From: Collinsella aerofaciens
GTDB taxonomy: Bacteria > Actinomycetota > Coriobacteriia > Coriobacteriales > Coriobacteriaceae
DNA: 39,571 nt
NCBI RefSeq assembly: GCF_901212495.1
Contig: NZ_CAAKNY010000059.1
Span: 19,014-58,584, forward strand
Reading direction: 5' to 3'
In this document: positions 1-39,571 of the stretch, piece after piece
How positions within the stretch are numbered: position 1 is the stretch's first letter
How the letters are laid out: each line of letters starts with the position of its first letter
The notes under the pieces: generated by a model
What the model saw: only the letters and a program-made list of their open reading frames with translations
What the model was told of the DNA's origin: nothing
Database searches by the model: none
Translations under genes and position numbers: made by a program

Positions 1-181
1 GCCCCAGACGGGCGACTGGTCCTGGGCCGTTCCCGCGGCGTGCGCGGCGGGCGCGGCAGCCTGTATCGGGGGCGCGATCGTCCTCGGCTCCCGCCGCCGC
101 GCCAAGGCGGCCCCGGCCGCTCCCGGATCCCGGCTCGGCGCCAGGGCCGGCGCGAAGGGAGGAAAGCGATGGAGACCGTGA
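1..181 (+). CDS. C-terminal end of a sortase-anchored surface protein (partial)
   Basis: The frame is open from position 2 and stops at TGA 179-181; the 5' part lies outside the window. The first visible residues are PQTGD, matching the end of an LPxTG-type sortase motif whose Leu would lie just off the edge. A hydrophobic stretch of about 22 residues (AVPAACAAGAAACIGG core) and an Arg/Lys cluster (SRRRAK) follow. This is the standard cell-wall sorting order, so the protein is probably linked to peptidoglycan by a sortase. The tail after the first charged cluster is unusually long (about 28 residues, Ala/Gly/Arg-rich), whereas most sorting signals end soon after it. The stop overlaps the next small gene. 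The adhesin, enzyme or pilin identity cannot be judged from this fragment. Confidence 0.7.
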   Translation, partial: PQTGDWSWAVPAACAAGAAACIGGAIVLGSRRRAKAAPAAPGSRLGARAGAKGGKRWRP

Positions 182-288
182 TCGCCTGCGCCGTCACCGC
201 GGTCGTCTCCTCGATGGTTACGCTCGTCGCCTACGCGTGCTGCGTGGCGGCTGGCAACGCGGATCGGAGGGAGGAGGGAGGCGAGTAG
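169..288 (+). CDS. Small single-pass membrane protein (39 aa), unknown function
   Basis: The ATG at 169 is preceded by a good ribosome site (GGGAGGAAAG, about 5 nt upstream) and overlaps the end of the surface-protein gene, which suggests translational coupling. The product has an N-terminal hydrophobic helix (about residues 4-29, with Cys-Cys near its end) and a short charged C-terminus (DRREEGGE). Nothing in it identifies a function; it could assist the anchored protein or be non-functional. Support comes from the ribosome site, the coupling and the credible membrane helix. Against it is the short length in GC-rich DNA where chance frames are common. Confidence 0.45.
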   Translation: METVIACAVTAVVSSMVTLVAYACCVAAGNADRREEGGE

Positions 289-294
289 TCTGAG

Positions 295-356
295 GCCATG
301 ACAGCTTGTCATGGCCGGGAGCCCCGTCGAGGCGAAGCAGTCTCGGCGGGGCTCCC
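295..356. terminator. Two tandem perfect hairpins between convergent genes
   Basis: Hairpin one has arms GCCATGACA (295-303) and TGTCATGGC (307-315) with a 3-nt loop. Hairpin two has 10-bp arms GGGAGCCCCG (317-326) and CGGGGCTCCC (347-356), and its interior can pair further (CGAG with CTCG); TTTG follows. They sit after the plus-strand small gene and face the minus-strand ABC operon that ends at 449, so they probably stop transcription from the left. Confidence 0.6.
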
Positions 357-367
357 TTTGCGTCACG

Positions 368-412
368 GCGGACCGGTGCCCGTGGGGATTGATCGGTTGG
401 GTTCCGGTCCGC
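368..412 (-). terminator. Conserved-loop hairpin, copy 1, downstream of the FtsX operon
   Basis: A perfect 9-bp stem (368-376 with 404-412) encloses a loop whose positions 380-401, read on the minus strand, are identical over 22 nt to the loop of the hairpin at 11229-11274. It lies 36 bp after the stop of the minus-strand permease gene, in the transcribed orientation. There is no U-tract, so it is not a classical intrinsic terminator. It could be a 3'-end stabiliser, a factor-dependent terminator or a structured RNA element. Confidence 0.5.
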
Positions 413-448
413 ATGAGACCGATATGGGGGCAGGCTGGTTTTACGTAC

Positions 449-2812
449 CTACTCCGCGCTGATCGTGTCAACGATGGACATCTTGCGCATCCTCTTTATC
501 GGGCCGTGAACAGCAGCCACGACGGAGAGCACGACGATTAGGAGGATGATGCCAAGCTCCGCATACGGTATCGTCCACGCATCTCCCCAGTGCGAGCTGA
601 TGAGCAGGTCAAAAAGGAGCCTGTGGCAGGCGAGCCCCAGCAACGTCCCGACAATGCATCCGGAGATCGCATAGGTGGCCGCCTCCGCGACAATCATTCT
701 GGAGAGCTGGTGGGCGCTCAATCCGATCGCGCGGAAGACTCCGTACTGCTTCGTTCTGGCTGCCACGCTCAGGGCGATGCTGTTTACCACGTTGAAGACG
801 GTGATCAGGGCAATCAGGGCGAGGAATCCGTAGAGGAACAGCCATACGCTGTAGTACACGCCCTGCACGCTGCTGTTGTCCATCCTCTTGTCGACGAAGC
901 TGTGCCCCGTCCCGTATGTGCGATGGATGGCGTTCACGTCGTCGTCCGTAGCATCTGCCGCGAGCTGCATGTCGATGACCGTGTAGTCGCCTTCCCCCAT
1001 GATCTTCTGTAAGGTGCCCTCCGAGCAGATTATGATTGCGGAGCCGTTGGGGCTGTTGAATGGGCTGGCAGAAAGGGTTCCGGCGATTTCCATCTCGGCC
1101 TGCCCGCTGCCGACCTCAAGTACGACGGAGTCCCCGTCTTGGACGGCACCTTGCGAATCGAATACTGCAAGCCCGGTGCCCAGCCCATTCCTCACGGCAT
1201 CCAGCGTGCCCGATTGCAGGTAGTCGGCTGCCCACTGGAATTGCGATTGTTCGTAGGAGATGAGGTCGACGGTCAACGGCTCCCCATTCACCGTGGCGGG
1301 GACATCGTAGGCGAACATTCGGCCGTAGACAGCCTCGACGGCAGGGTTGTTCTCCAGCTCGTCCACGTAGCCCTTGTCGACGGATCGGGTGCTGTCCGCG
1401 CTGACGATGGATATGTCCGGAGCCCATGGATACAGCGGCGTCAGCGTGTGGTTCATGAAGCCGATCGTCACGGAGAAGGAGAGGAACAGGACGATGCAGA
1501 GGCCGAACGACGCAATCATCAGGGCGTAGTTCTTGCGGCTCGATTTCGCGTGGTGGATTCCCAGCGAGGTTTCGACCTTCAGCCATTTCGTATTGGCCGC
1601 CTTGCGGACCGGTTGCAGGTCGCTGGCACTTCCGGAGACCGCAGATAGGGGGGAGACTTTGGAGGCCCTCTTCGCGGGCGACCTTGCCGCCAGCAGAACC
1701 GTTAGCAGTCCGATGACGGTCCCCGCCAGTATGCTCGGGACGCTGACGGCGAGCATCGGCATAGAGCCGAAGTGCTCCGGGCTGAGAGCCCGTAGGACGA
1801 GGCACAAAGCCCACGTCAGGGCCACGCCGGCTGCGATCCCCACGGGGATCGCGAACCGGCACCATCCGAGGGCCTCTTTCCTCACCAGGCGCATCACCTG
1901 CTTGGGGGTCGCGCCGATGCAGCGCATCAAGCCGAAGAACTCTGTCCGCTGGGAAACGTTGCTGTTCAGGCTGCTCGCAATCATCATGATGCCCGAGAAA
2001 AGGACTAGGACGAATAGGACGCCTGCGCCAGCGTAGACCTGAGCCATGAAGGAGTTGGCGCTCTGCCCGAGGAGGCCCAGCAGCTTCGTGTTCTCGAAGA
2101 CCTGCTCGTCGTTCAGGCCGAGCTGCCGCTTCATGTCCGCGATTTTGCTCTGGATGTCTCCCGTGTCGGAGAATTGGACGTAGTATACCGTGGTGCCGTT
2201 GGAGGGGCCGGCGCCCTCTCCGGTGTTCGGTGAGAGGGAGCGGAAGCCTCCGGCTGTGACGAACACTCCGTAGGAGTCGTCGCTCATGAGGTTGGACGAG
2301 TTCTTTGCGAACCCGGATACGTTGAAGCGGTGCTCGGCCCCGTCAGGAGTCTCTATGGCGACCTCGTCACCAATTGATAAATCGAGCATGTCCCTTGCAT
2401 TCTCAGTTAGCACAGCTTCGCTGTCGCTCCGCGGGAAGCCTCCTTCCGCGATCATGCCCGCGAAAATATCCGTGAACAGGGTCCCATCGGTTCCGCAGAT
2501 CAGCGTTTCGGTCCCGTTCAGCGTGTATCCCTGCTCGCCGTCGTAGTTCAGGACGTCGTAGGGTGCGAGCGCGTTGACGTCTGGCCGCGCGGCGATGACG
2601 GATGCATCCTCGCCGGAGATGTCCTGAATCCCCACGTGCCAGTTTCCCGCCTCCGCCTGGGTCTTCGCGATCTGGCTGCGGACGAACATGTCCGCCATGC
2701 CGAAGATTGCTGTGACCAGGAACACCGACAACACGATGCAGAAAATGGACATCCTGCTTTGCTTCCGGTGAACCTTCGCGGAGATGGGGACGAGATCAAG
2801 ATAGCGTTTCAT
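449..2812 (-). CDS. Large FtsX-domain ABC transporter permease (787 aa)
   Basis: Membrane subunit of a MacB/BceB-like ABC transporter, the class that expels or detaches antimicrobial peptides or releases envelope lipids and lipoproteins. An N-terminal membrane helix (about residues 22-44) is followed by a large extracellular region. A first FtsX block lies at about 255-400, with the typical 'FFGLMRCIGATPKQVMRLVRKE'-type coupling segment. Another helix (about 430-450), a second extracellular region and a second FtsX block follow (about 650-780, with 'QYGVFRAIGLSAHQL'). The two-FtsX layout fits the family. Start: ATG at 2812 with GGGAGGG upstream, overlapping the ATPase gene by 17 bp. It pairs with the ATPase at 2796-3491 and lies downstream of a kinase/regulator pair, as in peptide-sensing modules. 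GC is lower than in the neighbouring LanFEG operons, which may mean separate acquisition. Confidence 0.88.
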   Translation of the reverse strand: MKRYLDLVPISAKVHRKQSRMSIFCIVLSVFLVTAIFGMADMFVRSQIAKTQAEAGNWHVGIQDISGEDASVIAARPDVNALAPYDVLNYDGEQGYTLNGTETLICGTDGTLFTDIFAGMIAEGGFPRSDSEAVLTENARDMLDLSIGDEVAIETPDGAEHRFNVSGFAKNSSNLMSDDSYGVFVTAGGFRSLSPNTGEGAGPSNGTTVYYVQFSDTGDIQSKIADMKRQLGLNDEQVFENTKLLGLLGQSANSFMAQVYAGAGVLFVLVLFSGIMMIASSLNSNVSQRTEFFGLMRCIGATPKQVMRLVRKEALGWCRFAIPVGIAAGVALTWALCLVLRALSPEHFGSMPMLAVSVPSILAGTVIGLLTVLLAARSPAKRASKVSPLSAVSGSASDLQPVRKAANTKWLKVETSLGIHHAKSSRKNYALMIASFGLCIVLFLSFSVTIGFMNHTLTPLYPWAPDISIVSADSTRSVDKGYVDELENNPAVEAVYGRMFAYDVPATVNGEPLTVDLISYEQSQFQWAADYLQSGTLDAVRNGLGTGLAVFDSQGAVQDGDSVVLEVGSGQAEMEIAGTLSASPFNSPNGSAIIICSEGTLQKIMGEGDYTVIDMQLAADATDDDVNAIHRTYGTGHSFVDKRMDNSSVQGVYYSVWLFLYGFLALIALITVFNVVNSIALSVAARTKQYGVFRAIGLSAHQLSRMIVAEAATYAISGCIVGTLLGLACHRLLFDLLISSHWGDAWTIPYAELGIILLIVVLSVVAAVHGPIKRMRKMSIVDTISAE

Positions 2813-3491
2813 CTGGCATCCCTCCCAAGTCCGTGAGGACGCCGTCGGACACCTGGAGCACCCGGTCGACGGATGAGGTTAGGCTCTTGTTGTGCGTGAT
2901 CATCAGGATCGCCTGCTGGAAACGGCGAGACGCCTGCGTGAGCAGGGCGATGACGTCCTGGCTGTTCCGGCTGTCCAGATTGCCCGTCGGCTCATCCGCC
3001 AGGATCAGCTTCGGCTTCGTGATCAGCGCCCGCCCGATGGCGACGCGCTGCTGCTGGCCGCCGGATAGTTGGCTTGGCAGATGGTGGCGCCGCTCCGAGA
3101 GGCCCAGCAGGTCCAGCATCTCCTCCACCGCTGCCGGGTCGGGCTGGCGGTAGTCCAGCAGCAGGGGGAAGATGATATTCTGCTCCACATCCAGCTCCGA
3201 GACGAGCTGGAAGGACTGGAAGATGAAGCCGATGTTGCGCCGGCGGAAGATAGTGCGCTCCTCCTCCCCCATCGAGAACAGGTCATGGCCGTCTACCAAT
3301 ATGCCGCCGGAAGTTGGGGAGTCGAGCGCACCGATGCAGTTCAGCAAGGTGCTTTTTCCGGAGCCCGACTCTCCTACGACTGCGGCGAACTCGCCTTTGT
3401 CCAGCGAGAAGGAGACGTGCTTCAGGGCGTCCACCCTCGCCTCGCCTTCTCCGTAGGACTTCGACACGTCTTGCACTCTCAAGATTTCCAT
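2796..3491 (-). CDS. ABC transporter ATP-binding protein, MacB/LolD-like (231 aa)
   Basis: ATPase that drives the FtsX-type permease encoded next to it. Walker A is GESGSGKST (residues 40-48), followed by a Q-loop (FIFQSFQL), the ABC signature LSGGQQQRVAIGRAL, Walker [14 protein letters not shown] and the switch histidine in MITHNK. The length is normal for the MacB/LolD/BceA group, and the 'EPTGNLDS' form is typical of it. ATG start at 3491 with AAGGAGG just upstream. It is read with the permease (17-bp overlap) and follows the kinase gene after about 60 bp. The transported substrate is inferred only from family and context: probably a cationic or cell-wall-active peptide. Confidence 0.9.
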   Translation of the reverse strand: MEILRVQDVSKSYGEGEARVDALKHVSFSLDKGEFAAVVGESGSGKSTLLNCIGALDSPTSGGILVDGHDLFSMGEEERTIFRRRNIGFIFQSFQLVSELDVEQNIIFPLLLDYRQPDPAAVEEMLDLLGLSERRHHLPSQLSGGQQQRVAIGRALITKPKLILADEPTGNLDSRNSQDVIALLTQASRRFQQAILMITHNKSLTSSVDRVLQVSDGVLTDLGGMPDETLS

Positions 3492-3554
3492 AGTGATTCA
3501 ACCTCCTTCCCATAAAGGAAAGCAAAGGGTGCTTACATTCCGATTAATCTGACC

Positions 3555-4784
3555 TTACGATTCTGTAGGGAAACAGCACATGAACGTTGTCCCGCTCCCA
3601 ACCTCGCTGTGGACGGAGATTGTCCCGCCCTGACCCTCGACGATTGACTTGGCGAGGGGGAGCCCCAGACCGATTCCCTGCGTGTCGAGGGAATGCTTGC
3701 TGCGATAGAAGCGCTTGAAGATGTGGTGGATGTCTTCCGGGGCTATGCCGCCGCCGTTATCGGAGATGGAGATGCAAAGCATCGCGGGAGTGCTCTCCCA
3801 CACGATTCGGATGATTCCGCCAGCTCGCGTGTGGTCGAGGGCATTCTTCACGATGTTTTCGATTGCCTCTCCCGTCCAGTCCGAATCGCAGAGGAGCTGC
3901 TGCTCGTTGTCGCCTTCTATCTGGACTTCCTTGCTCTCGCCCTGGGCGCGTATCGTAAGCTCGCCGATTGAGTTAAGAACCAGTTCGGAGACGAGGCAGG
4001 GGGCCTTCTCGAAATGGATGGTTCCCGAGTCCAGGCGAGTGATCTTCAGCATAGATGAGATGAGCTGCTCCATGCGCCTCACGGAGACTCCAATTTTTCT
4101 GGAGAATCGTCTTACCGTTTCAGCATTATCAGGCTCGTCCTCGAGTATTTCTTGGTACATGGCGAGGGCTGCCAAGGGCGTCTTCAGCTGATGGGAGATG
4201 TCCGATATGGTGTCTCTCAGGAACTCCTTTGTCGCGCGCTCCGCCTCGTTCTTGGACCGGAGCATTGCCGCGAGCTTCTCCACCGACGACAGCATCCGGA
4301 AGAAGCTCCCCTCGCCGCCCTGGGGCAGGCGACGGGAGTAGTTTCCGTCGATGTAGTCCACCAGTATCTCGTCCACCTGCTGATGCAGCCTCATCCGCTT
4401 CCGGCTGAAAATGAGGAACCCCGAAGAGAGCAGGAGGAGCAGGAGAAGCGCAACGGACAGCGCGCTGGCGTAGGCGGATTGCTGGAGTTGGCTGAAGGTG
4501 GGTCGGAGGTACGTTTCCGCCTGCTTTCCCAAGCCGGCGGCGGCCAGCAGGGACCAACCTTCCTCGCCGGGCTCCGCGTTCGCAAGCGACGTCGCTATCA
4601 CATCCTTCGGGACACCCTGGTCTAGGAGGGAGGATGCGACGGCCGCATCGTGCTCGACCCACAGCTCTTCTGCAGCGCTCACTTGACGTCCCGCCAACAT
4701 GACTTGCGCGAGCACAAACGCAAGGAAAGACAGGCACAGGAACATGGAGAGTCCTTTCACCTGCCTGTCAAGGAGCATGCTCAT
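3555..4784 (-). CDS. Sensor histidine kinase, OmpR-partner type (409 aa)
   Basis: Membrane sensor kinase for the regulator at 4781-5479. TM1 is at about residues 11-32, an extracellular loop of about 70 residues follows, and TM2 is at about 108-126. The DHp domain carries the phospho-accepting His198 (SHQLKTPLAALAMY). The catalytic domain shows an N-box (EAIENIVKNALDH), G1 (SDNGGGI) and G2 (GIGLGLPLAKSIV), so the kinase looks complete. Start chosen: ATG at 4784, which overlaps the regulator stop as ATGA; a longer in-frame extension to 4931 would lie wholly inside the regulator gene. It probably senses envelope stress or peptides and controls the adjacent FtsX transporter, as such pairs usually do. 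Confidence 0.88.
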   Translation of the reverse strand: MSMLLDRQVKGLSMFLCLSFLAFVLAQVMLAGRQVSAAEELWVEHDAAVASSLLDQGVPKDVIATSLANAEPGEEGWSLLAAAGLGKQAETYLRPTFSQLQQSAYASALSVALLLLLLLSSGFLIFSRKRMRLHQQVDEILVDYIDGNYSRRLPQGGEGSFFRMLSSVEKLAAMLRSKNEAERATKEFLRDTISDISHQLKTPLAALAMYQEILEDEPDNAETVRRFSRKIGVSVRRMEQLISSMLKITRLDSGTIHFEKAPCLVSELVLNSIGELTIRAQGESKEVQIEGDNEQQLLCDSDWTGEAIENIVKNALDHTRAGGIIRIVWESTPAMLCISISDNGGGIAPEDIHHIFKRFYRSKHSLDTQGIGLGLPLAKSIVEGQGGTISVHSEVGSGTTFMCCFPTES

Positions 4785-5479
4785 GCGCTCACCTCGTTCC
4801 ACCGGTAGCCGAACCCGCGAACGGCTACGAGGTGCTCGGGGCGTGAGGGGTCTACCTCCACCTTCTCTCGGAGCCTCCGCACGTAGACGGATAGGGTGTT
4901 GGGATCTACGTAGTTTCCTGTGCTGTTCCACAGCTCGTTTATGATGACGTCCCTTGTCACCACGTGGTTGGCGCCTCTCACCAGCAGGCAGAGCAGCCTG
5001 TACTCAGTGCTGGTAAGGTCAAGGGTCTTGCCTCGGAGGGTTGCCCGACTTTCGATCAGGTCGATTTCGATGTCGCCGCATTCGAGATAGGAGCTTCTCT
5101 CGCTCTTCGAGATTCCCGCGCGGCGCAGCAGAGCGCGGATGCGGGAGCACAGCTCTCCAAGCTTGAAGGGCTTGGTGATGTAGTCGTCCCCTCCGCTGTC
5201 CAGCCCGCGGATTACATTGACCTCCTCATCCGATGCAGTCAGGAAAATGATTGGGATTCGCTGGTTCTCCTTCCTCACCCTCTCGCACACCTCGAATCCC
5301 GTCCCATCCGGCAGGCTGACGTCGAGAATCAGCAGAACGTAGTCTCCGAGACCAGAAAGGCGCTGCTTTGCTTCGCGCACCGTGCGGGAAACATCGACAT
5401 CGAATCCGTTCTTTTTCAAGGAGTACGCTAGGCCGTCTATGAGACTTGCGTCGTCCTCCAATAGCAGAATCCTGTCCAT
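4781..5479 (-). CDS. OmpR-family response regulator (232 aa)
   Basis: The N-terminal receiver domain has the acidic pair E8/D9-D10 (LLEDDAS), the phosphorylation site Asp53 (LILDVSLPDGTG) and the switch Lys in TKPF. The C-terminal winged helix has the usual ends (LTSTEYRLLCLL, then FGYRW). It is first in the minus-strand operon, ahead of kinase, ATPase and permease, so it probably activates that operon. The ATG start is preceded by GGGGAG. A candidate promoter lies just upstream (5513-5541). Confidence 0.9.
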   Translation of the reverse strand: MDRILLLEDDASLIDGLAYSLKKNGFDVDVSRTVREAKQRLSGLGDYVLLILDVSLPDGTGFEVCERVRKENQRIPIIFLTASDEEVNVIRGLDSGGDDYITKPFKLGELCSRIRALLRRAGISKSERSSYLECGDIEIDLIESRATLRGKTLDLTSTEYRLLCLLVRGANHVVTRDVIINELWNSTGNYVDPNTLSVYVRRLREKVEVDPSRPEHLVAVRGFGYRWNEVSA

Positions 5480-5512
5480 TTCTGACTCCCCTTCTTACTC
5501 TTCAAAACGCCC

Positions 5513-5541
5513 GGCATATCGCCTGTGTCAATGAAGGTCAA
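5513..5541 (-). promoter_or_regulatory. Candidate promoter of the regulator-kinase-FtsX operon
   Basis: Read on the minus strand there is TTGACC (5536-5541), a 17-nt spacer and TATGCC (5513-5518), about 30 bp ahead of the regulator's start. The -35 is good and the -10 weak (3 of 6). Farther upstream, GGCGAC and GTCGCC near 5670-5705 can pair, and nothing else in 5542-5748 could be assigned. Confidence 0.3.
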
Positions 5542-5748
5542 GCGACTTTTTGAAGGCTTTGTCACGACACGCAGCTGCTACTTCGCTTTAACAGGAAGTC
5601 GGCCTTATCCAATCACTGGCAGAGGTGCTAGAGAACCAATTCCGTGCTTTGACAGAGCCTTATTAAAAAGGCGACAAACATAAGTTTACCCATCGAGAGA
5701 GTCGCCGCACATCAAGGTGGCTCTGTGTGTGGTATGCAGTGCCATCCT

Positions 5749-6003
5749 TCACCGTCTTCTCCATCGGCTGATTGCCCATGCAACGAAGGCCGCAAGCACT
5801 ATCTCAGCGAGGAAGGAACAGATAGGCAGCGTTGCCTTTTCCAAGAGGGCCCTGAGTCCGCGCCCGCTTTTCGAGGAGCGCGCCTTGCCCGATTCTTGAT
5901 TCGGGGACTCCCGCCGCTTTCGTTCCATCATGTCGTATGCCTTTGCTCGCTTGCCTCAATCAGGGTATCCGACAATCGGGACAAATCCTTCCATCGCGCT
6001 CAC
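5749..6003 (-). pseudogene. Broken small membrane protein gene (two compensating frameshifts suspected)
   Basis: A perfect Shine-Dalgarno (AGGAGG, minus strand of 6009-6014) sits 5 nt before GTG at 6003, but this frame meets TGA after 15 codons. The neighbouring frame then reads DLSRLSDTLIEASEQ, which looks like real protein. After a second shift the original frame continues as KAYDMMERKRRE and ends in a hydrophobic C-terminal helix (ICSFLAEIVLAAFVAWAI) with a basic end. One extra G near GAAGGAT and one missing A near GCAAAGG would explain both shifts. The repaired product would be about 85 aa with a C-terminal tail anchor. Alternatively only the last 60 codons (ATG at 5931) are translated, though they lack a good ribosome site. 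Function unknown. Confidence 0.4.
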
Positions 6004-6138
6004 GCTGTCCTCCTAGGGTGACGTCAGCGTCCCTGTCCTGTCACCCTGAGATGCCAATCCCCTCCGCGAGCTCCGACCGTACAGGAGCGGCAAGCAGAAT
6101 GGTTGCGTATTCGCAATCGTTTTGAAGGGAGAGCCGGC

Positions 6139-7170
6139 ATGACAGGCAATGTCAGATACCCCGCCGAACGGCCAGGCTTAGCGTCCGAGCCAAATGGAGG
6201 CGGGAGGGAGGCGACGAGCCGTTACCGGAAGGAGTCGGCTTCGTCACCAGCGACGCGCATGGCGGTGACCACGACGGGGCTCACCAAGCGTTACGGCGAC
6301 GCCTGCGTGGTAAACAGCGTGAACCTCGCCGTGCCCGAGCACGCGGTCTACGGTTTTCTGGGGCCCAACGGGGCCGGCAAGTCTACCACGATGAAGATGC
6401 TCCTCGGCCTCGTGCATCCCACGGAGGGCTCGGCCACGGTCCTGGGCACGCCCCTCACGCCGGAGAACCGCCTCGAGGTGCTGCGGCACGTGGGATCGCT
6501 CATCGAGAGCCCGAGCTGCTACCCGCACCTCACGGCGCGCGAGAACCTCGAAATCGTGCGGCAGCTGCGCGGACTGCCCAAGTCCGAGATCGACGAGGTG
6601 CTGAAGATCGTCCGCCTCGACGACCCGTCCGTGCGCCGCAAGCGAGTCGGGAACTTCTCGCTCGGCATGAAGCAGCGCCTCGGCATCGCCGCCGCGCTCA
6701 TGGGCAGGCCGCCCTTGCTCCTGCTCGACGAGCCGACCAACGGCCTCGACCCGGCGGGCATACACGAGATCCGTGCCCTCTTGCGCGAGCTGCCGCGCAT
6801 GTTCGACATGACGGTCGTCGTGTCGAGCCACCTGCTCTCCGAGGTCGACCAGATGGCCGACCACGTCGGGATCATCCGCAAGGGCCGGATGGTGTGGCAG
6901 GGCCCGCTCGCGGCGCTCCACGCGCGCGGCCGGCACTGGATCGGCTTCAAGACCACGGACAACGCGCGGGCGCTCGAGCTCCTGCCCGGCGCGCAGGCGG
7001 ACCCGGACGATGCCGCCTACCTGCGCATCAAGGCGGTGGACGACGCCACGGCAGCGCGCCTCAGCCTGGGCCTCGCCGAGCGCGGCGTCGGCGTCGTCCG
7101 CATGGAGGAGCACGAGGACTCGCTCGAGGACATCTTCCTCGCGATCACGGGGATGGAGGAGACGCTATGA
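6139..7170 (+). CDS. LanF/BcrA-type ABC transporter ATPase, module A (343 aa)
   Basis: ATP-binding subunit of a lantibiotic-immunity-type ABC-2 exporter. After a nonconserved N-terminal stretch of about 45 residues come GLTKRYGD, Walker A (GPNGAGKST), the signature FSLGMKQRLGIAAAL, Walker B (LLLLDEPTNGLDPAG), the H-loop SSHLL and a C-terminal domain ending in DSLEDIFLAITG, as in BcrA/LanF proteins. Start: ATG at 6139 behind AAGGGAGAG; an ATG at 6103 has no ribosome site. The gene overlaps the first permease by ATGA. The paralogue at 23304 is very similar over the whole length. A small inverted repeat (TTGCG/CGCAA) precedes the gene. Confidence 0.9.
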   Translation: MTGNVRYPAERPGLASEPNGGGREATSRYRKESASSPATRMAVTTTGLTKRYGDACVVNSVNLAVPEHAVYGFLGPNGAGKSTTMKMLLGLVHPTEGSATVLGTPLTPENRLEVLRHVGSLIESPSCYPHLTARENLEIVRQLRGLPKSEIDEVLKIVRLDDPSVRRKRVGNFSLGMKQRLGIAAALMGRPPLLLLDEPTNGLDPAGIHEIRALLRELPRMFDMTVVVSSHLLSEVDQMADHVGIIRKGRMVWQGPLAALHARGRHWIGFKTTDNARALELLPGAQADPDDAAYLRIKAVDDATAARLSLGLAERGVGVVRMEEHEDSLEDIFLAITGMEETL

Positions 7171-7958
7171 CAGCCAACGGGAGGGAAGCGAAGACATCGG
7201 CGCGGCGTCTCGGTATCGCGCGCCAGGTCGTCCTCGAGGTCAAGAAGGGCAGGCGCAAGCACCTCTGGCTCATCTGCGCCGCCATGCTCGGCGTGCTCCT
7301 GCTGTGGTTCGGGTACCAGTCGGCGCGCCAGGTGGAGATCACGTCGGACTACCGCGTTCTGCTCTACAGCCTGCCCACGGTCAACGCGGTCTTCCTCCCG
7401 CTGCTCTCCGCCGTGGTCGCCTCGACTGTCTGCGACGTCGAGAACCGGGCGAACATGTGGAAGCAGCTCCTCACGATGGAGCGGGCGGAGGACCTGTTCT
7501 GCTCGAAGTGGCTCACCTGCGCGCTCGTGCTCGCGGCGGTGGTGACCGCCGAAGTCGCGGGCGCCTCCGCCATCGGCGGCGCCCTCGGCTTCCAGTCGGT
7601 TCCCGCGTCCGAGGGCCTCGTGCTCTGGGTCTCAACGCTTGCCGTGTGCCTGTTCGTGGCGACGGTCGTTGAGTGTCTCTGCCTGTTCATCGCCAACCAG
7701 TTCGTGCCGCTCGTCGTGGGCGTGGCGCTGTCGTTCCTGGGGCTCTTCTCCATGTACCTGCCGGCGTATGTCTCCGTCTTCGTGCCGAGCTCCTACTTCG
7801 GGCTCCTGTCCACGGTGGGGATGAGCTACGACTACGCCACGGAGGTCATCACCTGGAGCACCGTCGCCTGGCCCGTGGGCTACTTCGCCGTTATCGTCCT
7901 CGTCACCGTCGCCGCGTTCGCGCTCTCCCTGCGCGCCTTCGCGAGAAAGGAGCTCTAG
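7167..7958 (+). CDS. ABC-2 type permease, LanE-like, module A (263 aa)
   Basis: First membrane subunit of the module A exporter. After a short basic N-terminus (KKGRRKHLW) there are about six hydrophobic helices. The segment 'TVCDVENRANMWKQLLTMERAEDLFCSKW' in its cytoplasmic part is typical of lantibiotic-immunity ABC-2 permeases and is shared with the paralogue at 24441. ATG at 7167 overlaps the ATPase stop (ATGA), so translation is coupled. It probably forms the pore with the next gene product and exports a membrane-active peptide; the substrate itself is unknown. Confidence 0.85.
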   Translation: MTANGREAKTSARRLGIARQVVLEVKKGRRKHLWLICAAMLGVLLLWFGYQSARQVEITSDYRVLLYSLPTVNAVFLPLLSAVVASTVCDVENRANMWKQLLTMERAEDLFCSKWLTCALVLAAVVTAEVAGASAIGGALGFQSVPASEGLVLWVSTLAVCLFVATVVECLCLFIANQFVPLVVGVALSFLGLFSMYLPAYVSVFVPSSYFGLLSTVGMSYDYATEVITWSTVAWPVGYFAVIVLVTVAAFALSLRAFARKEL

Positions 7959-7959
7959 C

Positions 7960-8700
7960 ATGCTCGCCTCATGTGTCCGCGCGGAGCTGGTGAAGCTCCG
8001 CCGCTCTCCGATCTGGCTGGTGTTCGTGGCGCTGCCCGGCATCTCCGCCCTCATCGGCTGTGCCAACTACCAGGGGAACCTCGGGGTCATCACACCCGGC
8101 TGGTCGAACCTGTGGACCCAGCAGACGCTTTTCGTCTGCTACTTCTTCCTCCCGGCGCTCCTCGGCGCGGGGTGCTCGTTCCTGTGGCGCCAGGAGCACC
8201 AGGGCTCCAACTGGAACGAGCTCATGGTGCAGCCGGTCCCCATCCGCGACCTCGTGCTCGCCAAGTTCTGCGTGGGCGCGCTGATGTCGGCCCTCGCCTT
8301 CGCGTCAATCCTGGCGTTCTACGTCGCGAGCGGCGTAGCCCTCGGGGTGCCCGGCGAGTTCCCGGCGGCGTGCATCGCCGAGTACGTGACGCTCGGGGTC
8401 CTGGGCTCGCTCGTGGTCGTGGCGATCCAGCTCGACATATCCATGGTGGTGCGCAACTTCGCCGCGCCGGTGGGCATAGCGCTCGCGGGAGGCGTGTCGG
8501 GTGTCATCGCCACCGTCGCCGGGCTCGGGAACGTCTGGCCCTACTCCCTGCTCCAGACCGGCATGAACTCGAACGAGCTCGTCGACCTATCCGCCACCGG
8601 CGTCATCCAGGTCGTGGTCTTCTCGGTCGTGTACGCATCGCTCGCCATCGCGTGGGCGTGCCGACGGCTCTCGCGACGGGACGTCGTCGCGACGATGTGA
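7960..8700 (+). CDS. ABC-2 type permease, LanG-like, module A (246 aa)
   Basis: Second membrane subunit of the module A exporter, starting 1 nt after the previous stop, with AAGGAG inside the preceding gene as ribosome site. It begins MLASCVRAELVKLRRSP, the usual cytoplasmic start of these permeases, and has about six helices and the motif GSNWNELMVQPVP after the second. It has exactly the same length as its module B paralogue at 25242. Expected to heterodimerise with the LanE-like subunit. Confidence 0.85.
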   Translation: MLASCVRAELVKLRRSPIWLVFVALPGISALIGCANYQGNLGVITPGWSNLWTQQTLFVCYFFLPALLGAGCSFLWRQEHQGSNWNELMVQPVPIRDLVLAKFCVGALMSALAFASILAFYVASGVALGVPGEFPAACIAEYVTLGVLGSLVVVAIQLDISMVVRNFAAPVGIALAGGVSGVIATVAGLGNVWPYSLLQTGMNSNELVDLSATGVIQVVVFSVVYASLAIAWACRRLSRRDVVATM

Positions 8701-8793
8701 GCCAGCCTGAGAACGGAGACGGCTGCACGGGTGGCACCGGTTTTCGCAGCTAACCGCTTTGCCACGCCCGATAGTGAAAGGATGGCGTTTGAG

Positions 8794-9198
8794 ATGAAGA
8801 GGACCGTAGCCATGGTCATCGCGGCTATCGCCCTGTTTGCCGCCGCGTTCCTGGTTGTGCTCGCAGGGCCCCTCGGCGAGCTGGGCAGCAGGTTCGGCTG
8901 GAACTTCGGAACCTATTATGTCCAGGTTGACAACAACAAATGCGAGCCGACCAGCGAGAATACCCGTCAGAGGTTCGGTGAGGAGATGGCCTTCGAGTAC
9001 AGGCTTGAGGGGGCGAGGGACGACGGCTCGACTGCGGACCTGAGTTTCCTCACCTCGCGCGAACTGCGTGACGGGGCGTACATCAAGTGCGACGTGTGGC
9101 CCCTCTTAGGCGTCAGAAGCTGGGAGGAGGTCGCCTGGGAGGCCATTCCCGAACCGGCGCGGGAGAACCTCCCCGAGGCGTTGCCAGTTGCCAGCTGA
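8794..9198 (+). CDS. YxeA-like small exported protein (134 aa)
   Basis: An N-terminal signal/anchor helix (residues 2-24, KRTVAMVIAAIALFAAAFLV) is followed by an extracellular domain with YYVQVDNN, a Tyr-rich middle (FEYRLEG) and the end W..V.WEAIPEPARENL. This fits the YxeA (DUF1093) family, often encoded next to peptide-resistance ABC transporters. Start: ATG at 8794 (MKRTVAM); the in-frame ATG at 8782 sits almost on the AAAGGA ribosome site and is less likely. It probably acts outside the membrane with the module A transporter. Module B has no counterpart. Confidence 0.7.
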   Translation: MKRTVAMVIAAIALFAAAFLVVLAGPLGELGSRFGWNFGTYYVQVDNNKCEPTSENTRQRFGEEMAFEYRLEGARDDGSTADLSFLTSRELRDGAYIKCDVWPLLGVRSWEEVAWEAIPEPARENLPEALPVAS

Positions 9199-9294
9199 TA
9201 TGCCGGCGCCCCCGTATGGCGCCCCCTCGGATAGCGGTGCTGCCTCGTCATCTTGAGGGAGGTATGGGAAAATGAAAAGAAGGAGGTGGCGGCC

Positions 9295-9396
9295 ATGAGG
9301 GATGCGGGCGAGCCGATGCGATCCGTCATTGGCGGGCTATCGGGCGGTGGGATGATTCGAGGGAGCTGGCGCTCGTCGCGCCTGCCGCCTGCGTGA
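9295..9396 (+). pseudogene. Frameshifted N-terminus of the module A sensor kinase
   Basis: A near-perfect ribosome site (AAGGAGGTGG) precedes ATG at 9295, but this frame ends at TGA 9394-9396 after 33 codons. The kinase frame, read upstream of its GTG at 9393, gives WDDSRELALVAPAACVILEA. This aligns with WDDAPLLRLAAPVLCVAWEA of the paralogous kinase at 26025. The two frames therefore look like one ancestral reading frame split by loss of a single base at about 9335-9355, a G-rich stretch. It may be a true mutation, a phase-variable tract or a sequencing error. Confidence 0.6.
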
Positions 9397-10514
9397 TCCT
9401 CGAGGCGGTCTTCCTCACAAGGTACATCTCCTTCCTGCCCCCCGAATACGACGCGGCATCCGTGTGGCTTCTCGTAGGATGCGTTGCGGCGATTCTCACA
9501 TGCGTCTTTCTCCGGAGGCGCTTCCCCCTCGCCGCGATGCTCGCGGCATGTGTCTGCGCGGCGGTGTCGTCCCCTGTCGACGAGGGCGCCTACACGGGCG
9601 TCCCGCTCCTGGTGCTGATGTACGGCCTGGTCGCTCGTCGGGACCACCTCAAGGCGGCCGCGTCGGTGCTCGCCGTCATCGCCGCGTTCTGGGTGCCCGT
9701 CCACCTTGCGGGGGATGAGAACCTCGCCCTCGTACACCTCGAGTGCATTTTGGCCGTGGTCGTGGCGGCGCTCGTGTCCCGCGCCCTGTGGACCAGGCGC
9801 CGTGCAGATCAGGAGCTTGAAGATGAGCGCACTGCACGTGAGCAGATTGCCCGCGAGCGTGACGAGGCCGAGGCGCGCAGCCGCATCGCCGGAGAGCTGC
9901 ACGATTCGGTGGGCCATGACCTCACGGCCATCATCGCTCTTTCCGAGGGGCTCATGGGGGCGACCGGGGACGAGACGCTCGATGCAGCGGTGGCGAGCAT
10001 CAACGATCTCGCGCGCGAGGGCCTCTCCGACACCCGACGTGCGGTCCGGCAGCTCTCGGCCCTTCACGGGGATGCCGCGGATGTGGGTCGCTCCGGCCTC
10101 CATACGTGGGACGACATCCGGCCCGTGCTCGAGCACGCGCGTTCCGCTGGCCTTGCGGTCGCGTTCACGGAGACCGGTTCCCGGTCGTCAGACCGCGCGC
10201 AGGCCGAGCTGGCCTTCTCCGTGACGCGCGAGGCGGTGACGAACGTCCTGCGCCACGCGTGCGGTGCGCGGCGCGTAACGGTGGCGTGGGACCATGCGGG
10301 AGACGGCTCCTGCATGGTCACCGTCCGCGACGACGGCTCTCCGGTCGAGGGGACCGGTGATGCGGGGACGGGGCTCGCGCGCCTGGGCCGGCGCGTTGAG
10401 GAGGCCGGTGGCGACCTGAGCGCCGGACCGTCTCCCGACGGAGGCTGGGAGGTCCGGGCATCCATCCCGCACCTCGATCCAGCTCCAGATGCAGAGGAGG
10501 CCGAGAGCCTATGA
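9393..10514 (+). CDS. NarL-type sensor histidine kinase, module A (373 aa in the intact frame)
   Basis: Membrane kinase of the HisKA_3 class. The intact frame has about five hydrophobic helices (residues 1-130), a short coiled linker (DEAEARSR) and the H-box with His160 (RIAGELHDSVGHDLTAI). A compact ATPase domain follows, with an N-box (TREAVTNVLRHACG), G1 (RDDGSPVEG) and G2 (GTGLARL). The start in this frame is GTG 9393, which overlaps the stop of a 33-codon reading frame as GTGA. The original start was probably ATG 9295, now out of frame. Loss of the first helix could impair membrane insertion unless reinitiation works. The stop overlaps the regulator start (ATGA). Confidence 0.82.
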   Translation: MILEAVFLTRYISFLPPEYDAASVWLLVGCVAAILTCVFLRRRFPLAAMLAACVCAAVSSPVDEGAYTGVPLLVLMYGLVARRDHLKAAASVLAVIAAFWVPVHLAGDENLALVHLECILAVVVAALVSRALWTRRRADQELEDERTAREQIARERDEAEARSRIAGELHDSVGHDLTAIIALSEGLMGATGDETLDAAVASINDLAREGLSDTRRAVRQLSALHGDAADVGRSGLHTWDDIRPVLEHARSAGLAVAFTETGSRSSDRAQAELAFSVTREAVTNVLRHACGARRVTVAWDHAGDGSCMVTVRDDGSPVEGTGDAGTGLARLGRRVEEAGGDLSAGPSPDGGWEVRASIPHLDPAPDAEEAESL

Positions 10515-11188
10515 GCGACCACATTAACGTGATGATCGTGGACGACCAGGCCGAGACCCGCCTGGGTTTTGCCCTGGTGCTCCGCCGTGATCCCTCGCTG
10601 CGCCTTTGGGGTCAGGCGGGCGACGGCAAGCAGGCGGTGGATGCCGTCGATCGGGCAGCCGAGGCAGGGCGGACGCTCCCGGACGTTGTGCTCATGGACG
10701 TGCGAATGCCCGTCATGGACGGCATCGACGCCTGCGCGCGCATCTGCGAGCGCCACCCCGAGGTTCGCGTGCTCATCCTCACAACGTACGACGAGGACGA
10801 CTACGCCTTCGGCGGGCTCGAGGCGGGCGCCTCCGGGTTTCTGCTCAAGGACGTCCGCTCCCGCGAGCTCATCGACGCGGTCCACGCCGTCGCGGAAGGG
10901 GACGCCGTCCTCACCCCGCGCATCACCCGGGCGGTTCTCGAGGTCAATGTCCCCAAGGTCGTCTCGGGTTCCGAGCGCGAGCGCCTGCGCCGCGCCTTCC
11001 GCCAGCTCACCGACCACGAGCGTGAGATCTGCTCGCTCATCGCCGACGGCCTCTCCAACGGCGAGATCGCCGAACTCCTGGTCATCCAGCCCGCCAGCGC
11101 GAAGCGTGCTGTGTCGCGGATCCTCTCCAAGTTGGGCATGCGCGACCGGACGCAGATAGCCGTCTCCTGGTACCGGGCGGGGCTTTAG
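10511..11188 (+). CDS. NarL/LuxR-family response regulator, module A (225 aa)
   Basis: Receiver domain with DD11-12, phosphorylation site Asp63 (VLMDVRMPVMDG) and Lys in LLKDV, followed by a LuxR-type HTH (LTDHEREICSLIADGLSNGEIAELL...RILSKLGMRDRTQIA). It is the partner of the kinase just upstream and the last gene of the module A operon, and very close to the module B regulator at 27301. It probably controls the transporter genes upstream. A conserved-loop hairpin follows 40 bp after the stop. Confidence 0.9.
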   Translation: MSDHINVMIVDDQAETRLGFALVLRRDPSLRLWGQAGDGKQAVDAVDRAAEAGRTLPDVVLMDVRMPVMDGIDACARICERHPEVRVLILTTYDEDDYAFGGLEAGASGFLLKDVRSRELIDAVHAVAEGDAVLTPRITRAVLEVNVPKVVSGSERERLRRAFRQLTDHEREICSLIADGLSNGEIAELLVIQPASAKRAVSRILSKLGMRDRTQIAVSWYRAGL

Positions 11189-11228
11189 GGCAGCGGCTCA
11201 AATCACATTGTCTCTTTCAAACGATTAC

Positions 11229-11274
11229 GGGAGGGGGCCGCCCAACCGATCAATCCCCACGGACGGCCCCTCCC
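11229..11274 (+). terminator. Conserved-loop hairpin, copy 2, downstream of module A
   Basis: GGGAGGGGGCCG (11229-11240) pairs with CGGCCCCTCCC (11264-11274) with one bulged G. Positions 11241-11262 are identical over 22 nt to the loop of the hairpin at 368-412, while the stems are unrelated. Its distance to the preceding stop (40 bp) and its orientation to transcription also match. No U-tract follows (ACCAAGATTAG). Confidence 0.55.
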
Positions 11275-11517
11275 ACCAAGATTAGTCTCGCGGTCCATGT
11301 CGGGAGAGGATGGCTGCCAGAAACGCTCTTAATGCGCCCGTCACTGCCATAATTGCGCGCAGCGGGACGAGGTTGCAGGCGGGGCCGATATTACTTTCGC
11401 GGAAGTCTCAACGGGAAACTCACCCGATTTGCGTTGTCCTCGCTTGGCAGGGGTTCCCACAATCCATTAATCGGGTCGTTGGTGCGTCGGCCGATGGAAG
11501 CTGCGGCGTCAAGCCGC

Positions 11518-11583
11518 GGTTGACCTTCCGCGCGAAACGTCAACCAATGCTCCTTTGAATCCACCAGCGCTCGATTCCATACT
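11518..11583 (+). promoter_or_regulatory. Inverted repeat and candidate promoter ahead of the XRE gene
   Basis: The gene-free stretch 11189-11623 holds the hairpin at 11229-11274, then an inverted repeat GGTTGAC (11518-11524)/GTCAACC (11539-11545), then TTGAAT (11555-11560), a 17-nt spacer and CATACT (11578-11583). The last pair would start transcription about 30 bp before the XRE gene's ATG. The inverted repeat just upstream could be an operator, perhaps for the XRE protein itself. Nothing else is recognisable here. Confidence 0.3.
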
Positions 11584-11623
11584 TGAAGCCAGAAGCTGAG
11601 AGATTTCTTTCGAGGGGAGCGAT

Positions 11624-12880
11624 ATGGACACACGCGTCAACATCGGCCGCACGGTCGCGCGGGAGCGCCGCCGCAGGGGCGTCACGCAGGAGGAGCTCGC
11701 CGCCCACTTGGGCGTCTCGAAGGCCGCGGTATCAAAATGGGAGCTCGGACAGAGCCTGCCGGACGTGAGCCTTCTGCCGCGCATCGCCGCGTACTTCTCG
11801 CTCACCCTGGACGAGCTCTTCGACTGGCACGACGAGCTCTCCGAGGAGGATGCCGCCGCGCTCTACGCGGAGGTCTACGCGCTGGGCGGACGGGACCCCG
11901 CGGCGGCGCACGAGAGGCTGCGCACGCTCGCTGCGGAGCACTATTCGGACGCGAACCTTCTGCTCATGCTGGCGTCGCTCCTCACCGTGTGGGCCGCCGG
12001 CATGGCCACGCCGTTCGCGCCGGCGAGCGCGGGGGCGGCCTCAGCAGGCGCCGCGCCCGCCGGCGCAGCCGATGACGCGCCCGCTGACCTGCCTGATGCC
12101 TCGATCGGGGCCGCAGCGCTGCCAGATTCCCCTGCCCTCACCGACGAGGCGCTCGCCCTCATCGACCGCGCGCTCGAGATCGCCTCGGACCCGGCGACCC
12201 TCTTCCTTGCACAGCAGCAGAAGGCGACGACGCTCTTCCAAGCCGGTCGCCACGAGGAGGCGGCGAGCCTTCTTGAGCCGCTTGTGCGGCGGCAGGACAC
12301 CGGCGCCCCGACGATGCTCCTCGCCTCCGCCTACCGCAAGCTCGGCCGCAGGGGCGACGCCCTCGACCTCCTGCAGGCCGAGCGGCTGCGCGCGGCGAGC
12401 TTCGTGCTCTCGTCGCTCATGCAGGAGGTGGGCATGCGAGACGATGCCGCCTTTGCGCAAGCCGCTGGCGCGGCAGCCAGGACGATCTTCGACGCGTTGG
12501 ATATGGGCGCGATGAATCCGTTCTTCTCGGTATCGATGTCCGTCGAGGTAACCGAGGCCCTACGACGCGTAGGCGAGAAGGACGAGGCGCTCACGGCCCT
12601 TGCGCGGACAGTCGAAGCCGTGGATGCTGCCCGGACGGTCCTGGAGCCGCCCTCCTCCCCGCTCTGGGACCGCATGGCAGGACACCTCGACCCGGCTCGC
12701 ACCAGCGCGGCCTGGGCCGAGCACAAGGCACGCCAGGCGGACAATGCCGTCGCACTCATGCGCCGGGAGATCGCCGAGCTCGTTGCCTCCCCCGCGTGGC
12801 GCTCGTTTGCGGGCGACGACCCGCGCTATCAGGGGCTCGCCGAGGCGGCGGCGCGCCTTTCGGGCGAGGGGTCGTACTGA
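11624..12880 (+). CDS. XRE-family regulator with a TPR-like C-terminal region (418 aa)
   Basis: Residues 1-62 are a classical Cro/CI-type HTH (NIGRTVARERRRRGVTQEELAAHLGVSKAAVSKWELGQ, split over residues 6-43). The rest is alpha-helical with TPR-like spacing (ALALIDRALEIASDPATLFLA, QAGRHEEAASLLEPL), interrupted by an Ala/Pro-rich low-complexity linker (about residues 133-165). HTH plus TPR proteins often respond to a peptide or small ligand, as in the Rgg/PlcR groups. The start is ATG 11624 behind GGGGAG. Two nt after its stop comes the truncated ABC exporter, so it may have regulated that exporter. Ligand unknown. Confidence 0.8.
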   Translation: MDTRVNIGRTVARERRRRGVTQEELAAHLGVSKAAVSKWELGQSLPDVSLLPRIAAYFSLTLDELFDWHDELSEEDAAALYAEVYALGGRDPAAAHERLRTLAAEHYSDANLLLMLASLLTVWAAGMATPFAPASAGAASAGAAPAGAADDAPADLPDASIGAAALPDSPALTDEALALIDRALEIASDPATLFLAQQQKATTLFQAGRHEEAASLLEPLVRRQDTGAPTMLLASAYRKLGRRGDALDLLQAERLRAASFVLSSLMQEVGMRDDAAFAQAAGAAARTIFDALDMGAMNPFFSVSMSVEVTEALRRVGEKDEALTALARTVEAVDAARTVLEPPSSPLWDRMAGHLDPARTSAAWAEHKARQADNAVALMRREIAELVASPAWRSFAGDDPRYQGLAEAAARLSGEGSY

Positions 12881-12882
12881 CG

Positions 12883-14043
12883 GTGCGGGCCGGCCTCAGC
12901 TTCCTGCGCCTCATATCCCCCTTCGTCCGCTCGCGCGCCGCATCACTCGCAGGTGCCGCCGCCCTGCTCGTGGCCTACTCCGCCGCGGCCGTCTCGCCCG
13001 CCCTCATCACCCAGCAGCTCGTCGATCGGGGCCTCGCCACAGGGGACGTCCCCCTCGTCGCGGCGCTCGCGTTGGCGCTCGTCGCGGCCGCGGCGACTCA
13101 GTCGGTCCTCTCGGTGCTCGCGGCACGTGTGCTCTCGGAGGCGGGCGAGGGCGTGGCGGCGGACCTCCGGGCGGAGCTCGTGCGCCGCGCCCTCGACGCG
13201 CCGGCAGGGTGGATGGCGGGCCGCGACGACGGCTACGTCGCGGCCCGCGTCACCGAGGCGTCGGGCGTCTCCGCGCTCTTCTCCAAGACGAGCTTCACGT
13301 TCGCGAGCAGCGTGCTGCAGGCAGCGGGCTCCGCCGTCGCCGTGGCGGCGATGAGCCCCTCGGTGCTCGCCTTCGCCATCGTGCCGATCCCCGCCTACGT
13401 CTGGTGCGCCGGGCGCTCGCTCAAGGCCTACCGCGCCTCCGTCGCTGCTGCCGCGGAGGCGGCCGCCGGGCTCACCGGCAGGGTCGCCGAGGCGGTGTCC
13501 GGGCGCGAGGAGGCCGCGGCGTCCGGCGGTTCGAGGCTGGTCGCCGGCAGGGTCGGGGGCGCGAGCGAGCGGGTCAGGTCGGCGTCAGTGCGCCAGAGCG
13601 TGCTCGCGGCGCTCACGGGAGAGGGGATGTCGCTCCTCTCTACGGCGAGCGCGTCGCTCGTCTACGTCGCCTGCGCGGCGCTCGCCGGCTCGCTCTCGGT
13701 CGGACGCGTGCTCGCCGCGGTCCAGCTCGCGGCGAGGGTCTACAGCCCCTTCCTCGTCGCGGTCTCGGCGGCGATCACGGTTCAGCCGGCTCTCGCCGCC
13801 CTCCAGCGTGCCGCGGAGGCGTTCCCCGAGCCGCTCCACGGCGGCGGGATAGAGCTCGTGAGTCCGGTGCAGTCGATCGAGGTCAGGAACCTGTCCTTCC
13901 GCTACGGCGAGGGCGCGCGCCCTCTCCTGGGCGGGCTCACTGCAACGTTCCAATGCCCATCGCTTGTGGTGGTGAGGGGCACGAACGGGTCCGGAAAATC
14001 CACAGGTCACCCCCCTATAGGAAGAGGGCGGGGCGACCGGTGA
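12883..14043 (+). pseudogene. Type I ABC exporter truncated at Walker A
   Basis: GTG start at 12883, 2 nt after the XRE gene. The product begins with a six-helix exporter domain (about residues 10-290) and then the start of the nucleotide-binding domain (IEVRNLSFRYGEG...LVVVRGTNGSGKST). Immediately after Walker A the sequence changes to about 12 unrelated residues and stops at 14041-14043. Full proteins of this family are about 570-600 aa; this one has 386 and lacks signature, Walker B and H-loop, so it cannot hydrolyse ATP alone. The break coincides with the end of the MobC-like gene on the other strand, so insertion or deletion by a mobile element is the likely cause. The missing 3' half is not in the window. 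Confidence 0.8.
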
Positions 14044-14446
14044 GCGTCGCCATGTCGGATCGCATGCCCCGGGCGGCGGCCTCGGTCTCCTCGAGGAGCG
14101 CGGCCGCCCGCTCGACCGTCTCCAGCATGTCCGTGAAGTCGCGGTCCCCGTGGCGGATTCGGAGCGCGACGGTGTTGAGCGCGTGGGTGCCCCGCTTGTA
14201 GTGGACGCCCCACTTTCTCAGCTCCCTGGCCATGCGCAGGGTGCATCCAGTGTCGAGCAGGATGGGACGGGTCGCCGCGACCGCCCTCGCCGCGTCGTCG
14301 GGCTCCGCCGCGGCGAGGCGCACGAGGGAGCGGACGAGGTCGGAGAGGCTGATGCCGAGCGCGTCGGCGACCTCTTGTGCCCCCGTCTTGTCCTCGGGGG
14401 CGATGCGGACGAAGAGCCTCTCGGGATACCGTTCCACGTCGCTCAC
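14015..14446 (-). CDS. MobC-like relaxosome accessory protein (143 aa)
   Basis: The N-terminal part (ERLFVRIAPEDKTGAQEVADALGISLSDLVRSLVRLA, residues 5-42) resembles the ribbon-helix-helix region of MobC-type proteins. The later part ARELRKWGVHYKRGTHALNTVALRI (about 74-98) resembles the conserved 'R.L..IG.NLNQIAR'-like segment of that family. Such proteins help a relaxase open DNA at oriT. GTG start at 14446 has only a weak ribosome site; GTG at residue 4 is an alternative. A Pro/Gly-rich frame ends in a TGA overlapping this GTG and may be the tail of a lost upstream gene. No relaxase is present, so this is probably a stranded piece of a mobilisable element. It abuts the truncated exporter gene. 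Confidence 0.5.
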   Translation of the reverse strand: MSDVERYPERLFVRIAPEDKTGAQEVADALGISLSDLVRSLVRLAAAEPDDAARAVAATRPILLDTGCTLRMARELRKWGVHYKRGTHALNTVALRIRHGDRDFTDMLETVERAAALLEETEAAARGMRSDMATLTGRPALFL

Positions 14447-14466
14447 GCCTCTTCGTTCTCGACGGT

Positions 14467-14598
14467 GGCCGGCGCAGCCGGCCCCTGAGGGGAGCGGGGG
14501 ATCCCCCGCAGCCCGGCCGGCGCGCCCGCGGGGCGCGGCTGCCGGCGGGGCTCCCGCGGGCCCGGGCGGGTGCCCGGTTCGGTGCCCGGGCGGGTGCC
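14467..14598. repeat. Hairpin-dense GC-rich tract with a 24-nt-spaced direct repeat
   Basis: GGCCGGC (14467-14473)/GCCGGCC (14477-14483) forms a perfect hairpin. GCGGGGGATCCCCCGC (14494-14509) is a perfect palindrome. GCCCGGGCGGGTGCC occurs at 14560-14574 and again at 14584-14598. On the minus strand it can be read as a Gly/Pro/Arg-rich peptide ending at the MobC-like start. Position beside mobC would suit an oriT region, but no nick site was recognised. Confidence 0.35.
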
Positions 14599-14774
14599 GA
14601 GGGTGGGCCGCGGGCCGCTGTTCCTGGCGCCGTGCGCACGGAACAGGCTACTTGCTAACCCAGTGGCTAACGTCCTTCTTGGGCCTTCGATCTCAGCTGT
14701 CGCGTCGTGGGTGTGCCGTGCGCATCACGGCGCGGCGGGCGTCCTCCTTCATGGCGTGCTCCTTAGCGTCAGGT

Positions 14775-14798
14775 CGCCCCGGCTCATCCGGGGCGTTT
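14775..14798 (+). terminator. Short perfect hairpin followed by TTT
   Basis: CGCCCCGG (14775-14782), loop CTCAT, CCGGGGCG (14788-14795), then TTTG. The U-run is short, so termination is possible but not certain. It separates the mobile-element debris from the IS remnant and module C. Between 14600 and 14775 nothing else was recognised except a duplicated GCTAAC near 14655-14671. Confidence 0.35.
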
Positions 14799-14823
14799 GC
14801 GCGGGTCGGATCCGCGACATGAC

Positions 14824-14942
14824 ATCAATTTACCCTTTTCCCGCAGCTGTTGTGTGCCATGACGTTGTTGACGCCGACGATGCGCGACATCGGCGGCAGG
14901 CCCCCGCAGGCGCTGTGCGGCCTGCCCCAATTGCAGTTGACC
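14824..14942 (-). pseudogene. 3' remnant of an IS481-family transposase
   Basis: Read on the minus strand, this codes NCNWGRPHSACGGLPP, then MSRIVGVNNVMAHNS, and stops soon after at TGA 14824-14826. That is the typical C-terminus of IS481-type transposases (Y/N-W-x-RPH...). It matches the right end of the element at 22471-23171, including the terminal inverted repeat (AGCTGTTGTGTGCCATGACG from about 14846). Upstream of about 14942 the similarity stops, so only the last 40 codons and one end survive. It shows that this IS family has been active on both sides of module C. Confidence 0.75.
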
Positions 14943-15008
14943 CTTGTCCCGGGCAGCTATCGTGAGTTTATCTTCCGGCCTTTAACGCTTCTTTAGAAAC
15001 GGCCTTCA

Positions 15009-15039
15009 CCCTAGGAATTGCAAGTAAGTAATCCTAGGG
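15009..15039 (+). promoter_or_regulatory. Perfect inverted repeat directly ahead of module C (operator candidate)
   Basis: CCCTAGGA (15009-15016) and TCCTAGGG (15032-15039) are perfect 8-bp arms 15 bp apart, ending just before the ribosome site (TGGGAG) of the LanF-like gene at 15052. Position and symmetry suit a repressor or activator site, or a 5'-UTR hairpin. The regulator at 17895 is one candidate binder (inference). Confidence 0.45.
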
Positions 15040-15051
15040 ATGGGAGCTCTC

Positions 15052-15765
15052 ATGGCATACGTATTGGAGGCGCGCGGGCTCACGAAGCGATTCGGCCGCG
15101 GCGCGAAGGCGCAGGTGGCGGTCGATGGCGTGAGCCTGCATGTGGGGGAGGGGCGCGTGTACGGCCTGCTCGGCCCCAACGGCGCGGGCAAGTCCACCAC
15201 GCTCAAGATGGTGACGGGGATGCTGCGCCCCACCTCGGGCCAGATCCTGGTCGACGGGCACCCGTGGAGCCGTGACGACCTATACGCCATCGGCTCGCTC
15301 ATCGAGCAGCCGCCGCTCTACCCCAACCTCACGGCGCGAGAGAACCTGCTCGTGCGCACCACGCTGCTGGGCATCCCCGAGGGTCGCATCGCCGAGGTGC
15401 TCGAGACGGTTGACCTTACAGACACCGGGTCCAAGCGCGCCGGGCGCTTCAGCCTGGGGATGAAGCAGCGGCTCGGCATCGCGATTGCGCTGCTCGCGAG
15501 CCCGCGGCTTCTCATCCTGGACGAGCCGACGAATGGGCTCGACCCCATCGGCATCGAGGAGCTGCGCGGGCTCATCCGGAGCTTCCCGACGCGCGGAATC
15601 ACGGTCATCGTGTCGAGCCACATCCTGGGCGAAGTTGAGCAGACGGCCGACGACATCGGCATCATCGTCGGCGGACGGCTCGCGTATGAGGCACCGTTGC
15701 AGGCCGGCCAGGACCTCGAGGCCCTGTTCATGGACGTGTGCCGACGGACGGGGGTGGCCGCATGA
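15052..15765 (+). CDS. Lantibiotic-protection ABC transporter ATPase, LanF-type, module C (237 aa)
   Basis: Compact ATPase of the NisF/EpiF group. It has Walker A GPNGAGKST, IGSLIEQPPLYPNLTARENL (a segment typical of lantibiotic-immunity ATPases), the signature FSLGMKQRLGIAIAL, Walker B LLILDEPTNGLDPIG, H-loop SSHIL and a short C-terminus. Start: ATG 15052 behind TGGGAG; ATG 15040 in frame lacks one. Its stop overlaps the LanE-like start (ATGA). It differs clearly from the module A and B ATPases, which carry a longer N-terminus and a C-terminal extension. Known family role: expelling lantibiotics from the membrane as self-protection or resistance. Confidence 0.92.
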   Translation: MAYVLEARGLTKRFGRGAKAQVAVDGVSLHVGEGRVYGLLGPNGAGKSTTLKMVTGMLRPTSGQILVDGHPWSRDDLYAIGSLIEQPPLYPNLTARENLLVRTTLLGIPEGRIAEVLETVDLTDTGSKRAGRFSLGMKQRLGIAIALLASPRLLILDEPTNGLDPIGIEELRGLIRSFPTRGITVIVSSHILGEVEQTADDIGIIVGGRLAYEAPLQAGQDLEALFMDVCRRTGVAA

Positions 15766-16595
15766 GCCGGTCTGCTGCTGTGTCCGAGCGCGTCGCGAAG
15801 CCGGTGCCGCAGGCGGGATCAGCGCGTCGCCCCAGCCTCTTCCGCGCCCTGCGCTCCGAGGCGCTGAAGAGCTCCCACGGGGCACCGGTCAAGGTCGCCA
15901 TCGCGCTTGCGTTGCCGTTCCCGCTGCTGTTCGGGCCGCTCTCGGGACGCTTCGGCATGAGCGCCGAGCTCTCGTTCTCGGCATGGAACTACTACTACGT
16001 GCTGCTCCTGCCCGTGGCGCTCACGCTCATCTCCGCGTGCGTGGCCAACTACGATGCGCGGCTGCGCGACCACGTGCCGCTCTCCAGCCCAGCTCCGCTC
16101 GGACGGGCCTGGTGGGCGAAGGCGCTCTGGTGCCTCGCGCTCTCGGCGCTCTCGAACGCGTGCGTGCTCGCCGTGTACCTCGTGGGTGCCGTCGTGAACC
16201 CGGGTGGGCCATCGGTTCTCGCGATGGCGGCCGCTGCGGCGACGAGCGTCATCGCGACTTCGTGGATGATTCCGGTGACGCTCTTCCTCGTCTGCCGGGC
16301 CGGGATGCTCGCCGGCGTGCTGGTGCCGCTCGCCGTGCAGGTCGGCGGGGGCTTCGCGTGGTCCGCGGTGGGAGGCCTGTGGTGGGCGCTTCCGCCGGCG
16401 GCCTCCGTCATCCTGCCGAGCGCCTTCTTGCCCGTGCTGCCCACGGCCGAGCCACTCTCGGCGTCGCCCGAGCTCGCGGCTGCGATCGGCTCGTTCGGGC
16501 CTGTTCAGGCGGCGGCGCTCGCGCTTTCCGTGGCGGTGTTCGTCATGCTCACGGCTGCCGGCTCGGTCTGGTTCAGGGGATCGGAGGAACTGTGA
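15762..16595 (+). CDS. Lantibiotic-immunity ABC-2 permease, LanE-type (MutE/EpiE-like), module C (277 aa)
   Basis: ATG at 15762 overlaps the ATPase stop (ATGA). After a basic N-terminus (RALRSEALKSSHG) there are six hydrophobic helices. The features SAWNYYYVLLLPVALTLISA and 'NYDARLRDHVPLSSPAPLGRAWWAKAL' in the first half are typical of MutE/EpiE permeases. It forms the membrane part of the exporter with the next gene, whose start overlaps its stop by one base (TGATG). Confidence 0.88.
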   Translation: MSRSAAVSERVAKPVPQAGSARRPSLFRALRSEALKSSHGAPVKVAIALALPFPLLFGPLSGRFGMSAELSFSAWNYYYVLLLPVALTLISACVANYDARLRDHVPLSSPAPLGRAWWAKALWCLALSALSNACVLAVYLVGAVVNPGGPSVLAMAAAAATSVIATSWMIPVTLFLVCRAGMLAGVLVPLAVQVGGGFAWSAVGGLWWALPPAASVILPSAFLPVLPTAEPLSASPELAAAIGSFGPVQAAALALSVAVFVMLTAAGSVWFRGSEEL

Positions 16596-17434
16596 TGGGA
16601 AACGGAAGGCATGTTGCTGCGGGCGCCGGTCGGGTGTCCCGGATGTCGCTCTGGCGCGCCGCTATCTCGGAGTGCGTGCGGCTCAGGCGCTCGCCGCTGA
16701 TTGCCCTGCACCTGGCGTGCGGCCTTATCGCCGGTGTTGCCTGCGGGGCCTACTTCGGCGTGGCGCCGTGGGACCCGCGCCTTGGTACGGACGCGTTCGT
16801 CCAGCTCGTCGGTGCGCTCATGCCCCTCATGGTCGCCGTCGTGTGCGGCCTGGACGTCGACGGTGAGCGCGAGGCATCGGGCCTTGCCAACCTGCTCGCG
16901 GTGCCGTCGAGGCGCATCGCCCTTGCGGCGCGCGTGCTCGTGCTGTGGCTGCTCGGCGTCATCGCCGTGGCGGTGGCGCTCGGTTCGTTCTCGGTGGTGC
17001 TCGGGGCCTTCGGGCGTGACGGGTTCTCGGCGGGCGTCTACGCCCGGTCGGCCGTGGGCATGGCGGCGGGGTCGCTCGTCCTCTACGTCGTGTCGGTCTG
17101 GCTCACGCTCGCCCTCGGCCGGAACGCCGCCATCGGCGTCGGCGCGGCGGGCCTCGCCTGCGCCCTCTTCGCCGTGGGCGGCCTCGCGCACGGGCTTGTC
17201 ACCGGTGAGCTCACTGCGGCTTCGTCGGGTGTGCTCGGCTACGTGCCGTTCGCCTGGGCGGAACGGCTGGGGTCACTGCTCGTAGAACTTGGACTGGCCA
17301 CGGACGCTGGTTTGCGCGCGGTGATTTGGCAGCTCAAGGTGACCTCTGTGCTCACCCTGGCGGTCACGGCGGTCGGCCTCATCGCTCTGCTTGCCTGGGT
17401 GGGTTCTTTCGAAGAGGGGAGGCGAGGGGAGTGA
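16595..17434 (+). CDS. Lantibiotic-immunity ABC-2 permease, LanG-type (MutG-like), module C (279 aa)
   Basis: The start ATG shares its first base with the previous stop (TGATG). The N-terminus SLWRAAISECVRLRRSPLIALH is the usual cytoplasmic lead of MutG-like permeases. About six helices follow, with 'CGLDVDGEREASGLANLLAVPSRR' in the loop after helix 2. It completes the LanFEG set. The stop overlaps the lipoprotein's GTG start (GTGA), so the whole module is translationally coupled. A longer upstream frame to 15485 is an out-of-frame shadow. Confidence 0.86.
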   Translation: MGNGRHVAAGAGRVSRMSLWRAAISECVRLRRSPLIALHLACGLIAGVACGAYFGVAPWDPRLGTDAFVQLVGALMPLMVAVVCGLDVDGEREASGLANLLAVPSRRIALAARVLVLWLLGVIAVAVALGSFSVVLGAFGRDGFSAGVYARSAVGMAAGSLVLYVVSVWLTLALGRNAAIGVGAAGLACALFAVGGLAHGLVTGELTAASSGVLGYVPFAWAERLGSLLVELGLATDAGLRAVIWQLKVTSVLTLAVTAVGLIALLAWVGSFEEGRRGE

Positions 17435-17844
17435 GCGTGTGTTTGGGGCGATGCCCCCGTACCCGGTTCCTCGCTCTGGTGCTTGCGGCAGCCCTGGTGA
17501 TGATGCCCGCCCTCTCCGGCTGCAGGGGCCTGTCCCATCCGGAGGAGTTTCCCACGTCTGGCTCCTCGGCCTCATCGGTCGAGGCCGTGTCGAATCCTCA
17601 GACCATCACTCGCGAGGAGTTCGGGGACCAATGGCCGTTCGAGTTCGACAGTTGCGAGGTCGGCGCCGAACCCGATGCGTCGGGCGATCCGGTTCTGCGC
17701 CTCACGACGGAGGATGGCACGGTCTACGCCTTGAACGACCTGTCTGGCAACGATGGGCTTCCTAAGGCGGAGGATCTCGTGCGGCCCTGCGCCTCCATCG
17801 GCCCCATCCGGTCGTTCGCGCTCGGTCTTGTTGACTTGGAATAG
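17431..17844 (+). CDS. Lipoprotein resembling DUF2511/YebY proteins (137 aa)
   Basis: GTG at 17431 overlaps the permease stop. The N-terminus is a lipoprotein signal: basic CPRTR, a hydrophobic core FLALVLAAALVMMPA and lipobox LSGC (Cys at about residue 31). The mature part contains ITREEFGDQWPFEFDSCEV and DGTVYALND, as in the DUF2511 family of small extracytoplasmic proteins. The position after LanG and before the regulator resembles LanI-type immunity lipoproteins, but sequence relation to LanI is not evident. It probably sits on the outer face of the membrane and may bind or intercept the peptide (inference). Confidence 0.65.
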   Translation: MSVCLGRCPRTRFLALVLAAALVMMPALSGCRGLSHPEEFPTSGSSASSVEAVSNPQTITREEFGDQWPFEFDSCEVGAEPDASGDPVLRLTTEDGTVYALNDLSGNDGLPKAEDLVRPCASIGPIRSFALGLVDLE

Positions 17845-17894
17845 GATTGGTTGAACTGCAGGCCGTTTTGCTGGCTTTCGATGGGGGGGGCACG

Positions 17895-18581
17895 ATGGCT
17901 CGCATCCTCGCGGTCGACGACGACCGCGCCATACTTCAGCTGCTCGAGCGGGCACTCTCCCGCGACGGTCACAAGGTCGAGTGCGCCGACGACCCGACTT
18001 CGGTCCCCGCGATGGACCTCTCGCGCTACGACCTTATCCTTACGGACGTGATGATGCCCGGGCTCGACGGCTTCGAACTGGTTCGTCTCGTCCGGGACCG
18101 CTTCGACGGGCCCATCATGTTCCTCACCGCCAAGGTCGCCGAGGACGACGCGGTGCTGGGCCTCGGCCTCGGCGCCGACGACTACGTGCGCAAGCCCTTC
18201 GGCGTGGCGGAGCTGCGCGCGAAGGTGGCTGCGTCGCTCCGCCGCGAGCGCCGGGTGCGCCGGAGCGTGCTCGACCTCGGCCGCGTGCGCTTCGACCTCG
18301 GGGCACGCGAACTCAGTGTGACAGCTCCCGACGGCTCGACCGGCGCGCCCGTTCCCCTCACGCCTACCGAATATGGCATCTGCGAGTTTCTCGCCAAGCA
18401 TCCCGGTCGCGCCTACGGGCGGGCGCAGATCCGCGAGGCGGTGCGGGGCTGGGGGAGCGAGACGGATGACGCGGCCGTCTCGGTCCACGTGGGCAAGGCG
18501 CGTGCCAAGCTCCGAGTCGCGGGCGTCGACCCCATCGCCACCGTGTGGGGTGTCGGATACAAGTGGGAGGCGGGGAGATGA
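17895..18581 (+). CDS. OmpR-family response regulator, module C (228 aa)
   Basis: Receiver domain (AVDDD at 6-10, Asp51 in LILTDVMMPGLDG, Lys in VRKPFG) and winged helix (LTPTEYGICEFLAKHPGRAYGRAQI...TVWGVGYKWE). ATG at 17895 follows a run of eight G, which may serve as ribosome site; a TTG at 17847 is an unlikely start. Such a G-run directly ahead of a start could vary in length and alter expression. It is the partner of the kinase at 18578, whose start overlaps its stop (ATGA). This pair would be expected to control the LanFEG genes upstream. Confidence 0.88.
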   Translation: MARILAVDDDRAILQLLERALSRDGHKVECADDPTSVPAMDLSRYDLILTDVMMPGLDGFELVRLVRDRFDGPIMFLTAKVAEDDAVLGLGLGADDYVRKPFGVAELRAKVAASLRRERRVRRSVLDLGRVRFDLGARELSVTAPDGSTGAPVPLTPTEYGICEFLAKHPGRAYGRAQIREAVRGWGSETDDAAVSVHVGKARAKLRVAGVDPIATVWGVGYKWEAGR

Positions 18582-19552
18582 GCCGTCTTCGCGGTTTGGA
18601 CGGCCGCATTCGCGTCCCGCTTGCTCTCGTAGTCGGTCGCTACTTCGTCCTCGTCCTGTTCGCGGCGCTGCTGACCGTGGGCGGGCCTTGGGCACTGTTC
18701 ACCGGCGCGATGGCGCGCGGCGAGGTGCTCCCGGCGGACTGGGGCTCGACCCATGCGGACGAGACTGTCGGCGACATCGCTTCGGCGGGTCATCTTGATC
18801 CCGACTCGCTCTCCACCGCATACCGCGTGGCGCGGCTTTCGGCCTCGGGCAGCGTCCTCTTCTCGGACATGGGGGAGGAGGCACTCGCCAGCGCCCAGAC
18901 GTCCGTCTCTTCCGCAATTGCCGCCGGTGAGACGTCCGCCCGCCCCGGCCCCGACGTCTCGTCCGGCTCGTACGCGCGGGTGGCGGCCGTGAAGCTCGCC
19001 GATGGTACCTGGGCGGCAATCTCCTGGGACATGATGCCCCACTGGGCCGACCACGCACGGGATGCGTCCTGGCCGAACCCCCAGGACCTCTGGCTCACCT
19101 CGACCATCATAGGCACGGTTCTCATGGTTGTTCTCGTCGCCCTGCGCGCCGCCCGCGTGCTCACGCGCAAGATGGAGCCGCTCGTGGTGGCGGCAAATGC
19201 CGTTGCCGCCGACGACCTCGACAAGCCCGCCGGCACGAGCGACGTGGCCGAGGTCGACGACGTGCTCGCCGCGATGGAGCGCATGCGCGTCTCGCTGAAG
19301 CGGTCCCTCGAGGAGCAGATGGCGTCTGAGGAGACCCGGCGCCAGCGCATGGAGACACTCGCCCACGAGCTCAAGACCCCGCTCACCCTCATCCAGGGCA
19401 ACGCCGAGCTCCTCGCCGCAGATCTCGAGGAAGGCCGGCTCCAGGGCGAGCAGGCCGACGAGGCCCGCGCCATCCTCGATGCCACGCACCGGCTCGATGC
19501 GGCCCTCATCGACATCATCTCCGCCTGGCGGGAGGGTGAGCGGGGTGCGTGA
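18578..19552 (+). CDS. Sensor kinase lacking its ATPase domain, module C (324 aa, truncated)
   Basis: TM1 at about residues 20-40, an extracellular domain of about 125 residues, TM2 at about 172-190, a HAMP-like region (RKMEPLVVAANAVAADDLDKP) and a DHp domain with His263 (ETLAHELKTPLTLIQGNAELL). The protein ends at ...LDAALIDIISAWREGERGA, where the ATPase domain should begin, so it cannot autophosphorylate alone. The same end sequence recurs at 21508-21592 and 22373-22425, each time next to a foreign cassette. The gene was therefore probably broken by recombination or insertion rather than being short by design. It might still act as a phosphatase or a dimer partner (inference). Confidence 0.8.
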   Translation: MSRLRGLDGRIRVPLALVVGRYFVLVLFAALLTVGGPWALFTGAMARGEVLPADWGSTHADETVGDIASAGHLDPDSLSTAYRVARLSASGSVLFSDMGEEALASAQTSVSSAIAAGETSARPGPDVSSGSYARVAAVKLADGTWAAISWDMMPHWADHARDASWPNPQDLWLTSTIIGTVLMVVLVALRAARVLTRKMEPLVVAANAVAADDLDKPAGTSDVAEVDDVLAAMERMRVSLKRSLEEQMASEETRRQRMETLAHELKTPLTLIQGNAELLAADLEEGRLQGEQADEARAILDATHRLDAALIDIISAWREGERGA

Positions 19553-19575
19553 TAGTCGCCCTGTACAGCTATCAC
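19549..19575. repeat. Inverted repeat at the break of the truncated kinase
   Basis: GTGATAG (19549-19555, containing the kinase stop) and CTATCAC (19569-19575) are perfect 7-bp arms 13 nt apart. It marks the junction where kinase DNA ends and lower-GC cassette DNA begins. It could be a terminator for the kinase, or an element end. Confidence 0.4.
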
Positions 19576-19624
19576 ACACCCCGTCGAAAGGCGTGGGTTC
19601 GAGAGGGCCCTCAGGCTCAATCTG

Positions 19625-19861
19625 CTACCTCGCTTTAACCTGCTTCATCAGCGAATCCACCATCTCGGACTCGGAGTCGACAAAGGTGTACGGTTCGTAC
19701 TCGCCGTAAGCTGAGGGTCGCGTGATGGTCACAAGTTGGAGGTCATCGCTTCCGAAACGCTTTTCGATGCGGTTCATCATGTCGACGAGGGAGGGGCCGG
19801 CTTCCGTCTGCATGGCGAGGCTTCCAGTTCTTTCGAACCATTTAGCAACCAGATAGCACAT
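19625..19861 (-). CDS. Small conserved-looking protein with RPSAYGEY motif (78 aa), possibly DUF6718
   Basis: Last gene of a three-gene minus-strand cassette. It overlaps the RelA/SpoT-domain gene by 20 bp and has a good ribosome site (AGGAGA, 7 nt before ATG). It begins MCYLVAKWFERTGSLAMQT and contains LVTITRPSAYGEYEPY near residue 50, then an acidic C-terminal stretch. I recall DUF6718 proteins with a similar start and RPSAYGEYEPY motif, but this is from memory. The overlap with a nucleotide-synthetase-like gene makes an antitoxin or regulatory partner plausible; there is no DNA-binding motif. Function unknown. Confidence 0.65.
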   Translation of the reverse strand: MCYLVAKWFERTGSLAMQTEAGPSLVDMMNRIEKRFGSDDLQLVTITRPSAYGEYEPYTFVDSESEMVDSLMKQVKAR

Positions 19862-20453
19862 CGTTCATTCTCCTCCTGAACTCCTCTTCGGTTTTTATAT
19901 CACCAGATTCATAGGACATTCGCAACTTGTATCCCACGTTCACATCATGAATGCGCTTGTAGAGGTACTTATGAAGCCAGTTGTTAAGCTGACGATCATA
20001 AAACGTGTTGTATTGGATTTCGATGGGGTAATGTCTCGATGAGAGTTGGAAATACACATGAACGCCTCGATACCCATCATCCAAGGCTTTGCCGCTGCTA
20101 AGGTCGGCGACTCGAAAGAGGGGGCGTCCCATGAGATCCATTACGTCATCGTAAGTGTCGCACATTGACCTAAAGCCCAGAAGGTCGTTGAAGACCTTGC
20201 GAGCCTGGTGATCGGGATAATATCGAGCATATTTCAGGCGAGTAGATTGACGGCTTTTGATGCGGCTGTCGACGGGAAATCGATCAAGATGTCCTGATGC
20301 CACATACCAGTTTCGTACGGCATCAAGCTCATCGAAGAGGGCTTCTTTCGGAAAGTAGCGAAGGTCTTTCTTGAGGGAGATGCCCAGCTCGCTGCGAAAG
20401 GAAAGGCTTTCAAGAACTGCTTTTGAAAGGCCGTCACGGGCAAGTATGTCCAT
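19842..20453 (-). CDS. RelA/SpoT-domain nucleotidyltransferase (203 aa), toxSAS-like candidate
   Basis: A single synthetase-type domain without hydrolase, TGS or ACT domains. The core motifs of (p)ppGpp synthetases are visible: R64-K66-S67...S70...K74 (RIKSRQSTRLK), D90 with LLGFR (91-95), the nucleotide-stacking loop GYRGVH (127-132) and EIQ (145-147). The enzyme probably transfers pyrophosphate from ATP to a nucleotide or, as in toxSAS toxins, to tRNA or adenosine nucleotides. ATG at 20453 behind GAGAGGA. It lies between a two-TM protein gene (14 bp upstream) and a 78-aa protein gene (20-bp overlap). GC is visibly lower than in the flanking modules, suggesting horizontal transfer. A housekeeping small alarmone synthetase is an alternative but would not be expected in such a cassette. 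Confidence 0.8.
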   Translation of the reverse strand: MDILARDGLSKAVLESLSFRSELGISLKKDLRYFPKEALFDELDAVRNWYVASGHLDRFPVDSRIKSRQSTRLKYARYYPDHQARKVFNDLLGFRSMCDTYDDVMDLMGRPLFRVADLSSGKALDDGYRGVHVYFQLSSRHYPIEIQYNTFYDRQLNNWLHKYLYKRIHDVNVGYKLRMSYESGDIKTEEEFRRRMNDVLSGC

Positions 20454-20467
20454 AAGGGTCCTCTCGA

Positions 20468-21001
20468 TTAAGGATTAAGCCTGGGTTCCGAACTGGGCGC
20501 GGCGAGCCTACCGGTTGTCTGTGATTGAGTATCAATATCTATATGCTGAGGCGTTTGAGAATTCCTCAATTTCTCCTCTGCAATCAGTATCTGAAGCGCG
20601 TCGTGTAAGCGGCTTGTCCTTTCTTGGGACCTAGCACGATGGAAGCAATAAATACCACTGATAGCAATTGATGCCGCAACGAAGAGGAGTGTTGGATTGT
20701 CCGCTTCATCTTTTGCGATAAGGGCGAGTGCGGAAAGAACCACCGTGACCAGCAGCGGTATATAACTTTCCCTTGGTTGCTTAATTGATTCGAGGACCAA
20801 CTCAGCGCGAGTTTCAAGAGATAACAGCCCATCACTTGGGCTATTTCTGTTGGAGCAGCTTGATGTGAATTGCGTTTCGTTCAGTTCTTCCCTTAAAACG
20901 CTTAAGTCATAGTCCTTCGCCTCGAGAGCATGTGCGAAGTGTCCGGCTAGGGTCCGATCGTATAGAAGGTGGCGCTTGGTAAAGATGTCTTGAGAATTCA
21001 C
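20468..21001 (-). CDS. Two-TM membrane protein of unknown function (177 aa), first gene of the RelA/SpoT cassette
   Basis: A soluble N-terminal region (about 80 residues, helical, ending LETRAELVLESIKQP), two hydrophobic helices (about 80-96 and 104-121) split by a short acidic loop (KDEADN), a helical segment (RLHDALQILIAEEKLR) and a polar tail. Start chosen: GTG 21001, with AAAGGAA 5 nt upstream; ATG 21022 is in frame but lacks a ribosome site. The architecture recalls 2TM effectors such as SLATT proteins paired with nucleotide-producing enzymes in bacterial conflict systems, but no sequence motif proves it. It could equally be a partner or anchor for the synthetase. Confidence 0.65.
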   Translation of the reverse strand: MNSQDIFTKRHLLYDRTLAGHFAHALEAKDYDLSVLREELNETQFTSSCSNRNSPSDGLLSLETRAELVLESIKQPRESYIPLLVTVVLSALALIAKDEADNPTLLFVAASIAISGIYCFHRARSQERTSRLHDALQILIAEEKLRNSQTPQHIDIDTQSQTTGRLAAPSSEPRLNP

Positions 21002-21203
21002 AGGGTTCCTTTCATGTGTCATTAGCTTGCTTTTTTATGATGCCATGTCGTGCGGACAAATACGATTGTTTGCCAGACGGTGGTTGGCTTTTGTAGCGAC
21101 TGGCTGCATCATCCCGTGCCTCTCGCCCCCTTTGCGCCCCCGTAATGCGACTCGTAGAAAAATGGTCAAATTCACCTGAGTGTACAACGGACGGGAGGGC
21201 GCC

Positions 21204-21636
21204 ATGAGGGTGCTGGTGGTGGAGGATAACGAGGTGCTCGCCGCGTCCATGTGCGACGGGCTCGGCGCCCGGGGCCCGGGCGCCGACGTGGCGGGAACGC
21301 TTGCGGGTGCTGATAGTGCTTTTTACTTATGGGGTGAGGAAATTGGTGGCAGAGTCATCCGCGAGCTCCTCCACAACGCCATCGCCCACCAGGGTTGCCC
21401 TGCGCTCCGCCCGCGCGCTCACGCGCAAGATGGAGCCGCTCGTGGCGGCGGCGAACGCCGTTGCCGCCGACGACCTCGACAGGCCCGCCGGCACGAGCGG
21501 CGTGTGCGAGGCCCGCGCCATCCTCGACGCCACGCACCGGCTCGATGCGGCCCTCATCGACATCATCTCCGCCTGGCGGGAGGGTGAGCGGGACGGCGAG
21601 GGGCGGTTGGAACCCGATGCGGATTCGCGAGGCTAA
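21204..21636 (+). pseudogene. Scrambled remnant of a two-component system
   Basis: ATG 21204 behind GGGAGGG starts MRVLVVEDNEVLAASMCDGL, the first 35 or so residues of an OmpR-type receiver. It runs directly into GGRVIRELLHNAIAHQG, the N-box of a kinase ATPase domain. In another frame (21399-21499) the sequence is nearly identical to the HAMP region of the kinase at 18578 (19141-19241), and 21508-21592 matches its DHp end (19460-19545). The 218 bp in between are deleted. Pieces are out of frame with each other, so no functional protein is expected. It lies between two toxin-antitoxin-like cassettes. Confidence 0.8.
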
Positions 21637-21741
21637 GCTCCGAAGTGCGCAACAGCGAAATAGAATCGATTGACAGGGATGCCTGACTGTCCCAGCCGAC
21701 TCGTCATCCATATTGGATGTGGGCGTGCGCAGCGAGGGGAC

Positions 21742-21770
21742 TTTACACCCTTGTCTCCCCGTCTTACCAT
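21742..21770 (+). promoter_or_regulatory. Promoter of the yefM-yoeB operon
   Basis: TTTACA (21742-21747), a spacer of exactly 17 nt and TACCAT (21765-21770), giving a start near 21777 and a leader of about 35 nt. The palindromic operator overlaps the expected start point. Upstream, 21637-21741 holds nothing recognisable. Confidence 0.6.
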
Positions 21771-21772
21771 AG

Positions 21773-21796
21773 ACGTACGTAAAAGCGTACGCTTTT
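21773..21796 (+). promoter_or_regulatory. Short plus long palindromic operator for YefM autoregulation
   Basis: ACGTACGT (21773-21780) is followed at once by the perfect 16-bp palindrome AAAAGCGTACGCTTTT (21781-21796). Their GTAC centres are 12 bp apart. The E. coli yefM operator likewise has a short and a long palindrome 12 bp apart with a TGTACA core; here the core is CGTACG. The antitoxin, with toxin as corepressor, should bind here and block transcription initiation. Confidence 0.65.
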
Positions 21797-21811
21797 GGGA
21801 AGGGAGGCCGC

Positions 21812-22063
21812 ATGACTTCTATTACGGCAACGGCGGCACGCAAGGACCTGTACAACGTTATCACGCGCGTCAACGAGGACTGCGCTCCGGTGGCCATCAC
21901 GAACAGTCGCGGTAAGGGTGCCGTGCTCGTCGGAGAGGATGAGTGGGCCTCTATCGAGGAGACGCTCTATCTCATGGGTATTCCCGGCGTTGCCGAGTCG
22001 ATTGTTGCAGGGAAGGCGGAGCCGGTCGAGAATTGCGTCACCGAAGACGCGCTGGACTGGTAG
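21812..22063 (+). CDS. yefM: YefM/Phd-family antitoxin (83 aa)
   Basis: The N-terminal DNA-binding fold is typical: SITATAARKDLYNVITRVNED, then APVAITNSRGKGAVLVGEDEWASIEETLYLM. The acidic C-terminal part (VENCVTEDALDW) would wrap and neutralise the toxin. ATG at 21812 behind AAGGGAGG. The toxin gene begins 2 nt after its stop. It represses the operon through the palindromes at 21773-21796 (inferred from the family). The pair is inserted between two copies of a kinase fragment. Confidence 0.92.
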   Translation: MTSITATAARKDLYNVITRVNEDCAPVAITNSRGKGAVLVGEDEWASIEETLYLMGIPGVAESIVAGKAEPVENCVTEDALDW

Positions 22064-22065
22064 CC

Positions 22066-22362
22066 ATGTGGCTTGTCGTGTTCACCGAGCAAGCCCAGAA
22101 GGATGCAAAGCAGCTCAAGGCGGCGGGGCTTGCCGGCAAGGCGAAGGCGCTTGTCGCGGCAGTGCGGGAGGATCCTTTCAAGGTCCCCCCGCGCTATGAG
22201 GCCCTCGTTGGCAATCTATCTGGCCTCTACTCTCGCCGCATCAGCCTGCAGCACCGCTTCGTTTACGAGACGATCAAGGGGGAGATTGAGAGGGGCGGCA
22301 CTCTCTATGAGGGAACGGTCAAGATCGTTCGCATGTGGACGCATTATGACGGGGTGCGATAA
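22066..22362 (+). CDS. yoeB: Txe/YoeB-family mRNA endonuclease toxin (98 aa)
   Basis: Small RelE-fold ribonuclease that cleaves mRNA on the ribosome. It has the family segments VVFTEQAQKDAKQL, P(P)RYEALVGNLSGLYSRRIS, QHRFVYE and a C-terminal H-Y (MWTHYDG) where YoeB has its catalytic His-Tyr. The Arg of SRRIS corresponds to the catalytic Arg. About 12 residues longer than E. coli YoeB because of an insert (KGEIERGGTLYEG). ATG at 22066, 2 nt after yefM. It looks intact. Confidence 0.9.
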   Translation: MWLVVFTEQAQKDAKQLKAAGLAGKAKALVAAVREDPFKVPPRYEALVGNLSGLYSRRISLQHRFVYETIKGEIERGGTLYEGTVKIVRMWTHYDGVR

Positions 22363-22372
22363 CGGTTGGACG

Positions 22373-22436
22373 CTGGACGCGACCCTCATCGACATCATCG
22401 ACGCTTGGCGAGAGGATGAGCGGGGCCACGCCTGAC
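22373..22436 (+). pseudogene. Third copy of the kinase DHp-end fragment
   Basis: LDATLIDIIDAWREDERGHA followed by TGA corresponds to LDAALIDIISAWREGERGA at the end of the kinase at 18578. The nucleotide match (22373-22425 with about 19493-19545) is obvious though more diverged than copy two. It begins 10 bp after the yoeB stop and ends about 35 bp before the IS481 element. All three copies are in the same orientation. Confidence 0.75.
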
Positions 22437-22470
22437 ATTTTTGAGGCTTCTGCCGTTCCTGTGCGTGGGG

Positions 22471-23171
22471 CCTAGCTGTTCAGTGCCAACAGGTTGTTTA
22501 CGCCAAGCTGGTGACAGACAGGGAGCGCCCCGCCAAGCTGTGAGTTGTCTAGGCTTACGGCGGGGACCCTCCCATGTCCCAGCATCCCAGCGCAAGGCTC
22601 ACGCCCAAGGGGCGGGAGCGCATGGTCGAGCGCATCGAGGCCGGCGAGCCGGTGTCCGAGGTCGCGCGCCAGGTTGGCGTGAGCAGGCGGACCGCCGGCA
22701 AATGGCTCGCGAGGGCGAGGGCCGGCGAGCCGATGGCCGACCGCCCGAGCCGCCCCCGCACGCTGGCGAAGCTCACCCCGCCCGACGTCGAGGACGGGGT
22801 CTGCGAGGCCCTCGCGGCGTCGGCGATCGCCTTCTCCGCCTCGCGCGGGGTGGCCGTCGAGCGCGTCGTGGCCGACAACGGGCCCGGCTACCGCAGCCGC
22901 CTCTTCAACGAGTCCCTGGAGGCCCGCGGCGTCAGGCACAAGCACACAAGGCCTTTCAGCCCCTGGCAGAACGGCAGGGTCGAGCGCATGAACCGGACGC
23001 TCGCGCGGGAGTGGCGGTACACCCGGGCGTGGGGGAGCGAGGCCTCCAGGGCGGAGGCTCTGGGGCCTGCATGGGCCATTGCAATTGGGGCAGGCCGCAC
23101 GGCGCCTGCGGGGACCTGCCCCGAGTCACGGATCCACGGCGTAAACAACGTCATGGCACGCAACAGCTAGG
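22471..23171 (+). mobile_element. Internally deleted IS481-family element (about 700 bp) with CTAG flanks
   Basis: The left end (CCTAGCTGTTCAGTGCCA... GTTGTTTACGCC) and right end (GGCGTAAACAACG...TGGCACGCAACAGCTAGG) are imperfect inverted repeats of about 32 bp. CTAG occurs at both outer edges (22472-22475 and 23167-23170), consistent with the CTAG target duplication of many IS481 elements. The element is about half the usual size because the transposase gene has an internal deletion, so it can move only with help. Confidence 0.8.
22574..23170 (+). pseudogene. IS481-family transposase, internally deleted and frameshifted
   Basis: Starts MSQHPSARLTPKGRERMVER and has the helix-turn-helix (EVARQVGVSRRTAGKWLARA). 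After VEDGVCEAL it jumps to RGVAVERVVADNGPGYRSRL, which holds the second catalytic Asp, and later NGRVERMNRTLAREW, which holds the Glu. About 130 residues that should contain the first catalytic Asp are missing. Near the end the typical HCNWGRPHGACG is in another frame (about 23070-23110), before PESRIHGVNNVMARNS returns. Not functional. Confidence 0.82.
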
Positions 23172-23303
23172 TCTGAAATCCGCTGTCACCCTAAGGTGTC
23201 AACCGGCTCAGCGGCACCGGTCTCGTGCCCCTTTCGCGAAAGAATGTCATCGCGCCGAGAGAGACGGTGCATCTGAAACGCATTCGCGAGAAGGGGACAC
23301 GAT

Positions 23304-24281
23304 ATGGCTTCTCAGGTACTGGAACGTCCGGCGGGGACGGTCGAGGGGACGCCGGCGCCGGCCGCCTCGGGCGAGTCCCTCGCCGTATCCACCCGCGGGC
23401 TCACCAAGCGCTACGGCGACGCGACGGTCGTCGACGACATGGACCTCGAGGTGCCCGAGGGCGCGGTCTACGGCTTCCTCGGGCCCAACGGGGCGGGCAA
23501 GTCCACCACGATGAAGATGCTGCTCGGGCTCGTGCACGCATCAGGCGGCGAGGCCGTCGTGCTCGGGCGGGAGATGACCCCGGACAACCGCCTCGAGGTG
23601 CTGCGCGAAGTGGGCTCGCTCATCGAGGCCCCCAGCTGCTACCCGCACCTCACGGCGCGCGAGAACCTCGAGATCGTGCGGCGCCTGCGCGGGCTGCCCG
23701 AGAGCTGCATCGACGAGGTCCTTTCGGTCGTGCGCCTGGACGACGCGAAGACGCAGCGGAAGCTCGTCGGACACTTCTCCCTCGGCATGAGGCAGCGCCT
23801 GGGCATCGCCGCCGCGCTCATGGGGCACCCAAGGCTGCTGCTCCTGGATGAGCCGACGAACGGCCTCGACCCCTCCGGCATCCACGAGATCCGCCAGCTC
23901 GTGCGCGAGATGCCGAGGCGCTTCGGCTGCACGGTCATCGTCTCCAGCCACCTGCTCTCCGAGATCGACCAGATGGCCGACCACGTGGGCATCATCAACA
24001 GGGGCCGCATGGTCTGGCAGGGGAGCATGGCCGACCTGCACGCCCGCGCGCGCCGATGGCTGGCGCTGCGCACCACGGACAACGCCGCGGCGGCGGGGGC
24101 GCTGCCGGGCGCGGTGGCCGACGGGGAGTGGCTGCGCATCAAGGCCGTGGACGACGCGACCGCCGGGCAGGTGACGCTCGGGCTCGCGAAGCGAGGCATC
24201 GGCGTCGTGCGGCTGGAGGAGCGCGCCGAGTCGCTGGAGGACATATTCCTTAAGCTCACGGGGATGGAGGCTACGCTGTAG
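23304..24281 (+). CDS. LanF/BcrA-type ABC transporter ATPase, module B (325 aa)
   Basis: Close paralogue of the module A ATPase at 6139, differing mainly in the first 40 residues (Pro/Ala-rich here). It has RGLTKRYGDATVV, Walker A GPNGAGKST, IGSLIEAPSCYPHL-type segment, signature FSLGMRQRLGIAAAL, Walker B LLLLDEPTNGLDPSG, H-loop SSHLL and a C-terminus ending SLEDIFLKLTG. ATG at 23304 behind AAGGGGAC. Unlike module A, it is separated from its permease gene by 159 bp holding a large hairpin structure. Upstream 23172-23303 contains TTTCGCGAAA but no clear promoter. Confidence 0.9.
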   Translation: MASQVLERPAGTVEGTPAPAASGESLAVSTRGLTKRYGDATVVDDMDLEVPEGAVYGFLGPNGAGKSTTMKMLLGLVHASGGEAVVLGREMTPDNRLEVLREVGSLIEAPSCYPHLTARENLEIVRRLRGLPESCIDEVLSVVRLDDAKTQRKLVGHFSLGMRQRLGIAAALMGHPRLLLLDEPTNGLDPSGIHEIRQLVREMPRRFGCTVIVSSHLLSEIDQMADHVGIINRGRMVWQGSMADLHARARRWLALRTTDNAAAAGALPGAVADGEWLRIKAVDDATAGQVTLGLAKRGIGVVRLEERAESLEDIFLKLTGMEATL

Positions 24282-24300
24282 CGGCTTCGCTGCGGCTTCC

Positions 24301-24386
24301 CCTGGTACCGCACCTTGCCCATCATACCGTTGCTCGCGTACCAAAGTACGCGTCGCTCCTCTTTCGGGGCAATCTGCGGCACCAGG
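24301..24386 (+). repeat. Large nested hairpin between ATPase and permease genes of module B
   Basis: Outer arms are CCTGGT-A-CCGCA (24301-24312) and TGCGG-C-ACCAGG (24375-24386), 11 of 12 pairs. Inside, TTGCCC (24315-24320) pairs with GGGCAA (24367-24372). At the centre CGCGTAC (24335-24341) pairs with GTACGCG (24346-24352) around CAAA. Module A has an ATGA overlap at the same place, so this block was probably inserted. It may be a MITE/REP-like element or a structured RNA that sets the ATPase:permease ratio. Confidence 0.6.
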
Positions 24387-24440
24387 AAAACCCTTCGCAT
24401 GGAACATCGCAGTTCACATTCTTCGACTGGAGGAAGACAT

Positions 24441-25229
24441 ATGCCATCTCAAGTTGTTGCATCGGACACCGGCCAGCCCGGCCTCGTCCAATCCGTCGCG
24501 CTCGAGTTTGCCAAGGCGCGCCGCAAGCACCTGTGGCTGGCGAGCCTGGGCCTGCTCGCGTTCCAGTTCGCCTGGCTCGTCGCGGGCGCCTCCAACACCG
24601 TGCGCCACAACCCTGACTTCGACGGCATCCTCTACATGCTGCCGCAGCTGAACGCCATCGTCCTGCCGCTGCTCTGCGCCATCGTGGCCTCCACCGTCAC
24701 CGACGTGGAGAACCGGGCGAACATGTGGAAGCTGCTGCTCACCATGGAGGACGCCCGGCGCGTGGTCGCGGCCAAGTGGGCGGCGTGCCTCCTGATCCTC
24801 GCCGTGGTCGTGGGCGTCCAGACGGCGGGCGTGGCGGCGGTCGCGTACGGGATCGGGTTCCAACAGAACCTGCCGGGGCCGGCCCTGCTCGCCCGCTACG
24901 CGCTCAGCACGTTCGTCGTGTGCGCCATGCTCATCACCATCGTGCAGGCGGTCTGCCTCGCCACCGCCAACCAGTTCGCGCCGATGATCGTGGGCGTGGG
25001 CCTGTGCTTCCTCGGGCTCTTCATCGCCTACCTGCCTCCGGTGTTCAGCTGGTTCGTGCCGAGCGCGTACTTCTTCGTGTGTCGCCTCGTCGACGGCGCC
25101 TACGACGCCTCGCAGCGCATGAGGTTCTGGGCGGCGCCGTTCCCGGCCGCGGGGCTCGCCGTCTGCGTCGCCGTGACCGTCGCCGCGTTCATCGCCTCCA
25201 GGCGCGCCTTCGCCGCCCGCGAGCTGTAG
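24441..25229 (+). CDS. ABC-2 type permease, LanE-like, module B (262 aa)
   Basis: Paralogue of the module A permease at 7167, sharing KARRKHLWL near the start, 'VASTVTDVENRANMWKLLLTMEDARR' and the late PSAYFFVC region. About six helices. Start: ATG 24441 (MPSQVVAS) with GGAGGAAG 4 nt upstream; an earlier in-frame ATG at 24315 lies inside the hairpin block and is unlikely. It works with the ATPase at 23304 and permease at 25242. Confidence 0.86.
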   Translation: MPSQVVASDTGQPGLVQSVALEFAKARRKHLWLASLGLLAFQFAWLVAGASNTVRHNPDFDGILYMLPQLNAIVLPLLCAIVASTVTDVENRANMWKLLLTMEDARRVVAAKWAACLLILAVVVGVQTAGVAAVAYGIGFQQNLPGPALLARYALSTFVVCAMLITIVQAVCLATANQFAPMIVGVGLCFLGLFIAYLPPVFSWFVPSAYFFVCRLVDGAYDASQRMRFWAAPFPAAGLAVCVAVTVAAFIASRRAFAAREL

Positions 25230-25241
25230 GGAGGTTTGATC

Positions 25242-25982
25242 ATGCTTGCATCCTGCATATCCGCCGAGTTCATCAAGATGCGCCGGGCGCCCGTCTGGGC
25301 CGCCTTCGCCGCGCTGCCCGCCGTCTCCGCGCTCATCGGGAGCGCCAACTACGTGGCCAACCTCGATCTCCTCACGCCCGGCTGGGAGAACCTCTGGACC
25401 CAGCACACCCTGTTCATCTGCTACTTCTTCCTCCCGGCGCTCATCGGCGCGGGCGCGAGCTACCTGTGGCGGCTCGAGCACATGGGCTCCAACTGGAACG
25501 AGCTCATGGTCGCCCCGGTGCCCGCGCGCGACGTGTTCGTCGCCAAGCTCGCGGTCCTCGCCCTCCTGGACCTCGTCGCGTTCGCGGCCATGACGGCGTT
25601 CTTCGTCGCGAGCGGCATCGTCCTGCACGTGCCCGGCGCCTTCCCGGTGGCGTCGTTCGCCGAGCAGGTGGTGCTGGGCTGGATTGGGAGCCTCGCCATC
25701 TGCGGCATACAGCTCGTCGTTTCCATGCTCGTGCGCAACTTCGCCGTGCCGGTGGGCGTCGGGCTGGGTGGCGGGATCTTGGGGATCATGGCGGCGATGG
25801 GCGGCCTTGGCTACGTCTTCCCGTACGCGCTCATGCAGTCCGGGATGAACAGCAACGCCCTCGTGGTGCTCGACGCGCCGCACATCGCCCAGATCGCCGT
25901 GTTGAGCGTCGTCTACGTGGCCTGCTCGGTCGCCTTCGCTTCGGCCTGGCTCCGCACGCGCGACGTCGTCGCGGCGAAGTAG
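25242..25982 (+). CDS. ABC-2 type permease, LanG-like, module B (246 aa)
   Basis: Paralogue of the module A permease at 7960 with identical length. It begins MLASCISAEFIKMRRAPVW, includes 'NLWTQHTLFICYFFLPALIGAG' and GSNWNELMVAPVP, and ends RTRDVVAAK. ATG at 25242 behind GGGAGG, 12 bp after the previous stop. It completes the module B exporter. A 947-codon frame on the opposite strand across this region is a compositional shadow. Confidence 0.86.
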   Translation: MLASCISAEFIKMRRAPVWAAFAALPAVSALIGSANYVANLDLLTPGWENLWTQHTLFICYFFLPALIGAGASYLWRLEHMGSNWNELMVAPVPARDVFVAKLAVLALLDLVAFAAMTAFFVASGIVLHVPGAFPVASFAEQVVLGWIGSLAICGIQLVVSMLVRNFAVPVGVGLGGGILGIMAAMGGLGYVFPYALMQSGMNSNALVVLDAPHIAQIAVLSVVYVACSVAFASAWLRTRDVVAAK

Positions 25983-25997
25983 CGCCCGGCGTGCTCG

Positions 25998-26003
25998 TAC
26001 AAT
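25998..26003 (+). promoter_or_regulatory. Candidate -10 element ahead of the module B kinase
   Basis: TACAAT (5 of 6 to consensus) lies 22 bp before the chosen kinase start. No good -35 is found 16-18 bp upstream, so an activator might be needed. It would allow the kinase/regulator pair to be made separately from the transporter genes. Confidence 0.25.
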
Positions 26004-26024
26004 GTGGTGTCGGGATGTGAGGTG

Positions 26025-27314
26025 ATGGGATTGGACGTGAGGCCATGCGGGCCGGGCCTTTCCGGCGCCGCCGCGCCGTTGGACGCGTGGGACGACGCGC
26101 CCCTTCTGCGGCTCGCCGCGCCCGTGCTCTGCGTGGCGTGGGAGGCGGCGATGTTCGCCCGCGTGGTGTTCGCGGGGGCGGACCCCTCGCTGTCGGCGCC
26201 CTCGTCCCAGGCCGCCCTGTTCGTCCTCATGGCCGTCGGCTGCGCGGCGCTGTTCCTGCGCTACCGCCTTCCGGTCGTCTCCGTGCTCTTCGAGTCGGTC
26301 GTTGGCCTGCTGGCCTCGGTGATGGGCGCGCTCGCGTACGTGTACTTCCTCCCGCTCGTCGCGCTCTACGCCTGCGTGGCCCGCGCGCCCCGGCGCGAGG
26401 CGGCCGCGGGCGGCGTCGCCGCCGTTGCGACCGTCGCGCTCTCCGCCGTGGTCGACGGGTTCGCGGGTGCCTCCGCATCGCCCTCCCCCTCGCTTGCGAT
26501 GTCGCTCGCCGGCATCGGGTACCCGCTCATGCTGGTGCTCGGGGCGGCGCTGCTCTCGCGCTTCCGCTTGCAGCGCCTCCGGGAGGCGGAGGCGGCCGCC
26601 CGCGCCGAGGCGGAGCGCGACCGCGCGCTCGCCAAGAGCCGCATCGCCGCCGAGCTGCACGACTCCGTGGGACACGACCTCACGGCCATCGTCGCGCTCT
26701 CGGAGGGGCTCGCCGGCGCGACCGGGGACGAGCAGCTCGACCGGGCCATCGCGAGCATCAACGAGCTGGCGCGCTCGGGGCTCGCCGACACGCGCCGCGC
26801 CGTGCGGGCGCTGGCGGGCGAGGCGAGGAGCACGGCGGCGCCATCCGCTCTGCCGGGTTCCGCGCCCACCGAGAAGCCGGCCGAGCGGCATCGCTGGGAC
26901 GAGATCGCCGCTCTTCTTGGGTCCGTCCGCGCCGCCGGCGTCACGGCCGCCCTCACGGAGACGGGCGTGCGCCCGGACGACCCCTCCCAGGCCGGCCTCG
27001 CCTTCCGCGTCTGCCGCGAGGGCGTCACGAACGCGCTGCGCCACGCCGCGGGGCTCTCGCGGCTCACGGTCTCGGTGGACCACGGCGGGGATGGCTCTGC
27101 CGACGTCGCAATCCGCGACGATGGAACCCCTGGCGAGGGGGGCGGGGGTCCGGGCACCGGCATGGGCCTCTCCCGCCTGCGCAGAGAGGTCGGGGAATCG
27201 GGCGGAACCCTCTCCGCCGGTCCGGTCGGCGAGGGCGGCTGGTGCCTCAAGACGCATCTGCCGTCATTGGTGGGGGCCGGCGAAGGGGAGGGGGAGCCCG
27301 ATGGCGACGAATAG
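26025..27314 (+). CDS. NarL-type sensor histidine kinase, module B (429 aa)
   Basis: Intact paralogue of the module A kinase. About six helices in residues 20-180, a basic/acidic coiled linker (REAEAAARAEAERDRALAKS), H-box with His212 (RIAAELHDSVGHDLTAIVALSEGL), and a small ATPase domain: N-box CREGVTNALRHAAG, G1 RDDGTPGEG, G2 GTGMGLSRL. ATG 26025 was chosen because GTG codons at 26004/26007 lie where transcription would begin if TACAAT is the -10. Its N-terminus (AWDDAPLLRLAAPVL) shows what the module A kinase has lost to a frameshift. It overlaps the regulator gene by 14 bp. Confidence 0.87.
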   Translation: MGLDVRPCGPGLSGAAAPLDAWDDAPLLRLAAPVLCVAWEAAMFARVVFAGADPSLSAPSSQAALFVLMAVGCAALFLRYRLPVVSVLFESVVGLLASVMGALAYVYFLPLVALYACVARAPRREAAAGGVAAVATVALSAVVDGFAGASASPSPSLAMSLAGIGYPLMLVLGAALLSRFRLQRLREAEAAARAEAERDRALAKSRIAAELHDSVGHDLTAIVALSEGLAGATGDEQLDRAIASINELARSGLADTRRAVRALAGEARSTAAPSALPGSAPTEKPAERHRWDEIAALLGSVRAAGVTAALTETGVRPDDPSQAGLAFRVCREGVTNALRHAAGLSRLTVSVDHGGDGSADVAIRDDGTPGEGGGGPGTGMGLSRLRREVGESGGTLSAGPVGEGGWCLKTHLPSLVGAGEGEGEPDGDE

Positions 27315-28011
27315 CGGCATCGCGGGAGCGGCCGCGTCCGCGCGCATCCCCGTCATGATCGTCGACGACCAGCCCGAGACCCGCCTGGGCCTCGCGCTCA
27401 TGGTGCGGCGCGACCCGGGCCTCGCCATCGGGCTCGAGGCGGAGGACGGCCGTCAGGCCATCGACCGCATCGAGCGGGCCGAGGAGCTCGGGCGCGACCT
27501 GCCTCGCGTCGTCCTCATGGACGTGCGCATGCCCGTCCTCGACGGCATCGACGCCACCGCCGCCATCACCCGCCGCTGGCCGAACGTCTATGTGCTCATG
27601 CTCACCACCTACGACGAGGACGACTACGCCTTCGGCGGGCTCGAGGCGGGCGCCTCCGGCTTCCTCCTCAAGGACGTCCGCGCGGGCGAGCTCTGCCGCG
27701 CCGTCCGCTCGGTGGCCGACGGCGACGCCGTGCTCACGCCCCGCGTCACGCGCGAGGTCCTCGCCCGGAGCGTGCGCGCCTCCGGTCAGGATAAGCGCGC
27801 GGCCGAGCTGCGCAGCGCGTTCCGCCGGCTGACCGACCGCGAGCGCGAGGTCTGCGCCCTCGTCGCCGACGGCCTCTCCAACGCCGAGATCGCCGAGCGC
27901 CTCACCGTCCAGCCCGCGAGCGCCAAGCGCGCCGTCACGCGTATCCTCGCCAAACTGGGCCTGCGCGACCGCACCCAGATAGCCGTCAAGTGGTACCAGG
28001 CCGGGCTATGA
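27301..28011 (+). CDS. NarL/LuxR-family response regulator, module B (236 aa)
   Basis: Receiver domain with VDDQ, phosphorylation site Asp74 (VLMDVRMPVLDG) and FLLKDV, and a LuxR-type HTH (LTDREREVCALVADGLSNAEIAERL...[15 protein letters not shown]). Nearly identical in key segments to the module A regulator (LTTYDEDDYAFGGLEAGASGFLLKDV in both), so the two systems may cross-talk. ATG at 27301 inside the end of the kinase gene. A perfect hairpin terminator follows about 40 bp after the stop. Confidence 0.9.
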   Translation: MATNSGIAGAAASARIPVMIVDDQPETRLGLALMVRRDPGLAIGLEAEDGRQAIDRIERAEELGRDLPRVVLMDVRMPVLDGIDATAAITRRWPNVYVLMLTTYDEDDYAFGGLEAGASGFLLKDVRAGELCRAVRSVADGDAVLTPRVTREVLARSVRASGQDKRAAELRSAFRRLTDREREVCALVADGLSNAEIAERLTVQPASAKRAVTRILAKLGLRDRTQIAVKWYQAGL

Positions 28012-28052
28012 GGTGGCGCTTGAAAGCGAAAGGCGGTGCAGGCGTGAAAGAA

Positions 28053-28076
28053 CGCCCGCGGCAATCGCCGCGGGCG
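28053..28076. terminator. Perfect 10-bp hairpin terminator after module B
   Basis: CGCCCGCGGC (28053-28062), loop AATC, GCCGCGGGCG (28067-28076), then CCCCTC. Very stable but without a U-tract. It separates module B from convergent minus-strand genes and could act in both directions. Confidence 0.6.
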
Positions 28077-28123
28077 CCCCTCGTCATGGACGACTCTCTT
28101 TAGCGGGGTTCGAGCCGTCGCTC

Positions 28124-28180
28124 CTAGCTCGAGAGCGTCACCTCACCGCCGCCCTGGAGCTGGTCCTCGGGCACCTGATA
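28124..28180 (-). pseudogene. 3' remnant of a gene like the small membrane protein at 34458
   Basis: Minus-strand reading gives QVPEDQLQGGGEVTLSS then TAG, against [17 protein letters not shown] then TAG at the end of the gene at 34458-34712. The nucleotide match covers about 57 bp including the stop and flanking CTAGCTCGAGA. Nothing of the rest of that gene remains. It shows that a second copy of the 34458-type tail once stood here, downstream of the minus-strand operon. Confidence 0.75.
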
Positions 28181-28208
28181 TGCGGTTTCACGAGTGAGTC
28201 ACCGTCGC

Positions 28209-28901
28209 CTACCCCTCGCGCGACCCCCGCGACCCCATCCCGCTCCTCCACCACGCCACGGCGAGCTGAGTGCGGTCGCGCAGCCCGAGCTTGGCGAGCA
28301 CGCGGCTCACGTTCCTCCGGGCGCTCGCGGGCTCCATCACCATGCGCGCGGCGACCTCCTCGTTCGAGAGCCCCTCGGCCACGAGGGACGCCGTCTCGAG
28401 CTCGCGGGGCGATAGCGAGGAGAGCGCCTCCAGGAGGCGGACCCGCTCGGGGTCCTCGGCGGCGCCTGGGACGGCGCGGGCGACGACCTCCCGCGTCACG
28501 CGGGGCGTGAGCACGGCGCCGCCGGCGGCGAGCTCGCGGACGGCCCGGCACAGCTCGCGGGCGGTGGCGTCCTTGAGCAGGAACCCGGCCGCGCCGGCGG
28601 CGAGCCCGCCCAGCGCGTAGTCGTCCCTGTCGTAGGTCGTGAGCAAAAGCGTCCGCACGGAGGGGAAGCGCGAGGCGACCTCGCGGGCGAGCGTCACGCC
28701 GCCCGTCCCGGGCATGCGCACGTCCGAGACGACGACGTCGGGCAGGGGCTCGCCGGCATCCTTCCGGCGCGCGAGCTCCGCGAGCGCCGCCCCTCCGTCG
28801 TCGGCGGTGGCGACCACGGAGAGCCCCGGGTCGCGCCCCACCATCATGGAGAGGCCCATCCTCGCCGAGGCCTGGTCATCGACGACCATCACGCGTATCA
28901 T
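28209..28901 (-). CDS. NarL/LuxR-family response regulator (230 aa)
   Basis: Receiver domain with VDDQ (7-10), phosphorylation site Asp60 ([12 protein letters not shown]) and FLLKDA, then a LuxR-type HTH ([52 protein letters not shown], split over residues 160-215). It belongs to the same family as the module A and B regulators but is more diverged. The start overlaps the stop of the damaged kinase (ATGA). The regulator is complete although its kinase has no ATPase domain, so it may be phosphorylated by another kinase or act unphosphorylated. Confidence 0.9.
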
Positions 28902-29761
28902 CCCGGGCTCCCTCCGCCGTCATCATCGGGGGTCTGCCCCCGCGGGTCCCAGCCCGCGTCGATCGGCCCGCCGCCCGTCTTTTCCTCCGCGTCGGCGACG
29001 AGGCCGGCGAGCTCGCGCACCGTCTCGCGGGTCTGCGCGAGCCCCTCGCGCGCCTCCGCGTTGATGGCGGCGACCGCCGCGTCGACCCGCTCGTCTCCGG
29101 TGCCGCCGCCCAGCCCCTCGCAGAGCGTTACGATGGCGGTGAGCCGCTGGCCCACCGAGTCGTGGAGCGAGGCGGCCATGCGGGCCTGCCGCTCGGCTTG
29201 GTCGCGGCGCGCCTCGGCGGCCATGGCGCGCGCCCTGGCCTCCCGGGTGTCGTGCGCGCCGCGCAGGGCCCCGCCCAGGAGGAAGGCTGAGCCCGCGGTG
29301 AGCTCGCGTGCCGCGATCTCGGCCACCAGCGCTGCCGGCCCCGCTCCGCCCGCGGCCACGAGGGAGCTCGCCGCCATGGCCGCGAAGGCGAGCGCGAGCC
29401 CGGCGAGCGAGCGCGGGAAGGGCGCGTGGCGCCCGGCCGCGAACGTCGCCACGAGGAAGGGGACCACGGCGTAGCTGTCGAGGCCCGTCGCCGTTGCGGC
29501 GACGAGGGCGGCCGACTCGAGCGCGAGTGTCCCCAGGGGCAGGGCCGTCCGCCAGAGCAGGGCTGCGGACACGGCCGCCACGGCGAGCGCGAGGGCCGCC
29601 GGGCTCGCCGCCCGCTGCACGACGTCGCCTGGTATCGCCAGGGCGATTGACGTCATGATGACGGTCGCCTCCCCGTAGAGCAGGCACGCGAGGGGCGCCG
29701 CGAGCAGACGGGGCACGAGGGGCGGCGCGAGGCGCCGCCCGGCTTTGTCGACAATTCTCAT
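28898..29761 (-). CDS. NarL-type sensor kinase without an ATPase domain (287 aa)
   Basis: An N-terminal membrane part (about six helices, residues 15-165), a linker rich in Arg/Ala, and the H-box with His200 ([24 protein letters not shown]). After the dimerisation helices ([16 protein letters not shown]) there is only a Gly/Asp-rich tail ([17 protein letters not shown]). The 120-residue ATPase domain present in the kinases at 9393 and 26025 is missing, while the stop still overlaps the regulator start as ATGA. This fits an in-frame internal deletion. ATG at 29761 follows a G-rich ribosome site. It may serve as a phosphotransfer or dimerisation partner, or be dead. Confidence 0.82.
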
Positions 29762-29828
29762 TCCCGCACCCCCCTCGGTCTCTCCGTTCGCGCATCCGGT
29801 TCTTGTACCCGTCAGAGCAGGCCGTGAC

Positions 29829-30140
29829 CTACCACCTTCCGGTTAGGAGGTGGGAGAGGGGCGCGACCCCAGCCACCACGAGCAGCGCGCAGGCGATGAC
29901 GACGAGCGTCCACCAAGCGGGTGACAGCACGCAGCCAAGCCACGCCGCCGCCTGTACGCGACCCGTCCAGTCCCCTTCCTCCCGGGTCGCGAGCCACGCG
30001 ATCGCCACGCCCGGCAGGCACAGGAAGAGGCCGAGCAGGAACGGCCCGAGTTTCGGGTCCCGTCCGTCGCCGCGCGCCGTCCCGGCCTTCGCGCCGGGTT
30101 GCGCCGGGTCCTCGGGCGGAAGCGCGCCACCGCCCCGCAC
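29829..30140 (-). CDS. Small two-TM membrane protein of uncertain start (about 103 aa)
   Basis: The C-terminal part is clearly membrane-protein-like: LGPFLLGLFLCLPGVAIAW, then a loop (ATREEGDWTGRVQ), then WWTLVVIACALLVVAGVAPL and a short tail. A perfect Shine-Dalgarno (AAGGAGG, minus strand of 30163-30169) stands upstream, but no ATG, GTG or TTG lies at the proper distance. ATC at 30149 (13 nt) and GTG at 30140 (22 nt) are the nearest in-frame options, so a start mutation or rare start is possible. It lies between the FtsX permease and the kinase gene in the same orientation. The layout (short loop, two helices) recalls small PspC/PLDc-N-like or accessory proteins, but I do not recognise it. 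Confidence 0.5.
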   Translation of the reverse strand: MRGGGALPPEDPAQPGAKAGTARGDGRDPKLGPFLLGLFLCLPGVAIAWLATREEGDWTGRVQAAAWLGCVLSPAWWTLVVIACALLVVAGVAPLSHLLTGRW

Positions 30141-30217
30141 TTCGCTGATCGTTTCCGTCCGTCCTCCTTGTTCGTTTCTCGTTTCCCGATGAATCGTTCC
30201 GTCGGCGCCTCTGCACC

Positions 30218-31627
30218 CTACGAGCGCAGGCACGCCGCAGGCGAGGAGTGGACGGCCCCGCGGACCTGCGCCCAGCGCACCGCGAGAAGCACGACCCAGA
30301 CCACGACACCCGCGGCCAGCGCCTCCGGCAGCGGCGCGTACGCGGCGGGCGCTCCCCAGAACATCCAGGTGAGGGCGAGCGCGGCGAAGGAGGAGCAGGC
30401 GATGGGCACGAGCGAGAGCAGCGCGGCGCCCAAGGCGACGAGCGCCGACTGCCATGCGACCGCCGCCGCCACGCCCCGGGGCGTGAGGCCAAGCGTGCGC
30501 AGCAGCGCTTGGTGCCTTCCCTCGTCCCTCGCCGAGAGGGCGAGCACGGCGACCGCGGTGGCGAGCGCGAACCCCGCGGCGAGGCCGATCAGCGCGTAGG
30601 TGTCCGTCATGTCGAACGAGCCCGAGAACCCCAGGCGCCGCATGACGGCCTCGAGGGTGCGGGCGGTCGTGAGCAGGATGCCCCCTGCCCCGCCCACCGC
30701 CGCGGCGAGCGGCACCATGGCCGAGGCGTTGCGCGAGGCGAGCTCGGTCGCCGCCCGCGCCGCGAGCCGGCCGACGGGCGAGCGCACCGCGGCGGGTAGC
30801 ACGCCGGCGACACGCAGAGCGGCACGGACGCCGCGCGCCCCGAAGGCCACCATCGCCAGCAACGAGAGGAGCCCGGCGAGGGCCACGAGGTTCGCCATGG
30901 CCTGGGAGAGCTGCCCGCCCGCTGATTCTGCCGCCGGGAGGCCGGCGAGGGGCGTCGCGAGGGCGCAGGCGACGAGCGCCCACCCGAGGATGGGGTGGCC
31001 GCCCCGCCCCCGCCTTCCTGCGCGGCCTCCCCGCAGCGAATCCACGGGCCTCACCCGTGCGGCGCGCACGGCGGCCGCGACGGAGCCGAGCATGCAGGTC
31101 GCGACGCTGAGTGCGAAGGAGAGGGCCCACGCGGCCGGGGAGGCGGAGAACGGCGGAGGCGTGAAGGAGCCGAGGCCGCCGCTGAAGCTCTCCGCCGCCA
31201 TGCCGTCAAACGCGGGGACGAGCAGGGCGGAGAGCGGCACGGACGCGAGGCTCCCCGCGAGCGAGCCGACCGCCGAGGCGATGCCCACGAGCAGCAGGGC
31301 GGCGCGCCCCGCCTGCCCCGGCGTGGCGCCCATGAGCCGCCAGAGCGCGAACGTCGGGCGGCAGCGCTCCACCGTCGCGGCGCCCACCGCCGAGAGCGAG
31401 AAGAGGGCAAGCAGTGCCACCTCGGCGTACACGGTGACCGAGACCGCCTGGAACTCGAAGGCGGAGAGCCCCGCCGCGCCGGCGGCCGCGCCGAAGGCTT
31501 TCGACGACGTCCAGGCGAACTGGTTCGCGCACACGCCCACGAGGGCGGAGGTCGCGGCGATCACGAGCACGATCGGGACCCAGCTTGCGAGGTCCTCGCG
31601 GAATATCCTGAGCGCGTACCTATCCAC
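30218..31627 (-). CDS. FtsX-domain ABC transporter permease (469 aa)
   Basis: Starts with MDRYALRIFREDLASWVPIVLVIAATSALVG, split as basic lead plus TM1 (about 15-35). An FtsX block with TFALWRLMGATPGQAGRAALLL lies at about 90-200. A central pair of helices (about 240-265) follows, and a second FtsX block at about 325-460 with GRHQALLRTLGLTPRGVAAAV. Extracellular domains are short compared with the 787-aa permease at 449, so it is a compact version. ATG at 31627 overlaps the ATPase gene by 8 bp. Role in peptide or lipid export is inferred from family and from the nearby kinase/regulator pair. Confidence 0.85.
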   Translation of the reverse strand: MDRYALRIFREDLASWVPIVLVIAATSALVGVCANQFAWTSSKAFGAAAGAAGLSAFEFQAVSVTVYAEVALLALFSLSAVGAATVERCRPTFALWRLMGATPGQAGRAALLLVGIASAVGSLAGSLASVPLSALLVPAFDGMAAESFSGGLGSFTPPPFSASPAAWALSFALSVATCMLGSVAAAVRAARVRPVDSLRGGRAGRRGRGGHPILGWALVACALATPLAGLPAAESAGGQLSQAMANLVALAGLLSLLAMVAFGARGVRAALRVAGVLPAAVRSPVGRLAARAATELASRNASAMVPLAAAVGGAGGILLTTARTLEAVMRRLGFSGSFDMTDTYALIGLAAGFALATAVAVLALSARDEGRHQALLRTLGLTPRGVAAAVAWQSALVALGAALLSLVPIACSSFAALALTWMFWGAPAAYAPLPEALAAGVVVWVVLLAVRWAQVRGAVHSSPAACLRS

Positions 31628-32351
31628 GGCCGATCGCCCCTTCCCGCGTGCCGGCGAGCACCTGCTCGGGCGTGCAGTGGCCGGCCACGCGCGTCACCAG
31701 CCCGTCGCGGACGAACGCCACGCGGTCGGCCGTCGCCGCGGCGTCCACGTCGTGCGTGACCATGACCACGGTCGTGCCGGCGTCTGCCATCTCACGCAGG
31801 ACGCCCAGGACGAGCGCGGTGTTCCTCGTGTCCAGGGCCCCCGTCGGCTCGTCGGCGAAGAGCACCGCCGGGCGGGAGAGCAGGGCGCGCACCAGGGCGG
31901 CGCGCTGCTGCTCGCCGCCGGACAGCCCTCCCGCGGGCGCCTTCGCGCGGTCGGCGAGGCCGAAGCGCCCGAGCAGGTCGCGGAGCCTCCCGCGGTCGAC
32001 CTTCCCCCGCGCGAGGGCGATCGGCAGGGTCGCGTTCTCCTCCACCGTGAGGTAGGGGACGAGGTTGTAGCTCTGGAACACGAACGCCGCAGCCTGTCGC
32101 AGGAAGCGGGTGCGGGCGCCCTCGCCCATGGCGTACAGGTCGCGGCCCGCGACCAGCACACGACCCTCGTCCGGGGCGTCCAGCCCGCTCATGCAGTACA
32201 GGAGGCTCGTCTTGCCCGCCCCCGACGGCCCCACGATCGCCGTGAGCCCGCCCGCGGCCGCGAGCGAGCAGCCCCTGAGGACCGGGACGCGCTCCTCGCC
32301 CGTGTCGGCCCAGCGCTTGACGCCCTCGGCCCTCACCTCCGCCGCAGCCAT
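31620..32351 (-). CDS. ABC transporter ATP-binding protein, MacB/LolD-like (243 aa)
   Basis: Walker A GPSGAGKTS (Thr-Ser in place of the more common Ser-Thr), Q-loop FVFQSYNL, signature LSGGEQQRAALVRAL, Walker B AVLFADEPTGALDT and H-loop MVTHDVD. Start: ATG 32351 behind GGGAGGTG; the upstream extension to 32543 has no family similarity. It is first in the operon ATPase-permease-small membrane protein. An inverted repeat lies about 107 bp upstream (32458-32475). Confidence 0.88.
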   Translation of the reverse strand: MAAAEVRAEGVKRWADTGEERVPVLRGCSLAAAGGLTAIVGPSGAGKTSLLYCMSGLDAPDEGRVLVAGRDLYAMGEGARTRFLRQAAAFVFQSYNLVPYLTVEENATLPIALARGKVDRGRLRDLLGRFGLADRAKAPAGGLSGGEQQRAALVRALLSRPAVLFADEPTGALDTRNTALVLGVLREMADAGTTVVMVTHDVDAAATADRVAFVRDGLVTRVAGHCTPEQVLAGTREGAIGRG

Positions 32352-32457
32352 GCGCGGCACCTCCCTTCGGGCGGGCGCTCCGCGCCCACCGACTCGTCCG
32401 TTCGACGCCACCCATGGAACCACCGCCCGTGCGCCCCGACGCCGCGCGCCAGTCGGT

Positions 32458-32475
32458 TGCCATCTCCAGATGGCA
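32458..32475 (-). promoter_or_regulatory. Perfect inverted repeat upstream of the FtsX operon
   Basis: TGCCATCT (32458-32465), two C, AGATGGCA (32468-32475): an 18-bp perfect dyad in the 310-bp divergent region between the minus-strand ATPase and the plus-strand AAA gene. It may be a regulator site; no clear promoter pair was found with it. The rest of 32352-32663 is GC-rich on the left and turns AT-rich after about 32590, with a possible -10 TACAAT at 32614-32619 for the AAA gene. Confidence 0.35.
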
Positions 32476-32663
32476 GTCTCGGTCTCGGTTCTGGTGCCAC
32501 CACACCAGCGTGGGTGGGGGATACAGTTGCAAGTGGAGGTCATAAGCTGCGTCGAGGAAGGAGCCGGAAAATGAATCGCGCCGCATCTCCCTCGATTCTG
32601 AGAGCTTCTATATTACAATGTTAAAAATTTGCATTAGATGAAGATCTTTCACATGGAGGCGTG

Positions 32664-33947
32664 ATGATTATCCGTCAAAAGTACCTTGACCAGCTTCTCG
32701 CCTTTCGGGATCGAGACCTCGTCAAGGTCGTTACGGGGGTTCGTCGTTGCGGGAAGTCGACCCTTCTGGACATGATGCGCGAGCATCTGGCAAGGGAGGG
32801 CGTTTCCCGGGAGCGACTTCTCACGTTCAAGATGGAGTCCATGGAGTTTGATGGCTTGGATTATCGCGGGCTTTACCAGCTTGTTCGCAAACGGACGGAG
32901 GGAATCGTCCATCCATATCTCTTTTTTGACGAGCTCCAAGAGATCGAGGGCTGGGAGCGCGCGATCAATTCCCTGCGCGTTGACCTTGATTGCGATATGT
33001 ATATCACGGGATCCAACGCCTATCTGCTGTCGAGCGAGCTTGCCACGCTGCTCTCGGGGCGTTATGTGGAGGTCGAGATGCTGCCGCTCGTCTTCTCGGA
33101 GTTTCTCGATTTCCAGGGAGCGTCACTGTCCTCTCGCACTGCGGCTGGGATGGATGTCTTCGAGTTGCCGGATGGCTCGCTTAGCACGGCGGTTGGCCTG
33201 TTTGATCATTATCGTCGCTACGGCGGGCTGCCGTACCTATCCTTGGGTACGCTAGACGGGGCGGTTCATAAGGCCTATTGCAGGTCACTGTACGAGACGG
33301 TCGTCATCCGGGATATTCTCGAGCGCGATCGCAGGCGTGGCCGCAGGCAGCTCACAAGCCCTGATTTGCTGGAGCGAACATGCCGCTTCCTTGCAGACAA
33401 TATCGGTAACGAGAATTCGGTTAACAGTATTGCCGGAGCGTTGCGGGCTGACGGCATCAAGGCTGCTAACAGTACTGTCGACGCCTACATGGGGGCGCTT
33501 GATGAGGCGTATCTCTTCTATCCTGTTCGGCGCTATGACATCAGGGGCAAGGATCTCCTGAAGACGGGTGGAAAGCGTTACATCGTGGACACGGGAATCC
33601 GCAACTATCTGCAGGACTATCGTGATTTCGATCAAGGACGTGTCTTTGAGAACATGGTCTACTTGCAGCTTCGCCACGAGGGTTTTGAGGTGAGCGTTGG
33701 AAAGCTGCGCTCAGGTGAGGTGGACTTCGTGGCGTCGGGGTCAGACGGGCGTGCGTACATTCAGGTAACCGAGGATATGACTGACTCGGCCACCATGGAG
33801 CGTGAGCTTAGGCCGCTGCGCGCCATACGGGATGCATATCCGAAATTTGTAATTGCTGCCCGGGGGAGTTATCCAAGGGAGATTGACGGGATTCGTATCT
33901 TAGATGTTATGGATTTCTTTTTGCAAAGAAGGCCACTACTGGCGTAG
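32664..33947 (+). CDS. AAA-family ATPase with DUF4143-type C-terminus (427 aa)
   Basis: N-terminal P-loop domain: Walker A GVRRCGKST (residues 25-33) and Walker B PYLFFDELQE (about 84-93), then TGSNAYLLSSELATLLSGRY as sensor region. The C-terminal half (from about residue 190) has YETVVIRDILERD and the nuclease-like segment GEVDFVASG...AYIQVTEDM, as in the DUF4143 group related to PD-(D/E)xK folds. These proteins are common in gut bacteria; their role is unclear. ATG at 32664 with TGGAGG; the GTG one codon earlier is less likely. Codon use is visibly less GC-rich than around it, so it was probably acquired separately. Confidence 0.85.
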   Translation: MIIRQKYLDQLLAFRDRDLVKVVTGVRRCGKSTLLDMMREHLAREGVSRERLLTFKMESMEFDGLDYRGLYQLVRKRTEGIVHPYLFFDELQEIEGWERAINSLRVDLDCDMYITGSNAYLLSSELATLLSGRYVEVEMLPLVFSEFLDFQGASLSSRTAAGMDVFELPDGSLSTAVGLFDHYRRYGGLPYLSLGTLDGAVHKAYCRSLYETVVIRDILERDRRRGRRQLTSPDLLERTCRFLADNIGNENSVNSIAGALRADGIKAANSTVDAYMGALDEAYLFYPVRRYDIRGKDLLKTGGKRYIVDTGIRNYLQDYRDFDQGRVFENMVYLQLRHEGFEVSVGKLRSGEVDFVASGSDGRAYIQVTEDMTDSATMERELRPLRAIRDAYPKFVIAARGSYPREIDGIRILDVMDFFLQRRPLLA

Positions 33948-34406
33948 AAGGATTTTTTCATCTATGAATTTTTTTTTCAGATAATTATAGAATCTAGCAA
34001 TAATGGAATCCCAATATGGTCATTTGCTTTTCCGGCGGCAGTAGGCAGTGGATATCTAGTTAGCTATGGAGAGAATAACATCGTAGAGAATCGTTTCTCC
34101 GATTCGATATCAAAATAACAGTACAACTTCGTTCATGCTTTGATGTTATGAGCGTTTCGATGTCTATCATCACTATTGGAATCAGGCCTCGTTCCGGAAT
34201 CGTCGTTAACCGATACGGTGGACAGATCTCTTGGGTGCGCTGAAATCGGAGAAGCGATTGGCTTGGTGCTTTTTGAGCGAAAGCTACTGAAGAAAACTCA
34301 TGGCTCAATTTGAATGGGATAGAGATTCTGAGTTGCACACACTCAGTTTCATAATGGTTGCTCGAGATACTGACGCTTTAGATTGATTGCTTGGGTCTAT
34401 TTTGAA
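33948..34406. other. AT-rich gene-free stretch
   Basis: About 460 bp of visibly AT-rich DNA with T-runs (33966-33980) between the AAA gene and the terminator at 34407. A 92-codon frame on the minus strand (34060-34338) lacks a ribosome site and family features and was not accepted. It looks like decayed foreign DNA carried with the AAA gene. Confidence 0.5.
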
Positions 34407-34446
34407 GGTCCCATGGCAACCATGTTGCCATGGGACCTGTTTTTTC
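34407..34446 (+). terminator. Intrinsic terminator (13-bp perfect stem)
   Basis: GGTCCCATGGCAA (34407-34419), a 5-nt loop, TTGCCATGGGACC (34425-34437), then TGTTTTTTC. The T-run is on the plus strand, so it stops transcription from the AAA-gene side. On the minus strand the stem may also help end the MacAB-like operon, whose last stop is at 34458. Confidence 0.85.
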
Positions 34447-34457
34447 AACTGGACGCC

Positions 34458-34712
34458 CTAGCTCGAGAACGTCACCTCCCCGCCGCCCAGGAGCTGGTCC
34501 TCGGGTACCTGTTTGGCGTCGGGCGGGATCTGCCCGGAGTCCGGGCCGCCGCCGACGGACTGGGTGTCGGTCACCTGGTCGCCGCCCGATCCCGTCGCGT
34601 CCCGGCTGGTGATGAACCATCCCGCGGCGACACCCCCGGCGACGAGCGCCAGGGCGACCAGCGCCGCGACCACGATTCTCTTTGCGTTGAACTTTCTCGT
34701 CCTCTCTTCCAT
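34458..34712 (-). CDS. Small membrane-anchored protein (84 aa), unknown function
   Basis: A basic N-terminus ([12 protein letters not shown]), one TM helix (about 13-32, [20 protein letters not shown]) and an extracytoplasmic polar tail with Gly/Asp/Gln-rich sequence ending [19 protein letters not shown] behind AGGAAAGG. It is the last gene of the MacAB-like operon, 84 bp after the permease. A copy of its last 17 codons survives at 28124-28180, which suggests that this protein is a standard companion of such operons here. It may be an accessory subunit, but no motif shows it. Confidence 0.7.
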
Positions 34713-34796
34713 TGCCTTTCCTCTCTCGTGAGTTCTTGTCCGAACTGTCCTGTCTATGTCATCCGGCCGCGCCGCCGGCTCGTCTTCCCGGCTGCG

Positions 34797-36005
34797 CTAC
34801 CCGTGCCTGAGCGCCTCCACCGGCGAGAGCCTGGCGGCCCGCCAGGCCGGGTAGAGCCCGAAGACCACCCCGACCGCGGCCGACACCGCCACGGTGCTGC
34901 CGGCCACCGCCGCGGGCACCTGTGGCGTGATCGCCCCGGAGCCCGCCATCTGGGCCGCCATGCCGGCGAACCCCCAGGCGGCGGCGTAGCCCGCGGCCAT
35001 GCCCGCCGCCCCGCCGGCGAGGCACACGAGCACCGCCTCGAGCAGGAACTGCGCCACAATGTCCGACCTCCTCGCGCCGAGAGCGCGGCGCAGGCCTATC
35101 TCGCGGGTGCGCTCCGTCACGCTCGTGAGCATCATGTTCATGATCCCGATGCCGCCCACGAGCAGCGACACCCCCGCGATGCTGGTCAGCAGCAGCTGGA
35201 AGGAGTCCATGACGGCGTCGGACTGCTCCATGGCCGCCTTCATCGGCCACACCGAGGCCCTGCCCGACCCTCCCTTGCGCGCCTCGATGGCGGACGCGGC
35301 CTCGCGGGCGAGCCCGTCGACGTCCTCGCCCTCCCGCGCGAAGGCGAGGACGGAGGTGTAGAGGTCGGCGCCGTCGGGCGATCCCACGCGCTGGCGCAGG
35401 GTGCGCAGCGGCATGATCGCCGACGAGAGCCCCGAGGCCGCGCCGGCGTCGGCGAGGACGCCCACCACCTCGAAGGGCGTGCCCGCGATGGTGACGCGGC
35501 GTCCCACGGCCGCGACCGGGTCGGCCGACTCGCCCTCCAGCTGTCTGAGCATGCCGTCGGTGAGCACCACGACGCGCGAGGCCGACTCCCCGTCCGCCGC
35601 GTCGAGGAGCCTGCCCGCGGCGAGCCTCGCCGAGGCGGCCTCGAACCAGTCGGGGGAGATGCCGAGCACGCCCATGTCCTTCACGGCCTCGGTGCCCCAC
35701 GTCGCAGAGGTCGTCGTGGAGACCGAGCCCGAGAGGATCTCGAAGCCTGGTACCGCCGCGCGCAGGGCGGCCACGTCGGCCTCGGTGAGCCCCAGGGCGT
35801 CGGCGCCCGCGTAGGTGATGGAGGCGGCGCGCGCCTGCGAGAGCCCGAGCCGCTCGGCCATGGCGGAGCGCACGCCCGTGACGAGCGCCGTCATGGCGAT
35901 GACCGCGGCGATGCCGATCACCACGCCGAGGGCCGTGAGCGCGGTGCGGCCCCGGTTGTGGGCGAGCGCGCGCACCGACTCGCGGCAGACGTCCGCGGGC
36001 CTCAT
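34797..36005 (-). CDS. MacB-type permease, FtsX family (402 aa)
   Basis: Typical MacB membrane domain: N-terminal [19 protein letters not shown] helix (about 20-42), a large extracellular MacB-PCD-like region (about 45-270) and three C-terminal helices. The conserved segment [30 protein letters not shown] lies at about 285-315, split here by the membrane edge, with the end [19 protein letters not shown]. Length is normal for the type without a fused ATPase. It overlaps the ATPase gene by ATGA. With the ATPase and membrane-fusion protein it forms a Gram-positive MacAB-like pump. Confidence 0.9.
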
Positions 36006-36808
36006 CGTGGGCCCCCTTCCGCCGGCGAGGGCAGCGCCCGAAGCGCCTCCCTGCCATACGCGCGGCTGTCCGCGCCCCCGAGCGCCTCGGAGAGCAGGCC
36101 GTCGCGCAGGGTGAGGGCCCGCCCGGCCCGCGCCGCCACGCCCGCGTCGTGCGTGATGAGCACGACGGTGCGGCCGGCGGCGGAGAGCGCCTGGAACGTG
36201 CGCATGACGGCGTCTCCCGTGGCCGAGTCGAGGTTGCCCGTCGGCTCGTCGGCGAGCACGATCGCCGGGTCGGCCACGAGGGCCCGCGCGATGGCGACGC
36301 GCTGCATCTGGCCGCCCGAGAGCTCGCGGGCGAGATGCCCGGCGTAGCCCTCAGGCAGGCCCGCCGCCGCAATCGCGGCCATCGCCCGCTCCCGCCGCTC
36401 CCGCCGGGGCGCCCCGGCGTAGGCGAGCGACAGGCAGACGTTGTCGAGGACGGTCTCGCGCGGCAGGAGGTTGAAGCTCTGGAACACGAAGCCGATGCGC
36501 CCGGCGCGCACCCAGGCGAGTTCCGCGTCCGTGAGCGACGACACGTCCGCACCCTCCAGCAGGTAGGTCCCCGCGTCCGTGCGGTCGAGCAGACCGAGCA
36601 CGTTCATGAGGGTGGACTTGCCCGAGCCCGAGGGCCCCATGATCGCCACGAACTCGCCGGGCATGACCGAGAGGTCCACGCCGCGCAGCGCCCGGACGGG
36701 GCCGGCGGCGCTCGCGTAGGAGCGCGTCAGGCCGCGTGCCTCGATGGCCGGGACGGCCCCCGGTGCGGGGAGGTGCGCCGCGGCGGGCGCGTCGCTCGGG
36801 CGCGCCAC
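36002..36808 (-). CDS. MacB-type ABC ATPase (268 aa)
   Basis: Walker [11 protein letters not shown]-loop FVFQSFNL, signature [15 protein letters not shown], Walker [14 protein letters not shown] and H-loop LITHDAG. Start is GTG 36808, one base after the fusion-protein stop, with GGGAGG 8 nt upstream; the first 20 residues are a nonconserved Ala/Pro stretch. Its C-terminal 40 residues are longer than usual. Drives the MacB-type permease whose start overlaps its stop. Confidence 0.9.
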
Positions 36809-36809
36809 C

Positions 36810-37949
36810 TCACTCGCCTCCCTTCGCTGCCGACGTGACCACCTGGTCGCCCTCCGTCAGGTCGCCCTCGACGGCCGCGCCGTCGTCGGTCTTCAGGAGG
36901 ACCTTGACCCTGCGGGTCTCGGTCCTGCCCTCGGCGCCGTCCTTGCCCGGCACCCACACTTCGACGGTCGAGTTCCCGTCCGCGTCGGTCCCGACCGCGC
37001 CGGCGGGGACGACGAGCGCGTCCTCAAGCGTCTGGACGGCGATGTCGGCGCTCGCGCTCATGCCGGGCTTGAGGCGCGGGTCGGGAGCGTCGACGAGCAG
37101 CCCCACGTCGTAGGTGACGACCGAGCCCGAGTTCTTGCCCGCCGTCGCCTGCGTCGCCACGTCCGTCACCGTGCCCTCGAGCTTGAGCCCGTCGACGGCG
37201 GGGAACGTCACCTCCGCCTTCTGGCCCACGGCCACCTTCGGCACGTCCACCTCGTTGACGGCGAGGGCGACCCTGAGCTTGGTGAGGTCGCCGATCTCGG
37301 CGAGGGCCGTGCCGGACTGCGCCTGCACGGAGGTCCCGGGGGAGGCGGCGAGCGACATCACGGTGCCGGCGGCCGGCGCGCGCACCGTGCGGGCGTCGGC
37401 CTTGGCCCGCGCCGCCTCGAGCGCCTGCTCTGCGGCCGTCGTCTGGGCGTCCGCCTTCTCGCTGGCGGCGCGCGCCTGGTCGAGCGCGGCGGCGGACTCG
37501 TCGGTCCCGTCCTTGGCCGCGGCCCTGGCGCGCTTGAGGTCGCCCGCCGCGGCGCGCTGGTCGGCCTGGGCCGAGGCGAGCGCAGCCTGCGCGGCGTCGA
37601 CGTCCTGGTCCAGCTGCGGGTTCGCGATGGTGAGCAGGACGTCGCCGGCGGAGACCTGCTGGCCCTCGGTCACCTTCACCTCGGCGACCGTCCCGTCCAC
37701 GGGCGTCGTCACCGCCGCCGAGGACGCGGCGGCGAGCTTGCCCGTTCCCGTCACCGTCTCGGTGAGCGAGTCCCTCCTCGCCGCCTTCGTGTCGGGCGCC
37801 GCGCTGGCGTCGCTTGCCGGGAACAGCAGCGTGGCGGACAGCCACGCCGAGGCGCCGACGACGGCCGCGGCCAGCGCGAGCGACGTCGCGACGCGGGCGG
37901 CCCGATGCCCGCGCGCCGCCGCCCCTCCCTTCCGAATTGTGTGCTCCAT
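36810..37949 (-). CDS. MacA-like membrane-fusion (RND/HlyD-type) protein (379 aa)
   Basis: TM anchor at about residues 20-42, then the biotinyl-lipoyl half motif GTVAEVKVTEGQQVSAGDVLLTI, split across 85-110. A long Ala/Gln/Asp-rich coiled hairpin follows (about 110-190, QAALASAQADQRAAAGDLKRA), then the second lipoyl half (TVRAPAAGTVMSLAASPGTSV) and beta-barrel segments (LRVALAVNEVDVPKV; RLKPGMSASADIAV). It bridges the MacB-type permease to the outside of the cell. Start: ATG 37949 (MEHTIRK) behind GGAAGG; the upstream ATG at 37994 is not supported by family length. First gene of the operon. Confidence 0.9.
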   Translation of the reverse strand: MEHTIRKGGAAARGHRAARVATSLALAAAVVGASAWLSATLLFPASDASAAPDTKAARRDSLTETVTGTGKLAAASSAAVTTPVDGTVAEVKVTEGQQVSAGDVLLTIANPQLDQDVDAAQAALASAQADQRAAAGDLKRARAAAKDGTDESAAALDQARAASEKADAQTTAAEQALEAARAKADARTVRAPAAGTVMSLAASPGTSVQAQSGTALAEIGDLTKLRVALAVNEVDVPKVAVGQKAEVTFPAVDGLKLEGTVTDVATQATAGKNSGSVVTYDVGLLVDAPDPRLKPGMSASADIAVQTLEDALVVPAGAVGTDADGNSTVEVWVPGKDGAEGRTETRRVKVLLKTDDGAAVEGDLTEGDQVVTSAAKGGE

Positions 37950-38007
37950 GTGCCGCGCCTTCCTTTCCTCTCGGCCTCGGTTGACGGCGGCCACTATGGG
38001 CGGGCAA

Positions 38008-38049
38008 GCTGAGACGAACCTTTGAGGGGCGTCTCAGCCCCGTCTCAGC
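38008..38049 (-). promoter_or_regulatory. Regulator binding-site array in the divergent MacAB/two-component promoter
   Basis: CGTCTCAGC occurs at 38030-38038 and 38041-38049, a direct repeat with an 11-bp period as used by OmpR/PhoB-type dimers. The same word inverted, GCTGAGACG, is at 38008-38016. On the minus strand a weak -10 (CATAGT, 37993-37998) lies one spacer downstream, so the array covers the -35 region of the pump operon. The regulator at 38099 is the obvious binder (inference). Confidence 0.55.
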
Positions 38050-38098
38050 GAGCCCGCGTAGCATCGCGGGCGCGCGGTTCCAAGCGGAAGGGGGAGGC

Positions 38099-38794
38099 AT
38101 GAGGGTTCTCGTGGTCGAGGACGCGTGGCGGCTCGCCGAGGCGGTCGCCGAGATACTCAGGGGCGAGGGTTGGTCGGCCGACGTGGCCACGGACGGCGGG
38201 CGCGGCGCTGAGCTCGCCGCCGCGGGCGCCTACGACTGCGTGCTGCTCGACCTCATGCTGCCCGTCATGGGCGGCCTTGACGTGCTGCGCGGCATGCGGG
38301 AGGCCGGCGACGCGACCCCGGTGATTCTTGTCACCGCCCGCGACGCGGTGCCCGACCGGGTGGCCGGGCTCGACGCCGGAGCCGACGACTACCTCGTGAA
38401 GCCCTTCCACGCCGAGGAGCTGCTCGCCCGCGTCCGGGCCGTCTGCCGCCGGCCCCGGGCCATCGAGGAGGCGGGGCCGCTGCGCGCCCTCGGCCTCGAG
38501 CTCGACGAGGGTTCGCTCGAGCTGCGCGCGGCGGGGGGCACCGCCGTCGCGCTCAGGGCGCGCGAGTGCCAGCTGCTCGCCGAGCTCATGGCGAGGCCCG
38601 GGCGCGTCGTCGCCAAGCGCGACCTCATCGACCGCGTCTGGGGGCCGGGGACGGCCGGCGGAGGCAACCGCCTCGAGGTGCTCGTGCACGACCTGCGCCT
38701 GCGCCTCGCCGAGGCGGGGACCGCAGCGGAGGTCGCCACCGTGCGCGGCGCTGGCTACGCCCTGCGGGAGGCTTCGGCCGGGGACGCGCGGTGA
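38099..38794 (+). CDS. OmpR-family response regulator (231 aa)
   Basis: Receiver domain with VVEDAW (5-10), phosphorylation site Asp51 (VLLDLMLPVMGG) and LVKPFH, then a winged helix (LRARECQLLAELMARPGRVVAKRDL...VRGAGYALRE). ATG behind GGGGGAGG. It is divergent from the MacAB-like operon and followed by a kinase through a GTGA overlap. Probably activates the pump operon through the repeats at 38008-38049. Confidence 0.9.
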   Translation: MRVLVVEDAWRLAEAVAEILRGEGWSADVATDGGRGAELAAAGAYDCVLLDLMLPVMGGLDVLRGMREAGDATPVILVTARDAVPDRVAGLDAGADDYLVKPFHAEELLARVRAVCRRPRAIEEAGPLRALGLELDEGSLELRAAGGTAVALRARECQLLAELMARPGRVVAKRDLIDRVWGPGTAGGGNRLEVLVHDLRLRLAEAGTAAEVATVRGAGYALREASAGDAR

Positions 38795-39571
38795 GGGCGC
38801 GGGAGGGGCGGCGCGCCCTTCCTCCCGAGCTCGCGCGCCTGCGCCGCCGGATGGCCCTCGCCTCCTCGGCCCTCATGGTCCTCGTGCTCGCCGCGTCATT
38901 GGCCGGCGCGTGGCTCTGGTCGGCGCGCGGGTATGCCTCGGAGGCCGACGCGGCGCTTCAGCAGGCCGCGGGCGAGTCCCCGCTCGCCGGGGACGGGGCG
39001 GCCGCCGTGGCGGTGGCGGGCCCCTACCCGGTCGTGCGCCTCTCGCTGGCGGGCGGCTCGGCTGCCGACGCGACGGGGGGCCTTTCCGGCGCGGACGCCG
39101 CCGCCCTGGCCGCCGCCGTGCCGGAGGGTGCCGCCTCGGGGTCCGTCACGGCCCTGGGCCGGGAGTGGCGCTTCGAGCGCCTGGACACCGGCTCCGTCGC
39201 GGGCGGGTCCGGCGCCGAGTCCTTCTCCGCCGGGGACGGCGCGGGCGGCATCGTCCTGCTCGTCGACGTGACCCAGGCCTCCTTCGCGCTGCGCTCGCTC
39301 GGCCTCGCGCTCGCCGCGGCGTGGCTCGCGGGATCCGCGCTCGCCACCGCCGCGTGCCGCGCGCTCGCCTCGCGCGCCCTCGTCCCGGCGGCGGAGGCCT
39401 GGGAGCGCCAGGAGCGCTTCGTGGCCGACGCCTCCCATGAGCTCAAGACGCCGCTCGCCTCGATGTCGGCCACGCTCGACGCCCTCACGGCGAGTCCCGA
39501 CAGCACCGTCGGCGAGCAGGCGCGCTGGACGGGCTACCTGAGGCAGGACCTCGACGAGATGGACGGCCTCG
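38791..39571 (+). CDS. Sensor histidine kinase, runs off the window end (partial, 260 aa seen)
   Basis: GTG at 38791 overlaps the regulator stop (GTGA), and the frame is open to the last base. TM1 is at about residues 21-42, an extracellular domain of about 120 residues follows, and TM2 is at about 168-190. The DHp domain has His216 (ERFVADASHELKTPLASMSATLDAL). The ATPase domain should follow outside the window. Partner of the regulator at 38099. Extracellular sensing of a pump substrate is inferred. Confidence 0.85.
   Translation, partial: MRAREGRRALPPELARLRRRMALASSALMVLVLAASLAGAWLWSARGYASEADAALQQAAGESPLAGDGAAAVAVAGPYPVVRLSLAGGSAADATGGLSGADAAALAAAVPEGAASGSVTALGREWRFERLDTGSVAGGSGAESFSAGDGAGGIVLLVDVTQASFALRSLGLALAAAWLAGSALATAACRALASRALVPAAEAWERQERFVADASHELKTPLASMSATLDALTASPDSTVGEQARWTGYLRQDLDEMDGL

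Follow-up and report, generated by a model that had tools for sequence, protein, structure and literature searches.

A three-gene cassette in the 39,571-nucleotide stretch of Collinsella aerofaciens DNA analysed here (hereafter the window) is read, with a probability of roughly 0.92, as a type II toxin-antitoxin module of the FaRel2/ATfaRel2 kind that a Coriobacteriales genome has acquired, the adjacent two-transmembrane (two-TM) gene being a passenger or optional neighbour. The pair is assigned to the FaRel2/ATfaRel2 toxSAS module because both proteins match the solved pair and the antitoxin carries the YXXY motif. A sequence-only reading had wavered between a toxin-antitoxin pair with a membrane partner and an alarmone-signalling defence system; its toxin-antitoxin option was right and can now be made specific as FaRel2 plus ATfaRel2, a characterised toxSAS pair. 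Judged by their sequences, two of the trio's three genes are therefore of an already known kind. The trio comprises the following genes:

19625..19861, minus strand: aTfaRel2, antitoxin of 78 aa, DUF6718, with YXXY at residues 52-55; matches PDB ATfaRel2 and Pfam PF20476
19842..20453, minus strand: faRel2, toxSAS toxin of 203 aa with a single RelA/SpoT-like synthetase domain; matches PDB FaRel2
20468..21022, minus strand: orphan two-TM protein gene, 184 aa with two hydrophobic segments

The earlier description of three tightly packed minus-strand genes was confirmed: the open reading frames (ORFs), the 14-bp gap between the two-TM and toxin genes, and the 20-bp overlap between the toxin and antitoxin genes were all recovered. 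The span of the trio had been given as 19625..21001, of which the left end stands, whereas 21001 is an internal GTG; the two-TM gene more probably begins with the ATG at 21022, given that a 90% identical protein (P0121) has the same seven extra N-terminal residues. A ribosome-binding-like AGGAGGAG precedes the aTfaRel2 start, and the corresponding GAGAGGA for the toxin sits inside the 14-bp gap. The contrast between low-GC genes and a surrounding high-GC island was likewise borne out, with GC at 49-55% in the 1-kb segments starting at 19501, 20001, and 20501, ~61% just outside the trio (segments starting at 19001 and at 21001-21501), and ~70% further away; the two-TM gene shares the low GC of the toxin. 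Scans for regulatory signals returned one promoter-like site (1.6 expected) and four terminator-like sites (1.6 expected, sd 1.4), the latter all on the plus strand, opposite to the trio genes. A separate low-GC patch of the window (48-55%) holds an AAA_14/DUF4143 ATPase gene (32661-33947, plus strand; Pfam E 2e-29 and 6.1e-15).

The 203-aa synthetase matches the PDB FaRel2 entries 8pu4, 8pu3, and 8pu1 over residues 2-203 (E 2e-64 to 4.4e-64), while its score against Pfam RelA_SpoT falls just below the cut-off (26 bits against 27) and an NCBIfam search gave no match; weaker relationships were recorded to phrog_4012 (unknown function; E 1.8e-8) and, only marginally, to PADLOC PDC-S33 (E 0.0022). 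As 1,983 of 2,067 candidates are homologous at E<=1e-3, the synthetase is not a chance ORF. Its core motifs were found at the residues that the sequence-only reading had given, and the loss of catalytic residues that would have spoken against an active enzyme is not seen: all 11 compared ATP-site/catalytic residues (R64, K66, S70, K74, R77, D90, G93, R95, Y128, E145, and Q147), a list taken from published work on FaRel2 (PMC11782079; PMC10565793) and numbered identically in the window toxin and Coprobacillus FaRel2, are kept. The full set is present in 73 of 80 related loci; the others are L007, L033, L040, L046, L071, L073, and L080, and part of these losses are gaps, since the ORF calls of L033, L040, L046, and L071 are short or late-starting. 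According to PMC11559606, FaRel2 needs the basic residues K28/R29 for tRNA binding. The window toxin has K28 and K29; of the 80 loci, 73 have K at position 28, and at position 29 there are 63 with K and 6 with R. Taken by analogy with its solved relative, the 203-aa protein is very probably a FaRel2-type toxSAS toxin that disables tRNA.

The 78-aa protein, in turn, matches the ATfaRel2 chains 8pu1_A (E 2.2e-17) and 8pu3_A (E 2.6e-17), and its match to Pfam PF20476 (DUF6718; E 5.5e-30) indicates that it is not a chance ORF either. Its YXXY neutralisation motif is Y52-G-E-Y55, so the string RPSAYGEY by which the small protein had first been singled out includes the published motif; all 79 antitoxins from related loci end the motif with Y, and they begin it with either Y (76) or F (3). 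As Coprobacillus ATfaRel2 itself scores DUF6718 (E 8.7e-29, over 66 of its residues), DUF6718 can be taken to represent the family of ATfaRel2 antitoxins; the term DUF6718 was not found in our literature search.

Both window proteins are homologous over nearly their whole length to the FaRel2/ATfaRel2 pair of Coprobacillus sp. D7 (PDB 8pu1-8pu4; PMC11782079; PMC10565793; PMC11559606), with which they share the catalytic-residue numbering and the YXXY antitoxin motif; they differ from it in that K29 replaces R29 in the toxin, there is a two-TM gene 14 bp upstream, and the window pair is known from sequence alone. In these papers, FaRel2, the founder of the family, is described as modifying tRNA 3'-CCA ends (PMC10565793; PMC11559606) with a preference for tRNA-Gly and tRNA-Thr (PMC11559606), and ATfaRel2 as keeping ATP out of the donor site via its YXXY motif (PMC11782079). 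If activity, target, and neutralisation mode are as in the Coprobacillus pair, the 203-aa toxin would be a tRNA-targeting enzyme, and the 78-aa protein would bind it and keep it switched off by wedging YXXY into the ATP donor pocket. The module may act against phages or help to retain the locus; the first of these roles is suggested by analogy with other toxSASs, but the Coprobacillus FaRel2:ATfaRel2 pair gave no protection against BASEL phages in E. coli, a result that its authors blame on the foreign host (PMC11559606). CapRel offers a further likeness, with a related synthetase fold and the same YXXY neutralisation logic according to PMC11782079, although CapRel is a fused toxin-antitoxin and the window pair consists of two proteins; the same paper has the ATfaRel2-type antitoxin fold circularly permuted relative to CapRel.

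The linkage of the two genes recurs widely. A scan of genome contigs confirmed 131 loci, and of the best 80 of these 131, 79 have an ATfaRel2-like ORF 3' of the toxin and on its strand; in the 80th (L012), the sequence stops 139 bases past the toxin ORF. In 78 of the 79, the antitoxin and toxin ORFs overlap (the exception, L040, has a short toxin ORF), these overlaps being upper bounds because each ORF was extended to its earliest possible start. Locus L001 lies within L003 and was not counted, and L083 is apparently the same contig as L010. Close counterparts are the DUF6718-linked pairs of Collinsella sp. An2 (L003; toxin 73% identical to that of the window) and Slackia isoflavoniconvertens (L010/L083; 62% identical), in each of which the downstream antitoxin gene overlaps the toxin gene; they differ from the window in their insertion sites and in the absence of a two-TM homologue. 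The L083 pair sits between what we take to be sugar-nucleotide genes resembling rfbA and rfbB.

Within the class, distribution is patchy: the toxin was matched in 5 of 396 genomes, in two of them at full length (E 7e-99 and 6e-81), the other three matches being one to residues 124-201 only (E 1.5e-40) and two weak ones. A DUF6718 search of the same 396 genomes gave five matches, four above the cut-off, of which three fall in the genomes with strong toxin matches and one in a genome (G020) where the toxin was not matched. In that last genome, the DUF6718 gene (L113, 1489-1779, minus strand) adjoins an rfbA-like gene and is possibly an orphan antitoxin, maybe left after toxin loss. At another locus (L084/L111, genome G269), only toxin residues 124-201 are matched, next to a DUF6718 gene, perhaps a decayed toxin whose antitoxin was kept. 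Searches of mobile elements gave no relative among viral contigs with the single toxin as query, two relatives (62% and 27% identity) there with the toxin alignment, no toxin match among phage records, and, among plasmid records, no DNA match and three protein matches, two of which have a DUF6718 gene under the match. The Clostridioides difficile plasmid pCd5_2 (L115) has an overlapping pair made up of a DUF6718 gene and a RelA/SpoT-family gene (44% identity to the toxin), and this pair adjoins ParB-like and AAA ATPase partition genes.

This recurrent antitoxin also bears on a more conventional assignment, namely an ordinary small alarmone synthetase of the RelP/RelQ kind that makes (p)ppGpp for the stringent response beside small, unrelated neighbours. 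The single RelA/SpoT-like domain with its usual core motifs is what such an enzyme would have, but the absence of any RelP or RelQ chain among the PDB matches at E<=1 (the three strong matches are all FaRel2), the patchy occurrence in the class, and an antitoxin linked in 79 of the best 80 of 131 loci together leave this assignment with next to no probability.

The two-TM gene presents a different picture from the pair. Its 184-aa product does contain the two hydrophobic segments that had been claimed for it (19 residues each, 85-103 and 110-128), and the ORF is probably a real gene, since P0121, the sole match in a search of ~5.8 billion proteins, is a homologue cluster of near-identical length (184 aa). 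A three-row profile run against the same proteins returned P0121 and P0122 (Parolsenella massiliensis, 25%), the latter being the protein of locus L002 and itself one row of the profile; these protein searches reach only relatives that share exact short words with the query. In genome searches, the protein was matched in 1 of 148 relatives and in 1 of 396 genomes of the class, at the same locus both times. When the profile was run against 88 loci and the window, it matched only the window and L002, leaving 0 of 87 other loci; of these, L007, L017, L046, and L074 include only a short stretch of sequence upstream of the toxin, and the toxin matches at L084-L086 and L088 are remnants or distant. 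The relative in L002 (Parolsenella) is not beside a toxin; it adjoins what is presumably an iron-sulphur/hydrogenase-like ORF. Family searches with the two-TM protein gave no match in Pfam (E<=10), in NCBIfam or PADLOC (E<=1), or among viral contigs, one chance-level match in PHROGs (E 0.33), and best values of E 0.5 and 0.68 against PDB sequences. An AlphaFold2 model built from the three-row alignment was weak (mean pLDDT 60.3), so its Foldseek result (best E 0.88, none at 0.001) says little. Recurrence of the trio, which the sequence-only reading had taken as a touchstone, was not found as far as the 87 other loci extend, and the trio was not met again in readable DNA, P0001, P0002 (both described below), and P0121 being known as protein representatives only.

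Further evidence comes from the site itself. Relative to G001, the nearest of the genomes searched, the window carries an insert of 2,048 bases flanked by an 86-bp direct repeat (99%). Besides the toxin-antitoxin pair and the two-TM gene, this insert contains what is left of a second kinase copy. The surrounding features are as follows:

18545..19552, plus strand: histidine-kinase gene, left flank (HisKA; HAMP just below the cut-off)
19459..19544, plus strand: left copy of the 86-bp direct repeat D4, at the 3' end of the histidine-kinase gene; 99% to 21507-21592, spacing 2048
21394..21539, plus strand: histidine-kinase gene fragment inside the insert; 86% to 19136-19281 (repeat D1)
21507..21592, plus strand: right copy of the 86-bp direct repeat D4 (99% repeat; single copy in G001)
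21812..22063, plus strand: yefM-like antitoxin of a second pair, right flank (Pfam PhdYeFM_antitox, E 2e-16)
22066..22362, plus strand: yoeB-like toxin of the second pair (Pfam YoeB_toxin, E 3.2e-9)

The entire insert is missing from G001. There, the kinase gene continues into the yefM-yoeB region, and searches with the toxin and with the two-TM protein gave no match. The yefM-yoeB-like pair just beyond the insert is also present in G001 (97% over 756 bases). Inside the insert, the kinase fragment is 88% identical to the G001 kinase gene over 21394-21530, and the ORF at 21301-21636 has no Pfam match; the left-flank kinase differs from that of G001 in its last residues. The insert may have entered by recombination between related kinase genes, with an insertion history that was not simple, as the joint in the allele P0001 (near 21645) lies off the repeat edge (21592). 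Close to the insert, an ORF at 22574-23170 (plus strand) resembles IS481/integrase-core transposases, with several Pfam transposase/integrase matches.

Two further alleles, P0001 and P0002, are known from cluster-representative proteins rather than contigs. Their toxins are 99% and 97% identical to that of the window, and both have N-terminal extensions. The P0001 extension matches window positions 21770-21645 (minus strand; 93% over 42 aa), a stretch just upstream of the yefM-yoeB pair, and that of P0002 agrees with the same stretch in a comparison by eye. In both alleles, the toxin frame thus runs on without a break from DNA whose counterpart in the window is ~1.2 kb away from the toxin, past the two-TM gene and the kinase remnants. 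At the joint, an I stands where the toxin usually has its ATG-coded start M, and P0001 and P0002 may be deletion derivatives because this start residue has been lost. The membrane partner that the sequence-only reading had attached to the pair fares poorly on both counts, having a homologue in none of the 87 other loci and no room in the P0001/P0002 toxin frame.

A working role for the two-TM protein is nevertheless conceivable, if improbable. It would be an accessory specific to the lineage, either freeing the toxin from ATfaRel2 when it senses membrane damage or phage, or anchoring the pair at the membrane; in its fullest form, which we likewise hold to be a long shot, the cassette would be a membrane-gated, tRNA-targeting three-part defence system whose two-TM trigger was gained in the lineage, with P0001 and P0002 as deletion derivatives. 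The two-TM gene may be co-transcribed with the toxin, as it lies 14 bp upstream with similarly low GC, on the same strand and with the toxin's GAGAGGA in the gap; P0121, with 15 sequences from 3 contigs, and P0001, with 16 sequences from 4 contigs, would fit joint travel, the contigs themselves being unseen; and an origin of P0001 and P0002 by deletion from a three-part system fits their loss of the usual toxin start. Against this stand the 0 of 87 other loci with a two-TM homologue (some of them with little upstream DNA), the absence of the gene between the toxin and yefM-upstream DNA in P0001 and P0002, and the Parolsenella relative, the only other one seen in DNA, which is not beside a toxin. 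A limited literature search turned up no report of a membrane partner for any toxSAS. The two-TM gene probably stands outside the module, most likely as a passenger or an optional neighbour.

Nucleotide-signalled defence systems with 2TM effectors exist, and the window resembles them in that an enzyme using nucleotides has a small two-TM protein as its neighbour. A system of this type, in which an alarmone opens or assembles the two-TM membrane effector and the small protein acts as regulator, was set aside once the FaRel2 and ATfaRel2 matches emerged. It draws only on this general resemblance of a RelA/SpoT-fold enzyme next to a small two-TM protein and now appears hardly credible: the best enzyme match modifies tRNA, the small protein is the dedicated antitoxin of that enzyme, neither the two-TM nor the small protein matches a defence family (the enzyme does so only through the weak PDC-S33 hit), and the pair occurs elsewhere without the two-TM gene (0 of 87 other loci). 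In contrast to such systems, the window combines a two-TM protein that has no family match with a FaRel2-type enzyme in a trio that was not met again in readable DNA. The proposal that an alarmone gates the 2TM protein is further weakened by the tRNA 3'-CCA activity of the family founder (PMC10565793; PMC11559606), and the window analysis gave no pointer to a free signal nucleotide.

With the FaRel2/ATfaRel2 reading, a find that resembled a new signalling system is settled, two of its three genes being a known toxin-antitoxin pair. DUF6718, listed in Pfam as a domain of unknown function, could be named a toxSAS antitoxin family. Were the two-TM protein to control the toxin after all, it would represent a new kind of toxSAS trigger. 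Finally, the site offers a natural comparison of related alleles (empty, with the toxin beside yefM-upstream DNA, and with the pair plus the two-TM gene). With another toxin-antitoxin pair alongside, this allele series could be useful for studying the arrival and decay of such modules in Coriobacteriales.
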